Below are positions 1-64,000 of a stretch of 64,000 bases of DNA, piece after piece; the first letter of the stretch is position 1, and each line of letters begins with the position of its first letter. Source of the stretch: Actinospica robiniae DSM 44927 (GTDB taxonomy: Bacteria > Actinomycetota > Actinomycetes > Streptomycetales > Catenulisporaceae); contig NZ_KI632511.1 in the NCBI RefSeq assembly GCF_000504285.1, forward strand, positions 5,438,154 to 5,502,153, given 5' to 3'. The notes under the pieces are model-generated. The model saw nothing but the letters and a program-made list of their open reading frames with translations, was not told the origin of the DNA and did not search any database. The position numbers and the translations under genes were made by a program.

Positions 1-34
1 CCTCTTCTTCCCTGAAGCTCACACAAAAACCTGG

Positions 35-63
35 GGGGCGGGCACACCGGGGTGTCCCGCCCC
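35..63 (-). terminator. Hairpin downstream of secE
   Basis: A GC-rich inverted repeat (GGGCGGG-ACACC / GGTGT-GCCCGCCC on the minus strand, one bulged base) lies between the secE stop and the window edge, where nusG is expected. It could be a partial terminator or an mRNA-stabilising hairpin between secE and nusG. No T-tract is visible. Confidence 0.4.
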
Positions 64-105
64 ACTTCTGTCTGTCTCCAGAGTAGCCGGAATCGGCAGG
101 GGTGT

Positions 106-456
106 TCAGCCGAAGACGGCGCTGACGGCGTGCGTGACACCGAAGTCGAAGGCGGCCACCAGGCCGATGATCACCGCGACGAAGACGACCACCACGCTGG
201 TGTAGGTGAACAGCTCGCTGCGGGTCGGCCACACGACCTTGCGCAGCTCAGCGATGATCTGCCGGACGAACAGGGCCGGGCTGGTGCGCTTGCGCCGCGG
301 GGAGGACGAGCCGCCGGCGGCACGACGGGCCTTGGCCCGGCGCTTGGCCGCCTTGCGCTGTGCGCGCGTCTGCTTGACGACGGCGTCCTCGATCTCCTCT
401 TCGCCGTCGGAAACGCCGTCCACTTCCTCGTCGGCGTTGCTGCGCGTCTGGCTCAC
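106..456 (-). CDS. secE: Preprotein translocase subunit SecE
   Basis: SecE is the small clamp subunit of the SecYEG channel in the cytoplasmic membrane. The 116-residue product has a long charged N-terminal region rich in Lys/Arg/Ala, usual for actinobacterial SecE. It then carries the family signature KVVWPTRSEL near residue 73 and one hydrophobic segment (about residues 84-110), which is the single essential SecE membrane span. The start is GTG with GAGG about 8 nt upstream. tRNA-Trp lies upstream on the same strand, and nusG should follow just outside the window, the standard actinobacterial order. Identification is by motif, length and context. Confidence 0.95.
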   Translation of the reverse strand: MSQTRSNADEEVDGVSDGEEEIEDAVVKQTRAQRKAAKRRAKARRAAGGSSSPRRKRTSPALFVRQIIAELRKVVWPTRSELFTYTSVVVVFVAVIIGLVAAFDFGVTHAVSAVFG

Positions 457-681
457 GTGTCTACCTCACTGCTCAGTCTCGGCACGCTCTTGGCGGTGCA
501 ACGCACAGCGTACGACGCACAACCGCGCCAGGGCTACCTCCGAGCGGAGAAGACCTGGCGCGGCTGTGAAAGTCCGCAGGGCCCGCGAGAGGTCCACTGA
601 TATGAACCTTTCGTACGCCGTGCTGTGCAGGGCCCCGGAGAGGTTCTGTGACTTGAACCCCTCCCGGGGACCGCTTGCGTG

Positions 682-754
682 CAGGGCCGGAGGGACTTGA
701 ACCCCCAACCCCCGGTTTTGGAGACCGGTGCTCTGCCAATTGAGCTACGACCCT
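682..754 (-). tRNA. trnW: tRNA-Trp (CCA)
   Basis: The 73-nt minus-strand sequence folds as a full cloverleaf. The acceptor AGGGTCG pairs with CGGCCCT, the discriminator is G73, and the anticodon loop CTCCAAA gives anticodon CCA. A 3' CCA tail is not encoded. It sits upstream of secE, as in other actinobacteria. Confidence 0.95.
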
Positions 755-816
755 AGGTGAGATCGCTCTGCACTGGCGAGCAGTCTAACGGGTTCCATGG
801 TCCGCCGTCGAATGCC

Positions 817-2319
817 TTACCCGGCCGAGGCCGCAGCGCGCCGGGGCAGGGCCCAGATCGTGGCCGAGGCGACGAGCAGAACGGCGGCTCCGATGTAGAC
901 CGCGGGGATCACGCCGTTGACGAAATGCTGCTGCGCGCTGAGCGTCGCGGTGGGGCCGTAGCCGCCCCGGGCGGCGAAGACGGCGCCCATCACGGCCACG
1001 CCGAGCACACCGCCGAACTCGCGGATGGCGTTGTTCACGCCGGAGGCGATGCCCTCCTGCTCCCGCCGCACCGAGCCGAGAACCAGGTTGGCGATCGGCG
1101 CGAAGAACAGGCCGTTGCCGATGCCGCCGAGCACCAGTCCGGGGACGAGGTGGCTGTACGGCGTGTCCACGCCCAGGGCGGAGGCGAGCCAGGCCAGGCC
1201 GGCGGCCTGGCAGAGCAGGCCGACGCCGACGAGGGTGCGGCCGCCGATCCGGTCGGACAGGGCGCCTGCGATGGGCGCGGCCAGCATCGGCACGGCCGTC
1301 CACGGCAGCGCCCGCACGCCGGAGGCCAGCGGAGAGAGCCCGTCGACGTCCTGGAAGAGCTGGATGAGGAAGAAGACCGAGCCGAACATGCCGAAGAACA
1401 TCAGCATCGAGGCCACGTTCACGAGGCTGAAGGAGCGGCCGCGGAAGAGCCGGAGCGGCAGCATCGGCTCCGGGATGCGCGCCTCCCGGGCGAGGAATCC
1501 GCCGGTCACCGCCGCGCCGAGGACGAAGCCCGCGACCACCTCGGGCCGGCTCCAGCCGATCTGCCCGCCCCGGATCAGGGCATAGACGAGGCCGAACAAA
1601 CCGAGGCTGGCCAGGCCGATCCCGGGCAGGTCGAGCTTGCGGGCCGGGCCGCGCGACTCGGCGAGCCAGAGCCTTGAGAGCGGCAGCAGCACCAGGCCGA
1701 GCGGCACGTTGATCCAGAAGATCCACTGCCAGGAGGCGGCCTCGGTCACCCCGCCGCCGATCACCGGCCCGAGCGCGACCGCCACGCCGGCCAGCGCGCC
1801 CCAGCCGCCGATGGCCAGGCCGCGCCGCTCCGGCCGGACCGCGGCGGAGAGCATGGTCAGGGTGAGCGGCACCATGATCGCGCCGCCGAGCCCCTGGATC
1901 GCGCGGGCGCCGATCAGGGTTCCGATATCCGGCGCGAGAGCCGAGCCGACCGAGCCGAGGGTGAAGACGGTCAGCCCGATGCCGAACAGCCGCTTGCGGC
2001 CGTACCGGTCGCCCAGGGTCGCGCCGCTGAGCAGGAAGACGGCGAAGGTGAGGGTGTAGGCCGAGATCGTCCACTGCAACCCGGAAAGCCCCGCGTGCAG
2101 GGACTTCTGAATGGACGGCAGGGCCGAGGTGACCACGAGGTTGTCCAGCTGCGCCATGAACATGGCGGTGCCCACGATGATGAAGGTGCGCAACGGGTGG
2201 CCGACGGTGGCGGCCTCCTGGCCGGCCTCGTGCGGTGCGGCCGGGGCCGTGGCATCGGGGGCGGGGTCGGGGCCGGCCGCGGACGTTCCCCGCGTCCCGG
2301 CCACTGTCGTCTCGGTCAT
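817..2319 (-). CDS. DHA2-type MFS efflux transporter (EmrB/QacA family)
   Basis: This 500-residue protein looks like a 14-span drug:H+ antiporter of the major facilitator superfamily. An N-terminal cytoplasmic tail of about 45 residues precedes the first span. The loop 2-3 motif is present as LGDRYGRKRLFG (about residue 103), and an antiporter-type GPVIGG stretch follows near residue 185. The C-terminal half repeats the helix pattern. The gene follows a TetR regulator on the same strand, separated by a terminator and its own promoter region. That region contains a perfect 16-bp palindrome, so expression is probably derepressed by a TetR ligand. Substrate is unknown; multidrug export is the family's usual role. 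Confidence 0.88.
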   Translation of the reverse strand: MTETTVAGTRGTSAAGPDPAPDATAPAAPHEAGQEAATVGHPLRTFIIVGTAMFMAQLDNLVVTSALPSIQKSLHAGLSGLQWTISAYTLTFAVFLLSGATLGDRYGRKRLFGIGLTVFTLGSVGSALAPDIGTLIGARAIQGLGGAIMVPLTLTMLSAAVRPERRGLAIGGWGALAGVAVALGPVIGGGVTEAASWQWIFWINVPLGLVLLPLSRLWLAESRGPARKLDLPGIGLASLGLFGLVYALIRGGQIGWSRPEVVAGFVLGAAVTGGFLAREARIPEPMLPLRLFRGRSFSLVNVASMLMFFGMFGSVFFLIQLFQDVDGLSPLASGVRALPWTAVPMLAAPIAGALSDRIGGRTLVGVGLLCQAAGLAWLASALGVDTPYSHLVPGLVLGGIGNGLFFAPIANLVLGSVRREQEGIASGVNNAIREFGGVLGVAVMGAVFAARGGYGPTATLSAQQHFVNGVIPAVYIGAAVLLVASATIWALPRRAAASAG

Positions 2320-2340
2320 GATTCCTGCACTCCCCTTGCA

Positions 2341-2356
2341 TAGTTATCGATAACTA
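2341..2356. promoter_or_regulatory. TetR-type operator upstream of the MFS gene
   Basis: TAGTTATCGATAACTA is a perfect 16-bp palindrome 22 bp upstream of the MFS start codon. A related, less symmetric copy lies upstream of the tetR gene, so the regulator probably binds both. Confidence 0.72.
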
Positions 2357-2368
2357 ACTTCGCTGGTC

Positions 2369-2399
2369 GAAAAGAAAGGCGCCCGACGACGCGGGCGCC
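2369..2399 (-). terminator. Intrinsic terminator of tetR
   Basis: Read on the minus strand, GGCGCCCG-CGTCGT-CGGGCGCC forms an 8-bp perfect stem followed by a T-rich run (TTTCTTTTC). It lies 22 bp past the tetR stop and separates it from the MFS promoter. Confidence 0.7.
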
Positions 2400-2420
2400 G
2401 AAGACGCCGAAGCTGTGAAG

Positions 2421-3032
2421 TTATGCGGTCGCGGGCCCGGCGGACGGCGGGGGCTCCGAGCCCTCCGCGGGCTCCGCCTCCTCGTCGAACCGGTCCGGCC
2501 ACAGCGCCATGATGATCGGGCGCCACTGCGGATCCCGACCGTCCGAACGCCCCGCCGCCGCGATCACGTTGCACATCATGCCCTTGGCGAAGAACACCGC
2601 GACCTCCTCGAGCGGCTCCTTGGAGATGTCCACGACCATGTTCCAGATGTCCTGCATGCACTGGCGCACGGTGCGCTGGATGTCCTCGTCCCAGCAGGCC
2701 GCGTACTGCTGCATCTGCAGCAGCAGCGAGTCCCGGTCCGTCTCCATCCGCTCGACGTACGCGTGGCCCATGGCCTCCATCGCGTCATGGCCGGTCTTGC
2801 CGCCGGCCGAGTCCCGCATCTGGCCCAGGGTGGTGCGCATGTTGAGCTCGCAGGCGGCGATGAACAGCGCCTTCTTCGTCTCGAACAGCTTGATCACGTA
2901 CGGTTGGGCCACGCCCGCCCGCTTGGCGATCTCGGCGGTCGTCGCGCCCTCGAACCCGTAACGGGCGAAGACCGGGATCGCCTCGCGGAGCACCTGCTCC
3001 TTGCGTTCCTCAGCCGACATCCGCGGACTCAT
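2421..3032 (-). CDS. TetR/AcrR family transcriptional regulator
   Basis: A 203-residue one-component repressor. The N-terminal helix-turn-helix spans about residues 7-53 (AIPVFARYGFEGATTAEIAKRAGVAQPYVIKLF split across the tetra-helical fold), and the remaining helices form the ligand and dimer domain. I chose the ATG at 3032 because AAAGGAG lies 9 nt upstream; a TTG 24 nt further upstream is also in frame. An operator-like sequence 28 bp upstream of the start matches the palindrome before the downstream MFS gene, implying autoregulation and control of the efflux pump. The ligand is unknown. Confidence 0.88.
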   Translation of the reverse strand: MSPRMSAEERKEQVLREAIPVFARYGFEGATTAEIAKRAGVAQPYVIKLFETKKALFIAACELNMRTTLGQMRDSAGGKTGHDAMEAMGHAYVERMETDRDSLLLQMQQYAACWDEDIQRTVRQCMQDIWNMVVDISKEPLEEVAVFFAKGMMCNVIAAAGRSDGRDPQWRPIIMALWPDRFDEEAEPAEGSEPPPSAGPATA

Positions 3033-3059
3033 GGGCGCGACTCCTTTCACCGACAAAGT

Positions 3060-3075
3060 TAGTGACTGATAACTA
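3060..3075. promoter_or_regulatory. TetR-type operator upstream of tetR (imperfect)
   Basis: TAGTGACTGATAACTA matches the palindrome at 2341-2356 at 13 of 16 positions. It keeps the outer TAGT/ACTA and the full right half-site, and it lies just upstream of the tetR start. Confidence 0.62.
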
Positions 3076-4143
3076 CCAAGTCAAGGGAGCCACGAAGACC
3101 GGCTCCGGCACCAGGGTCACCCCGAACCGTGCGAGCACCCCGTCGCGCACCTCGCCGGCCAGCTTGAGCAGGTCGGCGCTCGACGCGCCGCCCCGGTTGG
3201 TCAGCGCCAGGGTGTGCTTGGTCGAGAGGGTCACCGGACCGCTGCCGTAGCCCCGGCCGAACCCGGCGTGCTCGATCAGCCAGCCCGCCGAGATCTTCAC
3301 CCGGCCGTCCTCGTCCGGCCAGGTAGCCGGCGGCCGGCCGGCGCAGCGCCGCTCGAACTCGGCGTACTGATCCGGCGTCAGAACCGGGTTGGTGAAGAAG
3401 GATCCGGCGCTCCAGGTGTCGTGGTCCGCCGGGTCCAGCAGCATCCCGCGGCGGCGGCGCTGCTCCAGCACCGCGGCGCGCACCTCGGCCAGCGGCGCCT
3501 GCCCGCCGATCTCGATCCCGAGCGCCTCGGCCACGTCCTTGTACTGCACCGGCTTCGAGAGCCCGCCGAGGTCCTCGAGCTGGAAGTGCACCGAGGTCAC
3601 CACGTACCGGTCCGAGCCCTTGAACACGCTGTGCCGGTAGGAGAAGGCGCAGTCGGCGCTGTCGAGCACGGCCATCGTGTCGGCGGCGCGGTCGTACGCG
3701 TCGACCATCACCACGGTCTGATGCACGCTCTGGCCGTAGGCGCCGACGTTCTGAATGGGCGTCGCCCCGGCCAGCCCCGGAATGCCGGAGAGGCACTCGA
3801 TCCCGGCCAGGCCCTCGGCGACCGAGCGGGCCACCACCGCGTCCCACTCCTCGCCGGCCGCGACCGAGAGCAGGCCCTCGCGCAGCGAGATCCCCTTGAG
3901 CCCGACCTTGACCACCGAGCCCGCGAAGCCCTCGTCGCCGATCACCAGGTTCGAGCCGCCGCCCAGGACCAGCACGTCCTCGCCGTGCCCGTGCGCGTCC
4001 CGGATCGCGGCGATCAGCGTCTGCTCGGAATCGGCCTCGAAATAGTGCCCGGCCGGACCGCCGAGCCGGAGCGTGGTCATCTCGGCCAGGCTCACCCCGT
4101 GCCGCCAACCCCCGCCGGCCACCGCCGCGATCGTCTCGGTCAT
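3073..4143 (-). CDS. murB: UDP-N-acetylenolpyruvoylglucosamine reductase MurB
   Basis: MurB is the FAD- and NADPH-dependent enzyme that reduces UDP-GlcNAc-enolpyruvate to UDP-MurNAc in peptidoglycan precursor synthesis. The 356-residue product has the FAD-binding GGGSNLV motif (about residue 55), the IPGLAGATPIQNVGAYGQ loop, FSYRHSVFK of the type I subgroup, and the catalytic serine motif SAGSFFTNP. The ATG at 4143 overlaps the TGA of the upstream dehydratase gene (ATGA), indicating translational coupling. Longer in-frame upstream readings overlap that gene and are not needed. MurA, the preceding enzyme in the pathway, is at 41 kb. Confidence 0.95.
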   Translation of the reverse strand: MTETIAAVAGGGWRHGVSLAEMTTLRLGGPAGHYFEADSEQTLIAAIRDAHGHGEDVLVLGGGSNLVIGDEGFAGSVVKVGLKGISLREGLLSVAAGEEWDAVVARSVAEGLAGIECLSGIPGLAGATPIQNVGAYGQSVHQTVVMVDAYDRAADTMAVLDSADCAFSYRHSVFKGSDRYVVTSVHFQLEDLGGLSKPVQYKDVAEALGIEIGGQAPLAEVRAAVLEQRRRRGMLLDPADHDTWSAGSFFTNPVLTPDQYAEFERRCAGRPPATWPDEDGRVKISAGWLIEHAGFGRGYGSGPVTLSTKHTLALTNRGGASSADLLKLAGEVRDGVLARFGVTLVPEPVFVAPLTW

Positions 4144-4562
4144 GAGCGGCGCACCACCGCGGACGCCTTGCCCAGGACCTTCTGCCCGGCGCTGAGCACG
4201 GTCAGGTCCACCTGCACCCGGCGCTCGTCGAGCTCCTTGACCACCTTGCCGGTCACCTCGATCAGCGCGCCGACCCCGTCGTCGGGGACCACCACGGGCT
4301 TGGAGAAGCGCACGTAGTACTCCTCCACCGCACCCGGGTCCCCGGCCCAGTCGGTCACCACCCGGCCGGCCACCGCCATCGTGCACATGCCGTGCGCGAT
4401 CACGTCCGGCAGCCCGACCTCGAGGGCGAAGCGGCCGTTCCAGTGGATGTCGTTGAAGTCCCCGGAGGCCCCGGCGTAGCGCACCAGATCCTTGCGGGTG
4501 ATCGGGAAGCTCGCCGCCGGCAGCGCGGTGCCCACCGCGAAACGGTCCTCGGTCCCGGCCAT
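4140..4562 (-). CDS. MaoC-family dehydratase, HadB-like
   Basis: A 140-residue single hot-dog-fold protein with the hydratase 2 signature GDFNDIHW (Asp-x4-His) followed by a GLPDVIAHGMCTMAV helix. These carry the catalytic Asp and His of (R)-specific enoyl-thioester hydratases. The neighbour is a second, less complete hot-dog protein, matching the HadA/HadB pairing beside rpmG in mycobacteria, where the dimer dehydrates 3-hydroxyacyl-ACP in FAS-II. The gene overlaps both neighbours by a few bases (TGATG with hadA, ATGA with murB). The exact acyl substrate here is unknown. Confidence 0.85.
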   Translation of the reverse strand: MAGTEDRFAVGTALPAASFPITRKDLVRYAGASGDFNDIHWNGRFALEVGLPDVIAHGMCTMAVAGRVVTDWAGDPGAVEEYYVRFSKPVVVPDDGVGALIEVTGKVVKELDERRVQVDLTVLSAGQKVLGKASAVVRRS

Positions 4563-5023
4563 CAGCCCTCCTCCGCCGCGTTCTCGGCGCGCGCGACCAG
4601 CAGGGCCCGGGCCGTGCTGATCAGCTCGCCCTCCTCGGTGCTCATCTCGGTCACCAGGGTGATCATGTCGTTGCCCGCGAAGGACTTGATCGACTCGACC
4701 ACCACCGTCGCGCGCACCCGGTCGCCGGGGCGCATCGGCCGCTCGTGGGTGAAGCGCTGGTCCCCGTGCACCACCCGGGTCCAGTCCAGGCCGAGCGCCG
4801 GATCGTAGACCACCTGGTCCGCGGCCGGCATGGAGATCACGATCGGGAAGGTCGGCGGGGCGATCACGTCGGGGTAGCCCAGCTCCTTGGCCGCCTCCGG
4901 ATCCCGGTACGCCGGGTGCGGATCGCCGATCGCCTCCGCGAACTCGCGGATCTTCTCCCGGGCCACCTCGTAGGCGGGGGTGGGCGGATACGTCCGCCCC
5001 ACGAAGGACTGGTCCAACGCCAT
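4562..5023 (-). CDS. MaoC N-terminal-type dehydratase, HadA-like
   Basis: A 153-residue hot-dog protein beginning MALDQSFVGRTYPP, typical of the FAS1-type dehydratase/HadA group found next to rpmG in actinobacteria. It lacks the Asp-x4-His catalytic signature. In the mycobacterial HadAB heterodimer, HadA likewise contributes the long acyl-chain channel while HadB carries the catalytic residues. GAGGG precedes the ATG. The stop overlaps the start of the HadB-like gene, supporting a stoichiometric partner. Confidence 0.83.
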   Translation of the reverse strand: MALDQSFVGRTYPPTPAYEVAREKIREFAEAIGDPHPAYRDPEAAKELGYPDVIAPPTFPIVISMPAADQVVYDPALGLDWTRVVHGDQRFTHERPMRPGDRVRATVVVESIKSFAGNDMITLVTEMSTEEGELISTARALLVARAENAAEEG

Positions 5024-5148
5024 GGGAACCCTCTATCTGTCACATCTCAGGTGGCTTGAGCTTAGCGGCGCCGGGGTACGCCAAGGGCCGCCCGGCCCCA
5101 GGGAAGGGGCGGACGGCCCTGACGAAGAGTGAGGCTCGAGCCTGGCGA

Positions 5149-5313
5149 CTAGCGCGTCTCGCGGTGCGCCGTGTGCTTGTTGCAACGCGGGCAGTGCTTC
5201 TTCAGCTCCAGCCGGTCCGGGTCGTTGCGCCGGTTCTTCTTGGTGATGTAGTTGCGCTCCTTGCACTCGGTGCAAGCCAGCGTGATCTTGGGACGGACGT
5301 CGGTGGCTGCCAC
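5149..5313 (-). CDS. rpmG: 50S ribosomal protein L33 (zinc-binding form)
   Basis: A 54-residue ribosomal protein with two CxxC pairs (CTEC near residue 15 and CPRC near residue 42). This is the zinc-containing L33 form. I chose the GTG at 5313 because TAGGAG lies 7 nt upstream and the product then begins MAATDVRPK like its relatives. tRNA-Met and tRNA-Thr lie upstream and the HadA-like gene downstream, the standard actinobacterial order. Confidence 0.95.
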
Positions 5314-5455
5314 GGGAACGACTCCTACTGCCAATCGGAAGGCTGCTGCTGGGTCCGCGCCGCTTTGGGCGCAGACCGATAAACGGACCCCACGAGCTTA
5401 CCCCATACCAGCAGGGGCCTCTGACCGCTGGGAAAGCGCGGGATCGAGGGTTCGG

Positions 5456-5528
5456 TAGCGGTGACCGGACTTGAACCGGTGACACAGCGATTATGAGCCG
5501 CTTGCTCTGCCAACTGAGCTACACCGCC
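5456..5528 (-). tRNA. trnM: tRNA-Met (CAT), elongator type
   Basis: A complete 73-nt cloverleaf with acceptor GGCGGTG/CACCGCT, discriminator A, and anticodon loop CTCATAA (CAT). Position 1 is paired (G-U), unlike the mispaired C1-A72 of initiator tRNA. A lysidine-modified tRNA-Ile2 cannot be excluded from sequence alone, but the position before rpmG is usually tRNA-Met. Confidence 0.9.
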
Positions 5529-5590
5529 ATGATCGACGAAAGCCCGCCGGTCGACGCTCGTTAGAGGTCACGGGCGGGCTGCCGATCAAG

Positions 5591-5663
5591 AGCCCCTTTA
5601 CGGAATCGAACCGTAGACCTTCTCCTTACCATGGAGACGCTCTGCCGACTGAGCTAAAGGGGC
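5591..5663 (-). tRNA. trnT: tRNA-Thr (GGT)
   Basis: A 73-nt cloverleaf with acceptor GCCCCTT/AAGGGGC, discriminator T, and anticodon loop ATGGTAA giving anticodon GGT. It is the first gene of the tRNA-Thr, tRNA-Met, rpmG series. Confidence 0.95.
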
Positions 5664-5872
5664 ACCGCTCCACCCACTCGGACCCTTGCGGATCCGGGTG
5701 ACCGGCGCTGCGTGGAAAACCATACACGGCCAGCGGACCACAGTGAAATCGGGTTTCCGCCGTACGCCGCCGCAGCGCCCACCGCAGGGCGCTGAGCTGC
5801 GCAAGCGCAGGCCCGAAAGGCCCTGCCCGGCACGGCGCGCCACAGATCCGGGGCAGCGACCACCATAGGCGT

Positions 5873-7525
5873 ATGGCGCGCGAAGCGGACCAGGATTGGC
5901 TCGGCGAGAAGACCGAGGCGGAGCAGCGACTCTGGGACGCCTTCCCACACGGGCAACTGGTGGACTATCAGCCAGGCGACGAGCTCCGGGCCGAGGTGGT
6001 CGCGGCGCTCGCGCTGGGCGCGGTGGCCGCCGTACCCGGACGCACGGCCGGGGTGCGCATCCGCGGCGCGCGCATCGTCGGCGAGTTGGACCTGCGCCAC
6101 GGCGCGGTCGCCGTCCCGCTCACGATGCTCGCGTGCACCTTCACCGAACCGCTGCGGATGGAGGAGGCGGAGACCCGCTCGATCGACCTCGGCGGCAGCC
6201 GGCTGGCCGGAGTGCGGGCCACCGGCGCCTACGTACGCGGCAGCCTCAGCCTGCGCCACGCCCGGATCACCGGCGGGCGGGAGGCCGCGCTGCTGCAGAA
6301 GCTCACCGTCGAGACCGACTTCAACGCCGAGGGCCTGCACTGCGCCGGGCACCTGAGCCTGAGCGGCGCGAAGATCGGCGCGGCGCTCGTGCTCAACCGC
6401 GCCCGCGTGGAGTACGCCGGCCAGATCGGGCTGAACCTGGGCGGCGCGGTCATCGGCCGGGACGTGTACGGCAACGGCCTGCGCGTCGCCGGACAGCTGC
6501 GTATGCCGGGGCTCGGCGTCGGCGGCCTGCTGAGCCTGGTCGGCATGGTGCTGACCGACCCGCCCGAGTCCGGCCACTTCGCGAACCAGTCACTGAGCGG
6601 CGAGTCGTCGAACATCGGTGGAGACGCGTTGTTCAACGAGCTGACGGCGCCCGCCCAGATCGAGCTGAGCGGCGGCACGTTCGGCGGCAAGCTCCAGTTC
6701 AAGGCGGCGAGCCTGGCCGCGCTCGACGACTTCCCGGCGCTGAACCTCTCCGGGTCCACGGTGCGCCAGGGCCTCTACATCGGCGACGGCTTCCACGCCG
6801 ACGGCACGGTCCGGCTGACCGGAGTTCAGATCGGCGGGCATCTGGACATCTACAAGATGCGGCCGAACTCCGGCCGGATCCAGCTCTACCACGCCCACGC
6901 CGCCACCGTGCGCGACGGTACGTCGCGCCGCGGCATACCCCTCGCCGGCGGCTCGGCGAGCTGGCCGGACTGGGTCATGCTGGACGGCTTCACCTACGAC
7001 GCGTTCGACCCGTACCTGCCTCCGCAGGACCGGATCAAGCTGCTGCGGCGCCAGCCGACCTACGCGGCGCAGCCGTACGAGTTCATGGCGGCGTACTACC
7101 GCGCGCTCGGCCACGACGTGGCCGCCCGGGAGATCCTGATCGAGAAGGAGCGGGTGCGCCACCGGGACTTCCGCCGGCTCTCCCGGATCGGCAGTGTGAT
7201 ATCCGGCACAGTGCTCGGCTACGGATACCTGCCTCGACGTGCGGCGTTCCTCGCGGCCGGGATCCAGATCGCGGCCAGCGTGTTCTACGCGTTCCAGATG
7301 CCCACGGCGATCCATCCGGAAGATCGCATAACCTACGATCCGGTGCTCTACGCTGCGGACCTGTTCGTCCCGATCGTGCATTTCGGCCAGTCCGACGCGT
7401 TCCAGTCGCACGGCTTCGCCGCCTGGGTGGCCTTCGCCCTGCCGTATCTCGGCTGGGCGCTGGGGGTGGCGATCGTGGCGGGGGCCTCCCGGGCCCTGTC
7501 CAAGGGCGGCGGCGGAATAGTTTAA
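5873..7525 (+). CDS. Beta-helix-like protein with C-terminal membrane segments
   Basis: A 550-residue protein of unknown function. Residues about 50-320 consist of imperfect short repeats alternating hydrophobic and Gly/Ala/Arg positions (for example VRIRGARIVGELDL, LSLSGAKIGAALVL, LRVAGQLRMPGLGV). This pattern predicts a right-handed parallel beta helix similar to pentapeptide-repeat or polymer-forming proteins. The C-terminal 110 residues hold two or three hydrophobic segments that would anchor it in the membrane. Homologues in Streptomyces are often labelled 'membrane-associated oxidoreductase', but I see no cofactor motif supporting an enzyme. No strong ribosome binding site precedes the ATG. 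Confidence 0.75.
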   Translation: MAREADQDWLGEKTEAEQRLWDAFPHGQLVDYQPGDELRAEVVAALALGAVAAVPGRTAGVRIRGARIVGELDLRHGAVAVPLTMLACTFTEPLRMEEAETRSIDLGGSRLAGVRATGAYVRGSLSLRHARITGGREAALLQKLTVETDFNAEGLHCAGHLSLSGAKIGAALVLNRARVEYAGQIGLNLGGAVIGRDVYGNGLRVAGQLRMPGLGVGGLLSLVGMVLTDPPESGHFANQSLSGESSNIGGDALFNELTAPAQIELSGGTFGGKLQFKAASLAALDDFPALNLSGSTVRQGLYIGDGFHADGTVRLTGVQIGGHLDIYKMRPNSGRIQLYHAHAATVRDGTSRRGIPLAGGSASWPDWVMLDGFTYDAFDPYLPPQDRIKLLRRQPTYAAQPYEFMAAYYRALGHDVAAREILIEKERVRHRDFRRLSRIGSVISGTVLGYGYLPRRAAFLAAGIQIAASVFYAFQMPTAIHPEDRITYDPVLYAADLFVPIVHFGQSDAFQSHGFAAWVAFALPYLGWALGVAIVAGASRALSKGGGGIV

Positions 7526-7606
7526 GATTCAACATGGTTGCGCTCGATACACCGAGCCCACCCCCGGGCCCCGCCCGGGAACGCGCCGAACTACGGATGG
7601 ACACCC

Positions 7607-8212
7607 ATGACCGAGCTGCACGAGACCCTGGTCCTCGAGAAGACCGCGCAGGATCTGCTCTTCCGCGACGCCCGCACCGCGAACACCTTCGCCGACGAGC
7701 CGGTCAGCGAGGAGCAGGTCGCCGCGATCTACGACCTGGTCAAGTACGCCCCCACGTCGATGAACATGCAGCCGCTGCGGGTGCTGATCGTGCGCTCCGC
7801 CGAGGCCCGCGAGCGCCTGGTCGGGCACATGGCCGACGGCAACAAGGCCAAGACCCTCAGCGCCCCGCTGGTGGCCGTGCTGGCCTACGACCCCGAGTTC
7901 CACGAGCACCTGCCCACCCAGTTCCCGCACTTCGCCGGCGCCCAGGACGTGTTCAAGGGCCAGGACCACCGCTTCGGCGCGGCGACCCTCAACGCCAGCC
8001 TCCAGGTCGGCTACTTCATCCTCGGCGTGCGCGCCGCCGGCCTCGCCGCCGGCCCGATGACCGGCTTCGACGCCGAGGCCATCGACAAGGAGTTCTTCGC
8101 CGAGACCGGCTACAAGACCCTCGTCGTGGTCAACATCGGCAAGCCGGGCGAGGACGCCTGGTTCCCGCGCAGCCCGCGCCTCGAGCTCGGCCAGGTCGTC
8201 AAGACCGTCTGA
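7607..8212 (+). CDS. Nitroreductase-family protein, malonic semialdehyde reductase (RutE/HadB) type
   Basis: A 201-residue FMN-dependent nitroreductase-fold protein. The motifs NTFADEPVSEEQVAAIYDL and KYAPTSMNMQPLR are characteristic of the RutE/YdfG-like subgroup, which reduces malonic semialdehyde to 3-hydroxypropionate in pyrimidine degradation. The start at 7607 gives MTELHETLVLEKTAQDLLFRDARTANTF split at the usual family N-terminus. The gene stands alone without other rut genes, so a broader reductase role is possible. A strong terminator follows. Confidence 0.82.
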   Translation: MTELHETLVLEKTAQDLLFRDARTANTFADEPVSEEQVAAIYDLVKYAPTSMNMQPLRVLIVRSAEARERLVGHMADGNKAKTLSAPLVAVLAYDPEFHEHLPTQFPHFAGAQDVFKGQDHRFGAATLNASLQVGYFILGVRAAGLAAGPMTGFDAEAIDKEFFAETGYKTLVVVNIGKPGEDAWFPRSPRLELGQVVKTV

Positions 8213-8244
8213 GCGAGGCCGCGCCCGCCGCGGCGGGTGAGACG

Positions 8245-8284
8245 GCGTCAGGGCCGGTGCGGGTTCTCGCACCGGCCCTGACGC
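8245..8284 (+). terminator. Terminator after the RutE-like gene
   Basis: A perfect inverted repeat with 17-bp arms (GCGTCAGGGCCGGTGCG and its complement) around the loop GGTTCT. It begins 32 bp after the stop codon, with no clear T-tract. Confidence 0.75.
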
Positions 8285-8350
8285 GTTCCCAAGGCGCGGT
8301 CGGATCACCACGCGCGCGCAAACGGCTTCTGCCGAAACAGCGGCCTCGGC

Positions 8351-8356
8351 TAGGAT
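8351..8356 (+). promoter_or_regulatory. -10 element of the tRNA-Leu gene
   Basis: TAGGAT lies 9 bp upstream of the first tRNA base and fits the vegetative TANNNT consensus. No convincing -35 element is visible. Confidence 0.5.
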
Positions 8357-8365
8357 GTCCGGACG

Positions 8366-8439
8366 GGGACCGTAGCCCAATTGGTCGAGGCAACAGGTTT
8401 AGGTCCTGTCCAGTGTGGGTTCGAATCCCATCGGTCCCA
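8366..8439 (+). tRNA. tRNA with anticodon TAG (Leu), short variable loop
   Basis: A 74-nt cloverleaf: acceptor GGGACCG/CGGTCCC, D stem GCCC/AGGC, anticodon stem ACAGG/CCTGT with loop TTTAGGT (anticodon TAG, reads CUA), T stem GTGGG/CCCAT, and A73. Bacterial leucine tRNAs are class II with a variable arm of 10 or more nt. Here the variable region is only five bases (CCAGT), so by shape it is class I. A73 fits a leucine acceptor, but charging identity cannot be settled from sequence. It has its own promoter and lies alone. Confidence 0.82.
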
Positions 8440-8443
8440 CGTG

Positions 8444-8472
8444 ACGTGGCCAGGCTTTCAGCCTGGCCACGT
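8444..8472. terminator. Bidirectional terminator between tRNA-Leu and the ABC transporter
   Basis: A perfect 13-bp inverted repeat (ACGTGGCCAGGCT, loop TTC, AGCCTGGCCACGT) lies between two convergent units, so it can end transcription from either side. Confidence 0.75.
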
Positions 8473-8494
8473 GCCGTTCGCCACCCCGCGCCGG

Positions 8495-9370
8495 CTACTT
8501 CACCGAACCCGCGGTCAGGCCGGAGACGACCTTGCGCTCGATCAGCGCGAACAGGATGATCACCGGGATCGTGGCGATCACCGAGCCGGCGAACAGGTGC
8601 TGCCAGTCGATCGAGTACTGGCCGAGGTAGGTGTCGAGCTTCGCGGTGAGCGGCTGGCTGGAGTCGGCGTTGGTCAGCACCAGGGCGACGATCAGCTCGT
8701 TCCAGGCCGCGATGAAGGTGAAGATCAGCGCCGTGACGATGCCGGGCAGGGCCAGCGGGATGATGATGCGGAACATCGCGCCCGTCCGGGAGGCGCCGTC
8801 CACCATCGCGGCCTCCTCGAGCTCCTTCGGGATCGCGCCGAAGTAGGCGTTGAGGATCCAGACCGCGAAGGCCAGGTTGAAGCCGGAGTTGACCAGGATC
8901 AGCGCGACCGTGCTGGGCACGTGCACCGTGTTGGTGAACTCCTGGTAGATGCCCACGATCAGGCTGGTCGGCTGGAACATCTGGGTGATCAGCACCAGGA
9001 TCAGGAACGCGGCGCGGCCGCGGAACCGGCGCCGGGCGGTGTAGTAGGCGGCCGGGATGGCCACCAGCAGCACCAGGACCGTGGTCCCGACGCCCACCTC
9101 CAGACTGATCGTCAGATTGGTGCCGAGCCCGGTGGACCAGATGTTGGTGAAGCTGGCCCAGCTGACGTGGTGCGGGAAGTAGTCCCGGTCGTTGATCTCG
9201 CTCTGCGGTCGCAGGGCGGTGATCACCATCTCCAGGTACGGCAGCAGGAAGATGACGCCGACCAGGTAGGCGGCCGCCGCGATGCAGGCCGACTTGAGTG
9301 AGGGCAGCTTGCGGGCCGGCGCCGGCCTGGCCGCGGGGTGCTGCGCGGCGGACGCGGTGATGCTCGCCAT
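8495..9370 (-). CDS. Carbohydrate ABC transporter permease (MalG/DasC-type)
   Basis: A 291-residue inner-membrane permease of the CUT1 sugar transporter family with six predicted spans. It carries the EAA-loop motif EEAAMVDGASRTGAMFRIIIPLALPG split near residues 195-220, which contacts the ATPase. A basic, Ala/Pro-rich tail precedes the first span. AGGAGGG lies before the ATG and only one base separates it from the stop of the other permease gene, so the two are co-transcribed. No ATPase gene is nearby, as is usual for actinomycete CUT1 systems that share the MsiK ATPase. Confidence 0.88.
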   Translation of the reverse strand: MASITASAAQHPAARPAPARKLPSLKSACIAAAAYLVGVIFLLPYLEMVITALRPQSEINDRDYFPHHVSWASFTNIWSTGLGTNLTISLEVGVGTTVLVLLVAIPAAYYTARRRFRGRAAFLILVLITQMFQPTSLIVGIYQEFTNTVHVPSTVALILVNSGFNLAFAVWILNAYFGAIPKELEEAAMVDGASRTGAMFRIIIPLALPGIVTALIFTFIAAWNELIVALVLTNADSSQPLTAKLDTYLGQYSIDWQHLFAGSVIATIPVIILFALIERKVVSGLTAGSVK

Positions 9371-9371
9371 C

Positions 9372-10340
9372 TCAGCCCTCCTTCAGACTGTTCTTGTTGG
9401 CCCGCAGGAAGATCAGCACGATCGCGATCACGACCCCGAAGTTGATCACCGACAGGGCACCTGCCTGCCCGATGTTCAGTGTCTTGAGGTTGTACATGTA
9501 GACCGTGCTGGTGCTGGTCTGGTTGTCCGGGCCGCCCTGGGTCATCACCCAGATGATCGGGAACGAGTTGAACACGTTCATCAGGTTGATCAGGATCGCC
9601 ACGGTCAGCGCGGGGCGCAGCAGCGGGAAGGTGATCGACCAGTACGTGCGCGCCCGGCCGGCGCCGTCCACCCGCGCCGCCTCGTAGACCTCGGTCGGGA
9701 TCGAGGTGAGCCCGGCCAGCAGGGCGTAGGTGGTGAACGGGACCGAGACGAACACCGCGACGGCGACCATCCAGTACATCGCGTCCGTCGGGTTGCCCAG
9801 CCAGGAGGCGGTGCCCTGGTTGAACTGCTTGACCACGCCGATCTGGTGCAGGAAGACGTTGATGACGCCGTTGTTGGGGTTGAGCATCCAGCGCACGACG
9901 ATCGAGGTCATCATCACCGACGCGGCCCACGGCGCGATCAGCGCCCAGCGCACCACCTTGCGGCCGGGGAACTTCTGGTTGAACAGCTGGGCGAAGGCCA
10001 GCGAGATCACCACGGTCAGGGCCACGACGGCGAACACCCAGACGGCCGTGCGGGTCATCACCGAGGCCAGGTTGGGGTCGTCGAACACGGCTGTGTAGTT
10101 CTTCCAGCCGTAGTCGCCGAGGTCGAACCCGAACGAGTTGATGTGCTGCCGGGAGGTCTGGAACATCTCCCAGACCGGCCAGAGCACGACGAAGGCGATC
10201 AGCGCGAGCGCGGGGGCCAGCCAGGGCAGCGGGGCGAGGGCCCGGGCGAAGCGGCGGCGCGCGGGGGTGCGCCGCACGGCCGCGCGTACGGGGGCGCCCG
10301 CGCCGGGCGCCGCCGCCGCGGTCTCAGTTACTTGGTCCAC
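9372..10340 (-). CDS. Carbohydrate ABC transporter permease (MalF/DasB-type)
   Basis: A 322-residue permease with six to seven predicted spans and the EAA loop (EAARVDGAGRARTYWSITFP near residue 215). It is the first membrane component after the solute-binding lipoprotein gene, and probably forms a heterodimer with the downstream permease. The start is GTG at 10340 with a weak purine-rich leader. A strong hairpin lies between it and the binding-protein gene, which in such operons commonly lowers permease expression relative to the binding protein. Confidence 0.87.
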   Translation of the reverse strand: MDQVTETAAAAPGAGAPVRAAVRRTPARRRFARALAPLPWLAPALALIAFVVLWPVWEMFQTSRQHINSFGFDLGDYGWKNYTAVFDDPNLASVMTRTAVWVFAVVALTVVISLAFAQLFNQKFPGRKVVRWALIAPWAASVMMTSIVVRWMLNPNNGVINVFLHQIGVVKQFNQGTASWLGNPTDAMYWMVAVAVFVSVPFTTYALLAGLTSIPTEVYEAARVDGAGRARTYWSITFPLLRPALTVAILINLMNVFNSFPIIWVMTQGGPDNQTSTSTVYMYNLKTLNIGQAGALSVINFGVVIAIVLIFLRANKNSLKEG

Positions 10341-10372
10341 CGTTTCGGTCTCTTTCTCCAGTGCGGCGTGAG

Positions 10373-10407
10373 CCCCTGACCCCGGCGGCGGGCGCCGGGG
10401 TCAGGGG
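10373..10407 (-). terminator. Intercistronic attenuating hairpin
   Basis: Perfect 13-bp arms (CCCCTGACCCCGG / CCGGGGTCAGGGG) with a 9-nt loop fall between the binding-protein stop and the permease start. It probably acts as a partial terminator or mRNA 3' stabiliser. Confidence 0.65.
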
Positions 10408-10427
10408 TGGCTGCTCGCTGTGACAGA

Positions 10428-11705
10428 TCAGCTGCCGCTGCTCAGGGCGAACTGCTGGATCTGGCCGAGGACGGAGGTCGCACTGGTGCCGTCCACCGCG
10501 GCGCCGATGCTGTTCTTGATCTTCGTGCTGACGTCGGTCCAGTTGGCCGAGGTCGGGTAGGCCGACGAGGTCGGGATGGCCTTGACGAACGGGCCGAAGA
10601 TCGGGTCGCTGGCCTCGGCGTTGGCCGCGGAGGTGGTGGCGGGCAGCAGGTCGTAGAGCGAGTCGAACTGCGCCTGGTAGGTGTCCTGGTAGGCGAAGTT
10701 CAGGAACTTCTGGATCGCGTCCTGCTGCTTGTGCACGTTCAGCGCCACGATCTGGTCGTCCACGCCGAGCGGGTTGGTGATCGGGCCGGCCTGGCCGGGG
10801 AACGGCGCGGTGGCCCAGTCCGAGGACTGCAGCTTGCCGGCGGCCTGGATGATCGGGACCACGGCCGGGGAGCCGCCGACCATGCCGACGGTGCCGGCGG
10901 CGAAGTCGGACCACATGTCCTTGCGGTCCACGGTGCCCGGGTTGGCCTCGGTGTCGCCGGCCTTGACCATGCCGTTCATGAAGGTGAAGGCGCTGATGTT
11001 GGCCGCGGAGTTGATGGTGTAGGCGCCGTTGGTCTGGTAGCCGCCGTTGGCGCCGAGCATCCACATCAGGGACTCGCCCTGCGCCTCCTCGGGGCCGAGC
11101 GGCATGCCGTAGCCGATGGTGCCGTTGCCGATCTTGGCGAGCTTGCCCGCGTCGGTCTGCAGCTCGGCCCAGGTGGTCGGCGCGGCGGTGATGCCGGCCT
11201 GGGTGAACAGCTTCTTGTTGTAGTACAGGGCGCGGGTGCTGGTGGTGAACGGGATGCCGTACTCGGTGCCCTGGTAGTCGCCCTGCTTGGCGAAGGTCGG
11301 GATGAGGTTCGACAGGGTGGAGGCGCCGAGCACGTCCGAGGCCTTGTAGGCGATGCCGGACTGGGCGTAGGCCTGCGGCGCGTCGCCCTCGATGATGTCC
11401 GGGTAGTCCTTCGACTGCATCAGGGTCTTGAGCTTGGTCGGGAAGTCGGTCCAGTCGATCGTCTGGACCTGCACCGTGATGTTCGGGTTCGCCTTGTGGA
11501 AGGCGTCGGCTATGTCCTGCCAGTACTTCTGGGTGGAGTTGGAGGTGCCGGCCGTGCCGTAGTCGGCGCCGAACAGCTTCAGAGTGATCGGGCTGCCGGA
11601 GTCACCGGAGCCGGAGCCGGAAGTGCTCTTCGAGGAACTACACGCGGTCAGGGCCAGGGAGGCCGAGAGACCGACGGCTGCCGCGGCAGCAAGGCGACGC
11701 TTCAT
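10428..11705 (-). CDS. Sugar ABC transporter substrate-binding lipoprotein
   Basis: A 425-residue extracellular solute-binding protein (family 1). The signal peptide ends in the lipobox LTAC, giving lipidation at Cys21 and a Ser/Gly-rich linker. The mature part has the family pattern, with NITVQVQTIDWTDFPTKLKT and an EYGIPFTTSTRALYYNKKLF loop. GAAAGG precedes the ATG. Upstream lie two sequences close to the DasR operator, so the substrate is likely chitobiose, GlcNAc or a related amino sugar (inference). The gene heads the three-gene operon. Confidence 0.88.
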   Translation of the reverse strand: MKRRLAAAAAVGLSASLALTACSSSKSTSGSGSGDSGSPITLKLFGADYGTAGTSNSTQKYWQDIADAFHKANPNITVQVQTIDWTDFPTKLKTLMQSKDYPDIIEGDAPQAYAQSGIAYKASDVLGASTLSNLIPTFAKQGDYQGTEYGIPFTTSTRALYYNKKLFTQAGITAAPTTWAELQTDAGKLAKIGNGTIGYGMPLGPEEAQGESLMWMLGANGGYQTNGAYTINSAANISAFTFMNGMVKAGDTEANPGTVDRKDMWSDFAAGTVGMVGGSPAVVPIIQAAGKLQSSDWATAPFPGQAGPITNPLGVDDQIVALNVHKQQDAIQKFLNFAYQDTYQAQFDSLYDLLPATTSAANAEASDPIFGPFVKAIPTSSAYPTSANWTDVSTKIKNSIGAAVDGTSATSVLGQIQQFALSSGS

Positions 11706-11792
11706 TGCTATGGCCTTTCACACTTCACGTGCGCGCTGTTTTGAGGATGGACCCGCGAGGGGGTGCCGTCACTGTAGGTGCGGCGGTCCGGG

Positions 11793-11829
11793 CTGGTCTA
11801 TACCAGGACGGGGCCAGGTATAGACCAGT
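11793..11829. promoter_or_regulatory. Paired DasR-type operators (dre-like)
   Basis: CTGGTCTATACCAG at 11793-11806 and its inverted partner AGGTATAGACCAGT at 11816-11829 form a 12-bp perfect inverted repeat. Each resembles the known DasR-responsive element ACTGGTCTAGACCACT. They lie 88-124 bp upstream of the binding-protein start. Confidence 0.68.
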
Positions 11830-11995
11830 TACGAAACCGCAATGATTGCACCACCGCGGCGTGATGTGAGCGTTGCCAAGGGAAGATCGCACGACGACGC
11901 TGTGACCTGCGATGAGGATCATCGGTGTCAGCGTTCGACGCTGACGGGCGGGAAAACGCGGTGATCGGGCCGGGCGGATCGGCCGGGCGGGCCGA

Positions 11996-12011
11996 ACTGG
12001 TCTAGTCGGGT
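11996..12011. promoter_or_regulatory. Third, half-conserved dre-like site
   Basis: ACTGGTCTAGTCGGGT keeps the first ten bases of the DasR consensus exactly but has lost the right half. It lies further upstream in the 396-bp gap between the ABC operon and rdgB, which otherwise holds only the terminator at 12030 and no gene I can support. Confidence 0.4.
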
Positions 12012-12029
12012 CCCTCGACCCAAACAGAG

Positions 12030-12067
12030 CGGCCCGTACCACCCGAAACTATCGGGGGTACGGGCCG
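12030..12067 (-). terminator. Terminator after rdgB
   Basis: CGGCCCGTACC and GGTACGGGCCG pair perfectly, and the inner bases extend the stem (ACCCGA / TCGGGG). It begins 35 bp past the rdgB stop and ends the long minus-strand cluster. Confidence 0.7.
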
Positions 12068-12101
12068 TTCGACGCGTGGGAGCGGTCGGGCCGATCGGGC
12101 C

Positions 12102-12701
12102 TCAGACCGGAAGAAGCGGGGCCAGGGCCTCGAAGGCGAGGCGGCGGTGCGAGACGGCGTTCTTCTCCTCGGCGCTCAGCTCGGCGGTCGTGCGCTCGGA
12201 GCCGGCCGGCAGGAAGACCGGGTCGTATCCGAACCCTCCTTCACCGCGGCGGGCGCGCAGCAGCGTGCCCTCGATCCGTCCTTCGCGCACGACCTGGCGG
12301 CCGGAGGGCCCCGGCACGGCGAGCGCGGCGGCGCAGACGAACTGGGCGCCGCGGTGCTCGTCGGCGACGTCGCCGACCTGGGCCAGCAGCAGATCCAGGT
12401 TCGCCGCGTCGTCGCCGTGCCGGCCGGCCCAGCGGGCGGAGAAGATGCCGGGCATGCCGTTGAGCGCGTCGACGCAGATCCCTGAGTCGTCGGCGATGGC
12501 GGGCAGGCCGGTGGCCTCGGCCACGGCAGTCGCCTTCAGCAGGGCGTTGCCGGCGAAGCTGAGCTCGGTCTCGGCCACGTCCGGAACGTCCGGGTACTCG
12601 GTGACGCCGACCAGGTCCACCTGCACGCCGAGGCCGGCCAGGATCGCGCGCAGCTCGCCGACCTTGTGCGCGTTGCGGGTGGCCAGAACGATGCGCTGCA
12701 T
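12102..12701 (-). CDS. rdgB: XTP/dITP diphosphatase (RdgB/HAM1)
   Basis: A 199-residue house-cleaning pyrophosphatase that removes dITP and XTP from the nucleotide pool. The N-terminal RIVLATRNAHKVGELRAIL stretch is the Ham1 signature. ADDSGICVDALNGMPGIFSARWAG is the substrate/metal site (quoted in parts: ADDSGICVDAL, PGIFSARW), and GGFGYDPVF closes the active site. It starts 8 bp after the rph stop, and the rph-rdgB pairing is conserved in actinobacteria. Confidence 0.95.
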   Translation of the reverse strand: MQRIVLATRNAHKVGELRAILAGLGVQVDLVGVTEYPDVPDVAETELSFAGNALLKATAVAEATGLPAIADDSGICVDALNGMPGIFSARWAGRHGDDAANLDLLLAQVGDVADEHRGAQFVCAAALAVPGPSGRQVVREGRIEGTLLRARRGEGGFGYDPVFLPAGSERTTAELSAEEKNAVSHRRLAFEALAPLLPV

Positions 12702-12709
12702 GCCTGCCG

Positions 12710-13477
12710 TCACCGACCCAGCGCCTTGCGCTGAAGCAGCGTCAGCTCGGTGCAGCCGAGCTCGGCGAGGTCGAGCAGGTGGCCGAGCTCGCGGCGGTCG
12801 AAGGGCGCTCCCTCGGCGGTGCCCTGCACCTCGACGAAGCGTCCGTCGCCGGTGCACACCACGTTCATGTCCGTCTCGGCGCGCACGTCCTCCTCGTAGC
12901 AGAGGTCGAGCAGCGGCCGGCCGTCGATGATGCCGACCGACACGGCGCACACCGAACCGGTCAGCACCTCCTTGCCGGCCTTGACCGCGCCCTTCTCCTT
13001 GAGCCAGGTCACCGCGTCCTCGAGCGCTACGTACGCGCCGGTGATCGCGGCGGTGCGGGTGCCGCCGTCGGCCTGGAGCACGTCGCAGTCGAGCACGATG
13101 GTGTTCTCGCCGAGGGCCTTGTAGTCCACCACCGCGCGCACCGCCCGGCCGATCAGCCGGGAGATCTCGTGCGTGCGCCCGCCGATCCGGCCCTTGACCG
13201 ACTCGCGGTCGGAGCGGTCGTGGGTGGCGCGCGGCAGCATCGCGTACTCGGCGGTGACCCAGCCGAGGCCGGAACCCTTGCGCCAGCGCGGAACGCCCTC
13301 GGTGACCGAGGCGGCGCACAGCACCCGGGTGCGGCCGAACTCGACGAGCACGGATCCCTCCGCGTGGTCGAGCCAGTTGCGGGTGATGGTCACGGGGCGC
13401 AGCTGGTCGGGGACGCGTCCGTCGTGGCGGGGGGCGCCGGAGGCGGTGGCCGTGGTCTGGTCGGCGGCTGAAGTCAT
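12710..13477 (-). CDS. rph: Ribonuclease PH
   Basis: A 255-residue phosphorolytic 3' exoribonuclease that trims tRNA 3' ends. It shows the usual [14 protein letters not shown] start, [11 protein letters not shown], the phosphate-binding region [10 protein letters not shown] and the [20 protein letters not shown] core. Family length is about 240-260 residues. Its ATG overlaps the TGA of murI (ATGA), indicating coupling, and rdgB follows closely. Confidence 0.96.
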
Positions 13478-14280
13478 ACCTCGAGCGTAACGGCCCGCCG
13501 GACGTCGGCGAGCTCCGGCCCGAGGAAACGCCGCCCGATCTCGCGGAAGCGCTCCGGGTCGCCGGTGGTGCGGAACTCGTGCACCGGCGCGGCCAGCGTC
13601 TCGTCGCGCATCAGGCCGAGCTCGGCCAGTTCGCGGTAGACGTCCTTGGCCGTCTCCTCGGCGCTGGAGATCAGCGTCACGTCCGCGCCCATGACGTACG
13701 AGATGATGCCGGTGAGCAGCGGATAGTGGGTGCAGCCGAGGATCAGGGTGTCCACGCTCTCGGCCGCGATCGGGTCGAGGTACTCGTGCGCGACCTTGAT
13801 CAGCTCGTCGCCGCCGGTGACGCCGTCCTCGACGAACTCGACGAAGCGCGGGCAGGCCTGGGTGAAGAGCTTGACGTTGGGCACCGCGGCCGTGGCGTCC
13901 TCGTAGGAGCGCGAGGTCTTGGTGGCCAGGGTGGAGATGACGCCGATCCGCCCGTTGCGGGTGGCCGCGACGGCGCGCCGGGCGGCCGGGTGGATGACCT
14001 CGACGACGGGCACGGCGTAGCGCTCCCGGGCGTCGCGCAGCATCGCGGAGCTGGCCGAGTTGCACGCGATGACCAGCATCTTCACGCCGTGCTCGACGAG
14101 CTGATCGAGACACTCGAGGGAGTATTTGCGCACCTCGGCGATGGGCCGCGGGCCGTAGGGGGCCCGGGCCGTGTCGCCGAGGTAGAACACGGGCTCGTGT
14201 GGCAACTGGTCCAGCAAGGCCCGGGCCACGGTCAGTCCCCCGTAGCCGCTGTCGAAGATCCCGATCGGTGCGTCTGACAC
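13474..14280 (-). CDS. murI: Glutamate racemase
   Basis: MurI converts L- to D-glutamate for peptidoglycan. The 268-residue product has the N-terminal [17 protein letters not shown] signature, the first catalytic cysteine in [10 protein letters not shown] and the second in [12 protein letters not shown] chose the GTG at 14280, which gives [13 protein letters not shown] -10 box TATGGT ends 6 nt upstream, so the mRNA is probably leaderless; an earlier GTG at 14298 would fall inside this promoter. The stop overlaps the rph start. Confidence 0.94.
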
Positions 14281-14329
14281 TCGCCCACCATAAGGCACCG
14301 AGGCGCTTAGCTGATCGTATGACGCAGTA

Positions 14330-15564
<1,235 letters not shown>

Positions 15565-15622
15565 AGCGGGGCTCCTGATCGTGTGGGGGTCGGCTTGCTG
15601 CGGGCGCGGCCGTGGCGGGCCG

Positions 15623-15642
15623 GCGTGCCTGCGGGGGCACGC
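15623..15642 (-). promoter_or_regulatory. Hairpin between the Cys leader ORF and cysO
   Basis: GCGTGCC/GGCACGC arms with a six-base loop lie 18 bp after the leader-peptide stop. It is a candidate attenuator element in the cysO leader; no T-tract follows. Confidence 0.4.
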
Positions 15643-15660
15643 GGACGCGGAGCGGCGCGG

Positions 15661-15774
15661 CTAGGCGGCGGCGCTACACAGCGCGCTGGCGAGGCGGCCC
15701 AGATCGACGTGGCGACGCGACACGAGCAGCACGCTCTTGCCCTGGGCGGTCGTCATCACATCGGGGGAACGCAT
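15661..15774 (-). CDS. Cysteine-operon leader peptide (leaderless small ORF)
   Basis: A 37-codon ORF upstream of cysO with the core VSRRHVDLGRLASALC near its end. That pattern (xxRRHxDLxRxxSAxC) is the hallmark of short leader peptides placed before cysteine and sulfur genes in actinobacteria, where the Cys codon near the end senses Cys-tRNA supply. The -10 box TAGACT ends 6 nt before the ATG, so the transcript would be leaderless. An internal ATG at 15756 is an alternative start. It probably attenuates cysO-cysM. Confidence 0.75.
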   Translation of the reverse strand: MRSPDVMTTAQGKSVLLVSRRHVDLGRLASALCSAAA

Positions 15775-15866
15775 AGAGCCAGTCTACCGATTCCCGTCTG
15801 AGCGCTCCCAGCCGCAACCACGGGTTGGACGCCTGTTCGGGCGGCGGGACGGGCCCGGTCGCGGCC

Positions 15867-17468
15867 CTAGTTCGCCCAGGGCGCCGGACCGCCGCCGGAG
15901 CAGTGCATCAGGGCCAGGTAGACGGTGACGAGGGTGAGCCATCTCGTCATCGGGTTGCGCGGCACCAGGGCCAGCACGACCCAGGAGACGGCGGCGTACC
16001 AGGGCAGGCCCCAGGGCGCGACGATCACCCAGGCGAAGCTGAGCGCGAACGGCACCGTGACCATGGCGGACTGGTTCGGGCCGAACTGCTTGTAGATCAG
16101 GTAGGCCACCGCGATCATCATCAGCGGCCAGATCGCCGAGATCAGGTCGCTCGAGACGGTCCGGCCCAGCGAGTCCGCGCCGAACAGGTCGAACAGGCCT
16201 TCGACCACGATCTGGAACAGCCGCCAGGGCGAGGGGGTGGCCACCAGCCCGGAGGCGGCCGAGAGCTGTTTGAGCGCGTGCCAGCCGTAGAAGGCGTAGA
16301 GCACGGTGACGGTGCCCAGGCCGCCGAGGGCCAGCCGGGCCAGGTTCCACCACTCGCGCCGCACCAGCAGCATCCAGCCGACCGCGATGCCGGCGAAAGC
16401 GGCGTTGATCTTGAAGCAGCAGCCGGCCCCGATGGCCACCCCGACCCACAGGTAGCGCCAGCCGCTGCCGCGGCCGCGGGCGATCTGGATGCCGACGACG
16501 GTGGCCGCGGCCACGTACGTGTCCAGGTGGCCGCCCGCCACCAGCTGCTGGATCAGCACCGGGTTGGCCACCCACATCAGGCTGGCCCGGACCGGGTCGT
16601 CCGCGGTGCGCATGAGGAACAGGCCGACGCCGAGGAAGACGATCCCGTTCATGATCATCAGCGCGGAGACCGCGGCGGCCGGGTTGCCCGCCCCGCCGAA
16701 GTGCGCGGCCAGCTGCTGGACCCAGGTGGCCAGCGGGCCGTAGACCGAGGGCGTGTTCTGCCACATCGGCCCGACCACGAGCGTGTAGTTGTCGCCGAGC
16801 CCCAGCTGGGTCGGCCCGTTGCCGTACGGGTCGATGCCGATGCTGGCCATCCGGCCGTACGCGGCGTAGCTGGTGGTGTCCGAGGAGCCGACCGGGCTGA
16901 TGTTCACCATGATCGCGACGATCACGCAGGCGGCGAAGAACAGGTGCCACGGATTGGGCTTCCAGCCGCGGCTGTTGGCCCACAGCAGCCCGGCCAGGCC
17001 GAGGCACTGCAGGATGATCGCCAGGAAGGTCAGGCTGATCGAGGCCCAGTCCGGCAGCCGGCCGAGGTGGTCCGAGAGCGGCAGCACGACGGCGACGTAG
17101 GACTGGCTGATCGGGACGCGCGGGAGCGTGTTGTAGTTCGGCGAGAAGATTCCCACCAGCATCACCAGCGCGATGCCGGTGAGCGAGACGGCCACCGCCA
17201 CCCGCGGGGTGGCCAGGGTGGAGTCGGCGAGCCGGTAGACGAACTCGAACAGGTCGCCGAGCCACCGGCCGGGACCGGAGGCGCGCCGGGGCGGCCGCCG
17301 GCCGGCCGGCGCGGCCTCGCGGGCGCCGTCGGGCGCGGCCGCGGCCGCGGCGCGTGGCCTGCTTATCGTCGGTTCGCTCACTGCGCTTCGAACGCCCTCG
17401 TCCCGTGTCGGTCCCGGTGCCCGTCCAGGCATTGCGCCGATCGGGTCCGTGGGTGATGCTAGTGCCAT
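15867..17468 (-). CDS. GT-C type membrane mannosyltransferase, MptB-like
   Basis: A 533-residue integral membrane protein with about 12-13 predicted spans. The early loop SSDTTSYAAYGRMASIGIDPY carries the acidic residues typical of polyprenyl-phosphomannose-dependent GT-C glycosyltransferases (quoted SSDTTSYAAYGRM and GIDPYGNGP). Similar proteins of the MptA/MptB group extend alpha-1,6-mannan chains in mycobacterial lipoglycans. About 60 disordered basic residues precede the first span. The ATG at 17468 follows the upstream glycosyltransferase stop by one base; GTG starts further in are possible. Acceptor and product are unknown. Confidence 0.78.
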   Translation of the reverse strand: MALASPTDPIGAMPGRAPGPTRDEGVRSAVSEPTISRPRAAAAAAPDGAREAAPAGRRPPRRASGPGRWLGDLFEFVYRLADSTLATPRVAVAVSLTGIALVMLVGIFSPNYNTLPRVPISQSYVAVVLPLSDHLGRLPDWASISLTFLAIILQCLGLAGLLWANSRGWKPNPWHLFFAACVIVAIMVNISPVGSSDTTSYAAYGRMASIGIDPYGNGPTQLGLGDNYTLVVGPMWQNTPSVYGPLATWVQQLAAHFGGAGNPAAAVSALMIMNGIVFLGVGLFLMRTADDPVRASLMWVANPVLIQQLVAGGHLDTYVAAATVVGIQIARGRGSGWRYLWVGVAIGAGCCFKINAAFAGIAVGWMLLVRREWWNLARLALGGLGTVTVLYAFYGWHALKQLSAASGLVATPSPWRLFQIVVEGLFDLFGADSLGRTVSSDLISAIWPLMMIAVAYLIYKQFGPNQSAMVTVPFALSFAWVIVAPWGLPWYAAVSWVVLALVPRNPMTRWLTLVTVYLALMHCSGGGPAPWAN

Positions 17469-17469
17469 T

Positions 17470-18786
17470 TCAACGGCCGTGTGTCGGTTGGGCCACGGCG
17501 GCCGGGCGGGCGAGCCCGGCCTCGTCCTCGGCGGGCACGGCCGGGTCGGCCGGGCCGGAGTTCCACAGCGCGCGCAGGGCGAGCACGCAGGCCAGCACGA
17601 GGACCGCGTTGCGCAGCGCGACGAGCATGGTCCCCCAGAACTGACCGCCCATGACCTCGCCGAACAGCAGCGGGAACTCGAACTGGGTGATCAGCACGCA
17701 GCACAGCACGAGCTGCGCGGGCCGGGCGAGCAGGGTGGCGCGGCGGGCCGGGGCGTTCTCCGTGAACACCAGCGCGACCAGGCCGAGCAGCCAGATCAGG
17801 TACTGCGGGCTGAGCACGCGGCTGGTGACCACGAGCACGAGGACGACCGTGAGCGCGACGTCGTACATCAGGGCCGGGGTCCAGGCGCGCGGCTTGAACC
17901 GCAGCAGCCGCCACCACAGCACTATGCCGAGGCCGAGCACGGTGAGCAGCTCGGCGAAGGAGGCGACCGCGCCCACGCCGGGGCCGGAGATCTGGAAGGA
18001 CCCGTACTGGTGCACGACCTTGACCGGGTAGCCGAACCAGTGGGCGATCATGAACGGGGTGGCCAGCACGGACTCGACCTCTATCCCCCGGCTGGACTGG
18101 CCGCCGAGGAACGAGAGGGCGCCGCTCATGGAGAACGAGAGCCCGGCGGTGACCGCGAAGGCCGTGCCCACGGCCCAGATCACCGCGCGCCGGCCGTACT
18201 CCTTGGGCGGCAGGCCCAGGATCAGCCCGGCGGGCCAGGCCTTGACCATCGCGCCGAGGCCGAGCAGCGCGCCGCGCACTGAACAGCGGACCTTGGCCGA
18301 GCGGGCCGGGGCGAGCAGGCCGCCCACGGCGAGCGCGGTGACGATCACGTCGTAGCGCATCAGCAGCAGCGGGCCTATCGCGAACCCGCCGAAGATCCAC
18401 GCCCACACCCCGCCGAGGTGCGCCGGCACACCGTCGCTGGCGGCGTTGCGGTCGGCGTGCGCGACCAGCAGGGCGAACACCGCCAGGTCGGCGACCAGCG
18501 CGAACAGGAAGAACGCGAGGATGTAGCTCAGGCCGAGGTGGGTGAGCCACTGCGGGATCAGGAAGACCAGCGCGGCCGCGGGCGGGTACTGCCACTGGGT
18601 GTCGTGCACCGGGTAGGTGCCGGTCTGCATGAGCTCGGCCCAGCCGCGGTAGAGCGCGACGTCGCCGATCTCGGAGCCGTGCGAGAACCAGGGCAGCACG
18701 GTCGTCGCCCAGAGCACCAGGAGCAGCCGGGTCCCGCTCCACCACAGGAGCGGGCGCCGGTAGGCGGGCTGGGCGAGGCGGCGCAT
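17470..18786 (-). CDS. GT87-type membrane glycosyltransferase (DUF2029)
   Basis: A 438-residue protein with 10-12 predicted spans. The first periplasmic loop contains GDVALYRGWAELMQTGTYPVHD and WQYPPAAALVFLIP, the acidic and YPP signature of the DUF2029/GT87 family. These enzymes use polyprenyl-phosphate mannose. It sits 2 bp after mec and one base before the MptB-like gene, so the two glycosyltransferases are co-transcribed with mec. A joint role in building a surface mannan or lipoglycan is inferred. Confidence 0.8.
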   Translation of the reverse strand: MRRLAQPAYRRPLLWWSGTRLLLVLWATTVLPWFSHGSEIGDVALYRGWAELMQTGTYPVHDTQWQYPPAAALVFLIPQWLTHLGLSYILAFFLFALVADLAVFALLVAHADRNAASDGVPAHLGGVWAWIFGGFAIGPLLLMRYDVIVTALAVGGLLAPARSAKVRCSVRGALLGLGAMVKAWPAGLILGLPPKEYGRRAVIWAVGTAFAVTAGLSFSMSGALSFLGGQSSRGIEVESVLATPFMIAHWFGYPVKVVHQYGSFQISGPGVGAVASFAELLTVLGLGIVLWWRLLRFKPRAWTPALMYDVALTVVLVLVVTSRVLSPQYLIWLLGLVALVFTENAPARRATLLARPAQLVLCCVLITQFEFPLLFGEVMGGQFWGTMLVALRNAVLVLACVLALRALWNSGPADPAVPAEDEAGLARPAAVAQPTHGR

Positions 18787-18788
18787 GG

Positions 18789-19262
18789 TCAGGCCACCGG
18801 TCCCGCGCCGGACGCCGCGTCGGCGCCGCCGTCCGCGTCCGCGCCCTCGGGCAGCACCGCGATCTCCTCCTCGGAGACCACGCCGTCGAGCACCCGGAAC
18901 GAGCGGAACTGGAACTCGCCGAGGCCGTCGGCGTCCCGGGTGGAGACCAGGACGTAGTGCGCGTTCGGCTCGGAGGCGTAGGAGATGTCGGTGCGCGAGG
19001 GGTAGGCCTCGGTGGCGGTGTGCGAGTGGTAGATGATCACCGGCTCTTCGTCCCGGTCGTCCATCTCCCGCCACACCCGCAGCTGCTCGCCGGAGTCGAA
19101 GCGGTAGAAGGTCGGGGAGCGCTCGGCGTTGGCCATGGGGACGAACCGGGCGGGCCGGTCCGAGCCGATGGGGCCGGCCACGACGCCGCAGGCCTCGTCG
19201 GGGTGGTCGGCGCGGGCGTGGTCGATGATGGCGTCGCGGATCGCCTGTCCTATGGTCAGCAC
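18789..19262 (-). CDS. mec: Mec-type JAMM metallopeptidase (M67)
   Basis: A 157-residue zinc peptidase. The JAMM signature is complete: a glutamate in HPDEACGVV (about residue 23), HSH at about 79-81 and the downstream Ser and Asp of PSRTDIS. Mec in mycobacteria cleaves cysteine from CysO-Cys; related proteins remove C-terminal extensions of sulfur carriers. Both roles would fit the CysO here. A -10 TACCCT ends 7 nt before the GTG, so the mRNA is probably leaderless. The final 30 residues are low-complexity acidic Ala/Gly. Confidence 0.9.
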   Translation of the reverse strand: MLTIGQAIRDAIIDHARADHPDEACGVVAGPIGSDRPARFVPMANAERSPTFYRFDSGEQLRVWREMDDRDEEPVIIYHSHTATEAYPSRTDISYASEPNAHYVLVSTRDADGLGEFQFRSFRVLDGVVSEEEIAVLPEGADADGGADAASGAGPVA

Positions 19263-19305
19263 AGGGTTCAGGGTAACGGCACCGGCCCGCGCCGAAGCCG
19301 AGAGC

Positions 19306-19881
19306 CTAGCGGGGCAGCGCCTCGAGCAGGCTCTCCTGCAGGTAGCCGAGGTAGTAGTAGGCCGGCACCAGGATCTGCATCGGGTCCTCCGGGGGCAGGT
19401 CGGAGCCGGGCTCCTGGCCGTCGTCGCTCAGCCCGAACCGGGCGCCGAGCACCAGGCGCAGGTCGTTGAGCGCGCCGAGCCAGCACAGCGCCTGCTGCTC
19501 GGTCAGCTCGAACTTGCCGCCCTGGCCGGTGCCGAGGGTCTCGAGCGCGCTGCGGACCCGGTCCCGCTTGGCCGTGCGCAGGTCGCCCTCGGTGTAGCGG
19601 CGGAACTCGGCGGAGGCCTGCTCGTCCTCGGGGTAGGCGTTGGGGAAGAGCCGGGCCAGCGCGGGGTCGGCCGGGATCTCGGCGCCGGGCTGCTCGACCC
19701 CGAGGTCGTCGAGGCCGAGTTCGACCGCGAGCGGGTCGGTGGAGGTCGGCGCGGCCGGCGGCTCGTCCGGGCCGAGCAGCTCGATCATCTCGCCGAACAG
19801 CTGCACCAGCAGCTGCGCCACCGGCGGCTGCAGGTCGCCCTCGATCGTGCGGTCGGGACCGGCGCGGAAGGTGTAGGTCAC
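19306..19881 (-). CDS. DUF2017 domain protein
   Basis: A 191-residue, acidic, soluble, mostly helical protein of the DUF2017 family. In actinobacteria it is conserved between clpS and mec, exactly as here. The C-terminal stretch ILVPAYYYLGYLQESLLEAL is its most conserved part. No catalytic motif is visible. Linkage to clpS suggests involvement with protein turnover or with the sulfur-carrier system, but function is not established. GTG start. Confidence 0.85.
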   Translation of the reverse strand: MTYTFRAGPDRTIEGDLQPPVAQLLVQLFGEMIELLGPDEPPAAPTSTDPLAVELGLDDLGVEQPGAEIPADPALARLFPNAYPEDEQASAEFRRYTEGDLRTAKRDRVRSALETLGTGQGGKFELTEQQALCWLGALNDLRLVLGARFGLSDDGQEPGSDLPPEDPMQILVPAYYYLGYLQESLLEALPR

Positions 19882-19941
19882 GTGGCTGGCTCTCAGGTCT
19901 GCTGGCGGGTGCGGGCGGCGGGCTCCCCCGGGGCCCGGGGC

Positions 19942-20238
19942 TCAGTCGTGCTGGAGGGTGGCCCACAGGCCGTAGCCGTGCATGGCCGAGACGTCGCGCT
20001 CCATCTCCTCGCGGCTGCCGGTGGAGACGGAGGCCTTGCCGCGCTGGTGCACGTCCATCATCAGCTTCTCGGCCTTGCTCCGGGGGTAGCCGAAGTACGT
20101 CTGGAAGACGTAGGTGACGTAGCTCATCAGGTTCACCGGGTCGTTCCACACCACGGTGGTCCACGGCCGGTCGGCGGCCTCGAGCGGGTCCGGTTCGGCG
20201 ACCTCGGGTTGTTCGACTTCGGCGGGTGCGGCGCTCAC
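19942..20238 (-). CDS. clpS: ATP-dependent Clp protease adaptor ClpS
   Basis: A 98-residue N-end-rule adaptor that delivers substrates with bulky N-terminal residues to ClpA/ClpC. After a flexible 25-residue head come [16 protein letters not shown] (the hydrophobic pocket and ClpC-binding edge) and the helix [16 protein letters not shown] with the conserved His. The GTG at 20238 follows GAGGA. Upstream, pncB is transcribed divergently. Confidence 0.94.
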
Positions 20239-20339
20239 GGTCCTATCCTCGCACTCTTTGGCCGTCTCCCGCTTGGTCGGCGGCGGCGCGCCGGGAGCGG
20301 CGCCGGACGCCTGCGCATGCCGAATCCGGCGGGATGTGC

Positions 20340-20366
20340 TAGCCTTATCGTCATGGTGACGATAAG
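20340..20366 (+). promoter_or_regulatory. pncB promoter with palindromic operator over the start codon
   Basis: The -10 box TAGCCT (20340-20345) ends 7 nt before the ATG, implying a leaderless mRNA. A perfect 10-bp inverted repeat, CTTATCGTCA-N3-TGACGATAAG (20344-20366), overlaps the -10, the inferred transcription start and the first codons. A repressor bound here would block initiation of the NAD-salvage operon. Confidence 0.65.
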
Positions 20367-21654
20367 TACTCCGGCACTGCTCACGGACCACTATGAGCTG
20401 ACCATGCTCCAGGGTGCCCTGCGCAGCGGCGCGGCACACCGCCGTTCGGTGTTCGAGGTCTTCACGCGCAGGCTGCCGGAGGGTCGGCGGTACGGCGTCA
20501 CGGCGGGGACGGGGCGGGTGCTCGACGCGGTCGAGGCCTTCCGGTTCACCCCGGAGCAGCTCGCCTTCCTCGAGCGCGCCGGCGTGGTGGACCGGCCCAC
20601 GCTGGACTGGCTCGAGACCTACCGGTTCCGCGGCTCGATCAGCGGCTACCGCGAGGGCGAGTGCTACTTCCCGGGCTCCCCGATCATGACGGTGTCCGGC
20701 ACCTTCGCCGAGTGCGTCGTGCTCGAGACGCTGATCCTCTCGGTCCTCAACCACGACTCGGCGATCGCGGCCGCGGCCTCCCGGATGGTCGCCGCGGCGG
20801 CCGGCCGGCCGTGCATCGAGATGGGCTCGCGGCGCACGCACGAGGAAGCCGCGGTGGCCAGCGCCCGCGCGGCGTACCTCGCCGGGTTCGCCTCGACCTC
20901 CAACCTGGAGGCCGGCTTCCGCTACGGCGTGCCGACGGTCGGCACCGCCGCGCACGCGTTCACCCTCGTGCACGACAGCGAGCGCGAGACCTTCCAGACC
21001 CAGGTCGCGACCCTCGGCAAGGGCACCACCCTGCTGGTGGACACCTACGACGTGGCCGAGGCGGTGCGGATCGCGGTGGAGGTGGCCGGCCCGGACCTCG
21101 GCGCGGTGCGGCTCGACTCCGGCGACCTGCTGTGGATGGCGCACCGCGTGCGCCGCCAGCTCGACGAGCTCGGCGCGGTGGACACGAAGATCGTGGTGAC
21201 CAGCGACCTCGACGAGTACGCGATCGCGGCCCTGGCCGCGGCGCCGGTGGACGCGTACGGTGTGGGCACCCAGCTGGTGACCGGCAGCGGCGCGCCGACC
21301 TCGTCCATGGTCTACAAGCTGGTCGCCCGGGCCCGCACGGCCGAGCCGGACGCCCCGCTGGAGGCGGTGGCCAAGCGCTCGGCCGGCAAGCCCAGCCTGG
21401 GCGGACGCAAGCACCCGTACCGGCGGATCGAGGAGGACGGCGTGGCCACCGAGGAGGTCGTCGCGCTGCGGCCGGACCCCGCGCTCGGCCGGCCGCTGTC
21501 CTTCCCGCTGATCGTCGACGGCGAGATCGTCGAGCGCACCGACCTGGCCGAGAGCCGCCGGCTGCACCAGGAGAGCGTGGCGCAGCTGCCGGTCTCGGCG
21601 ACCCAGTTGTCCCGTGGGGACGCGGTGATCCCCACTGTCTACAAGGTGGATTGA
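20353..21654 (+). CDS. pncB: Nicotinate phosphoribosyltransferase
   Basis: A 433-residue enzyme that makes nicotinate mononucleotide from nicotinate and PRPP in NAD salvage. It begins [16 protein letters not shown], the family signature, followed by [20 protein letters not shown] and the phosphate site VRLDSGDL and GVGTQLVTG. The ATG at 20353 is supported by the -10 box 7 nt upstream. pncA follows after 3 bp, so the two salvage steps form one operon. Confidence 0.95.
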
Positions 21655-21657
21655 CTC

Positions 21658-22170
21658 ATGGCCAAGGCACTGATCGTGGTGGACGTCCAGAAGGACTTCT
21701 GCGAGGGCGGGTCCCTTCCGGTGACCGGCGGCAACGCCGTCGCCGAGAAGGTGCGCGAGTACGTGCGGGCGGGCTCGGGCGGGGCGGACCTCGTCGTGGC
21801 CACCCGGGACTACCACGTGGATCCCGGCGCGCACTTCGGCGAATGGCCGGTGCACTGCAGGGTCGGCACGGAGGGCGCCGAGTTCCACCCGGCCGTGGCC
21901 GGGTTGCCGTTCGACGCGGAGTTCCGCAAGGGCGAGCGGGCCGCGGCCTACTCGGGCTTCGAAGGCGTGGACGCGGCCGGGAGCGGCCTCGGGCTGGCCG
22001 AGTGGCTGCGCGGACGCGGGGTGACCGAGGTGGACGTGTGCGGGCTGGCCACCGACTTCTGCGTCGCGGCGACGGCGAAGGACGCGCGCACGGCCGGGTT
22101 CGGCACACGGGTGCTGCTGGAGCTGAGCGCGTCGGTGGACCCTGACTTCGTCTACGTCGCGCAGGAGTAG
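21658..22170 (+). CDS. pncA: Nicotinamidase / isochorismatase-fold amidohydrolase
   Basis: A 170-residue cysteine hydrolase that deamidates nicotinamide to nicotinate, feeding PncB. The catalytic Asp is in [14 protein letters not shown] (Asp9), the Lys in [13 protein letters not shown] (about residue 91), and the Cys in [15 protein letters not shown] (about residue 132). Metal-ligand residues [10 protein letters not shown] are present. AAGGTGG inside the pncB end serves as ribosome site. The C-terminus is slightly shorter than typical PncA (about 185-190). Confidence 0.92.
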
Positions 22171-22198
22171 CGCGCTGCCAGGGGGCCGGCCGGGACTG

Positions 22199-23389
22199 TC
22201 AGGCCTTTACCGTCGCGGTGGAGGTGACCCGCTCGTGCAGGCCCTGCCGGTAGGGCCGGCCCCACAGCACGCCGCCGAGCGCGACGAGGTCGATCACAGG
22301 CAGCACGGCCAGGATCCAGAAGATCAGGGCCCTGCGTATGCCGGTGCCGCCGCCGCGGATCGGATGCGCGTCGGTCAGTCGCACCACCCGGATCCCGGCC
22401 AGCCGCTTGCCCGCGGTCTGCCCGCCCCGGCCCAGCCGGTAGCCCTCGTACATGACGGCGACCAGCACCAGGGCCACGGCGGCGCCGGCCCACAGCGCGA
22501 TGCCGACGGCGTCCATGCCGAGGGTGGTGTAGGTCGTGGTGGCCTGCGCGTCGAGGTTGAGCACGTACTGGTGGTCGTGGCGGTGCGCGACCAGCAGCAG
22601 CGAGACGGTGATCGGCGCGGAGAAGACGGTGGCGATGCCGAGGTCGATGATGCGGGCGAGGAACCGGGAGCCGGGCGTGGCCAGCTCCAGCACGGTGACC
22701 TCGCCCGCGTCCTCCGCGTCCTCGGAGGACGCGGAGGGCGAGCCGGGCAATCCGGCGAAGGGGTTGGCCGCGCTGCTGTAGACCGGGAAGGTGCCGGTCT
22801 GCCGGGCCGCGAACGCGGACGGGACTACCATGCCGGCCACCGTGGCGGGCCGCTGCGACTCGACCTCCTCGGCGGGCGCCTGATAAGGGGCCTGCGGAGC
22901 GGACGGGTACTGCTGCGGGATCTGCGGCCGCGGCGCCGGCGCGGGGGCCGGCTGCTGCTGGAACTGCTGCGGGATCTGGGCGCCCGCCTGCTGTCCGTAC
23001 CCGTACGGCTGCTGCGGGGCCGGCTGCTGGGGCGCGTACTGCTGCTGGAACTGCTCCGGGACGGCCTGGGCGATCTGCTGCTGAGCGACCGGCTGCTGGA
23101 CGACAGGCTGCTGTTGAACCTGCTGCCCGCCGACTGATGCAGACCCCTGTGACGCATCGAGCGCCGGCTCCGGTCGCCAGGCACCGCCCGCCGAGGATGC
23201 GCCGCTGCCGGCGGAGGACGTGCCGCCGGCGCCGGAGGAGCCGCCCGAGCTGCTCGCCCGGGCGTCCCCGCCCGGCTCGTCGGGCGCGGGCCGGCTGGTG
23301 CCGGCCACCCAGGCGTTACCGTCCCAATAACGGATATACCCCGGAATCGACGGATCCGAGTAGTAACCAGCAGACGGATTCTCGCTCAT
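22199..23389 (-). CDS. DUF2510-RDD family membrane protein with Gln/Pro-rich linker
   Basis: A 396-residue protein. An N-terminal DUF2510 motif ([21 protein letters not shown]) is followed by about 150 residues of low-complexity Gly/Ser then Gln/Pro/Ala sequence, and a C-terminal RDD domain with three predicted spans ([13 protein letters not shown] and [16 protein letters not shown]). Function is unknown. The ATG overlaps the TGA of a 26-codon upstream ORF, whose 3' part supplies the GAGGGGG ribosome site. Confidence 0.85.
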
Positions 23390-23466
23390 GACGCCCCCTC
23401 GCTAGCGCTCGGAAGGCGCCTTCGCGGACGCACTGCACCCGTTGACGCGCTCGCAAGCTCGCACAT
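23386..23466 (-). CDS. 26-codon upstream ORF (copy A) coupled to the RDD gene
   Basis: The ORF starts MCELAS, ends [11 protein letters not shown] and stops in TGA that overlaps the RDD start as ATGA. GGGGGAGGG precedes its ATG. The same 26-codon ORF, without indels, precedes the helicase gene at 30079-30159. The copies share 65 of 81 bases and the residues ELAS, G10, V12, R15, RLPSASE and the final Ser. Function unknown; a translational coupling element is the simplest reading. Confidence 0.6.
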   Translation of the reverse strand: MCELASASTGAVRPRRRLPSASEGAS

Positions 23467-23526
23467 GACGCCCTCCCCCGACAGCGGCCGATCCTTCGAA
23501 GAACACTGCTGGGAGGTTAGCCGAAA

Positions 23527-24780
<1,254 letters not shown>

Positions 24781-24848
24781 TCAGCCATTTGGGGCATCCG
24801 GCTGACAAGTCGCACAGATTGCCGAAGATCGCCGAGGAGGTCGCCCGT

Positions 24849-25328
24849 ATGGCCGTGGACGAGTTGGACGCCCGGCTGATCCGGCTGTTCACCGACGAGC
24901 CGCGGATCGGGGTGATGGAGGCCTCCCGCCGCCTCGGCGTGGCCCGCGGCACCGTGCAGGCCCGGCTGGACCGGCTGCAGGCGGACGGGGTGGTGCGCGG
25001 CTTCGGCCCGGAGCTGGATCCGGCGGCGCTGGGCTACCCGGTCACCGCGTTCGCCACCCTGGAGATCCGCCAGGGCCGCGGCCGGGACGTGCGGGCGCAC
25101 CTGGCCAGCGTGCCGGAGCTGCTGGAGATGCACACCGTCACCGGCTCCGGCGACATGCTCTGCCGGATCGTGGCGAGGTCGAACGCGGACCTGCAGCATG
25201 TGATCGACCGCCTCGTGGACTTCGAGGGCATCGTGCGCACCTCCACCATGATCGCCCTGGAGAACCCGATCCCGCTGCGGGTGGTGCAATTGGCCGAGGC
25301 TGCTGCGCGGGCCAGGGCGGAAGGGTAA
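24849..25328 (+). CDS. Lrp/AsnC family regulator
   Basis: A 159-residue feast/famine regulator with an N-terminal winged helix-turn-helix (DELDARLIRLFTDEP ... ASRRLGVARGTVQARLDRL) and a C-terminal RAM ligand-binding domain (YPVTAFATLEI; HTVTGSGDMLCRIVA). GAGGAGG precedes the ATG. It is divergent from hpd, so it probably regulates tyrosine catabolism from the 179-bp shared intergenic region. An aromatic amino acid or derivative is the likely ligand (inference). Confidence 0.9.
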   Translation: MAVDELDARLIRLFTDEPRIGVMEASRRLGVARGTVQARLDRLQADGVVRGFGPELDPAALGYPVTAFATLEIRQGRGRDVRAHLASVPELLEMHTVTGSGDMLCRIVARSNADLQHVIDRLVDFEGIVRTSTMIALENPIPLRVVQLAEAAARARAEG

Positions 25329-25338
25329 CCTCGGCGCG

Positions 25339-26010
25339 GTGGAAGAGCCTGCGCAGCTCCCGACGCCGTCGGGCGCGATATCCCCGCCGCGCCCGGACGC
25401 ACCCCGTTCGCCGGGCACCCCGCCGCGCCCGAGCCGGCGCTGGTCCAGGGCCGTGGTGGCGCTCGCCGCGGTGCTGACCGCGGGAGCCGCGGCGGTGCAC
25501 CTGACCGCGACGTTCTTCTTCAACGCGCCGGACAACGTGGTCTCCCAGAAGTACCGCGCCCAGCTCACCTGGTGGACGAGCCCGCTGCTGAACCAGAACT
25601 GGCAGCTGTTCGCGCCGAACCCGATCTCGGAGAACCTGGAGATCGACGCGCGGGCGAGCGTCGGACCGTCGGCCTCGGTCACGTCCTGGATCGACCTGTC
25701 CACGCTCGACCAGGCCGTCTCGACCGACAACCTCGCGCCGAGCCACCTGACCATGAACGGCCTGCGCAACGCATGGCTGGAATACACGAGCACGCATGAC
25801 GCGAACGGCCGGGCGACCGCGCCGCTGGCCGACACCGCGCAGCAGTACCTGCAGAGCCTGGTCCTGGGCTACCTGCGCCCACACGTGACCGGAACGATCG
25901 GATCGGTCCAGGTGCGCTTCGTCGTCACGCTGGCCCCGGGCGACGGACGGACCGCGCAGCAGATGGCCCCGCAGACGCAGACGCTGCCGTGGTGGGTGAC
26001 GGCCTCGTGA
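25339..26010 (+). CDS. DUF5819 family membrane-anchored protein
   Basis: A 223-residue protein. A Pro-rich 35-residue head precedes one N-terminal membrane span (about residues 38-60), followed by an extracytoplasmic domain with the family motif SPLLNQNWQLFAPNP. This is DUF5819, which in actinomycetes is usually linked to HTTM-domain proteins, as here. The GTG start lies 10 bp after the Lrp stop. Its stop overlaps the HTTM start as GTGA. Molecular function unknown. Confidence 0.85.
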   Translation: MEEPAQLPTPSGAISPPRPDAPRSPGTPPRPSRRWSRAVVALAAVLTAGAAAVHLTATFFFNAPDNVVSQKYRAQLTWWTSPLLNQNWQLFAPNPISENLEIDARASVGPSASVTSWIDLSTLDQAVSTDNLAPSHLTMNGLRNAWLEYTSTHDANGRATAPLADTAQQYLQSLVLGYLRPHVTGTIGSVQVRFVVTLAPGDGRTAQQMAPQTQTLPWWVTAS

Positions 26011-27485
26011 GGCCCGGACTCGCCAGGCTCGGGTCCTGGGCGGCGCGGCGCTACGAGCTGATCACCGAGACCGCTCTGGCCCTGCGGGGAGCCGCGGCGC
26101 TGCGCATCGGCTACGGGACGCTGTGGACGCTGTTCCTGCTGCGCGAGTGGGGCGAGCGGGACGCGGCGTGGGGCCCGAACGCTTACTGGTCGCCCACGAT
26201 GGAGCGCTCGTTCGAGGCGCAGAAGCTGATGCCGAGCATCCTGCGCGACTGGCTCACCGCGGTGGCCGGCCTCGGCGGCACCGGCTTCCAGTTGTTCTAC
26301 CTGCTGGCCATCCTCGCCGGCGTGCTGTTCGCACTCGGCTGGCGCACTCGCATCAGCTCCCTGTTGTTCTGCTTCGTGGTGGTGGCGCTGGAGAATCGCA
26401 GCCCGTTCATCACCGACGGCGGCGACAACGTGCTGGTGCTGATGTCGCTGTACCTGTGCTTCGCCCGGTGCGGCCGGCACTGGTCGCTGGACGCGCGGCG
26501 GACGGCGTCGGCGCTGCGGGTCGAGCCGGAGCCGGAACCGGCGGCGCGGCCGGCCTGGCGGGACGAGCTCGCCGCGATACGCGAGCAGATCGCCAACGTG
26601 CTGCACAACGGCGCGGTACTGGTGATCGCCGCGCAGGTGTGCGTCATCTACGCGACCGCGGGCCTGTACAAGGTGCAGGGTTCGATGTGGCAGGACGGCA
26701 CCGCGCTCGGGTTCATCCTGCGCCTGCACTGGTTCGAGCCCTGGCCCGCCCTGAGCTCGTGGCTGCTCGGCCACGCGGTGCTGCTCGCGCTGGCCGGCTA
26801 CCTGACCGTGTTCGTCCAGGTGGCGTTCCCGTTCACGGTCTTCACGGCCAAGCTGAAGTACCCGTCGCTGGTCGTGCTGGCCGGGATGCACCTGGCGATA
26901 GCCGTCCTGCTCGGCCTGCCGTTCTTCTCCCTGATCATGCTGGTGGGAGACGCGGTCTTCCTGTCCGACCGAGTATGGCGGGCCGTCGAAAGGGCGGTGG
27001 CGGGACCGGCGTACGCTGAGAGCATGAACGGGTCAGTACTGGTTGCTGAGTCTGTGATCGCCACCGCTCCCACTCCGACGCTCGTCTTCGACGGCGACTG
27101 CGCGTTCTGCAGCTCCAGCGTGCGCTGGGCGCAGCGTTGGTGCCGGCCGGCGGTGCGCTTCGTGCCCTGGCAGGAGATCGACCTCGACGCCAATGGGCTG
27201 ACATACGAGCAGGTCACCTCGGCGGTGCGCTGGCTCGCCCCGGGTGCGCCCCGATCGGGCCGAGCCCCCCACGGCGCGGCTGCCGTCGGCCGGCTGCTGC
27301 TGCGCAGCCGTTGGCCCTGGCGGCCGTTCGGCGCGCTGCTGCTGACGCCGCCGTTCTCCTGGATCGGCGCAGGCCTCTACCATCTGATCGCGGTCAACCG
27401 GCACCGGCTGCCCGGCGGAACCCCCGCCTGCGCCGTCCCGAGAAAGCCGGCGGCGAGCGAACCGCACGCGGACGAGCTGGGCTGA
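26007..27485 (+). CDS. HTTM-domain membrane protein fused to a DCC1-type thiol-disulfide domain
   Basis: A 492-residue protein. Residues 1 to about 330 form an HTTM (horizontally transferred transmembrane, gamma-carboxylase-like) domain with multiple spans, including LRIGYGTLWTLFLLREW and IYATAGLYKVQGSMWQDGT. The last 150 residues are a DUF393/DCC domain with the redox motif LVFDGDCAFCSSSVRW. In many actinomycetes these are separate adjacent genes; here the frame is continuous across an internal Met codon at 27024. The start is GTG at 26007, overlapping the DUF5819 stop. Substrate unknown. Confidence 0.85.
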   Translation: MRPGLARLGSWAARRYELITETALALRGAAALRIGYGTLWTLFLLREWGERDAAWGPNAYWSPTMERSFEAQKLMPSILRDWLTAVAGLGGTGFQLFYLLAILAGVLFALGWRTRISSLLFCFVVVALENRSPFITDGGDNVLVLMSLYLCFARCGRHWSLDARRTASALRVEPEPEPAARPAWRDELAAIREQIANVLHNGAVLVIAAQVCVIYATAGLYKVQGSMWQDGTALGFILRLHWFEPWPALSSWLLGHAVLLALAGYLTVFVQVAFPFTVFTAKLKYPSLVVLAGMHLAIAVLLGLPFFSLIMLVGDAVFLSDRVWRAVERAVAGPAYAESMNGSVLVAESVIATAPTPTLVFDGDCAFCSSSVRWAQRWCRPAVRFVPWQEIDLDANGLTYEQVTSAVRWLAPGAPRSGRAPHGAAAVGRLLLRSRWPWRPFGALLLTPPFSWIGAGLYHLIAVNRHRLPGGTPACAVPRKPAASEPHADELG

Positions 27486-27497
27486 GCCGACCGCCGG

Positions 27498-28175
27498 TCA
27501 GCGCAGCGCGCCGGCCACCTCGGCGGCCGCACGCACGACGCGCGGCCCGGCCCGGTGCGGATCGAGCTGGCCGAAGGAGACGACGCCGACCGAGGCCTCG
27601 ACTCCCGGCACGTCGACCACCGGCGCGGCCAGCCCGTACGCGCCCGGCTGCAGCTCGCCGTCGGTGAGCAGGTAGCCGGTGTTCTTGTCCTGGCGGTAGT
27701 TCAGGATGACCCGCCCGGCCGCGCCGCGGTCCAGCGGGTGGCGGGAGCCGACCCGGTAGGCGACGTGGTAGTCGGTCCAGGTGGGCTCGACCACGGCCAC
27801 GGCCAGCGCCTCGGTACCGTCCACCACGGTCAGGTGCGCCGTGGCGCCGACCTCCTCGGCCAGCCGGCGCAGCGGAATCGCCGCGGCCTCGCGCAGCAGC
27901 GGCTGCACCCGCCGGGCCAGCGCCAGCACACCGATGCTCAGGCGCGCCCGGCCGGAGGCGTCCCGGCGGGCCAGATTGTGCAGCTCCAGCGTGGCCAGCA
28001 GCCGGTAGACGATCGTGCGGTTGACGTGCAGCCGCTCGGCCAGTTCGGTCACGGTAAGTCCGGCCGGCACCTCGGCCAGCTCTTCGAGCGCGCGCAGCCC
28101 CCGGTCGAGGGTCTGCGAGGTCTCCGGATGGTGCTCGACCGGAGCGCTCGAGATGTGCGGGGTGCTTGAAGTCAC
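27498..28175 (-). CDS. IclR-type transcriptional regulator
   Basis: A 225-residue regulator with an N-terminal winged helix (QTLDRGLRALEELAEVPAG and LTVTELAERLHVNRTIVYRLLATL) and a C-terminal GAF-like effector domain (RVGSRHPLDRGAAGRVIL). A -10 box TACACT ends 6 nt before the GTG at 28175, pointing to a leaderless transcript and fixing the start. The gene is convergent with the HTTM gene. Its target is not evident from the neighbours. Confidence 0.9.
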   Translation of the reverse strand: MTSSTPHISSAPVEHHPETSQTLDRGLRALEELAEVPAGLTVTELAERLHVNRTIVYRLLATLELHNLARRDASGRARLSIGVLALARRVQPLLREAAAIPLRRLAEEVGATAHLTVVDGTEALAVAVVEPTWTDYHVAYRVGSRHPLDRGAAGRVILNYRQDKNTGYLLTDGELQPGAYGLAAPVVDVPGVEASVGVVSFGQLDPHRAGPRVVRAAAEVAGALR

Positions 28176-28288
28176 CCCAGCAGTGTAAGCACGTCGGGAA
28201 GCTCGCGGACCGCCCGGAGCGAGCCCGGATCGGGCCCGACGCGCTGGAACCGCCGGACTCGACGCGCCGGACCACCGGGCTCGAGCCC

Positions 28289-30082
28289 TTAGGACTGCCG
28301 GGCCCGCTCCGTCGCCCAGGCCCGCACCCGGTCGATCCGGGAGCGCAGCTCGGCCGCGCTGGCCTGGGCCGCCGGCGGACCGCCGCAGCTGCGGCGCAGC
28401 TCGTTGTGGATCACGCCGTGCGGCAGGCCGGACTGGTGGTGCCAGGCCCCGACCAGCGTGTGCAGCTCCTTGCGCAGGCTCAGCAGCTGCTGGTGCGAGA
28501 CCACCGGCCGCTGCTCGGCGGGCATCGCCGCCGGGGCGTCCTCGTCGGCCCGCGTCCGCCCCTTCTGCCGGGCGATCTGCCGGGTCTGGCGGCGCTGCAG
28601 CAGCGTCCGCACGTGCTCGGGCTCGAGCAGTCCGGGGATGCCGAGGTAGTCGGCCTCCTCGGCGCTGCCGGCCTGCGCGGCCAGGCCGTAGTCGTCGCCG
28701 TCGAACATCACCCGGTCGAAGGTGGCCTCCGACTCGAGCGCCTTGAAGGCGAACTCGCCGAGGTCGGCCTCGTTCTTCTCCGCGTTGGCGTCGGCGAGCA
28801 GGTCCTCCTCCTCGGCCCACAGGTCGTCCTCGCCGCGCTTCTTCCGGTCGAGCACGTGGTCGCGCTCCAGCTCGAGCTCGTGCGCGAACTGGACCAGCAG
28901 CGGCACCGAGGGCAGGAAGACCGAGGCGGTCTCGCCGCGCCGCCGGGCCCGCACGAACCGGCCCACCGCCTGGGCGAAGAAGAGCGGCGTGGAGATCGAG
29001 GTGGCGTACACGCCCACGGCCAGGCGCGGCACGTCCACGCCCTCGGACACCATGCGCACCGCGACCATCCAGCGCTTGTCGCCGTCGCTGTACTTCTCGA
29101 TGTGCGAGGAGGCCTTCGGGTCGTCCGAGAGCACGACGGTGGGCGACTCGTCGGTGATCTCGCGCAGCATCCGGGCGTACGCGCGCGCGGCGTTGTGGTC
29201 GGTGGCGATGACCAGGCCGCCGGCGTCCGGAACCGAGCGGCGCACCTCCGTCAGCCGCTTGTCCGCCGCCCGCAGCACCGAGGGCATCCAGTTGCCGGCC
29301 GGGTCGAGCGCGGTGCGCCAGGCCTGGCTGACCGCGTCCTGGGTCATCGGCTCGCCGAGCGAGGCGGCGATCTCGTCGCCGGCCTTGGTCCGCCAGCGCA
29401 TCTGGCCCGCGTAGGACATGAAGATGACCGGCCGCACGACGCCGTCCCCCAGCGCCGCGCCGTACCCGTAGGTGAAGTCGGCGACGGAGCGGCGCGCGCC
29501 CTCGGCGTCCGGGGCGTAGGTGACGAAGGGAATCGGGGCCACGTCCGAGCGGAACGGGGTGCCGGTCAGCGCGAGCCGCCGGGCGGCCGGCTCAAAGGCC
29601 TCGGAGATCGCGTCGCCCCAGGCCAGCGCGTCGCCGGCGTGGTGGATCTCGTCCAGGATGACCAGCGTGCGGCGGTTCTCCACCCGGGCCCGGTGCAGCA
29701 TCGGGTGCGCCGCCACGCCCGCGTAGGTGACGGCGATGCCGGTGTAGTCGCGGGAGGTGCCGCCGACCGCGCCGGAGTAGGTCGGGTCGATCGCTATCCC
29801 GACCTTGCGCGCGGCCTCGGACCACTGGTGCTTGAGGTGCTCGGTCGGCGCGACGACGGTGATCTGCTGGACGAGGTGACGGTCCAACAGCTCGGTCGCG
29901 ATCCGCAGCGCGAACGTGGTCTTGCCGGCGCCCGGCGTGGCCACCGCGAGGAAGTCCCGCGGCTCGCGCATGAGGTACTCGTCGAGCGCGGCCTGCTGCC
30001 AGGCCCGCAGCTTGCCGGCGGTGCCCCAGGGTGCGCGATCCGGGTAGGCCGGAGACAGATGGGAGGCGGCGTTCGTACTCAC
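28289..30082 (-). CDS. DEAD/DEAH-box helicase
   Basis: A 597-residue superfamily 2 helicase. Walker A is ATPGAGKTT (about residue 48), the DExH box is DEIHH, motif III LALTGTPFRSD, and motif VI QAVGRFVRARRRGE. The C-terminal third is acidic and helical without a recognised domain. This type is conserved in actinomycetes and may act on DNA or RNA; the substrate is unknown. The GTG at 30082 overlaps the TGA of a 26-codon upstream ORF (GTGA) that supplies GAGGTGGAG as ribosome site. Confidence 0.9.
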   Translation of the reverse strand: MSTNAASHLSPAYPDRAPWGTAGKLRAWQQAALDEYLMREPRDFLAVATPGAGKTTFALRIATELLDRHLVQQITVVAPTEHLKHQWSEAARKVGIAIDPTYSGAVGGTSRDYTGIAVTYAGVAAHPMLHRARVENRRTLVILDEIHHAGDALAWGDAISEAFEPAARRLALTGTPFRSDVAPIPFVTYAPDAEGARRSVADFTYGYGAALGDGVVRPVIFMSYAGQMRWRTKAGDEIAASLGEPMTQDAVSQAWRTALDPAGNWMPSVLRAADKRLTEVRRSVPDAGGLVIATDHNAARAYARMLREITDESPTVVLSDDPKASSHIEKYSDGDKRWMVAVRMVSEGVDVPRLAVGVYATSISTPLFFAQAVGRFVRARRRGETASVFLPSVPLLVQFAHELELERDHVLDRKKRGEDDLWAEEEDLLADANAEKNEADLGEFAFKALESEATFDRVMFDGDDYGLAAQAGSAEEADYLGIPGLLEPEHVRTLLQRRQTRQIARQKGRTRADEDAPAAMPAEQRPVVSHQQLLSLRKELHTLVGAWHHQSGLPHGVIHNELRRSCGGPPAAQASAAELRSRIDRVRAWATERARQS

Positions 30083-30159
30083 GACTCCACCTCGCTGGCG
30101 CTCGGTAGGCGCGTTCGCGCAGGCACTGTGCCTGATGGCTCGCTCGCAAGCTCGCTCAC
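30079..30159 (-). CDS. 26-codon upstream ORF (copy B) coupled to the helicase gene
   Basis: Starts GTG AGC GAG (SELAS) with GAGGGGGA upstream, ends TRLPSASEVES and stops overlapping the helicase start. It has the same length and layout as copy A at 23386-23466. It contains a CTA leucine codon, rare in this DNA. Confidence 0.6.
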   Translation of the reverse strand: MSELASEPSGTVPARTRLPSASEVES

Positions 30160-30244
30160 GTGATCGTCCCCCTCGTCGGTTCAAGCTCGGCGGTCTTCTA
30201 CCGTACCGGGCCCCGGCGACAGGATCGGCGGAATCGGACACACC

Positions 30245-30277
30245 ACGGCCGGTGGCGTGGATCACGTCACCGGCCGT
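30245..30277 (-). terminator. Terminator after the secreted repeat protein gene
   Basis: ACGGCCGGTG and CACCGGCCGT pair perfectly over 10 bp around a 13-nt loop, 24 bp after the stop codon at 30302. Confidence 0.6.
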
Positions 30278-30301
30278 CGCGCTCGGGCTACTGAAACTCC
30301 G

Positions 30302-31720
30302 TCAGTTCACCATGAAGGAGTAGTCGTACGAGGTGAGGTTCACTCCGTCCTTTGTGGTGGCGTACACGGTCAGGTCGTAGAACGGCAAGCCGCTGTCGCC
30401 CGTCGGGGCCCAGGTGATCTGGGCATCCCCGTTCGCGTCCGCGGGCACTGTGGTCTCGGTGTTGCCGTAGTCGAAGGAGTAGGTGTAGCTCACGACCCCG
30501 GCCACCTTGGGCGCGAACGTGAACGTGCCGGGCACGCCCACGCCGCCGCCGAAGCCGTTCTCCGGGTAGACGTCGGAGCTGACCGTGGGGGTGGTGTCGT
30601 AGTAGTAGTTCTGCTCGGCGGCGTCGCTCACCCAGCCGTTGGCGCTGGTGCTGGTGACCGTCACGTCGTCGTTGGCGGGCTGATCGAGCTTGAGCGAGAC
30701 CGTGGCCGAGCCGTCGGGGTCCGCCTTGTACGTGTGCGCGGCTCCGGCACCGATGGTCACCGTGTAGCTCACGATCGGGCTCGCCGCCTCGGCCGTGGCG
30801 TTCGGGGTGAAGGTGAACGAGGCCTTCTTGTCGAAGGCCGGCGTGGTGGCGGGCGGGGTGATCGTGGGCTCGGTCGACGAGACGAAGACCTGATAGGAGG
30901 TCACGCTCGACGCGTTGAACGCCCGGTCGAAGCTCTCCACGTACAGCGTCAGCGGGCCGTAGGCGCCGGCCGGCGGGAGCAGGTCGAGGCTGGCGGAGCC
31001 GCCGACGGTGGGCGCCTGCACGAACGAGTCGGTGTCGGCCCACGGGTTGGTCTTCTGCAGGATGCCGTAGGCGCCGGTGCCGCCGAGACGGGGCACCGGG
31101 ATGGGCTCCTCCCAGGAGAAGCCGTAGCCCGCGACGTCCCCGACCTCGTCGGCCCCGAAGGTGACCTGCATGGGCGCGCCGCCCTGGTCCCATCCGCCGT
31201 TGCTCGGGTAGTTCGCCGAGGTGATGGTCGGGGCCGCGGACGGCGGCGTGGTGTCGAGGCTGAAGTAGCAGGTGTGCGTCCACGGCGAGGTGTCGCTGCC
31301 CGCGACGGTGCGCGCCTGCCAGGCGTAGGTCTGGCCCTCCACCAGCGAGGACATCGGGACGTTCACCGGCGCTTCGAAGCCGGCCAGGGCCTCCGCGGCC
31401 GCGTAGGTGGTGATCTGGGTCGGATCGCTGACGGGCCAGAGCTGGTACTGCGCGGTGGGCGTCGGGTAGTCGGTCGTGTCCGTGTCCCGCGGTACGCCCT
31501 CGAGGTCGATGCCGCTGTCCGCGCCGGACACGCCGAAGGCCACGTAGGCGGGTGCGGACGGGTCGGTGGAGCAGGTGAACAGGCCGTTGGCCAGGTGATC
31601 GGGCCGTTCGGCGCCGGTGGCCGCCGCGCTGGCCGGCGCGATCGCGCCGGCCAGCGCGGTGCCGAGGACGGCGATGGAGACGAGGACGGCCCGATAGCGG
31701 GTCAGGTCGGCTACTGGCAA
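30302..31720 (-). CDS. Secreted protein with Ig/fibronectin-like repeats
   Basis: A 472-residue exported protein. The N-terminus RYRAVLVSIAVLGTALAGAIAPASAAA is a Sec-type signal peptide (hydrophobic core VLVSIAVLGTALAG, cleavage near ASA-AA). The rest is Thr/Ser/Tyr/Pro-rich with several beta-sandwich-like repeats. Each holds a phrase like TYSFDYGNTE, SYTVTIGAGAAHTYK or TPPSAAPTITS, typical of actinomycete cell-surface Ig-like or fibronectin III-like modules. I chose TTG at 31720 because GGGGAGGA lies 9 nt upstream. No catalytic domain is visible, and function is unknown. Confidence 0.78.
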   Translation of the reverse strand: MPVADLTRYRAVLVSIAVLGTALAGAIAPASAAATGAERPDHLANGLFTCSTDPSAPAYVAFGVSGADSGIDLEGVPRDTDTTDYPTPTAQYQLWPVSDPTQITTYAAAEALAGFEAPVNVPMSSLVEGQTYAWQARTVAGSDTSPWTHTCYFSLDTTPPSAAPTITSANYPSNGGWDQGGAPMQVTFGADEVGDVAGYGFSWEEPIPVPRLGGTGAYGILQKTNPWADTDSFVQAPTVGGSASLDLLPPAGAYGPLTLYVESFDRAFNASSVTSYQVFVSSTEPTITPPATTPAFDKKASFTFTPNATAEAASPIVSYTVTIGAGAAHTYKADPDGSATVSLKLDQPANDDVTVTSTSANGWVSDAAEQNYYYDTTPTVSSDVYPENGFGGGVGVPGTFTFAPKVAGVVSYTYSFDYGNTETTVPADANGDAQITWAPTGDSGLPFYDLTVYATTKDGVNLTSYDYSFMVN

Positions 31721-31821
31721 GGCGGTGGATCCTCCCCGGTGCGTTGCCCGGTTACAGCCCACTGATGTGCGCTGCCTTACGGGCGCCGGGGAAATGTTAG
31801 CCCTGATTCACCATGCGGGCA

Positions 31822-33294
31822 TCAGGCTTTGCGCACCCGCGGCGCCAGCGCCCAGGCCAGCAACGCGATCGAGATGAACATCGCGAAGATGAGCAGGAAC
31901 ACCCGGCCGGAGGCGGTGCCGCCGCTGCTCAGGGCGTGGAAGACGCCGCCGGCCAGGGCGATCGCAACGGTGCTGGTGATGCCGTCGGCGACCTGGAGCG
32001 AGGCGGAGTTCGCGCCCTGCTCCTCGGGCTCGGAGTACTCCAGCGTCAGCAGCGCGATGACCGGGAAGGCCATGCCGGCGCCGACCGAGGCGAAGAGCAT
32101 CGCCGCGGCCACGGTCCACAGCGGCGTGCGCGTGTCGATGGCCAGGAGGTTGCCGAGCAGCGAGATCGCGCAGACGGTGATGCCCAGGCGGACGATCGCG
32201 GGGCGGGAGAGCCGCGTGGTGACGAACGGCTTGTTGATGGCCCAGGCCGCCGCCGCCCAGCCGACCGTGGCGGTGGCCAGCGAGAGCCCGGCCATGGTCA
32301 CGCTCATGCCGCGATGCTGCTCGAGCATCAGCGGGATGAAGGCCTCCATGCCGAAGTAGTAGCCGGCCATCAGCCCGCGCATCAGGATCACGCTGGGCAG
32401 CCCGCGGCGGGCTCGCAGCGTGCCGGGCGGCAGCAGCTTGGGCACGCTCGGGATCAGCAGGGCGAGCGCGACCGGGGCCATGGCCAGGCCGAGCAGGTTG
32501 ATCTCCTGGCTGCCGAGCTGCAGCAGCCCGACGCCGAGCGCGGTCAGGCCCGCGGCCAGCCGGACACGCCGCTCCCGGGCGGCCTCCGCCTCGGAGCGCT
32601 CGGCCTGGTCCGGCCGCGGCAGGTCGCGCAGCGGCTTGGCCAGCAGGCACAGCGGCACCACGATCAGCACGGCCACGCCGAGGAAGATCCAGCGCCAGCT
32701 CAGATCCTCGGTGAGCACGCCCGCGACGACCGGGCCGATCGCGGCGGGCAGCACCCAGCAGGCGGCCATGGCGGAGAACGCCTTGCCCCGCAGGTGTTCC
32801 GGGTAGGCCCGGCCGACCAGCACGTACAGCGCCACGATGGTCAGCCCGCCGCCGAAGCCCTGGATCGCCCGGCCGGCCACCAGCTGCGCCATCGTGGTGG
32901 CGGTGCCCGCGGTCACCAGCCCGACGCCGAACGCGGCTATTCCGCCGAGGAACGGCAGCCGCGGCCCGCGCCGGTCGGCCCGCTGCCCGGCCAGCACCAT
33001 GCCGAACAGACTGGTCGTCAGATAGGCGGAGAAGGCCAGCGAGTAGTACGGCAGGCCGTGCAGCCGGGCCACCGCGACCGGCATGGCCGCGCCCACGGCC
33101 ATCGCCTCGAAGGCGGTCAGCAGCACCGAGGAGATGAAGCCGATGGTGATCGGCAGGTAGCGCGGGCTGAAGATGCTCTCGTGACCGGCGGCCGCGGCGG
33201 ACTCCGCCGAGACGGGGGCGGCGGGCAGGGCGGTGTCGATGAGGGCCGGAGGGATCGGGGGCAGGTCGGAGTCGGTGTCGAGCAGCGTGGTCAC
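31822..33294 (-). CDS. MFS transporter (drug efflux-like)
   Basis: A 490-residue protein with 12-14 predicted spans. The N-terminal tail is about 48 residues. The loop 2-3 motif is present as GQRADRRGPRLPFLGG, and GRAIQGFGGG follows in span 4. The middle has an extended cytoplasmic loop rich in Glu and Arg. The -10 box TAGCAT ends 6 nt before the GTG at 33294, so the transcript is probably leaderless. It is divergent from the secA-like gene. Substrate unknown. Confidence 0.87.
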   Translation of the reverse strand: MTTLLDTDSDLPPIPPALIDTALPAAPVSAESAAAAGHESIFSPRYLPITIGFISSVLLTAFEAMAVGAAMPVAVARLHGLPYYSLAFSAYLTTSLFGMVLAGQRADRRGPRLPFLGGIAAFGVGLVTAGTATTMAQLVAGRAIQGFGGGLTIVALYVLVGRAYPEHLRGKAFSAMAACWVLPAAIGPVVAGVLTEDLSWRWIFLGVAVLIVVPLCLLAKPLRDLPRPDQAERSEAEAARERRVRLAAGLTALGVGLLQLGSQEINLLGLAMAPVALALLIPSVPKLLPPGTLRARRGLPSVILMRGLMAGYYFGMEAFIPLMLEQHRGMSVTMAGLSLATATVGWAAAAWAINKPFVTTRLSRPAIVRLGITVCAISLLGNLLAIDTRTPLWTVAAAMLFASVGAGMAFPVIALLTLEYSEPEEQGANSASLQVADGITSTVAIALAGGVFHALSSGGTASGRVFLLIFAMFISIALLAWALAPRVRKA

Positions 33295-33425
33295 CGCCGC
33301 ATGCTACGTCATAGCTCATGGGGCTTTCCACCTATTACACCTTCCGCCGGCCCGAGTGCGCGCTACGCTCGGCTGACCGGCGATCGTCACGCCATTGACC
33401 GAGGTGGCGACTAGGGGTGGGGCTC

Positions 33426-35726
33426 ATGCGGTTCAGGCGCAAGACCGTGGACATCATCGCGGAGACAGCCGCGTTCGAAGCGCAGTACCGGGCGTTGGAC
33501 GAGGCCGGGCTGCGCGCGCTGACCGCCGCCTTCCGGCGGCGCCTGGCCGACGGCGCGTCGGCGGAATCGCTGCTGCCGGAGGCCCTGGCCGCGGCGCGCG
33601 AGGCCGGCTGGCGGGTGCTCGGCGAGCGCGCGGTGGACGAGCAGGTGCTCGGCGCGACCGCGATGGCCCGGGGCCGGCTGGCCGAGATGAAGACCGGCGA
33701 GGGCAAGACGCTGGCGATCGCCATGGCGGCCTACGCGTGGTCGCTCGAAGGCCGAGGCGTGCACGTGCTGACCGCCAACGCGTACCTGGCCCGCCGGGAC
33801 GCGGAGTGGATGGGGCCGGTGTACGAGGCCCTGGGCACCTCGTGCTCCCTGGTCGCGCGGGCGGGGGAAGACCACAGGGCCCTGTACGACGCCGACATCG
33901 TCTACGGCACCTGCCTTGCGATGTGCCCGGACTATATCAATGATCTGATACAGTTCGAGCGGGCGGAGTGGCAGATCCGGCGCGGTCTGCCCGCCGTGAT
34001 CGTCGACGAGGCGGACCTGATCCTGATCGACGCGATGATGAACCGCACCTCCCGTTGGACCAAGGAGGAGTCCGCAGCCGAGACGAAGCGTCTGCGCAGT
34101 CTGGTCCGCGCTGTGGAGCGCCTCGTTCCGGAGCGACACCTTGCGGTGGACCGCCACCGGCACCTGGCCACGCTCACGGCGGATGGCGAACGTGCGGTGC
34201 AGGACGTCCTCGGCGTCGAGGACCTCTATCAGGGCACGGACCCGGACCTCCAGCGCCTGCTCGCCGACGCGCTCTGCGCCGTCTTCGCCTGGGAGCGCGA
34301 TCAGGACTACATCGTGCTGGACGGCAAGGTGGGCGCCCTGGACAAGCTGACGGGCCGACTGGACGGGTTCCTTCATCTGCCCAACGCGGTCGCCCGGGCG
34401 ATCGAGGTCAAGGAGGGGCTCGCGGTCTCCCCGCGCGAGACCGTCCTCTACGGCATGAACCACCCGCACTTCATCAAACGCCATCCGCGGGTGGCCGCCG
34501 CGACCGGCACGGCTTTGGAGGAGCGCCTCTACCGGGACGTCTACGGGCTCGAGGTCGAACGCGTTCCCACCCATTCGCCGATCGGGCGGATCGACCACCC
34601 CGTCGAGTTGTGCGGCACCGGGCAGGTGCACGCGGACGTGGCGGTCAAGGCCGTGCGGCAGGCCTTCGCGGCCGGGCGCCCGGTCCTGGTGGTGGCCGGC
34701 TCCATCGCCCAGTCGGAGCAGTTCGCGGACCGGCTGCGCGAGCACGGGTTCACCCCCGAGGTGCTCAATCCGAAGAACCACGAGCAGGAGGCCGAGATCA
34801 TCGGCCGCACCGGGCGGGCCGGGGCGGTCACCGTCGTCACCCGGATGGCCGGACGCGGTGTGGACATCAAGCTCGGCGGCGGCGACCCGGCCGAGCACGC
34901 CGCCGTCGCCCGGGCGGGCGGCCTGTACGTGCTCGGCCTCGACGTGTTCGAGAACCGCCGGCTGGAGCTGCACGTGCGCGGCCGGGCCGGACGGCGCGGA
35001 GATCCGGGCGAGTCGGCCATCGTCGTGTCACTCGAGGACCAGCAGGCCGGCTCGCCGTTTCGCAAGCTGATCCCGGCGAGCACGCAGGAGACGGTCTCGG
35101 GCCGTCTCGTCGAGTTCGCCGTCCGCCGGTCGCTCGACCGGGCCAACGAACAGTGGGAGCAGCGCTACCTGTACCTGTTCGGAGTCGAGGGTGTCGAGTG
35201 GCGGCACCTCGACGAGCTCTTCGCCGTCCGCTGGTCCTTTTTCGACGGTGATCGCACCCGAGAGCGCGTGATCGGGTATTGCGAAGCCCTGATAGGCCGA
35301 CATGTGCGAGCGGTGGAGCGCGGGTCGGCAAGTGTCGAGCAGATGCGCCTGAAGCTCGCCGACTGTTATCCGATCCTCCGACCGGCCGAAGAGCTCGCGG
35401 CATCCGGGAACGGCCTGCGCACACTGCTCGTCGAGGACATCACCCGCGCGTACGAACGGCGCGAAGCCGAGGTCGGCACCGAACGCATGCGAAGGCTGGA
35501 GCGCCGGGCCGGAATGGCCGTGCACGACCGCGCCTGGCAGAAACACGTCACCGCACTGGACGAGGTCGCCAAGGACGTCACTCTGCACTCGCTCACCGGC
35601 TCGAACTGGCTGACGCGCTATCAGCAGGAAGCCAACCGGGCGCTGCGCGAGACGAAGCGGAGCATCGCGCAGGAGATCGTCGAGCTCGTCTTCCAGTACG
35701 ACGTGGCCGGCCGGACAGACCTCTGA
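33426..35726 (+). CDS. Accessory SecA-like translocase ATPase (SecA2-type)
   Basis: A 766-residue DEAD-like translocation motor. Walker A is MKTGEGKT (about residue 88), Walker B reads VIVDEADLILID instead of the housekeeping DEVDSILID, and the second nucleotide-binding fold carries TRMAGRGVDIKLGG and RGRAGRRGDPGES. The C-terminal zinc-binding SEC-C motif is missing and the protein is about 130 residues shorter than the housekeeping SecA. No SecY or other accessory-secretion gene is adjacent. I chose the ATG at 33426 (AGGGG 8 nt upstream) over the GTG 9 nt earlier. Confidence 0.87.
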   Translation: MRFRRKTVDIIAETAAFEAQYRALDEAGLRALTAAFRRRLADGASAESLLPEALAAAREAGWRVLGERAVDEQVLGATAMARGRLAEMKTGEGKTLAIAMAAYAWSLEGRGVHVLTANAYLARRDAEWMGPVYEALGTSCSLVARAGEDHRALYDADIVYGTCLAMCPDYINDLIQFERAEWQIRRGLPAVIVDEADLILIDAMMNRTSRWTKEESAAETKRLRSLVRAVERLVPERHLAVDRHRHLATLTADGERAVQDVLGVEDLYQGTDPDLQRLLADALCAVFAWERDQDYIVLDGKVGALDKLTGRLDGFLHLPNAVARAIEVKEGLAVSPRETVLYGMNHPHFIKRHPRVAAATGTALEERLYRDVYGLEVERVPTHSPIGRIDHPVELCGTGQVHADVAVKAVRQAFAAGRPVLVVAGSIAQSEQFADRLREHGFTPEVLNPKNHEQEAEIIGRTGRAGAVTVVTRMAGRGVDIKLGGGDPAEHAAVARAGGLYVLGLDVFENRRLELHVRGRAGRRGDPGESAIVVSLEDQQAGSPFRKLIPASTQETVSGRLVEFAVRRSLDRANEQWEQRYLYLFGVEGVEWRHLDELFAVRWSFFDGDRTRERVIGYCEALIGRHVRAVERGSASVEQMRLKLADCYPILRPAEELAASGNGLRTLLVEDITRAYERREAEVGTERMRRLERRAGMAVHDRAWQKHVTALDEVAKDVTLHSLTGSNWLTRYQQEANRALRETKRSIAQEIVELVFQYDVAGRTDL

Positions 35727-35762
35727 CCCGCCGCCCGCCGCGCCGATACGCCGACGCGCCGC

Positions 35763-38180
35763 TCAGCCCCAGGGACGCAGCGGCATCCTGGTGGGGTGCG
35801 ACTCGAGCGCGTCGCGCGTCGCGCAGGCCAGGGCCGCGGCGCAGGCGGCGTACGCGGCCCGACGCAGCGGCACGTAGCCGAGCGGGAGCGGCGCGGCGAA
35901 CCCGCGGCGGCGCAGCATGGTCGAGTCGAGCTCGCCGATCGAGGACTCGAGGAACGGCAGCAGCTCCAGCTCCGGCTGCTCCAGCATCGTCGGGAACTGA
36001 CCAGGCCCGAGCGCGCCGAAGCCGCCGAGCTGCGCGCCCGCCAGGTCGATCTCCTCGGCCTGGGCGTTGAAGACGAAGTCCACCGCGGTCAGCACGCCCG
36101 AGCCGACGGCCGCCTCGGCCCGCTCCGGCAGCAGCACCCGGCCGGCGTCCTGGGCCGCCGTCACCCGCACCGGGCGCAGCGTGTGCAGCTCGGTGTCGGC
36201 GTCCACGACCGCCCGGTACGCGGCCACCGCCACGTGCGCGGTGCCGGGCTCGGGCACGAACACGCCGGGCGAGGGCTCGCCGCCGCCGTGCACCCGGAAC
36301 TCGCCGTTCGCGACGTACACCGCGGCGCCGCGCAACACCTGCGGGTAGACCTCCTCGACCGGCTTGGAGAGCGTGCCGTCGTAGGTCACGACCATGCCGT
36401 CGCGGATCTCGAGCAGCTGCGGGGAGACCGCGAACTGCGCCGCGATCTTGGCCAGCGCCTGGGCCCGGGCGGCCCGCGCGGCGCGCTGCACCGCCATGCA
36501 GTGTAGCCAGGCGCCTCGGCCGGGGCCGATCGCGGTGGCCGGCAGGTCGGCCGGGTTGGCCGGGCGGCGCACGATCACCCGCCGCACCCCGAGGGCCTCC
36601 CGGGCCACCCGGCGCAGCAGCGCGTGCTGGCCGTTGCCGGTGTCCACCATGCTGGTGGCCACGTGCACGATCGGGCCGTTGACGTCCGAGGTCAGCGCGA
36701 CCTGCGCGGTGGCGAACTCCTCGGCGAGATCCGGCGGCACCAGGTCCACCATGGCCAGGGCGATCCCGGCGCCGCGGCGCACCCGGGTCAGCTCGCCGGT
36801 GCGCCCGACCGTGCCCGGGAAGGTGCGGATGTCCGGGCCGGGCGGGAACGGCGGCATCGGCGTGTCGAGCACGGCGGTGAGCAGCTCCGGCAGCGGGACC
36901 GCGCCGGCCAGCCGGCGCCCGTCCGGCAGCTGGTCACCCGAACGGATCAAATTCTTCACCCGCAGATCCAGCGGTCCGCGCCCGCAGGCCGCCGCGGCCG
37001 CGTCGATCTGCGCCTCGGCCACCACGGCCGCGATCATCGCCGCGCCGCCGGGCCACGGGCCGACCGGCGGGTTGTGCGTACGCACCACCCAGCCCTGGAT
37101 CTCCACATCCTGGCAGCGGTACGGCCCGACCACGCTCCGGCACAGCTCGTCCAGCAGCGGCTCGGCCCCGGCCGGATCGGCCCCGCCGTCCACCACCAGC
37201 TCCACCCGCACCGCGAGCAGCGTGCCCTCGGCGTCCACGCGGTGGGTGGCGTGCACCCGGACCGCGGGCGTGGCGGCGTCCCCGGCCAGCCGGTCGGCCG
37301 GGCCGCCCTCGGCCCGGACCGGGCGCCAGGTCCGCACGGCCAGCAGGGCCGCGGCCACCCGCAGGTCCGGATCGTCGCCCGCCCGCGTGCCGGTGAACGG
37401 CGCGGGCACCAGCCGGATGGCCGAAGGCGGCAGGCCGATCGCCTCGGACACCGCGCGCAGGTCCCGGGCCGGGTCGCTGCTCGCGGTGTGCAGGTCGAGC
37501 CCGCGCAGCTGCGTGCCGCCGTTGCCGTCCGGCCCGGTCACCGGCACCGCGAGCACCGCGCCCGGCGCGGCCGCGGGGTCGGCGCCCCGGCCGAACTCGT
37601 ACCCGTACATGACCGTGGACTCGTCGGACCCCGGCTCGGCCAGGTCCCCGCCCCCGCCGAGCGTGTAGCGGCGGTACGCCGCGATCCGCGCGTCGTTCCC
37701 GCTGCGGCGGGCGGCCGCGAACACGTGCCGGGCGTCGAGCAGCGGCTCCCCCGGTGCGTACTGGATCTCCACCGCGTCGAGGGCGGCTCGGGCCAGCGAC
37801 GGATGTTCGGCCGCGGCCACCGCCACGCACTGGCCGCGGTACTCCACCGCGGTCACCCCGAGCTCGGGGCCGGCCAGCACGGCGTGCACGCCGGGGATCT
37901 CCAGCGCGCGCTTCACGTCGAGTCGCAGCAGCGCCGCGTGCGGGTACGGGCTGCGCGCGAGCGCGGCGTAGAGCATGCCGGGCCCGCCCGGCCGGTCGGC
38001 CGCGTACGGGTAGCGCCCGGCGGCCTTGGCCGTGGGCACGAGCTTGCCGATGCCGTCCGCCGGCGGGTCCACCGCCGCGTACGTCGGCGCCGGGACCAGA
38101 TCGACCGGCGTGGCCTCGGCGGACTCCGACGGCAGCTGTTCGCCTATCAGGAACCCGGGCAGGGCGGAGGGCTTATCCAC
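35763..38180 (-). CDS. Molybdenum hydroxylase large subunit (xanthine dehydrogenase family, divergent)
   Basis: An 805-residue molybdopterin-cofactor subunit of the XDH/aldehyde oxidase family. The N-terminal a/b hammerhead (GRYPYAADRPGGPGMLYAALARSPYPHA in parts) and the order with FeS and FAD genes support this. Several hallmark motifs are altered: the usual GGGFGGK region reads APFTGTRAG, and the usual RGAGRP region reads GPWPGGAAM. A C-terminal SIGELD could hold the catalytic Glu. The start GTG overlaps the FeS-subunit stop by 8 nt. Substrate unknown; activity uncertain. Confidence 0.82.
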   Translation of the reverse strand: MDKPSALPGFLIGEQLPSESAEATPVDLVPAPTYAAVDPPADGIGKLVPTAKAAGRYPYAADRPGGPGMLYAALARSPYPHAALLRLDVKRALEIPGVHAVLAGPELGVTAVEYRGQCVAVAAAEHPSLARAALDAVEIQYAPGEPLLDARHVFAAARRSGNDARIAAYRRYTLGGGGDLAEPGSDESTVMYGYEFGRGADPAAAPGAVLAVPVTGPDGNGGTQLRGLDLHTASSDPARDLRAVSEAIGLPPSAIRLVPAPFTGTRAGDDPDLRVAAALLAVRTWRPVRAEGGPADRLAGDAATPAVRVHATHRVDAEGTLLAVRVELVVDGGADPAGAEPLLDELCRSVVGPYRCQDVEIQGWVVRTHNPPVGPWPGGAAMIAAVVAEAQIDAAAAACGRGPLDLRVKNLIRSGDQLPDGRRLAGAVPLPELLTAVLDTPMPPFPPGPDIRTFPGTVGRTGELTRVRRGAGIALAMVDLVPPDLAEEFATAQVALTSDVNGPIVHVATSMVDTGNGQHALLRRVAREALGVRRVIVRRPANPADLPATAIGPGRGAWLHCMAVQRAARAARAQALAKIAAQFAVSPQLLEIRDGMVVTYDGTLSKPVEEVYPQVLRGAAVYVANGEFRVHGGGEPSPGVFVPEPGTAHVAVAAYRAVVDADTELHTLRPVRVTAAQDAGRVLLPERAEAAVGSGVLTAVDFVFNAQAEEIDLAGAQLGGFGALGPGQFPTMLEQPELELLPFLESSIGELDSTMLRRRGFAAPLPLGYVPLRRAAYAACAAALACATRDALESHPTRMPLRPWG

Positions 38181-38817
38181 GCGGGGCCACCGCCTGGTGC
38201 GGCAGCTGCGCGGCCGGCACGTCGTGCGCCCCGCTGCCGCCGAGCCCCTGCTTCGCCCGCGCCTCGGAGGCCTCGCGCACCGCGTCGATGAACGGCCCCG
38301 GCGACAGGCAGCGGCACAGATGCCCGGAGAGCGACTCCCGGATCGCCGACTCGCTCGGCTCCGGCTGGCGCGCCAGCAGGGTCCGCACGCTCAGCCCGAT
38401 CCCGGGCAGGCAGTAGCCGCAGCCCGCGCCGCAGTGCACCGCCAGCGCGGCGGAGACCTCGTCACCGTCGCCGAACGCCTCGACCGTGGTGACGTACGAA
38501 CCCTCGGCCGCCAGCGCGGGCGTCAGGCAGCCGAGCACCGGCTCACCGTCGAGCAGCACCACGCAGGCGCCGCACTCGCCCTCGCCGCAGCCGTCCTTCG
38601 CCCCGGTCAGGCCGAGCCGCTCGCGCAGCATGAACAGCAGGTTGTCGGCCACCCACACCTGCGGCACCTCGACCGGGTCGCCGTTGACCACGCAGCGGAT
38701 CGGCACCCCGACTAGCGTCACCGGCTCCGCCTCGCCGCCGTCCGGCGCGGCCGCCGCGTACGAGCCGCTCGTGCCGAGCGGGTCGTAGTCCCCGGCGTCC
38801 CCATACCCCTGCGTCAC
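38173..38817 (-). CDS. Molybdenum hydroxylase [2Fe-2S] small subunit
   Basis: A 214-residue electron-transfer subunit. The N-terminal ferredoxin-type cluster is in GCGEGECGACVVLLDG with a further Cys in PVLGCLTPA. The C-terminal helical cluster is in CGAGCGYCLPG and LSGHLCRCLS. Both clusters have all expected cysteines, so this subunit appears functional. The start GTG overlaps the FAD-subunit stop (GTGA). An Ala/Gly-rich N-terminal extension of about 35 residues precedes the ferredoxin fold. Confidence 0.92.
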   Translation of the reverse strand: MTQGYGDAGDYDPLGTSGSYAAAAPDGGEAEPVTLVGVPIRCVVNGDPVEVPQVWVADNLLFMLRERLGLTGAKDGCGEGECGACVVLLDGEPVLGCLTPALAAEGSYVTTVEAFGDGDEVSAALAVHCGAGCGYCLPGIGLSVRTLLARQPEPSESAIRESLSGHLCRCLSPGPFIDAVREASEARAKQGLGGSGAHDVPAAQLPHQAVAPRG

Positions 38818-39854
38818 GCCGTCCTCCCTGCGGCCGGGATCGGCGGCACCGACGGCAGCCCCCGCTCGGCCCGCTCCAACGCGGAGCGCGCGCGCATCAT
38901 CTCGGCCTTGATCTGAATCTGCTTCACCTGCTCGAGCCAGCCCGACGGGGGCAGCGCCCGCACCAGCGCCCGGCGCGCGAGCACCTCGGCGGCCTGGCGG
39001 CGGTAGTCGTCCGAAACCCGCGAGGTCGAGGCCCCGGCCGGGCCCGCCGTCATCGGCGCCAGCAGCCCCTCGGCCACCAGCCGGGCGAAGGTCTGGTACG
39101 TCGTCGGGTCCGGGATCGCCCCCGCGTCCCAGTCCACGTGGTCCGCCAGCCACTGTCCGGCGTGGTCCACCCGCGCCGCCACCGGCCCGTGCCCGCCGAG
39201 GGCGCAGGCCACCTGCCGCGTGGAGGGGTCCACCACCAGCGCGAGCGTGAGCACCGGGCGACCCGGGCCGCCGCGGGTGCCGATCTTCATGAAGCCCTGC
39301 TGGCCGGTGCCGGTGGGCAGCCGCACCGCGGTGATCAGCTCGCCCGGCTCCAGCTTGACCCCGCCGTCCCGGGCGTAGAGCTCGGCCACCTGGATCTGCC
39401 GCCAGCTCGCCGCGGACCGGCACACCGCCACCGCGCCCAGCGCGATCAGCGCCGTGAGCAGGTCCCGCCCCGGCAGCGGCGCCGGACCGCCGCCCGGCCG
39501 CTTGCCCGAGGCCAGGTTGCCCCCGACCGTGGCCCGGGTGCGCAGCGCCGCCGACCCGATCGAGCGGGCCGCCTGGGCCAGTGCCGGCAGCACCGCCCGC
39601 ACGTCCGCGTGGGTCAGGTCGGCGCAGGTCGTCGCCCCGCCCACGATGATCTCCTGCTCGGTGAACCAGACCCCGCGCAACTCGGGGATCCGGTCGATCA
39701 GCAGGAATCCGCTCGGCCGCAGCCGGCCGGCGTTGGCCAGCACCATCAGCTCCGAGCCGCCCGCCAGCACGCGCAGGCTGGGGTCGGCGGCCAGCGCCTC
39801 GACGGCGGGCTCAAGCTCGGTCGGGCGCAGTGCGGGCACAGCTGACGGCGGCAT
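38814..39854 (-). CDS. Molybdenum hydroxylase FAD-binding subunit
   Basis: A 346-residue CoxM/XdhB-type flavin subunit. FAD-binding motifs are LAGGSELMVLANAG (about residue 31) and TRATVGGNLASGKRPGG (about residue 107). The C-terminal CO-dehydrogenase flavoprotein domain ends with a long charged helix. I chose the ATG at 39854; a TTG lies one codon upstream. Operon order FAD, FeS, Mo with overlapping starts and stops suggests coordinated assembly. Confidence 0.9.
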   Translation of the reverse strand: MPPSAVPALRPTELEPAVEALAADPSLRVLAGGSELMVLANAGRLRPSGFLLIDRIPELRGVWFTEQEIIVGGATTCADLTHADVRAVLPALAQAARSIGSAALRTRATVGGNLASGKRPGGGPAPLPGRDLLTALIALGAVAVCRSAASWRQIQVAELYARDGGVKLEPGELITAVRLPTGTGQQGFMKIGTRGGPGRPVLTLALVVDPSTRQVACALGGHGPVAARVDHAGQWLADHVDWDAGAIPDPTTYQTFARLVAEGLLAPMTAGPAGASTSRVSDDYRRQAAEVLARRALVRALPPSGWLEQVKQIQIKAEMMRARSALERAERGLPSVPPIPAAGRTA

Positions 39855-39920
39855 CAAGTCTCGTGAACCGGTGGGTGCGGGTGGGTCGGGCGCCTGGCCG
39901 GGGGAGGGCAGCCGGCGGGA

Positions 39921-40223
39921 CTACGCGTCGCCGCCGGTGGCACCCGACTTGTCGCCCGCCGGGTCGTCCGCCCAGCCGGGACCGTCGTAGATCTCCTTGC
40001 AGGTCGGGCAGATCGGGTAGCGCTTCGGATCCCGGCTGGGCACCCAGGTCTTGCCGCACAGCGCGGTGATCGGGGTGCCGAAGACCATCGCCTCGGTGAT
40101 CTTGTCCTTGGGAGCGTAGTGGGAGAAGCGCTCGTGGTCGCCGTCGTCCGTGCGGTAGTCGGTCCGCTCCTCGATCAGCGTGGACGTGCCGCCCGAAACG
40201 GTCATCTCATCTACGGTGCTCAT
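39921..40223 (-). CDS. DUF3039 domain protein (zinc-ribbon-like)
   Basis: A 100-residue actinobacterial protein with a likely zinc site: one Cys in ITALCGKTW and a CPTC pair. The central HYAPKDKITEAMVFGTPITALCGKTW (in parts) is characteristic of DUF3039. The -10 box TACACT ends 7 nt before the ATG, so it is probably leaderless. Function unknown. Confidence 0.85.
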   Translation of the reverse strand: MSTVDEMTVSGGTSTLIEERTDYRTDDGDHERFSHYAPKDKITEAMVFGTPITALCGKTWVPSRDPKRYPICPTCKEIYDGPGWADDPAGDKSGATGGDA

Positions 40224-40356
40224 GAATCCGAGTGTAGGAGCTTGTGGCCACTCCTGTGGAGTGGTTACCGCACCCGCCCACTCCGCCGCAGGTCAGCTGG
40301 GGTGTGACGGGGCCGCGGCGGAGCAGGGCGGGGCCCGCGGACCGGCCGGGGAGGCG

Positions 40357-40929
40357 CTAGTTGAGCTCCGGGTCGTCCGGGAAGGTCGAGAGCAGGGCGA
40401 GACCGCCCCGCTGGCGCCGCAGCACGGTCCGCCAGCTGAGCTCCGGCGAGAGCGTGAAGGCGTCGGCCGGCGCGGCGTCCACCACGTACCAGGCGCCCTG
40501 GCCGAGCTCCCGCTCGAGCTGCCCGGCACTCCATCCGGCGTAACCCGCATAGACCCGGAAGGCCGATATCTCGGCGGCCAGCAGCTCCGGCGGCAGGTCC
40601 AGGTCCACCAGCCCCAGATCCCCGTGCACCCGGCGCCAGCCGAGCGGATCCGGGTCCTCGCCGCGCGGCAGCGCCCGCAGCTCGGCCAGGCCCAACGCGG
40701 AGTCCAACGCCACCGGGCCGCCCTGGAAGACCATCGGCATCGGCCCGGCCAGCTCGCTCCAGGCGGGGAGCACCTCGTGTACGGGCACCGTGGTCGGACG
40801 GTTGATCACCACGCCGAGGGTGCCGTCGGTGTCGTGGTCGAGCACGAGCACCACGGTGCGGTCGAAATTGGGGTCGACCAGCAACGGCGTCGCCACCAGC
40901 AGACGGCCGGTGAGCTCAGTGTCGGACAT
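40357..40929 (-). CDS. YqgE/AlgH family protein (UPF0301)
   Basis: A 190-residue protein of the YqgE/AlgH fold. The N-terminus GRLLVATPLLVDPNFDRTVV and the following DHDTDGTLGVVINRPT are the family signature. A FQGGPVALDSALGL loop and the YAGYAGWSAGQLERE motif follow. Molecular function is not settled for the family; AlgH was linked to alginate regulation in Pseudomonas. It is divergent from murA. Confidence 0.93.
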   Translation of the reverse strand: MSDTELTGRLLVATPLLVDPNFDRTVVLVLDHDTDGTLGVVINRPTTVPVHEVLPAWSELAGPMPMVFQGGPVALDSALGLAELRALPRGEDPDPLGWRRVHGDLGLVDLDLPPELLAAEISAFRVYAGYAGWSAGQLERELGQGAWYVVDAAPADAFTLSPELSWRTVLRRQRGGLALLSTFPDDPELN

Positions 40930-41054
40930 TCGCTACACCCATGGAGTACATACTGACAGGCAATTCGACACGTGTGCGGCGTTGGGCACAGCCGGTGCGT
41001 CTCTGGCAGACTGGCATCCTGTGCGACCGCTCACGAGAACACGCACCAGGAGCC

Positions 41055-42443
41055 ATGACTAGTTCAGCAACTACCCTGCCCCGCCCCGCCGAACCGAACG
41101 AGTCCTTCGACTCCACGGACCTGATCCGGGTTACCGGGGGCACGCCGCTCACCGGCGAGGTGACCGTGCGCGGGGCCAAGAACCTGGTCCCCAAGGCCAT
41201 GGTGGCGGCTCTGCTCGGCAGCGGCCCGAGCCTGCTGCGCAACGTGCCTCAGATCAGCGACGTGCGGATCGTCACCGGTCTGCTCGAGGCGCACGGCGTC
41301 CAGGTGCGGGCCGGCGAGCAGCCCGGCGACCTCGTCCTCGACCCGTCCTCGGTGGACCGTGCCGACCATGCGGAGATCGCCGCGCACGCGGGAGAGAGCC
41401 GCATCCCGATCCTGCTGTGCGGCCCGCTGCTGCACCGGATCGGGCACGCGTTCATCCCCGACCTCGGCGGCTGCCGCATCGGCGACCGCCCGATCGACTT
41501 CCACCTCGACGCGCTGCGCGCGTTCGGCGCGGTGGTCGACAAGCGCCCGGAGGGCCTGCACATCGAGGCCCCGCACCGGCTGCGCGGCACGAAGATCACC
41601 CTGCCGTACCCGAGCGTGGGCTCCACCGAGCAGGTGCTGCTGACCGCGGTGCTGGCCGAGGGCGTGACCGAGCTGCGCAACGCGGCCACCGAGCCGGAGA
41701 TCCAGGACCTGATCGCGGTGCTCCAGAAGATGGGCGCGATCATCTCCACCCTGGACAACCGGGTGATCCACATCACCGGCGTGGACCGGCTCGAGGGCTA
41801 CAGCCACCGTGCCCTGCCGGACCGGCTCGAGGCCGCCTCCTGGGCCTGCGCGGCCCTGGCCACCGGCGGCGACATCCTGGTCCGCGGCGCGCTGCAGGGC
41901 CCGATGATGACCTTCCTCAACGTCTTCCGCCGGGTCGGCGGCGCGTTCGAGGTCGAGGACGAGCCGGGCAACTGGGGCATCCGGTTCTGGCACCCCGGCG
42001 GCCCGCTCAGCGCCCTGGCGCTGGAGACGGACGTGCACCCCGGCTTCCAGACCGACTGGCAGCAGCCGATGGTGGTCGCGCTCACCCAGGCGCAGGGCCT
42101 GTCGATCGTGCACGAGACGGTGTACGAGAAGCGGCTCGGGTTCACCAAGGCGCTGACCGACATGGGCGCGCAGATCCAGCTCTACCGGGAGTGCCTGGGC
42201 GGCACCCCGTGCCGGTTCGGCCAGCGCAACTTCATGCACTCCGCGGTGATCTCCGGACCGACCAAGCTGCACGCGACCGACCTGGAGATCCCGGACCTGC
42301 GGGCCGGCTTCTCCTACCTGATCGCGGCGCTGGCGGCCCAGGGCACCTCGAGCGTGCACGGCATCTCGCTGATCAACCGGGGCTACGAGGACTTCGGCCG
42401 CAAGCTGGCCGACCTCGGCGCCCAGGTGGAGTTCCCGGCCTGA
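41055..42443 (+). CDS. murA: UDP-N-acetylglucosamine 1-carboxyvinyltransferase MurA
   Basis: MurA transfers enolpyruvate from PEP to UDP-GlcNAc, the first committed step of peptidoglycan synthesis. The 462-residue product has the usual RGAKNLVPKAMVAALL region and keeps the catalytic cysteine in LGGCRIGDRP (the fosfomycin target position, not replaced by Asp). The C-terminal motif DLRAGFSYLIAALAAQG is intact. An Ala/Thr-rich head of about 20 residues is extra. The ATG at 41055 has AGGAG only 3-4 nt upstream. Confidence 0.94.
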   Translation: MTSSATTLPRPAEPNESFDSTDLIRVTGGTPLTGEVTVRGAKNLVPKAMVAALLGSGPSLLRNVPQISDVRIVTGLLEAHGVQVRAGEQPGDLVLDPSSVDRADHAEIAAHAGESRIPILLCGPLLHRIGHAFIPDLGGCRIGDRPIDFHLDALRAFGAVVDKRPEGLHIEAPHRLRGTKITLPYPSVGSTEQVLLTAVLAEGVTELRNAATEPEIQDLIAVLQKMGAIISTLDNRVIHITGVDRLEGYSHRALPDRLEAASWACAALATGGDILVRGALQGPMMTFLNVFRRVGGAFEVEDEPGNWGIRFWHPGGPLSALALETDVHPGFQTDWQQPMVVALTQAQGLSIVHETVYEKRLGFTKALTDMGAQIQLYRECLGGTPCRFGQRNFMHSAVISGPTKLHATDLEIPDLRAGFSYLIAALAAQGTSSVHGISLINRGYEDFGRKLADLGAQVEFPA

Positions 42444-42472
42444 GCGCCGCAGGGCTCTTGTTCGATCCTCAG

Positions 42473-42509
42473 CGCCGTACGGCGGTCCTCGGTTGACCGC
42501 CGTGCGGCG
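42473..42509 (+). terminator. Terminator after murA
   Basis: A 15-bp stem (CGCCGTACGGCGGTC / GACCGCCGTGCGGCG, one G-U pair) with a 7-nt loop begins 30 bp after the murA stop. Confidence 0.72.
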
Positions 42510-42542
42510 CTGACTCGTCTGCCGTGCGGCGCTGACTCGTCT
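42499..42542. repeat. Two tandem 22-bp repeats
   Basis: Two exact 22-bp units (each starting GCCGTGCGG and ending GACTCGTCT) lie head to tail, followed by a partial third (GCCGCAC). The first overlaps the right arm of the murA terminator. Origin by slippage is likely. Confidence 0.85.
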
Positions 42543-42588
42543 GCCGCACAGCGGAATGCCCGGGAATCGGCCGGGCGTTGCGGCTGAT

Positions 42589-43578
42589 ATGACCCAGACT
42601 CAGATGCGTGCGACGGTGGCCGCGAAGGCGGGCGGACCCGAGGTCCTCGAGTACCGGGAGGTCCCGGTCCCCCGCCCGGGCCCCGGCCAGGTGCTGGTGC
42701 GGGTGGCGGCTGTGGGCGTCAACTTCATCGACACCTACCTGCGCTCCGGCGTCTACCCGCGCTCGTTCCCGACCATCCTCGGCAGCGAGGGCGCGGGCAC
42801 GGTCGAGGAGCTCGGCGAGGGCGTGTCGCAGGTGGCCGTGGGCGACCGCGTCGCCTGGGCCGACGGCAACACCGGCGCGTACGCCGAGTTCGACGTGGTC
42901 GCGGCCGACCGCCTGGTGGCCGTCCCCGAACGGGTCGAGCTCGAGACCGCCGCGGCGGCGATGCTCCAGGGCATGACCGCCCACTACCTGATCAACTCGA
43001 CCTGGCCGCTCAAGGCCGGCGAGACCGCGCTGATCCACGCCGCGGCCGGCGGTATGGGACAGGCGCTGACCCAGCTGGCCAAGGCCAAGGGCGCGCGAGT
43101 GATCGGTACGACGTCCAGCGCGGAGAAGGAGCGGATCGCCCGAGCGGCCGGCGCCGACGAGGTCATCCGGTACACCGAGGTCGACGACCTCGCCGCCGAG
43201 GTGCGCCGGCTGACCGACGGCAAGGGCGTGGACGTGGTCTACGACGGCGTCGGCGCCTCCACCTTCGACGCCTCGCTCGCCTCGCTGCGCAAGCGCGGCC
43301 TGCTCGCCCTCTACGGCGGCGCCTCCGGCCAGGTCCCGCCGGTCGACCCGCAGCGGCTCAACCGCGCCGGCTCGGTCTTCCTGACCCGCCCGACCCTGAC
43401 CGACTACGTCGAGACCCGCGAGGATCTCGCCTGGCGCTCGAGCGAGATCCTGGCCGCGGTGGCCGCGGGCGACCTGGCCGTGAACATCGGCGCCCGCTTC
43501 CCGCTGAGCCAAGCCGCCGACGCGCACACGGCGCTCAGCGGCCGGGCGACCACCGGCAAGGTCCTGCTGCTGCCGTAG
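42589..43578 (+). CDS. Quinone oxidoreductase (zeta-crystallin type, MDR family)
   Basis: A 329-residue zinc-independent medium-chain reductase. The N-terminal half contains VGVNFIDTYLRSGVYP and LGSEGAGTVEELG. The quinone oxidoreductase signature is MTAHYLINSTWPLKAGETALIHAAAGGMG (in parts), and the NADPH fold follows with TTSSAEKERIA. It likely reduces quinones using NADPH. I chose the ATG at 42589; no strong ribosome site is visible. Confidence 0.9.
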   Translation: MTQTQMRATVAAKAGGPEVLEYREVPVPRPGPGQVLVRVAAVGVNFIDTYLRSGVYPRSFPTILGSEGAGTVEELGEGVSQVAVGDRVAWADGNTGAYAEFDVVAADRLVAVPERVELETAAAAMLQGMTAHYLINSTWPLKAGETALIHAAAGGMGQALTQLAKAKGARVIGTTSSAEKERIARAAGADEVIRYTEVDDLAAEVRRLTDGKGVDVVYDGVGASTFDASLASLRKRGLLALYGGASGQVPPVDPQRLNRAGSVFLTRPTLTDYVETREDLAWRSSEILAAVAAGDLAVNIGARFPLSQAADAHTALSGRATTGKVLLLP

Positions 43579-43684
43579 CGGCGGACGGCGGACGTGCTGC
43601 GGGTGCGCGCGGCGCCGGCAGGGTCCTGCTGCCGATGCCGCCGCACGCCGCCGTCGCAAGCCACTGCGTCCTGCTGACGGCCCG

Positions 43685-45085
43685 TTACTTGGCCGTCGCG
43701 GCCACGTTCTTCACCGCGGCCGCGACGGAGGAGGCGACTTCGGGGTCGAACACCGACGGCACGATGAAGTTGGCGTTGAGCTCGTCCTCGTGCACGACGT
43801 CGGCCAGCGCCCGGGCCGCCGCGACCAGCATCTCCGGCCGGATGTCGTGACTCTGCGCGTCCAGCAGACCGCGGAAGAAGCCGGGGAAGGCCAGCACGTT
43901 GTTGATCTGGTTCGGGTAGTCGCTGCGCCCGGTGGCCACCACCGCGGCGTGTTCGCGGGCCTCGCCCGGGTCCACCTCCGGGTCCGGGTTGGCCAGCGCG
44001 AACACGATCGAGTGCGGCGCCATCGTGGCGATGTCCTCACCGGTGAGGATGTTCGGCGCGGACACGCCGATGAACACGTCCGCCCCCGCCAGCGCCTCGC
44101 GCAGGCTGCCCGCGTAGCCGGCCGGGTTGGTGTGCTCGGCCACCCAGCGCAGGTCCGAGCCCTCGGGTCCGAGGTCGTCCCGCCCCGAGTGCACCACGCC
44201 GCGGTAGTCGGCGACGGTGATGTCCTTGGCCCCGGCGTCGAGCAGCAGCTTGATCACCGCCGTGCCCGCGGCGCCCGCGCCCGAGCAGGCGATGCGCACC
44301 GCGGCGAGGTCCTTGCCCACCACCCGCAGCGCGTTGGTCAGCGCGGCCAGGACGACGATGGCGGTGCCGTGCTGGTCGTCGTGGAAGACCGGGATGTCGA
44401 GGTCCTCGCGCAGCCGGCGCTCGATCTCGAAGCAGCGCGGCGCGGAGATGTCCTCCAGGTTGATCCCGGCGAACCCCGGCGCGATGGCCTTGACCGTCCG
44501 GATGATCTCCTCGGTGTCCTGCGTGTCGAGGCAGATCGGCCAGGCGTCGATGCCGGCGAAGCGCTTGAACAGCGCGGCCTTGCCCTCCATCACCGGGAGC
44601 GCGGCCATCGGCCCGATGTTGCCCAGCCCGAGCACCGCCGACCCGTCGGTGACCACGGCCACCGAGTTGCGCTTGATGGTCAGCCGCCGCACGTCCTCCG
44701 GGTTCTCCGCGATGGCCTTGCACACCCGCGCCACGCCCGGGGTGTAGGCCATGGACAGGTCGTCGCGGTTGCGCAGCGGCACCTTCGAGGCCATCTCGAT
44801 CTTGCCGCCGAGGTGCAGCAGGAAGGTGCGGTCCGAGACACGCCCGACCTCGACCCCCTCGATCACCTTGAGGCCGTCGGTGATCTGCGCCGCGTGCGCG
44901 CTCGAGTAAGCGGCGATGGTGACGTCGATGCGCAGCCGGTCGTTGCCCGAGCCCGAGACGTCGAGCGCGGTGATCTCGCCCCCGGCGTCCTCCACGGTAC
45001 GGGTCAGCTTGGAGACCGCGTTGCCTCGTGACGGCGCCTCGAGGCGGACCGTGTAGGAGTAGGAGGCGTTGGGCTGGGTCGTCAT
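43685..45085 (-). CDS. NAD(P)-dependent malic enzyme with N-terminal ACT-like domain
   Basis: A 466-residue enzyme that decarboxylates malate to pyruvate. Residues 1 to about 85 form an ACT-like regulatory domain ([19 protein letters not shown]). The catalytic core follows: Tyr in [10 protein letters not shown], Lys and metal region [13 protein letters not shown], metal-binding [12 protein letters not shown] and [10 protein letters not shown], and the dinucleotide site [15 protein letters not shown] precedes the ATG at 45085. The ACT domain suggests allosteric control. Confidence 0.93.
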
Positions 45086-45218
45086 CGGGGTCGTGCCTTC
45101 TTCCTGCGCCGCTGCTGGTAAGAGCGTCGCTCTCCTGATTCGCGTTCCAGCCCATGTTCCCACGCGTACGGCGGCCCGCGGGCGACAAATCGGCGGATGT
45201 GAGCGTAGTCTCGCCGAC

Positions 45219-47243
45219 GTGCACGCAGGGGACTGGCTGAGGCGGGGCAGGGCGGAGCGGGCGGGGGCGACGGGGGAGGCCGGGGGTGAATCGTCGGCGG
45301 GAGCCGCCGGCGACGCGGCCGGCCTTGCGGTCGGCACCGTGGCCGGCGCACCCGGAGGGGGCCTCCTCATATCGCTCATACCCGGCGACGGGTGGTCGCT
45401 GGCCGTGGCGAAGTCGGGTCTGCTGGTTCGATCCGCCGAGTCGAAGTTCGAAGAACTCCTCACCCTCGCCGCCGACCCGCGCCCGTCAGCGAGCAAGAGC
45501 TGGGCGGCCGAAGTGAGGATGCGGGCGCTGGCCGAGAAGTCGGCGCCCCGGAAGCTGCGCGCGCTGCTCTCGGCCCTGGCGACCGCGCCCCCCGGCACGG
45601 CGCCCACAGCCGCGGGAGCCCGTGGCGCCGACGCCCGCCCGATCCTGGTCGGCCGCGAGAACACGATCGTCGCCGTGAACACGGTCGCCGCCGCCGCGCA
45701 CGTGCTGGGCGAGGACGCGATCCCGGACCTCGGCAAAGTCCTGTGCAGGCTGATGGAGGAGCCGTGGACGGCGGACTCCACCAGCATCCGCGACGCGTGC
45801 TCGGGAGCGCTGACCGCGATAGGCACGGAAGCAGCCTTCGAGGAACTGAAAGCAGCGGTGCCCAGAGCGCAGACGAAGGCGCAGCGGGAGATGCTGCTGC
45901 TGTGTCTGAGCAGAATGCCGTGGTCGGCGAAAGACGCGAGGGCCGCCGGCGCGAGCATGGCTGAGCTCGTCGTGCCGGCGCACGGCCTAGACGCAGCCGG
46001 CAGACGGGAACTGACGGCACACCACCGGAACTTCGAACTGGCGCTGCGTGAGGACGGAAGCGTCAGCCGCAGAACGCTGGACGACGCGGAGGTCGTGGAG
46101 AACGCGGCGGCAGACAGAGTTCTGCGTGCGGAAACGCGGGCGATCAGCGCGACGTACCGCAAGGAGATAGCGCGCGTCGAAGCGCTGCTCGCGACAGAGC
46201 ACTCGTGGTCGTCGGCGACCTGGCGGAAGCTGTACCTGGACCACCCGATCACCCGCGCCGTCGCCTCGCGCCTGATCTGGCGGCTCACCCTGGACGAGAC
46301 CGCCGGCGGCGCTGCGACCGGGCAGCCGAGCTGGACCCACGCCGGGCCCGCCGCAATCAACGACGCCCGACCCGACGCCGTCGCTGATGCCGGCAACATC
46401 GCAGGCACCTCCGCCCGGACCATGGCAGGCGGCCACGCCAACGCGGAAGCGACGGCCGATACAGGCGCACACATGCCCGGAGCTCGCCCCAGGATCGGCT
46501 TCCCATTCGGCGCCGGTGCCAGGTCTCGCAGCCATGCCGCCGGCTCCCCCGTCGGCCGAACCGTCGACGTCATTCCCGCCTGGAATCCCGTCGGTCTCCT
46601 GCGTGTCATAAACGCGCAGCAGCAGAGCACGGATGCCACCTTCCCCTGGCCGGACGGCGTCGTCAGCGTCCAACTCTGGCACCCTCGCGAAGCAGCCCCC
46701 GAAGACCTGGCCGCGTGGCGAGTCGCGTTGCGCGGACTGCCCTTCGACCAGCCGTTCCAGCAGATTGAGCGCGACTTCGTCGCGAGCGAGAGCGACCCGG
46801 AGAAGACGGAGTTCGACCAGTTCGTCGGCGAAGTGACGGACACGTCCTCATGGGAGACGGCGTTGGCCGAGCTCCCTTGGGCTGCAGCGACGAAGGCAGG
46901 CGGGAAGACCTCCGACCGAGAGGACCTGGTCCACCGGGAGTTCCCCGGGGAGAAGGTCACGGCCACAGCCATGTTCACGCGCCTCACCACCCCCGTGCGG
47001 CCGCTCGCACTCGCCGACGCCCTCCCCGACCGCATCCGCCTCGGCGCGGCCTGGATCCACCGCACGGACGACAAGAACCGCACGCCCCTCCCCCTATCCG
47101 CCGTCTCCGCCAGACTCGTCTCCGAAGTCGAGCGCGATCTCCATGTACTGATGAGCCCTGCGACCGACGTCGCCGCCGGCCTCCTTCATCGCGCGCACAC
47201 CGCAACACCCGACGACGGCCCTACCGACGCAGTGCCCGAGTAG
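45219..47243 (+). CDS. DUF4132-type protein
   Basis: A 674-residue protein whose middle segment WRKLYLDHPITRAVASRLIWRL is the most recognisable part of DUF4132. The N-terminal region has HEAT-like helical repeats (AELVVPAHGLDAAGRREL; AFEELKAAVPRAQTKAQREM). The C-terminal part contains LWHPREAAPEDLAAWR and FDQPFQQIERDFV, also typical. Many DUF4132 proteins exceed 1,000 residues, so this is a short form. A -10 box TAGTCT ends 7 nt before the GTG at 45219, implying a leaderless transcript. Function unknown. Confidence 0.78.
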   Translation: MHAGDWLRRGRAERAGATGEAGGESSAGAAGDAAGLAVGTVAGAPGGGLLISLIPGDGWSLAVAKSGLLVRSAESKFEELLTLAADPRPSASKSWAAEVRMRALAEKSAPRKLRALLSALATAPPGTAPTAAGARGADARPILVGRENTIVAVNTVAAAAHVLGEDAIPDLGKVLCRLMEEPWTADSTSIRDACSGALTAIGTEAAFEELKAAVPRAQTKAQREMLLLCLSRMPWSAKDARAAGASMAELVVPAHGLDAAGRRELTAHHRNFELALREDGSVSRRTLDDAEVVENAAADRVLRAETRAISATYRKEIARVEALLATEHSWSSATWRKLYLDHPITRAVASRLIWRLTLDETAGGAATGQPSWTHAGPAAINDARPDAVADAGNIAGTSARTMAGGHANAEATADTGAHMPGARPRIGFPFGAGARSRSHAAGSPVGRTVDVIPAWNPVGLLRVINAQQQSTDATFPWPDGVVSVQLWHPREAAPEDLAAWRVALRGLPFDQPFQQIERDFVASESDPEKTEFDQFVGEVTDTSSWETALAELPWAAATKAGGKTSDREDLVHREFPGEKVTATAMFTRLTTPVRPLALADALPDRIRLGAAWIHRTDDKNRTPLPLSAVSARLVSEVERDLHVLMSPATDVAAGLLHRAHTATPDDGPTDAVPE

Positions 47244-47321
47244 GCCCGCCACTGTCCACCACCTTCAATTCGATCAACGAGCCTTGTTTCGGACCAGTGC
47301 CCTAAAACCGCATATTTCCTC

Positions 47322-47351
47322 TCTGCTCTCAGCAGATCTGCCCACAGCAGA
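47322..47351. promoter_or_regulatory. Double palindromic operator upstream of the clpP-like gene
   Basis: Two 15-bp palindromes lie head to tail: TCTGCTCTCAGCAGA (47322-47336) and TCTGCCCACAGCAGA (47337-47351), 42-71 bp before the start codon. The same half-site TCTGCT/AGCAGA recurs upstream of the STAND gene at 51362. Confidence 0.72.
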
Positions 47352-47392
47352 AAAGCCCGCGCATACCACTCCGCGGCAGTCAGACTTGAGTC

Positions 47393-47986
47393 ATGACTCA
47401 CTTCACTTTCGACGACGAACTCGCGCATCAGCTGTTCAACCAGCGGATCGTCTTCCTCGGCCGCGAGATCGACGACGGGCTGGCCGAGCGCGTCTGCGCT
47501 CAACTTCTCGTCCTCTCGGCGCAGGACCCGCGCGCGGACATCAGCATGTTCATCAACAGTGTCGGCGGCTCGGTCACCGCCGGCCTGGCGGTCTACGACA
47601 CCATGCAGTTGATCCCCAACGACCTCGCCACCATCGTCACCGGGCTCGCGGCGGGCATGGGCCAACTGCTCCTCACCGCGGGGACGGCCGGCAAGCGCTC
47701 CGCCCTGACCAACGCTCGCGTGCTGATGCACCAGCCCGCAGCAGGTGTCGGCGGAACCGCGGCCGACATCGCGACCCGCGCCAAGAGCCACGAACACGCG
47801 AAATCGACGGTCCGCAGGATCATCGTCGAGCACACCGGCCAGCCCGAAGCGGCAATCGAACGCGACAGCGAGCGCGACCGCTGGTTCACAGCCGAACAGG
47901 CGCGCGAGTACCGCTTAGTCGACCGCGTCGTGACGGCGCTGAAGGACATCCGGTCGCCCGAGCCGTCCCGAAGGGTGGGCCTGTGA
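47393..47986 (+). CDS. ClpP-family protein lacking the catalytic serine
   Basis: A 197-residue ClpP homologue. The fold motifs are present: FINSVGGSVTAGLAVYDTM, His113 in VLMHQPAAG and Asp162 in RDRWFTAEQAREYRLVD. The catalytic serine motif, usually GxAASMGxxLL, reads GLAAGMGQLLL, so Gly88 occupies the nucleophile position. The subunit cannot be a conventional serine protease. It may form mixed rings with active ClpP subunits, or act as a scaffold. No pro-peptide extension is apparent. A PopR-like regulator is encoded convergently downstream. Confidence 0.88.
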   Translation: MTHFTFDDELAHQLFNQRIVFLGREIDDGLAERVCAQLLVLSAQDPRADISMFINSVGGSVTAGLAVYDTMQLIPNDLATIVTGLAAGMGQLLLTAGTAGKRSALTNARVLMHQPAAGVGGTAADIATRAKSHEHAKSTVRRIIVEHTGQPEAAIERDSERDRWFTAEQAREYRLVDRVVTALKDIRSPEPSRRVGL

Positions 47987-48047
47987 CGAAGCGACCGGAT
48001 GGCGTGCACACCCGCCAGAGGCGGTTAGGTGTGCGGGGCGCGATCGG

Positions 48048-48608
48048 CTAGGCAGCCAAGCAGAGTGAGTCCCTGCCTTGGAGCGCCATCGCAGCGGCCG
48101 TACTTGTCAAAGCGGCCGTACCTGTCAAAGCGACAGTGCTTGCCACAGCGACCGTACTTGCCACAGCGACAGTGCTTGTCTCAGCCCGCGAGTACTGCGG
48201 GACGCCGACCACAAGCGCTGCGGCAGCTGCCGCGGCACGCTCGTACTCGACCAGCCGCACCTGCACTCTCACCAGCAACTCCGTCATGCTGATGCCGAGA
48301 GCCCGCGTCGCCGCCGCGAGCATCTCGGACGACGCCTCTTTACGTCCGCGCTCGATTTCCGAGAGGTACGGCATCGAGATCCGAGCCACGTCCGCGACAT
48401 CCTGAAGGGTGCGATGCCTGGTCTGACGGACCTCGCGCAGCACTTCGCCGACGACGTCGCGCCACAGCGGCTCACGAGAAGCGCCGCGGCTGCGGCGCTC
48501 GCCCTCGGGGGTGACGGCAAGGTCGGCAGGTGGCGCGGCGGCTGCAACTACCGCAAGGGGGACGGCGCTGGGGCATGCTTCGGGGGGCCCGCTGTTGGGA
48601 TTGGGCAT
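48048..48608 (-). CDS. XRE-family regulator, PopR/ClgR-like, with C-terminal LAA
   Basis: A 186-residue regulator. After a Pro/Ala-rich head comes the helix-turn-helix core EVRQTRHRTLQDVADVARIS and YLSEIERGRKEASSEMLAAA, close to the ClgR/PopR group that controls clp genes in Streptomyces. The C-terminal 50 residues contain a repetitive Ser/Thr/Val/Ala stretch and end LCLAA. In PopR and ClgR the terminal Ala residues make the protein a Clp substrate. I chose the ATG at 48608 (AAGGAGG 6 nt upstream); a -10 TACGCT lies about 55 bp upstream. Confidence 0.82.
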   Translation of the reverse strand: MPNPNSGPPEACPSAVPLAVVAAAAPPADLAVTPEGERRSRGASREPLWRDVVGEVLREVRQTRHRTLQDVADVARISMPYLSEIERGRKEASSEMLAAATRALGISMTELLVRVQVRLVEYERAAAAAAALVVGVPQYSRAETSTVAVASTVAVASTVALTGTAALTSTAAAMALQGRDSLCLAA

Positions 48609-48709
48609 CGTGACCTCCTTGGCACCGACTCCGCTTTCGGCCTCATCGGCCATGAAACTCAGCGTAGATCGCGACCGGCTCTTGGGGAGGGCGCACGGCT
48701 TGATCTCTC

Positions 48710-48724
48710 TCTGCTGTCAGCGAA
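48710..48724. promoter_or_regulatory. Degenerate copy of the TCTGCT/AGCAGA operator
   Basis: TCTGCTGTCAGCGAA matches TCTGCT-N3-AGCAGA at 13 of 15 positions and lies about 100 bp upstream of the PopR-like start, just past the 3' end of the STAND gene. Confidence 0.4.
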
Positions 48725-48763
48725 CAACGCCGGCAGCGATCCGCCGGCTCTCAACGCCCAGCG

Positions 48764-51340
48764 TCAGCGGAGGCCGCCGGAGCCGGCTTGGGCGAGGTCG
48801 GCGCGGACTTCGTCGGCTACGGGGTCGGAGACGGACTCGTACAGTTCCAGCGATTGCTGCCAGAGGGGCAGCGCGATGTCGACCGCGCCGGCGTTGTAGT
48901 GGGCTTTGGCGAGGCTTTGCAGCGCCAGGGCCTGGCCGGGTACGTCGCCGAGTTCGCGGCTGAGGGTGAGCGAGCGCTTGAGGTAACCGATGGCTGCTTG
49001 CTGGTCCTGCAGCTGGATGTACACGTCGCCCAGGTTGTTCAACGTCGTCACGGTCAGCTGGCGGTTTCCGAGTTCCTCGACGATCGAGAGTGCTCGGTGG
49101 AGGTACGGCTCGGCTTCGGCGGGGCGGCGGGAGCCTACGTAGATGCAGCCGATGTTCAGGCAGCTCATGCCGACGCCGAGACGATCTCCCAGCTCCTCGC
49201 GGATGCGGGTGGCGCGCTCGAGGCAGCGCATCCCCTCTTCCGGGTCGCCGAGGCGGTGGTATGCGCCGCCCATGTTGTTCAGCGCGATCGCCTGGCCGGT
49301 CAGGTCGTCGAGCTCGATGCGGATCTCGAGAGAGCGCTCGAAGCAGTTCAGCGCCTTGCGGTCGGATTCCTCCCAGTAGAAGTACACGAAGCCGAGGTTG
49401 TTGTGCATCCACGCTTCGCCGACGCGGTCGGCTGCTTCCGCTGCGGCGGCCAGGCCGGTCTGGTGGGTGACCGTCCAGTCGGCGAGGTGGCGGCGCAGGT
49501 TGTAGAAGCCGAGCAGGGCGGCGGCGAGCTTCCAAGCGTTCTCGCGGCAGCCGTGGTCGGCGGCCGACTGGACTGCGGCGCTGAGGTTGGCGCGCTCCGC
49601 GTCGCACCAGGCCAGGGCCTGCTCGTGCACGCCGAACTCGATCGGCGGGCAGGACCACGGCCGCGGGTCGACGGGGACGGGCCTGGCTTGCGGCGCCAGC
49701 CAGGCGTTCGCGTTGGCGGCGGTGGCCACGTACCAGCCGGTCAGCCGAGCTACGGCGATTTTGCGGACGGCCTCGTCCTCGTCGCGGCGGACTTGCTCGG
49801 CGGCGTAGAGGCGGACCAGGTCGTGCATGCGGTAGCGGTCAGGGGTGGGAGATTCGAGAAGGTGGCCGTCGACGAGGGTTTCCAGCACCTTTTCCGCGCG
49901 CCTCGCCGAGACGCCGAACAGTGCGGCTGCTGCCGGCAACGAGATGTCGGGGCCGGTCGCCAGGCCGAGGAGGCGGAACGCGCGGGCGGCCGACGGGACG
50001 GCGTCGCTCTCGGTCTTCGCCAACGCGGCGTAGCTGACCTGGAAACTGGCACGCGCGGCCAGATCGCCGATCTCCAGCTCATCGAGCCTTCTGCGCTTGT
50101 CGCGGAGGCGGTGGGCGAGGGTCGAGACGCGCCAGTTCGCCCGCGCGGCGAGGCGTGCGCCGGCGATGCGCAGTGCCAGCGGGATTCCGCCGCAGGCTCG
50201 CAGCAGCTCTCCGGTCGCTTCGGGCTCGGCGGCGAGCCTTGACGCGCCGGCGAGTTGGGCCAGCAGCGTCCACGCCTCGTCGTCGGGCAGGGATTCGAGG
50301 CCCAGCTTGTACGCGCCCGGGAGTTCGGCCATGCGATTGCGGCTGGTGACGAGCACGGCGCAGGTGTTGGCGGCCGGTAGCAGGGGGCGGATCTGCTCGA
50401 CGTCGCGGGCGTTGTCCAACAGCAGCAGCATGCGGGAGCGGCTCAGGAGGCTGCGAAACAATGCCGCGCGCTCGTCGAGGCGGGGCGGGATCGTGGCCGA
50501 GTCCGCGCCGAGCACGCGCAGCCACTCTTCGAGCACGTCTTCGGGCGTGCGGGCTTGGGAATCGCAGGCGCCGAGGAGGTCGACGTAGAGCTGTCCGTCC
50601 GGGAACTCGGCCGCGACGAGGTGCGCGACGTGCACGGCGAGCGTGGTCTTGCCGAGGCCGCCGCCTCCGGTGACGGCCGCGATCGGAAGTTGGCCCGGGT
50701 CGCCCGATCCCGGCGTGAGGGCGGCGCGGATGCGAGTGATCTGTTCGAGCCGGCCGGTGAAATCGCTCGTGGTGGGCGGCAGTTGCGCTATGCGGGCGGC
50801 TATCGGGGCCGCGCCGGCAAAGGGATTCTGACCGAACCGGGTAGCGGCGGCAGGGCTCGGCGAAGCCGGAACAGCCTTCGACGATAGAGAACCTGTGAGG
50901 ATTCCGGTACGAGCACCGCCGCGCGCGATCGTCTGAGCAGGGTCGGCGTCTCCGTCGCGGTCGTCGTCCCCGGCGCCAGAAGCGGTAGCGGTGAGGGTGG
51001 CGGCACCGTCGAGCGCCATGGCCTCGACCTCTGCCGACGCGTCGGCGACGGCGGCGTCGTCTCCGCCGAGGCCCTGAGCAGCGTGGGCCAGCTCGAGCAG
51101 CGTCATCAGTGGACTGACATCGACGTCGTAGCGCGTGGCGAGTGACGCCAGGGCGTCCGGCGTGATCAGGCGCTTGCCGTTGAGCCAGCGTTCCCATGAC
51201 GCGCGGCTGTAGTGGGTCTGCGCCCCGAGCTGGGTGAGCGTGAGGCCTCGGGCGTCCTTGAGCGCGCGCAGTTCCTGCGCCAACCGTCGTGCGGCCGGCC
51301 CGATTCCCTCCGGCAACTGTGACCCACTGGTGCCCACCAT
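48764..51340 (-). CDS. XRE-NB-ARC-TPR regulator (STAND ATPase)
   Basis: An 858-residue signal-transduction ATPase. Residues about 18-80 are an XRE helix-turn-helix (GLTLTQLGAQTHYSRASWERWL). A 110-residue acidic linker follows, then an NB-ARC module with Walker A VTGGGGLGKTTLA (about residue 225), Walker B MLLLLDNARD and RNBS/GLPL-like GGIPLALRIAGARL. The C-terminal 250 residues are TPR repeats (LNNMGGAYHRLGDPEEGM; LNNLGDVYIQLQDQQAAI). This architecture is common among Streptomyces STAND regulators of development or secondary metabolism. Its promoter carries the palindrome shared with the clpP-like gene. Confidence 0.92.
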   Translation of the reverse strand: MVGTSGSQLPEGIGPAARRLAQELRALKDARGLTLTQLGAQTHYSRASWERWLNGKRLITPDALASLATRYDVDVSPLMTLLELAHAAQGLGGDDAAVADASAEVEAMALDGAATLTATASGAGDDDRDGDADPAQTIARGGARTGILTGSLSSKAVPASPSPAAATRFGQNPFAGAAPIAARIAQLPPTTSDFTGRLEQITRIRAALTPGSGDPGQLPIAAVTGGGGLGKTTLAVHVAHLVAAEFPDGQLYVDLLGACDSQARTPEDVLEEWLRVLGADSATIPPRLDERAALFRSLLSRSRMLLLLDNARDVEQIRPLLPAANTCAVLVTSRNRMAELPGAYKLGLESLPDDEAWTLLAQLAGASRLAAEPEATGELLRACGGIPLALRIAGARLAARANWRVSTLAHRLRDKRRRLDELEIGDLAARASFQVSYAALAKTESDAVPSAARAFRLLGLATGPDISLPAAAALFGVSARRAEKVLETLVDGHLLESPTPDRYRMHDLVRLYAAEQVRRDEDEAVRKIAVARLTGWYVATAANANAWLAPQARPVPVDPRPWSCPPIEFGVHEQALAWCDAERANLSAAVQSAADHGCRENAWKLAAALLGFYNLRRHLADWTVTHQTGLAAAAEAADRVGEAWMHNNLGFVYFYWEESDRKALNCFERSLEIRIELDDLTGQAIALNNMGGAYHRLGDPEEGMRCLERATRIREELGDRLGVGMSCLNIGCIYVGSRRPAEAEPYLHRALSIVEELGNRQLTVTTLNNLGDVYIQLQDQQAAIGYLKRSLTLSRELGDVPGQALALQSLAKAHYNAGAVDIALPLWQQSLELYESVSDPVADEVRADLAQAGSGGLR

Positions 51341-51361
51341 GACCTCAAGCCCTTCAGCGAA

Positions 51362-51386
51362 GTCTGCTCAGCAGACATCTGCAGAT
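51362..51386. promoter_or_regulatory. Double palindromic operator upstream of the STAND gene
   Basis: GTCTGCTCAGCAGAC (51362-51376) is a perfect palindrome with 7-bp arms, followed directly by ATCTGCAGAT (51377-51386), also perfect. The layout parallels the double site upstream of the clpP-like gene. Confidence 0.72.
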
Positions 51387-51444
51387 CGGCTCGCCGAGAA
51401 TAACACAGGGCGCGACGCTGGTATCCACGGATTGTAATGCTCCC

Positions 51445-51873
51445 TTACCAAGTCCGATCCTCACCGGACGGAGCGGCGCCGTTCACGCCGCGGCGAGGAC
51501 GTCGCCAGTACCGCCACACCAGCACGGCCGCGGCCAGGAGCGCGCCGGCCGCGAGCGGGGTCGCCTCCGACCCGTGGTAGCCGCGGATCTCGTGCACGAG
51601 AAGCAGGATGCCGAGCGTCGTGATGATCGGCCCGAACGCCAGCAGCGGCACCGCCATGAGTTTGGCCAGCTTGGCCCGGCGGTTCCAGACCATCACGGCC
51701 TCGCCGACGACCGGGACGGCCCGCCACGGCGTCGTGCGGAGCGCCCACGCCGGCACCTGCGGACCGTTGTAACTGCGCGAGATCCGCTTGACGACGGAAC
51801 GGACCCGCCAGACCACCCACCATCCGGCCGCGGTGGTGACCAGCCCGAACGCAGTCAGCAGCAGTCCCATCAT
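51445..51873 (-). CDS. Small membrane protein, unknown
   Basis: A 142-residue protein with three predicted spans (about residues 2-22, 70-92 and 105-123) and a basic C-terminal tail. A cytoplasmic loop with RTTPWRAVPVVGEAVMVWNRRAKLAKL separates spans one and two. I recognise no family. GAGGG lies about 10 nt before the ATG at 51873. It lies upstream of the STAND gene on the same strand but is separated by its operator, so separate control is likely. Confidence 0.65.
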   Translation of the reverse strand: MMGLLLTAFGLVTTAAGWWVVWRVRSVVKRISRSYNGPQVPAWALRTTPWRAVPVVGEAVMVWNRRAKLAKLMAVPLLAFGPIITTLGILLLVHEIRGYHGSEATPLAAGALLAAAVLVWRYWRRPRRGVNGAAPSGEDRTW

Positions 51874-52095
51874 CGCTCGCAACCCTCACATCGCAGACAA
51901 ACCCTCACAGGCGTCTAGTGAAAGGTGCTTCGGCGTATTGCGCAAGTCCCCGCACACCACCCCCGCCGGGCCGCCGGGCCCTTGACGGGCACGGCCCGCC
52001 GACCGGCGAGGGAAGGGCGGCGGCGCATGATTCAGCCGCCGGAGGGCATGCGGCATTGTCCGCACCCTGCGACGAACGATGTGAGGAGTTCGAAC

Positions 52096-52263
52096 ATGGG
52101 AGTCATCGCCGCCGTGCTCTTCGGCATCGCGTTCTTCCTCAACGGCACCAAGACCTCCACCGATGTCTGGTTCAGTCCCACTAGCCTGATGCTCGCGGGC
52201 CTGTGCTGCCTGGCCCTGCACCTGCTGGGCGTCGGTACGGGCTGGTACTCGCGCCGCCGCTGA
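52096..52263 (+). CDS. Small two-span membrane protein
   Basis: A 55-residue protein with two hydrophobic segments (VIAAVLFGIAFFLNG and LMLAGLCCLALHLLGVG) and a basic end. Similar short proteins are widespread in Streptomyces as conserved hypotheticals. GAGGAG precedes the ATG at 52096. A very long palindrome follows the stop. The 222-bp gap before it holds no other gene I can support. Confidence 0.7.
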   Translation: MGVIAAVLFGIAFFLNGTKTSTDVWFSPTSLMLAGLCCLALHLLGVGTGWYSRRR

Positions 52264-52266
52264 GCG

Positions 52267-52322
52267 GTCTGAACACGAATGGCGCGCGGACCGGCCGGTC
52301 CGCGCGCCATTCGTGTTCAGAC
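52267..52322. terminator. Perfect 56-bp palindrome (terminator-like)
   Basis: Bases 52267-52294 are exactly complementary to 52295-52322, giving 28-bp arms with no spacer (centre ACCGG|CCGGT). It begins 3 bp after the stop of the small membrane protein gene and ends 12 bp before the Nudix start. Confidence 0.75.
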
Positions 52323-52334
52323 GAGGGAGTAGCA

Positions 52335-52820
52335 GTGAAGAAGCTCAGCGCCGGCATCGTCCTCTACCAACTGACCGACGCGCGGCTGCAGGTGCTGCTC
52401 GTGCACCCGGGCGGTCCGTTCTGGGCCAAGAAGGACCTCGGCGCGTGGTCGATCCCCAAGGGCGAGTACGAAGAGGGGCACGACCCGCAGGCCGCAGCCC
52501 TGCAGGAGCTTCGCGAGGAGACGGGTCTCGTGCTCGCCGACGTCGAGCTCATCCCGCTCGAGACGGTCCGGCAGAGCGGCGGCAAGGTCGTCACGGCATG
52601 GGCGGCGCAGCAGGACTTCGACGTGACGACGCTGGTCAGCAACACGTTCGAGCTCGCGTGGCCGAAGGGGACGGCGCCGCGCGAGTTCCCAGAGGTCGAT
52701 CGGGCCCAGTGGTTCGAGCCGCGGGAGGCCCGCCGGAAGCTGGTCACGGCACAGGCGGCGTTCGTGGACCGGCTGATCGCGAAGCTGCGCGAAGCAGGCC
52801 ACGAAGTCGCCGATGGATGA
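52335..52820 (+). CDS. Nudix hydrolase
   Basis: A 161-residue hydrolase of nucleoside-diphosphate-linked substrates. The Nudix box is complete: GEYEEGHDPQAAALQELREE followed by TGL (about residues 45-67), with metal-binding REE. The N-terminal SAGIVLYQLTDARLQVLLVHPGGPFWAKKD resembles the bacterial NTP pyrophosphohydrolase group active on small substrates. GAGGGAG precedes the GTG at 52335. The start lies 12 bp from the long palindrome. Confidence 0.92.
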   Translation: MKKLSAGIVLYQLTDARLQVLLVHPGGPFWAKKDLGAWSIPKGEYEEGHDPQAAALQELREETGLVLADVELIPLETVRQSGGKVVTAWAAQQDFDVTTLVSNTFELAWPKGTAPREFPEVDRAQWFEPREARRKLVTAQAAFVDRLIAKLREAGHEVADG

Positions 52821-52896
52821 CCGGGGGAGACAGCTCGGCTGCGACGCCCAAGTGCAGGGCGCCGCAGCCGAGAGGAACGCGTCTTCTAGCCGAAGA

Positions 52897-54900
52897 CTAG
52901 AACCTGAACCACCCGAAGGACTCCAGGAACGCGAGGTTGGGCGAACCGACGCCGGTGGCGAGGTCGTAGCCCTTCGTCGCGGGCAGGCCCTCGTCGGCGT
53001 TGTACTGCACCAGACGGAACGCTCCGGCGAACGCGTTGCCCGCCGGGTACTCGAAGATCACCGAGTCGACCTTCGAGTTGCCGATCTGACGCGGGCTGCC
53101 GGTCACGTCCGTGGCCAGCGAGGCGCGCAGGTAGATCGACGGGTTGGCGAACCCGATCGGGCCGCCCTGCGCCTGCTGCGCGTCGGCGAGGACACCGGCC
53201 CAGGACGGGGCCGAGACCGAGGTGCCGCCGTAGCCCGCCTCCGAGTAGACACCGTCGGTCGTCTGGCCGACCTGCGTGCTGCTGAAGTACAGGTCACCGT
53301 TGAGCGAGATGTCCGGGATGGTGCGCTTGGGCGAGGTCTTGGAGCCGTCCGGGAGCGTGGTGGACAGCTTCTTCGGCACGACCCAGGTCTGGTACCACGG
53401 CTGCGGCTCGGTCTGGCTGATGCCGCCGCCGCCGCCGAACGTGGTGCCCTCGACCGCCCAGGAGGCCGAGCCCGGCGCGGTACGCCCGCTGCGCTCGTCA
53501 CCCATCGCGGTCTCGAAGCCGTAGCCGCCCTGCTTGTTCAGGCCCAGAGCGGTGCCGCCGACCGCGGTCACCCACGGGGAGGACGTCGGCCAGTCGACCG
53601 ACGGCCCGACGACCGTCGGGTCGCAGTTGAGGCCGGTGGAGACCGAGAAGGAGTCGTTGTTCATGCAGTCGCCGGTGGAGAAGTCGAAGGCGATACCCTC
53701 GACGGCACCCTGCTCGAACACCTGGTTGTAGGCCGCCTCGAGCGACGGGTCCAGGTTGCCGGCGGTCGAGTAGATCGACTCGCCCCACGAGTTCGAGACG
53801 ATGTCGGCCAGGTGGTTGTCCACGATCTCGGCCTCGGCGGCGAGCAGGTCGCTGTCGAAGCACGAGTTGGCGGCCACCGTGACGACCTTGGCGGCCGGCG
53901 CGAGGCCGTGCGCCATCTCGACGTCCAGAGCCTCCTCGGAGTTGTCGCCGAAGCCGCAGACGTCTTCATTCGTCCACTGCGACGGGGTGCTCACCTCGGA
54001 GTACTGGCCGGGCGCGAACGGCTTGTCGCCGTGGTTGACCGAGTACTGGTCCGCGTCGGCCTCCATGGTGGAGGAGCCGTACCAGTTCACGATCGCGATC
54101 GTGGCGCCCTTGCCGGTCAGCTTGGACTGGGTGACCCCGTAGGCCTGGCGCAGCTCGGACGGAACCATCGAGCACTGCGCGAGCGTGGAGGGGTTCGAGT
54201 ACCCGGCCGGGACCGCGGGCGCCGTGGACGGCGCCTTCTTCTGGCCGTAGTAGTCCGAGCAGGACGGGTCGTTGTTCGACGGGGCCTTGCCCGTGGACTC
54301 CGACATGGTCACCGCGTGGGTGGTGGCCTGGGCCAGCCCGGACACGCCCGAGACCGCGCTCGCGACCGAGGACGGGATCCGCACGTTCTGCTGCGGGGCG
54401 TGCAGCGTGCCATCCGACGTCTTGTAGTTGTGCATCGACGTGGAGAAGGCCTTGGGCACGTCGGCCGCCGCGCCCTTGACGTCGATCCAGTGCTCGTTCG
54501 TGGAGGTGACGGTGAATCCGGCACCCTTCAGCCACGCGGTGACCGCCGAGATCTGACTCGACGTCGCCCCGTACCGCGCCTCGGCCTGGGAGGCTGAGAG
54601 GAAGTGGCGGTAGAGGGAGCTGGTCGGGTCGGATACCGCCTGGGCGTAGGCGGCCAACCCGGAGGCGTTCTGCCCGGCCAGGTAGACCCGGAAAGACAGC
54701 TGCGTCGCAGACGAGGTCTGTCCCTGGTCCGCGGAAGCGGTCGCGTAGCTCGGGCTGCTGCCGGCCAAGGTGGTGGCAGCAGCCTGGTCGGCGCTGGCCG
54801 GGCCCGCGGCCGCGAACCCGGTGGTGAGGGCGGCCAGGACGACGGAGATGGCCGTCGTCGAGGCGATCCGCCGGTGGCGCCGTTGTACGGCTGAACTCAT
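52897..54900 (-). CDS. Secreted sedolisin-family serine-carboxyl protease (S53)
   Basis: A 667-residue exported protease active at acid pH by analogy with kumamolisin. The signal peptide core AISVVLAALTTGFAAAGPASA is followed by a pro-kumamolisin activation domain of about 180 residues (SSLYRHFLSASQAEARYG). The catalytic Glu and Asp lie in NSEEALDVEMAHGLAP, the oxyanion region is DIVSNSWGES, and the nucleophile is in GGTSVSAPSWAG. I chose the ATG at 54900 (GGAAGGGA upstream). It likely degrades extracellular protein. Confidence 0.92.
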   Translation of the reverse strand: MSSAVQRRHRRIASTTAISVVLAALTTGFAAAGPASADQAAATTLAGSSPSYATASADQGQTSSATQLSFRVYLAGQNASGLAAYAQAVSDPTSSLYRHFLSASQAEARYGATSSQISAVTAWLKGAGFTVTSTNEHWIDVKGAAADVPKAFSTSMHNYKTSDGTLHAPQQNVRIPSSVASAVSGVSGLAQATTHAVTMSESTGKAPSNNDPSCSDYYGQKKAPSTAPAVPAGYSNPSTLAQCSMVPSELRQAYGVTQSKLTGKGATIAIVNWYGSSTMEADADQYSVNHGDKPFAPGQYSEVSTPSQWTNEDVCGFGDNSEEALDVEMAHGLAPAAKVVTVAANSCFDSDLLAAEAEIVDNHLADIVSNSWGESIYSTAGNLDPSLEAAYNQVFEQGAVEGIAFDFSTGDCMNNDSFSVSTGLNCDPTVVGPSVDWPTSSPWVTAVGGTALGLNKQGGYGFETAMGDERSGRTAPGSASWAVEGTTFGGGGGISQTEPQPWYQTWVVPKKLSTTLPDGSKTSPKRTIPDISLNGDLYFSSTQVGQTTDGVYSEAGYGGTSVSAPSWAGVLADAQQAQGGPIGFANPSIYLRASLATDVTGSPRQIGNSKVDSVIFEYPAGNAFAGAFRLVQYNADEGLPATKGYDLATGVGSPNLAFLESFGWFRF

Positions 54901-55082
54901 GGGGCGCGATTCCCTTCCATTGAGGACGAGATGCACTTAATGTCCGGTTGGTTGCCATATCCGTGTGCTCATTTGGACAGGCATCGGCTATTTATATGGA
55001 GCCGCCCCAGGGAAAAGCAAGGGTTCATGAACATCCGATGGCGGAATGAAATATCCGACCGGGCCCGGCGGGACAGTACACG

Positions 55083-56033
55083 ATGACGCTCGGCCTCCCC
55101 GGCCGCCGAGAGGCCCGGCCCGTTGGGCCGAACGGGTCAGGGCTCGGCGAGTCGCGGACCTGGGGCGCAGCACCGGTCCCGCAGGCTTGGCTCGTGGAGC
55201 ATCCCGATCAGGTCGCGGAAGGCGCGGGGCCGTTCGTCACCCGGGTCCGCCGGCGGTTCGACGACGGCGCCGTCGCCACGTGGGAGTCGAGGACGGCGCG
55301 CAAGCGCGGGACTCTGTCCGTGCGCGCGGCGGGGCATCGGGCGCTCCAGCGCCACGCGGACGGGACAACGCTCGACCGCTTGCGCCGCCTCAACGCCATC
55401 GCCTCAAGCGCGTTCACCATCGGCGGCGGCCTGTTCGCCCTCGGCGCGGTGCTGACTCAGCTCTCGGTCGTCGGCCCGACCGCGGGCGCCTGCGTCTACT
55501 TCGCCGGCGGGCTCTTCTTCAACACCGGCGGCTACGCGTCGCTTCTGCAGACGATCAACGCGCCGCGACCGGCACCTGACGGCGCTTCACTTCGATCCGG
55601 CCGGTGGCGCTGGTGGCGATACGAGCCGTCACGGATCGACTGGCTCAGCGCCTTCGTGCTGTTCCTGGGCACGCTCGTGTTCGGCGTCAACCTGCTCGAC
55701 TCGTTCCTCCAGGGCCTCACCGCCCGACAGGTCAACCGACTGATCTGGGCCCCCGACATCGTCGGCTGCGTGCTGTTCCTGGCCTCCGGCCACCTCGCCG
55801 TCACAGAGGTCTGCCATCGCGCGAGGCCCTGCCTGTGCACGCGCAGCCTCGGCTGGTGGATCGTCGGCGTCAACCAGCTCGGCTCGGTGCTGTTCATGGT
55901 CTCGGCGCTGGCCGCCTTCACCCGCCCGGACACCGGCAGCCTGGTCAACGCGGACATCGCCGACTGGGGCACGTTCGCCGGAGCGCTGTGCTTCTCGATC
56001 GGCGGAATCCTCCAATTCTCCGAGCGGCCGTGA
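55083..56033 (+). CDS. Multi-span membrane protein, unknown (YrhK-like)
   Basis: A 316-residue protein. About 100 cytoplasmic residues precede six to seven predicted spans. Paired helices of the type AFTIGGGLFALGAVLT and GACVYFAGGLFFNTGGYASLLQ, and near the end NQLGSVLFMVSALAAF, resemble the YrhK-like two-helix repeat of actinobacterial membrane proteins. I cannot assign a function. It stands alone, divergent from the sedolisin gene, in a locally A/T-richer intergenic region. Confidence 0.7.
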   Translation: MTLGLPGRREARPVGPNGSGLGESRTWGAAPVPQAWLVEHPDQVAEGAGPFVTRVRRRFDDGAVATWESRTARKRGTLSVRAAGHRALQRHADGTTLDRLRRLNAIASSAFTIGGGLFALGAVLTQLSVVGPTAGACVYFAGGLFFNTGGYASLLQTINAPRPAPDGASLRSGRWRWWRYEPSRIDWLSAFVLFLGTLVFGVNLLDSFLQGLTARQVNRLIWAPDIVGCVLFLASGHLAVTEVCHRARPCLCTRSLGWWIVGVNQLGSVLFMVSALAAFTRPDTGSLVNADIADWGTFAGALCFSIGGILQFSERP

Positions 56034-56073
56034 CGTCGCGGTCGTCCGCGCCGCGAGCTGGCATCATGAACGG

Positions 56074-56763
56074 ATGACCGACCGCGTTCTCGCCGCCTGT
56101 GACGGCGCCTGCAAGCGCAATCCCGGACCTGCCGCCTGGGCGTGGGTGATCGCCCGCGAAGCGGACGGCGGCCCCGGCCGGTGGGCTGCCGGGCCGCTCG
56201 GCAGCGCCACGAACAACATCGCCGAACTGACCGCGCTGGAGCAGCTGCTCGACTCGGTCGACCCCGATGTGGCGCTGGAAGTGCGCATGGACTCCCAGTA
56301 CGCGATGAACGCCGTCACGGCCTGGCTGCCCGGGTGGCGCAAGCGGGGCTGGAAGACGGCCTCCGGGACCCCGGTGGCCAATCGCGATCTCGTCGTGCGC
56401 ATCGACGCGCTGCTCGCCGGGCGCGACGTGAAGTTCGTCTACGTGCCGGCGCACCAGGCCGGAGGCGATCCGCTCAACGCCTTCGCGGACGAGGCGGCCA
56501 GCGACTGCGCCGTCAGCCAGAACGCGGCCTCCGGGGCCCTGACGGCCGAGAAGGCGCGTCTGCTGGCCGTGCCGGCGGTCACCGCCGTACCCAAGGCCGG
56601 CGCGACCCGCACGTCCGCGGCCAAGCCGAGCCAGGGCTCGGCCCCCAGATCGATCTCGGCGAAGTTCGCCGGCACCTGCGGTTGCGGCCGGCGCTACGCC
56701 GCCGGCGAGAAGATCGCGAAGGGGCCGAAGGGCTGGGGCCACCTGGAGTGCGCCGCCGGCTGA
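56074..56763 (+). CDS. rnhA: Ribonuclease HI with C-terminal zinc-ribbon-like tail
   Basis: A 229-residue enzyme degrading RNA in RNA:DNA hybrids. The acidic active site is seen in ACDGACKRNPGPAAW (Asp9), NNIAELTALEQ (Glu), RMDSQYAMNAV (Asp) and NAFADEAA (Asp). After a 40-residue linker, the C-terminus has CGCGRRYAAGEKIAKG and HLECAAG, a zinc-binding pattern not found in standard RNase HI. It might aid nucleic-acid binding. The ATG at 56074 lacks a clear ribosome site. Confidence 0.9.
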   Translation: MTDRVLAACDGACKRNPGPAAWAWVIAREADGGPGRWAAGPLGSATNNIAELTALEQLLDSVDPDVALEVRMDSQYAMNAVTAWLPGWRKRGWKTASGTPVANRDLVVRIDALLAGRDVKFVYVPAHQAGGDPLNAFADEAASDCAVSQNAASGALTAEKARLLAVPAVTAVPKAGATRTSAAKPSQGSAPRSISAKFAGTCGCGRRYAAGEKIAKGPKGWGHLECAAG

Positions 56764-56827
56764 GAACCGCGCGAACACGGCCCGCGACCTCTTCAACAGC
56801 TTGTGTCGATCCGATACGGTCGGAAAC

Positions 56828-58777
56828 GTGCTTCCAGTCGATATCGAAGTCCTGCTGGTTCCCGGCCGACCCACTCTGCGCGGCAGCATGCTGCTGACCG
56901 CCGTCAGCAACCCCGATCTGAAGACGAACAAGGCGCACGTCGCCCTCCACCGCGTCTCGCTCGACGGCGGCGCGCGTCCGTGGACGCACGGGCCGCACGA
57001 CTCGGCCCCGGCGATCTCGCCGGACGGCCGCTGGGTCGCGTTCCTGCGCAGCGGAGACGGGGAGGGCGCGGACGGGCGTCCGCAGCTGCACGTCATCCCG
57101 GCCGACGGCGGTGACGCCAAGCGGATCACGGCGCTCCCGCTCGGTGTCGAGAACCCGGTGTGGGCGCCGGACTCGCGGCGGATCGCCTTCCTCGCGCGCG
57201 TGCCCGAAGCCGGCCGCTACGGCACCCCGGACGGCGCCGGCGAGACCGCGGAGACCCCTGCGGAGGCGCCGCGGCGGATCACTCGGATGGACTACCGGAT
57301 CGACAACATCGGCTTCCTGCGCGATCGGATGAAGCGGCTGTTCGTCGTCGACGCGTTCGAGACCGCGGACGCCACCGACCTCAAGCCCCTGACCGACGAC
57401 GGCTTCGACGCCGAAGACCCCGCGTGGACCCCTGACGGCGCCCGGATCGTCTTCACCGCGCCGCCGGAGTGGGGCGCGGCGGAATCCTCCACCCAGCACA
57501 TCTGCGCGATCCCGGCCGACGGCGGCGAGGCCGAGGTGATCGTCACGTGCCCCGGATCGTCGGCGTACCCGGTGTTCGGCGACGACGGCACTCTGTACTT
57601 CTACTGCGCGTCCCACGAGGAGCACTTCGAGGCCTCGCACACCGGGCTCTACGCGGCCGTCCCGCGCTTCGGCGAAGGGCCGGTCGAGCCACGCCGCCTG
57701 ACCGAGATCGAGACCGTAGACTGCGAGTACGCGTCCGGCCCGCCGGTGCCCAGCGGCGACGAAGTCCTCGTCGCGGTCCGCAACCGTGGTGCGATCGAGC
57801 TGCGCGCCGTCCCCGTCGATGCCGACCTCGCACAGCTGAAAGAGCTGCGCGTGGTCTACGCGGACCGGACCGCCGTTCGCGCCTTCGCCGCAGACGGCCA
57901 GGTGATCGTTGCGGTAGTGGCCACGCCGGAGAGCGCAGGCGACGTAATCGTGCTCGGCGAAAACGACATCCGTACCCTGACGGACTACTCCGAGCCGCTG
58001 CGAAGCAGGGGTCTTCGTCCGGTCGAAGAGCTGAACGCGACCGCCCCGGACGGCTACCCGGTGCACGGATGGCTGGTGCTTCCAGAGGGAGAAGGACCGC
58101 ACCCGGTGCTCCACGTCGTGCACGGCGGCCCGTTCGCCCAGCAGGAATGGGGAGTGTTCGACGAGGCGCAGGTCTACGCCTCCGCCGGCTACGCCGTGGT
58201 GCTCGGCAACCCGCGCGGATCCGCCGGCTACGGCCAGACCCACGGCTGGGCGATCACCCACGGATTCGGCACCGTCGACGTCGACGACACCCTCGCGCTG
58301 CTCGACGCCGCACTCGAACGCCCCGAGATCGACGCGTCGCGCGTCGGCCTGATGGGCGGCTCATACGGCGGATTCATGACCAGCTGGCTCGCATCCCACC
58401 ACGGCGAGCGCTTCCGCGCGGCCTGGAGCGAGCGAGCGGTGAACGCCTGGGACTCGATGCTCGGCAGCTCCGACATCGGCTACACGTTCGTCGACGCCTA
58501 CATCGGCACCGACCCCGAAGTCATGCGCGACCGCAGCCCGCTCTACCACGCGCACAAGATCTCGATCCCCTTCGCCGTGGTCCACTCGGAGAACGACTGG
58601 CGTTGCCCCCTAGAGCAGGGTCAACGCATGTTCGTCGCCCTGCGCCGCGCCGGCGTCGACGCCGAGTTCCTGCTCTTCCCCGGCGAAGGCCACGAACTGA
58701 GCCGCTCCGGCCGCCCGCGGCACCGGGTGCAGCGCTTCGACGCAGTCCTCGCATGGTGGGGGCGCCACCTGGCGTAG
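56828..58777 (+). CDS. S9 family prolyl oligopeptidase-like peptidase
   Basis: A 649-residue cytoplasmic serine peptidase. The N-terminal 380 residues have beta-propeller blades with WD40/TolB-like phrases (DSAPAISPDGRWVAFLRSG; PVWAPDSRRIAFLAR). The C-terminal alpha/beta-hydrolase domain has the nucleophile in LMGGSYGGFMTSWL, Asp in HSENDWRCP and His in GEGHELSR. This is acylaminoacyl-peptidase/DPP-like. The -10 box TACGGT ends 7 nt before the GTG at 56828, so the mRNA is leaderless, which fixes the start. Confidence 0.93.
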   Translation: MLPVDIEVLLVPGRPTLRGSMLLTAVSNPDLKTNKAHVALHRVSLDGGARPWTHGPHDSAPAISPDGRWVAFLRSGDGEGADGRPQLHVIPADGGDAKRITALPLGVENPVWAPDSRRIAFLARVPEAGRYGTPDGAGETAETPAEAPRRITRMDYRIDNIGFLRDRMKRLFVVDAFETADATDLKPLTDDGFDAEDPAWTPDGARIVFTAPPEWGAAESSTQHICAIPADGGEAEVIVTCPGSSAYPVFGDDGTLYFYCASHEEHFEASHTGLYAAVPRFGEGPVEPRRLTEIETVDCEYASGPPVPSGDEVLVAVRNRGAIELRAVPVDADLAQLKELRVVYADRTAVRAFAADGQVIVAVVATPESAGDVIVLGENDIRTLTDYSEPLRSRGLRPVEELNATAPDGYPVHGWLVLPEGEGPHPVLHVVHGGPFAQQEWGVFDEAQVYASAGYAVVLGNPRGSAGYGQTHGWAITHGFGTVDVDDTLALLDAALERPEIDASRVGLMGGSYGGFMTSWLASHHGERFRAAWSERAVNAWDSMLGSSDIGYTFVDAYIGTDPEVMRDRSPLYHAHKISIPFAVVHSENDWRCPLEQGQRMFVALRRAGVDAEFLLFPGEGHELSRSGRPRHRVQRFDAVLAWWGRHLA

Positions 58778-58914
58778 GCGGGCGGGAGGGCCACCGGCCT
58801 GCCCGGTGGCCCAGATCGTCGAAAAAGATCTTCGCAACTTCTGACCCGCGCGCCGCGTGACTAGTCGATGTGGGGGCGCACCAGGCGGCTCGGGCAGAAG
58901 TGGGGAGAGTGAGG

Positions 58915-59445
58915 GTGCGCGACAGCGACGAGTTCGACGACTTCTATGCGGAGTCGGTCCTGCGCGTCTCGGGCTACGTCTACGCCCTGTCGGGGGATCG
59001 GGCCGAGACCGAGGACGTCGTCCAGGAGGCCTACGCCCGGGCATGGCAGCACTGGGACAAGTTGAGCTCCCACGGCGACCCCGAGGCCTGGGTGCGCACG
59101 GTCGCCTACCGGATCCGGGTCAGCCAATGGCGCCGCGTCACGGCCAGGTTCAGGGCCCACCAGCGCCACGGCGTCGCCCCGGACGTGCCCGAACTGAGCG
59201 TCGACTACGTCGCGATCATCGCCGCCTTGCGCGAGATCGCGCCCTCACAGCGGCGCGCGATAGTCCTGCACCACCTGCTCGGCCTCAGCGTCGAAGAGGT
59301 GGCGCAAGAGACGGGCGTGGCCCCGGGCACGGTCAAGGCCCACCTGTCCCGCGGCCGGGCACGACTGGCCACCCTGCTGGCCGAATCCGGTGCGTACCAA
59401 GGAAACTCACAGGCCCTCGCGCGGGAGGCAACGAGCCATGTCTGA
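58915..59445 (+). CDS. ECF RNA polymerase sigma factor (SigE-like family)
   Basis: A 176-residue sigma factor of group 4. Region 2 (SGDRAETEDVVQEAYARAWQ) binds the -10 and core enzyme; region 4 (LLGLSVEEVAQETGVAPGTVKAHLSRGRARL) is the -35 helix-turn-helix (in parts). It matches the SigE/SigM-like ECFs of Streptomyces. Start options are GTG at 58870, 58909 or 58915; I prefer 58915 as GGAG lies about 8 nt upstream. Its stop overlaps the next gene by 8 bp, the usual layout for a sigma and anti-sigma pair. Confidence 0.9.
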   Translation: MRDSDEFDDFYAESVLRVSGYVYALSGDRAETEDVVQEAYARAWQHWDKLSSHGDPEAWVRTVAYRIRVSQWRRVTARFRAHQRHGVAPDVPELSVDYVAIIAALREIAPSQRRAIVLHHLLGLSVEEVAQETGVAPGTVKAHLSRGRARLATLLAESGAYQGNSQALAREATSHV

Positions 59446-60451
59446 CTACTTCGACACACAGCTGCGCGAAGGCAGCGCGCGCGTAGCCGGCTCACTCACC
59501 GCCCCCACGGCCGCCGCCGTCCGCGAGCACTCCAACCGCCGCGCCCGGCGAGCCAGGACCGGCACGGCCGCCTTGGCAGCCGTCGCAGTCCTCGCACTCG
59601 GCGGCGTGACCTTCGGCCTCGAACACCAGGGCGGCGCCACGCGTAACACCGTGGCCATCGCGAACTCAGCCACCGCTGGCAACGCGACCACGCCGTCGGC
59701 TTCGCCTTCGACCTCGGCCGCAGTTTCGTCCACGTCTACATCCTCGATGCCGGAGAGCGTGTCCACGGCCTCGTCGCCAAATCCGGACCACTACGTGGCC
59801 GCCGCCTGGCTGAGCGAGAGCCACCTGCCCTACGCGACCAACATCGCCTGGCAGCCCAACCCGCAGGTTCTCGGCACCAAGATCGGCGGCGCAGTGCAGC
59901 TGATCCCGGCGTCCACCGATTCCTTCGCAAACCTCGTAGGGGGGTTCAGTACATATTGCGCAATAACCGCCCTGGCCGACAACGCCGTCGCCAGCCAGCG
60001 AGAATCGTTCTACGGCCAGATCACCGGCTCGATCCTGCCCAGCACCGCGGGCGTCCCGGCCACGGCCGCGCAGAGCACGATCTTCTACGCCAGCCCGAGC
60101 GCCGCCACCGCCGCCTGGGACGCCATCGGAAGCGGCTACTCGGCCTGCGCCAAGTTTGAGACGGGCTCCGTCTCAGCCGAGAACAAGGTCTACCCGTCGA
60201 CGGGCACAGTGAGCCGGATCCGCAGCGAGCCCAACGTCCAGTGCTGGACGAATCTCAACGCGGTCACCCTGGAGGCGGGCGTATCGGACTTCATGAACGA
60301 TGCCTGCTTCGTCCGGCACGGCACCCTCATCAGTAGCGTCGCTTTCGACTTCGAGGGCCCGCCGACGCTCTCAAGCCTCGACCTCAGCGCCGCCGACGCG
60401 ACCCTGGCCTCGGAACTGGCCCAGGCCCTCAACGCATATGGCAGCAGCTGA
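59438..60451 (+). CDS. Membrane-anchored protein, probable anti-sigma partner
   Basis: A 337-residue protein with a 40-residue basic cytoplasmic head (VREHSNRRARRARTG), one span (AALAAVAVLALGGVTFGL, about residues 46-64), a Ser/Thr-rich linker and an extracellular domain with four cysteines. The translational overlap with the ECF gene suggests it senses a cell-surface signal. I see no zinc-anti-sigma HxxxCxxC motif, so its role as a repressor is inferred from context only. GAGGCA precedes the ATG. Confidence 0.78.
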   Translation: MSDYFDTQLREGSARVAGSLTAPTAAAVREHSNRRARRARTGTAALAAVAVLALGGVTFGLEHQGGATRNTVAIANSATAGNATTPSASPSTSAAVSSTSTSSMPESVSTASSPNPDHYVAAAWLSESHLPYATNIAWQPNPQVLGTKIGGAVQLIPASTDSFANLVGGFSTYCAITALADNAVASQRESFYGQITGSILPSTAGVPATAAQSTIFYASPSAATAAWDAIGSGYSACAKFETGSVSAENKVYPSTGTVSRIRSEPNVQCWTNLNAVTLEAGVSDFMNDACFVRHGTLISSVAFDFEGPPTLSSLDLSAADATLASELAQALNAYGSS

Positions 60452-60480
60452 ACAGGGGAAGCGAGCAGACAACACCGCCG

Positions 60481-60545
60481 TACGCCGAACCCCCGCCTGG
60501 CGCGCAGAAAACAAGCGCGTACGCGGGGCTACAGATACCTCAGCG
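60481..60545. repeat. Dispersed hairpin repeat (copy 1)
   Basis: Similar to the 67-bp element at 62963-63029 over its full length. Both end GCGCGTA-C/G-GCGGGGCTACAG and then TCAGCG. It lies 29 bp after the anti-sigma-like gene and abuts the truncated toxin-like fragment. Confidence 0.65.
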
Positions 60546-60720
60546 CGGACCTGAGGATCGGTTGCCGTTCAACCCGGTGAACCAGCAGGGCAAGGTTCTC
60601 TGGGTAGACATGCAAAGCGGCAAGGTCAGCGAGAATCCGCTGTACCTCCATGCCGGCGCGGTAGCTTCCATCGTCCTCGACGCGAACGGGAAAAGCTATG
60701 AAGAACGGCTCACGACGTGA
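60541..60720 (+). pseudogene. 5'-truncated fragment, possibly the C-terminus of a papain-fold toxin
   Basis: An open frame without a credible start ends at 60720. It reads DRLPFNPVNQQGK, VLWVDMQSGKVSENPLYLH and SIVLDANGKSYEERLTT (in parts). The WVDMQSGKV motif resembles the (W/Y)xDxQxGxV region of glutamine-deamidase-type polymorphic toxins, where the Asp is catalytic. The upstream part is replaced by hairpin repeat copy 1, so this is probably a remnant. An immunity-like gene follows after 12 bp. Confidence 0.4.
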
Positions 60721-60732
60721 TGGGAGCCCTCG

Positions 60733-61083
60733 ATGAAGGCTCAGGCCTTTTCGACGTCCGCACAGGTTCCGGTGAGCCGGGCCGAGGCCGATCGAGTCGC
60801 CCACGAGCTGTTCGCCGAGGCCGCCGAGGCCGCCGAGGAGCCAAGACAAGTCTCGATCCAGGATTTCGGCGAGTTCTTCACGATCGTGGTGTTCAAGCCG
60901 GTCACCGATCTGTCCGAGCCCGACACTCTGCTGTCCGTCGACCTGGGCCGGTCGGTCTCGGTACTCGACAAGTCCTCCGGCCGCATCTCCTTCTGGCCGA
61001 GTCTCGCGGAAGAGGACATCGCGGCGCAGTTTCGGGAGTGCCTCAACGCGGACGAGATCGAGGACGCCGAGTGGCCGACCTGA
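60733..61083 (+). CDS. Small acidic protein, possible immunity protein
   Basis: A 116-residue acidic protein with a helix-rich head (RAEADRVAHELFAEAAEAAEE) and a beta-rich C-terminal half ending LDKSSGRISFWPSLAEEDIAAQF. The D-x-SGRI-x-WPSLP-like pattern resembles small partner proteins found after toxin genes. GGGAG lies 7 nt before the ATG. It follows a truncated toxin-like fragment. I assign no enzymatic function. Confidence 0.6.
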   Translation: MKAQAFSTSAQVPVSRAEADRVAHELFAEAAEAAEEPRQVSIQDFGEFFTIVVFKPVTDLSEPDTLLSVDLGRSVSVLDKSSGRISFWPSLAEEDIAAQFRECLNADEIEDAEWPT

Positions 61084-61499
61084 TGGGCGCGGGCCGACGG
61101 CCATCCTGCGCGAGGATTACATAGCGGGCATCTCGCTCCTGGCGCGCACCGTCCGAGCGGCTGCTCTCCGACACACTGCGGCGTGACCAAGCAGTCAGGC
61201 GCGGGGGCAGGTGCGTTCTGCGAGCCCTCGCTGCTCCCAGTTCGCTCACGCAAAAGGTCGAGGAGCCGTTCATGTCCAGTATGAGCTTCTCCTCGAATTG
61301 ATCGCCCAAGCCGCGCGGAAGCTGCTGCGGCTCGGGAATGAACAGCGGAATGCCGATACCCCGTCTCGCGAGCTCCGTGATGAGTGCCTCGAACACCCTT
61401 GGCCAGCAGGATTCCTCGCCCAAGTGCCACGTACTTGTCAGTCGCAGCGTCGATCGCGGCGATGCGAGCGACGCCCGCGCACCGGGATAAAATCCTCCG
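61084..61499. other. 416-bp region without a supportable gene
   Basis: Only a minus-strand reading frame (61043-61528) with weak, Arg-rich composition crosses it; it overlaps both neighbours and has no ribosome site. A short segment with TELARRGIGIPLFIPEPQQL looks protein-like and may be a decayed gene. The end holds the promoter of the next gene. Confidence 0.4.
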
Positions 61500-62792
61500 A
61501 TGGGCACGAACCCGATTGGCGCCGACAAGGACGCGGCCGAGCAACTGGCCGCCGAAGCGGTTTACGCCCTGCGCGGGTCCGACGAAGCCGGCTACGAGCG
61601 CTGCTTGCGACTCCTGACGGTGCGGCCGAATGCGTCGGGCTGGGAACACCTCGTCGACCGGACCATCACGGCCCGCCTGCAACGCGACCTCACGGAACTG
61701 TGGCGGCGCGGATGGCAGCCCACCGACGTGGTCCGCATGGCGAACCGACGTTTCGGGGCCGTGCACGCACGGCTGGCCACGGACACCATCGCGGCGGAGA
61801 TGCGCACCTACGCCACGACGACCGTCGACGAGCGGTGGCTGGAGCAGCTCTCGGCGTTGAACGCGCAGGTCTGGTGGCAGGACCGGGGAAACCACCTGCA
61901 GGAGTGGCGCCATCGGGAGGGCCTCGATCGGGAGGCCGGCATCGCGTGCGTTCTGGAAGTGCTCTCGATGTTCGCCGTCCTTCCGAGGCTCGAGCAGCTC
62001 GGCCCGCTTCCCGGCACTGCCCGGCGGCCGCCCTCGGGCGCGGATGCCCGCGCCGATGGCCGTGGGTCACCGTCGAAGGCAGCTGTCAACCAGCGCATAC
62101 TCGTCAGAGTCCGCGCGCTCCTGTCCAAAGCCGAGTCCACCGACTACCCCGCCGAGGCCGAGACGTTCACCGCCGGCGCGCAGGCGCTGATGGCCCGCCA
62201 CAGCATCGACGCCGCCATGCTCTGGGCAGAGTCCGGCGACGCCCCCGATGCCCCCCGAGGCCGTCGCCTCGGCATCGACGCCCCGTACGAGACCGCGAAG
62301 GCGATGCTGGTGACCGTGGTCGCACAAGCGAACCGCTGCCAGGCGGTGTGGAACAAGGAACTGGGCTTCTCCACGGTCATCGGCTTCCCCGCCGACCTCG
62401 ACGCAGTAGAACTTCTTCACACCTCTCTCCTCGTCCAGGCCACGACCGCGCTGGTGAAGTCCGGCACGCGCGCCCACGGCGACGGCCAGTCGAGGACCCG
62501 AGCCTTCCGCTCGGCGTTCCTCACGTCCTATGCCCAGCGCATCGGCGAACGGTTGTCCGCCGCGGCGGGCGAAGCGGTGCATCAAGCCTCTGCCGAACCC
62601 GGGCACGCAGGCCTGCTACCCGTCCTCGCAGCCCGCGACCGAGCGATCGAGGAAGCCGTGGATGAGATGTTCGGCAAAACGAAGAAGCACCGAGTCGCCG
62701 CCCGGTACGACATGGAGGGGTGGATGTCCGGCCGCGCTGCCGCCGATGAGGCCAGACTTCAGGAGAACAGACGGATTCCCGGATCTCGCTGA
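61500..62792 (+). CDS. DUF2786 domain protein
   Basis: A 430-residue protein. The C-terminal half carries DUF2786 (ILVRVRALLSKAESTDYPAEAETFTAGAQALMARHSID in parts), a family also seen in phage- and toxin-associated loci. The N-terminal half is helical and tryptophan-rich without a recognised domain. A perfect -10 TAAAAT (61488-61493) ends 6 nt before the ATG, so the mRNA is leaderless. Function unknown. Confidence 0.88.
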   Translation: MGTNPIGADKDAAEQLAAEAVYALRGSDEAGYERCLRLLTVRPNASGWEHLVDRTITARLQRDLTELWRRGWQPTDVVRMANRRFGAVHARLATDTIAAEMRTYATTTVDERWLEQLSALNAQVWWQDRGNHLQEWRHREGLDREAGIACVLEVLSMFAVLPRLEQLGPLPGTARRPPSGADARADGRGSPSKAAVNQRILVRVRALLSKAESTDYPAEAETFTAGAQALMARHSIDAAMLWAESGDAPDAPRGRRLGIDAPYETAKAMLVTVVAQANRCQAVWNKELGFSTVIGFPADLDAVELLHTSLLVQATTALVKSGTRAHGDGQSRTRAFRSAFLTSYAQRIGERLSAAAGEAVHQASAEPGHAGLLPVLAARDRAIEEAVDEMFGKTKKHRVAARYDMEGWMSGRAAADEARLQENRRIPGSR

Positions 62793-62893
62793 AATCGCCG
62801 CCGAGCGGCGGGCAGACATGGATGTGTCAGCCAACCGCGCAAACCGACAGCCGCCGACCCTTTCCGAACCAGCCGGCAGTCACGCGCGGGGGT

Positions 62894-62914
62894 CCAGGGG
62901 GCGGAGCCCCCTGG
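62894..62914. terminator. Hairpin after the DUF2786 gene
   Basis: CCAGGGGGC-GGA-GCCCCCTGG forms a perfect 9-bp stem 102 bp past the stop. A second weaker pairing (GTGGGG/CCCCAC) follows. Confidence 0.6.
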
Positions 62915-62962
62915 CGTGGGGTGTGGGGCCGTGCCCCACTTCGAAAACAGGACCTCCGCGCC

Positions 62963-63029
62963 TACGACGAAGCCCCGCCGTAGCGCGCAGCGAAGCAAGC
63001 GCGTAGGCGGGGCTACAGGTAGGTCAGCG
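62963..63029. repeat. Dispersed hairpin repeat (copy 2), next to ssrA
   Basis: AGCCCCGCC and GGCGGGGCT pair around GC-rich inner arms, giving a strong hairpin immediately past the ssrA 3' end, so it probably serves as the ssrA terminator. It is related to the copy at 60481-60545. Confidence 0.68.
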
Positions 63030-63431
63030 TGGAGGTGCCGGGAATCGAACCCGGGTCCATCAGCGGCTCAGCAAGGCTTCTACGGGCGTAGTCCCGTGCG
63101 AGTTTCTCGGCTCCGGTGATCCCCGGGACGGGTCACCGACAAGCCCAGCCACGTGAGTTTCCCTCATTCGCCCGTAGCCTGCTCATGAGGTTTAGCCCCC
63201 TAGCGATGCCGCGTCCAGGTCGGGGGCGATCCTGGGGCGACAAAGGCGCTGTGCCAGCGCCTCACTGCGTTTCTAGAGAACTAGATCAGGCAGCGAGACG
63301 GAGGTCGGCCTTGGCCATCTGCTTAGAGTTGGCATTTGTTTTTTTGCCGTGTTTTTGGTTAACGAGATCATCACGGCTTCCTCGGCCCGCTTCCCCTGCG
63401 TCAACGTCCAATGTCGAAACCGTTCACCCCC
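63030..63431 (-). ncRNA. ssrA: tmRNA (ssrA)
   Basis: Transfer-messenger RNA of about 402 nt that rescues stalled ribosomes. The tRNA-like ends pair as GGGGGTG and CACCTCC with A as discriminator, and the T arm GGGTTCGATTCCC is intact. The 5' part contains GGTTTCGACATTGG, typical of tmRNA. The tag ORF (63333 down to 63286) encodes ANSKQMAKADLRLAA and ends TGA; LAA is the ClpXP degron. CCA is not encoded. smpB is not adjacent. The ends are set by pairing and may shift by a base or two. Confidence 0.95.
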
Positions 63432-63614
63432 GGGGTGGTGGAACCACACACGGGTCGGCCGCGCGCTCGGGGCGCGCCGGCAGAAGAGCGATGTGTGCAG
63501 TTCTCAAACAGCAGCCGACGTCTGGTCGACGCGGCCTCTACCAGGATAGCCGTTGGCGTGGCCGGGGAGCCACTTGTTTGCGATCAGCGAACACCCGTGT
63601 CTGTGCTGCGGCGA

Positions 63615-64000
63615 TCATCGCAGGTCAGGCACCAGGACCAGCTTGCCGCGGGTGTGGCGCTGCTTCGAGAGCTGGAAGGCTTCGGCCGCCTTCTCCAGCG
63701 GCAGCTCCTGCTGCACGTGGACCTCGAGCTCCTTCTCGTCGACCAGGCGCGCGAGTTCCTTGAGGCCCTTCGCGTCGGGCTCGACGAAGACGAACTTGCC
63801 GCCGAACTCGGTGACCTTGGGGTTGACCACCGAGACCATCCGGCTGGGGTCCTTCACCAGCGGCACCGAGCGCTCGATCGTGTCGCCGCCGATGTAGTCG
63901 ACGACGGCGTCGACGCCGTCGGGGGCGAGTTCGCGGACCCGGGCTTCGAGGCCGGGGCCGTATTCGACCGGCTCGGCGCCGAGGTCGGTGACGAACTCGT
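63615..64000 (-). CDS. NADP-dependent oxidoreductase, C-terminal part (MDR family)
   Basis: The frame is open to the window edge, so the N-terminus is missing. The 128 visible residues include GPGLEARVRELAPDGVDAVVDYIGG and the C-terminal LPLEKAAEAFQLSKQRHTRGKLVLVPDL (in parts). These are typical of the nucleotide-binding half of medium-chain alcohol dehydrogenase/quinone reductases. Substrate unknown. Confidence 0.85.
   Translation of the reverse strand, partial: EFVTDLGAEPVEYGPGLEARVRELAPDGVDAVVDYIGGDTIERSVPLVKDPSRMVSVVNPKVTEFGGKFVFVEPDAKGLKELARLVDEKELEVHVQQELPLEKAAEAFQLSKQRHTRGKLVLVPDLR

Follow-up and report, generated by a model that had tools for sequence, protein, structure and literature searches.

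A 77-nt mini-ORF element inserted at start codons of unrelated genes in Actinospica robiniae is probably a MIRU-type mobile element

MIRUs are used worldwide in tuberculosis typing. The non-autonomous IS200/IS605-type and REP/RAYT elements, associated with Y1 transposases, are small and show a terminal hairpin-like sequence and a fixed target motif. A review (PMC12548453, citing Supply 1997) describes MIRUs as apparently mobile and inserted at start codons, with an ORF coupled to the gene at -4 nt and probably with minimal impact on that gene; the review covers MIRUs in mycobacteria only. For the M. tuberculosis complex, long intergenic regions filled with repeats were reported in front of Mtb-fpg1, the corresponding regions being short in other mycobacteria (PMC2734929). 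No description of such elements outside mycobacteria was found in the open-access literature searched.

The window analysed here is a stretch of 64,000 nt from Actinospica robiniae DSM 44927 (contig NZ_KI632511.1, positions 5,438,154 to 5,502,153). The original prediction had described in it twin 26-codon ORFs whose TGA overlaps the next start codon, with ribosome sites both upstream and within their 3' ends, and these claims were borne out by the following features:

23386..23466, minus strand: element copy 1, a 26-codon ORF (ATG...TGA) whose stop codon and the ATG start of the RDD gene overlap as ATGA
22199..23389, minus strand: downstream gene 1, RDD family protein (PF06271, DUF2510)
23471..23479, minus strand: host ribosome site GGGGGAGGG, originally that of the RDD gene and now preceding copy 1, as deduced from the empty site of the congener G001
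23394..23400, minus strand: ribosome-site-like GAGGGGG at the 3' end of copy 1, before the RDD start, read from the sequence
23445..23466, minus strand: 5' segment of copy 1 that takes in the start codon and may form a hairpin, proposed from covariation (A at base 1 facing T at base 22)
30079..30159, minus strand: element copy 2, a 26-codon ORF VSELASEPSGTVPARTRLPSASEVES (GTG...TGA) whose stop codon and the GTG start of the helicase gene overlap as GTGA
28289..30082, minus strand: downstream gene 2, ResIII/DEAD helicase (PF04851, PF00270)
30167..30174, minus strand: host ribosome site GAGGGGGA, originally that of the helicase gene and now preceding copy 2, as deduced from the empty site of G001
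30090..30093, minus strand: ribosome-site-like GAGG at the 3' end of copy 2, before the helicase start, read from the sequence
30138..30159, minus strand: 5' segment of copy 2 that takes in the start codon and may form a hairpin, proposed from covariation (G at base 1 facing C at base 22)

The two copies are identical at 65 of 81 bases in a gap-free comparison, and the ribosome site upstream of each (GGGGGAGGG for copy 1 and GAGGGGGA for copy 2) lies at normal spacing. Both end with GAGG, about 7 nt 5' of the true gene start. Position 30082, named in the original prediction, is the helicase start itself, copy 2 running from 30079 to 30159. The upstream genes are separated from the copies by 60 and about 140 nt, and the 5' ends at these two sites are not of the stop-start type. 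No Rfam family was detected at gathering score in window positions 22000-31800. Two other kinds of repeat were observed in the window: an 18-nt unit (AGCGGCCGTACTTGTCAA) in head-to-tail direct copies at 48093-48182 (36-mers 75-81% alike), and two direct repeats of 41 nt, sharing 85% identity and unrelated to the mini-ORF element, at 60509-60549 and 62993-63033.

When copy 1 was compared by BLAST with its own genome (9.92 Mb, one contig), 58 hits were obtained, among which the true copies had E values from 1e-46 to about 1e-7. Read one by one, the loci resolved into 54 units distributed over 37 sites, some of which hold arrays of two to four. The seed TGAGCGAGCTTGCGAGC, allowing up to two mismatches, was found at 58 places vs. 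8 with the reversed control, and the family is far above chance. Complete units measure 75, 78, 81 or 84 nt, all differences being multiples of three, and the tandem periods of 77, also 71 and 80, are all 2 mod 3, because the four-base stop-start overlap of the DTGA coupling requires such values.

At 34 of the 37 sites the unit was in frame, carried a ribosome-site-like GAGG and ended in a DTGA on the downstream start, as expected if the window copies were not a chance pair or a non-coding repeat, the two refuting outcomes named in the original prediction. The imperfect sites were 4669177, where the unit runs in frame into its gene, 4146072, which adjoins the start codon with the final TGA absent, and 8929746, degenerate at its start. 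At 23 of the 37 sites the 5' TGA also terminated a long frame lying upstream, and a long ORF started from the 3' DTG at nearly all sites, counts that are supportive and individually not conclusive, as long ORFs are common in every frame of high-GC genomes. The unit at 4669177 (plus strand) lacks its 3' end and is fused to a 429-codon gene resembling that of 8-amino-7-oxononanoate synthase, the N-terminal MSELASES tag of which comes from the element. At 6404569 and 6405374, two consecutive operon junctions, nuoB-nuoC-like and nuoC-nuoD-like, are each occupied by a unit.

The element belongs to a wider actinomycete group, as a related SERSER-type family is present in multiple copies in other actinomycete families. 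With the pattern TGAGCGAGCGNAGCGAGC, 101 matches were obtained in 8 other genomes, against none for the reversed control. Reading of these matches and their neighbours yielded 95 distinct copies with MSERSER or VSERSER starts and a GNA loop. Among the 78 with a short ORF, 73 had the DTGA end and 69 adjoined a downstream ORF. Base 1 and base 23 combined as A:T 34, G:C 32, A:C 15 and G:T 2 in these 8 genomes, and as A:T 67, G:C 59, A:C 18 and G:T 1 among 150 copies listed in 13 genomes with a second pattern that constrained base 23 to C or T, for which no within-genome shuffle reached the observed association, these association figures being inflated by kinship among the copies. Tandem periods were 2 mod 3 in several genomes. 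A looser pattern was present in 114 of the 297 genomes of the class, most of which hold no more than two copies, a level near that of the reversed control, and roughly sixteen at least six. In-frame fusions like that at 4669177, with MSERSER, are also present in other genomes.

Both window sites were found empty in two congeners, G001 and G002. In G001, where the coding flanks are 91-94% identical, the host ribosome site (GGGGGAGG and GAGGGGGA, respectively) directly precedes the native start and exactly 77 nt are absent. Since the sites are empty in the congeners and the host ribosome site and start are kept, minus 77 nt, the element is a mobile insertion. Thus, the proposal of a portable translational-coupling cassette spread among unrelated genes was essentially right, given the empty sites together with the in-frame DTGA at 34 of 37 sites. 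Three further own-genome sites were empty in G001; one of these, plus two others, was occupied both in the own genome and in G002. One of these shared occupied sites is a junction that looks like nuoB-nuoC from protein sequence alone, and it was occupied in the own genome, in G002 and in G081, a genome from another family. In the latter the junction holds a SERSER-type unit, making it a possible insertion hot spot.

Regarding the exact point of insertion, own sites with GTG at the 5' end and ATG at the 3' end were compared with their empty congener counterparts, which read ATG at two of the three. This is most simply explained if the whole unit, its own DTGA included, is placed immediately 5' of the native start codon. 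In other genomes, the 5' and 3' D were identical in 57 of 73 copies, so that agreement with the target, or a duplication, may still contribute to the 5' base. With respect to the machinery, the Y1 transposase was rejected as mobiliser, as PF01797 was absent from the own genome, G001 and G002. No mobilising enzyme was found, nor any larger element with the same ends in the own genome. Searches for possible phage carriage in viral contigs with one SERSER pattern, and in plasmids with one SERSER array, gave no match.

The intact frame of nearly all copies, the own ribosome site, the stop-start overlap and the well-conserved N-terminal MSELASE would all fit a functional regulatory leader, in which the peptide or its translation rate controls the downstream gene in the manner of an attenuator or a cis-acting uORF. 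However, the genes downstream of the copies are unrelated and the same genes lack the element in congeners. Moreover, pN/pS was 0.94 over 30 copies, one per site, and 1.7 in the middle third of the mini-ORF (pooled paralogue comparisons, to which no formal test was applied), and paired indels convert the middle into RPRMR, RRECG or ECARTR while both ends remain in frame. Because of this ratio and of the compensated frameshifts, it is the frame that is kept and not the residues; the idea of a peptide family acting in cis, also put forward in the original prediction, therefore found no support. The 5' end is conserved at the DNA level, and its leucine codon CTT, unusual in high-GC genomes, hardly varies. 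The peptide is probably a by-product, and a regulatory leader is quite unlikely. This nucleotide-level conservation, along with the covariation of bases 1 and 22/23, could also be explained by a non-coding repeat open by chance, with a DNA or RNA structure that matters and an incidental mini-ORF. Against this, complete own-genome units differ in length by multiples of three, tandem periods are 2 mod 3 in several genomes, frameshifts are compensated and the element ends coincide with start codons, making such a repeat highly improbable.

The covariation, which like the architectural match to MIRUs had escaped the original prediction, was counted at 36 own sites, taking at each the unit lying outermost: an A at base 1 accompanied a T at base 22/23 27 times and a G accompanied a C nine times, with zero exceptions, those that exist lying within tandem arrays. 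Pair counts on the copy alignment agreed with it. The A/G label does not mark a single subfamily, because it changed 8 times on the copy tree, as many times as shuffled labels. This covariation suggests a 5' hairpin. A strong hairpin by energy was rejected, as the DNA folding energy of the element was no better than that of shuffles; the only copy folding as drawn was a TCA-type copy with a GCA loop. A different use of the same base would be guide-target pairing, in which base 22/23 would pair with the initial nucleotide of the start codon at the target and so select ATGA or GTGA sites. This is attractive from the exceptionless pairs, from the 8 switches on the tree, from the same trend in other genomes and from one ATGAAC copy that has an A5-T18 pair and precedes a gene beginning with ATGAAC. 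Nevertheless, it is weakened by the ATG found in empty congener sites opposite GTG-type elements: the G seems to be brought by the element, the native ATG being the 3' one, and therefore bases 1 and 22/23 would form an internal pair. In addition, TTGA copies lack the expected A partner and the genome has no Y1 transposase, so that guide-target pairing appears very improbable.

In comparison with the described systems, the element resembles MIRUs in its 50-80-nt units (within a range of about 40-100 bp), both dispersed and tandem in a single genome, in its 77-nt period, in the small ORF that shares four bases (DTGA) with the next start and in its insertion at start codons in gene orientation; as in MIRUs, the stop codon of the gene in front can overlap the element's start, here at the 23 own sites mentioned above. 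It differs in its peptide (MSELASE... or MSERSER...), in its 5' segment, which includes the start codon and the covarying base pair, in its host, which is outside Mycobacterium, and in its sequence, which does not match the MIRU consensus and lacks the MIRU core GACGATGCAGAGCGTAGCGATGAG. A scan with this core returned 60 stretches, nearly all filed as Mycobacterium. Among 47 mycobacterial MIRU copies, the start-to-start distance was 2 mod 3 in 33, and bases 5-6 matched between the two ends in 26 (shuffled mean 8.6), this match of the copies to their target being a further difference from the element. One contig filed as Bacillus subtilis SK7B5 (JAHREJ010000087.1, 3.3 kb) holds two MIRU units of mycobacterial type at a spacing of 77 nt and looks like contamination.

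MIRU and SERSER-type copies have GAGCGNAGCGA in common, in the same frame, the window copies carrying GAGCTTGCGA at this place. The chance of such sharing is 0.001-0.005 per random MIRU-like sequence, which is suggestive, not proof, of common descent. The element is a MIRU-type mobile mini-ORF whose architecture matches feature by feature except in sequence, and by sequence it is not a MIRU. With IS200/IS605-type and REP/RAYT elements it shares small size, a terminal hairpin-like sequence and a fixed target motif, but these have no coupled ORF, and PF01797 is missing from the own genome and the two congeners. Coupled uORFs and leader peptides also have a stop-start overlap and their own ribosome site, whereas each leader peptide serves one gene and the element is dispersed before unrelated genes, with empty sites in congeners.

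The window copies are, then, very probably a MIRU-type mobile element that would behave as a translation-transparent insert at start codons, which is also how the MIRUs of mycobacteria are understood. According to this reading, the 77-nt unit would insert in gene orientation immediately 5' of a start codon, with DTGA and in most cases DTGAGC as the motif, leaving the host ribosome site before its own start codon. Ribosomes would enter at the host site, translate the 26-codon frame and terminate at the TGA overlapping the real start, where re-initiation on the real gene would be helped by the 3' GAGG of the element. Where the target is already a stop-start overlap within an operon, the upstream TGA would come to overlap the element start and coupling would be kept on both sides, and repeated units would give rise to tandem chains of coupled mini-ORFs. 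Because the gene would still be expressed, the element could spread into start sites, housekeeping operons included, at low cost. The in-frame fusion of unit 4669177 and the lack of a 3' TGA in unit 4146072 count against this explanation.

A broader proposal is a tentative one and rather less than an even prospect: there may exist a widespread actinomycete superfamily of translation-transparent mobile mini-ORFs with a common 5' end (DTGAGCGAGC-loop-GCGAGC) and a start codon base-paired within the element, of which MIRUs would be one divergent branch, all of them moved by an enzyme recognising the 5' hairpin. For annotation, such mini-ORFs are liable to be missed or called as N-terminal extensions, and the element has left some genes with an in-frame tag, MSELASE or MSERSER. 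As the MIRU architecture is now found in actinomycetes other than mycobacteria, where both fresh insertions and empty sites occur, further organisms are available in which mobility and coupling could be tested.

Follow-up and report, generated by a model that had tools for sequence, protein, structure and literature searches.

The genome of Actinospica robiniae DSM 44927 (9.92 Mb, one contig) was analyzed in a stretch of 64 kb, referred to below as the window, containing a cluster of three genes in the order clpP3-like (+), popR (−), and STAND (−), with one previously noted site before each gene. The popR gene is convergent to clpP3 and lies ~60 bp behind it; the STAND gene is next to popR in all three Actinospica genomes, including those of the closest relatives, A. 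durhamensis CSCA 57 and A. acidithermotolerans MGRD01-02. The features of the locus are as follows.

47322–47336, + strand: distal PopR box TCTGCTCTCAGCAGA, read directly; fits the published operator consensus (available text of PMC9775585)
47337–47351, + strand: proximal PopR box TCTGCCCACAGCAGA, abutting the distal box without a gap and ending 29 nt before the likely −10
47381–47386, + strand: likely −10 of clpP3, CAGACT, 6 nt before the ATG, predicted from a three-species promoter alignment
47393–47986, + strand: clpP3-like gene; Gly88 replaces the catalytic Ser (codon 47654–47656, GGC); no clpP4 behind it
48048–48653, − strand: popR, XRE regulator, ClgR paralog, C-terminus SLCLAA
48661–48666, − strand: likely −10 of popR, TACGCT, 7 nt before the ATG, predicted from the alignment
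48710–48724, − strand: single PopR-type box TTCGCTGACAGCAGA, identified by matrix score and kept in 3/3 Actinospica genomes
48764–51340, − strand: STAND gene; XRE HTH, NB-ARC, and TPR; AfsR-like without the SARP domain
51363–51375, − strand: 13-bp palindrome, 1-base center, within the leader of the STAND gene; distinct from a PopR box and not conserved
51372–51385, − strand: conserved STAND-promoter element TCTGCAGATGTCTG, at ~+5 to +18 of the predicted transcript, in three Actinospica genomes
51397–51402, − strand: likely −10 for STAND transcription, TATTCT, kept in three species

The window PopR is an XRE HTH protein and a paralog of ClgR; its score of 88.6 stays below the ClgR equivalog cut-off (170), and its nearest structures are those of ClgR (5woq, 3f51). 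Like its C-terminus, those of the PopR proteins of all 15 relatives among those listed end in LAA or LVA. The STAND protein shares the NB-ARC and TPR region with AfsR-type regulators (NCBIfam AfsR, 494 bits), but an XRE HTH replaces the SARP domain, and the score is far below the AfsR cut-off of 1430. The search for defence families with PADLOC yielded nothing beyond generic TPR and HTH-type matches. Literature searches on Actinospica ClpP, PopR/ClgR sites, and inactive ClpP paralogs, in a collection that excludes most subscription journals, brought up no paper on the locus.

The PopR regulator of S. lividans activates the clpP3 operon via TCTGCC-3N-GGCGAATCTGCC-3N-GGCAGA, as given in the available text of a review (PMC9775585). 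The site before the Actinospica clpP3 consists of two 15-mers with 3-base centers, arranged head to tail exactly as the earlier note had described, and it fits the pattern TCTGCY-3N-RGCRRA / TCTGCY-3N-RGCAGA, which has 24 defined positions, with zero mismatches. Exact matches to TCTGCTN{1,3}AGCAGA occur twice in the window, with 0.01 expected. For scoring, a PopR matrix was built from 25 clpP3 promoters, 19 Streptomyces-like and 6 Catenulispora-like, with no Actinospica sequences. It was derived from 29 prepared non-Actinospica loci, four of which (L157, L159, L160, L161) were left out as clpP was absent from the stretch; the six Catenulispora-like promoters are from those of the 10 such genomes with clpP3 in the stretch examined. 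The segment 47322–47351 scores 37.6 bits on one strand and 36.9 on the other, whereas the runner-up 30-mer in the 64 kb scores 8.7.

Allowing up to three mismatches, the own genome contains one exact place and one 3-mismatch match, compared with none for the control. The exact double operator is found in 39 of 147 genomes of the order, at a single place in each, and the reversed control in none. All 30 of these 39 places that were examined lie 42–220 bp before clpP3, counted up to where the protein alignment begins; in the window the operator ends 41 bp upstream of the clpP3 ATG. The 29-nt spacing between the proximal box and the −10 also occurs in Streptomyces clpP3 promoters. The likely −10 is 6 nt before the ATG, so the clpP3 mRNA is probably leaderless. 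The clpP3 promoter of A. acidithermotolerans, in which a single box is left, counts against assignment of the site to PopR. The sequence, position, and neighborhood of the site, the C-terminal LAA of PopR, and the uniqueness of the double site strongly support control of clpP3 by a PopR-like regulator, with 47322–47351 as its operator.

The single site at 48710 is likewise real (TCTGCTGTCAGCGAA, 16.2 bits). It is the third strongest PopR-type box in the window and scores 16.2–16.6 bits across the three Actinospica genomes; 250-nt stretches drawn at random from the window (n = 1919) gave best scores of at most 12.6 bits, with the 95th percentile at 7.2. In five of six Catenulispora-like loci scored, the popR box is a perfect palindrome of at least 20 bits, and an exact 15-mer is found beside popR in 6/10 Catenulispora-like genomes. 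The popR promoters of Streptomyces carry mostly weak boxes. Based on these comparisons, autoregulation of PopR through box 48710 is a well-supported prediction. The regulon of the paralogous regulator ClgR is defined by sites (GTTCGC-5N-GCG) with the same half-site geometry as for PopR. In the Actinospica popR box, one of the two halves looks like the ClgR half-site GTTCGC, and a similar likeness is seen in GGCGAA, the inner half of the distal box in Streptomyces. Exact GTTCGC-5N-GCG was found in none of the three clpP1P2 loci examined, and thus a parallel ClgR circuit is not seen here.

The STAND promoter is organized differently. The motif was said to occur again at 51362–51386, and the exact pattern is indeed present; however, its center is one base, not three, and it scores −1.0 bits. 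The layout comprises the 13-mer TCTGCTCAGCAGA (51363–51375, 1-base center), followed by CA and then by TCTGCAGA, which has no center. The best PopR-box scores in the STAND promoters of the three Actinospica genomes are −1.0, −1.0, and −3.9 bits. A single mismatch interrupts the palindrome in A. durhamensis (TCTGCCGAGCAGA), and A. acidithermotolerans lacks it altogether. Genome-wide, the exact 3-base form is enriched (6 places versus 1 for the reversed control pattern), whereas the 1-base form with at most one mismatch is at chance level (6 places versus 6 for the control), its exact form being unique. What the three STAND promoters do have in common is GTGTTATTCT followed by ATCTGCAGAYGTCTG. 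The string TCTGCAGAYGTCTG, just downstream of the −10, occurs once per Actinospica genome, each time in the STAND promoter, and once among the other 57 genomes searched. A simple sigma-70 scan did not report the STAND promoter, so that its −10 is placed by conservation alone. The element begins ~5 nt past the predicted transcription start, where a repressor would sit; the clpP3 boxes, in contrast, occupy an activator position.

The earlier note had ascribed both promoters to one regulator, either the PopR-like protein or the STAND protein itself, because of their same double-site layout. That layout is not shared; the spacer of 1–3 bases in the noted pattern masks the distinction between 3-base and 1-base centers. 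A single regulator for all three promoters was rejected on the grounds of differing spacing, matrix score, and conservation. The proposal of a PopR-like regulator holds for clpP3 and popR, both of which PopR probably controls, judging from the sites, but not for the STAND gene: joint control is not supported, because the STAND promoters are without a PopR box, the palindrome is unconserved, and the element is found past the −10 instead of at the activator position of clpP3. One could suppose that PopR tolerates a 1-base center, binds the STAND site as well, and, since the site is downstream of the −10, represses the gene. Such binding would agree with the perfect half-sites in the window, with the extended half-site TGTCTGCT, known from the Catenulispora popR and included in GATGTCTGCT, and with the constant adjacency of the STAND gene to popR. 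However, all 25 training operators match the 3-base pattern at 20 or more of 24 positions, in a search with fixed spacing, and the mismatched or lost palindrome in the sister species and the chance frequency of the 1-base form also argue against it; we regard this explanation as improbable.

The converse proposal, in which the HTH of the STAND protein regulates through all three sites, takes its appeal from the XRE domain of this protein and its place in the cluster. It is extremely unlikely, as none of the 28 non-Actinospica genomes examined that have the double operator before clpP3 shows a STAND match there, and full-length relatives outside the genus are few and at most 46% identical. The STAND protein is a plausible regulator at its own promoter only. 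An RNA hairpin formed by the leader palindrome, which folds in both the window and A. durhamensis, was also considered, but its z-scores are only −1.75 and −1.66, it does not form in A. acidithermotolerans (z = −0.35), and this candidate was rejected as weak and unconserved, leaving it very improbable. In the preferred reading, the STAND gene forms a unit of its own, and the conserved element at its transcription start most likely serves as operator for the STAND XRE domain. Autorepression is preferred because the protein has an XRE domain of its own; we propose it tentatively, as a possibility somewhat short of probable. The TCTGC core that the element shares with PopR half-sites counts against a separate regulator.

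Among STAND relatives outside the genus, 29 loci were collected, most of which have only the HTH in common. A palindrome TGAGAC-N10-GTCTCA is found upstream in 14 of the 21 such loci scanned and has no clear match to the Actinospica element. This palindrome is conserved ~135–180 nt before the match for proteins of Kitasatospora and Streptacidiphilus that share the HTH THYSRASWERWLNGKR (L095–L117), and it is a candidate self-operator of these proteins.

In Streptomyces, according to the available text of two papers, the ClgR paralog PopR undergoes degradation by ClpP1P2, and it turns on clpP3clpP4 only upon ClpP1P2 failure (PMC9765437, PMC12607617). The same switch is expected here, since PopR has the LAA end and a ClgR-like HTH, and the genome retains both ClpP1 and ClpP2. 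PopR would bind the two abutting boxes, activating clpP3 from a position immediately upstream of its −35 region, and would also occupy the single box in front of popR. Following the Streptomyces model, the housekeeping protease ClpP1P2 would recognize the C-terminal LAA and degrade PopR, which would therefore fail to accumulate under normal conditions; upon ClpP1P2 failure PopR would accumulate and turn on clpP3 and popR. The locus resembles that of S. lividans in the two-box operator with clpP3 downstream, the convergent popR, and an XRE activator paralogous to ClgR with a C-terminal LAA. It differs in the absence of clpP4, the Ser to Gly replacement in ClpP3, the clear box before popR as well, and the presence of a STAND gene beside popR. 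Since ClpP3 has no nucleophile and ClpP4 is missing, formation of an active ClpP3P4 backup protease is not expected. We consider this reading as a whole, with a PopR operator, a switch of clpP3 and popR, a separate STAND unit, and no active ClpP3P4, to be quite probable.

The window genome and that of A. acidithermotolerans have three ClpP genes each and no clpP4 behind clpP3, and A. durhamensis has four. The nucleophile codon of ClpP3 is Gly (GGC) in exactly the two former species and AGC in A. durhamensis; the losses of the serine and of clpP4 coincide in two species. The window ClpP3 has Gly at residue 88 and retains His113, and in A. acidithermotolerans the His region is lost too. Both Ser and His are kept in all 43 genomes with a second ClpP behind clpP3 (42 outside the genus and A. 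durhamensis; 58 loci, 13 genomes read twice). Constraint on the window ClpP3 persists: relative to A. durhamensis, dN/dS is 0.25 for ClpP3, 0.23 for PopR, 0.16 for STAND, and 0.07 for the control ClpP2 (170 codons), although the ratio averages both branches and hence does not prove a function of the inactive ClpP3. It has also evolved faster than its A. durhamensis sister, with 22–27 versus 7–10 unique changes relative to four Streptomyces outgroups.

As a ClpP-like subunit without the catalytic serine, the window ClpP3 resembles ClpR, non-catalytic ClpP paralogs of chloroplasts and cyanobacteria. Unlike ClpR, it keeps His and the region of the Asp, and its incorporation into a ring is putative. 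The R subunits of chloroplast ClpP are termed non-catalytic in the available text of PMC6508832. A speculative and rather unlikely scenario is that the Actinospica PopR switch was repurposed from a backup protease to a non-catalytic ClpP subunit. If so, a drop in ClpP1P2 activity would lead PopR to induce the dead ClpP3, which would join or replace subunits of the ClpP1P2 ring and alter its activity or choice of substrates, as a stress-induced bacterial counterpart of ClpR. The PopR operator itself is known biology, extended here to a new genus. The value of the locus is in the contrast between its PopR operator, which is intact and uniquely specific, and a product no longer able to be an ordinary protease, a natural case for asking whether an induced inactive ClpP subunit is functional or a relic.

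The locus also raises the question of whether PopR has gained other targets. No sites beyond the three had been noticed, and this is true for the window; in the genome, however, the exact single 15-mer occurs at five other loci with a strength equal to that of the operator boxes. Only the 30-base double site is unique, and a single box is therefore insufficient to define the regulon. At L002 (exact) and L017 (one mismatch), positions 1501–1555, a box lies 28 nt before TATCTT, a geometry close to that of clpP3; no long ORF follows directly, and then comes a gene on the opposite strand. The L002 box is present in A. durhamensis too. Short transcripts are possible at these two loci, whose boxes may be further PopR targets or sites of a related regulator. 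Scans of 7 and 5 loci revealed no tRNA, tmRNA, or Rfam RNA following the remaining boxes of the genome. At L007:1492–1524, L005:1495–1521, and L071:155–185, exact 15-mers are embedded in longer palindromes, such as GATTCTGCTATCAGCAGAATC, which may belong to another regulator. In A. durhamensis, the region behind the conserved box (L071:470–1900) contains a frame that, judged by eye, resembles a mutator-type transposase.
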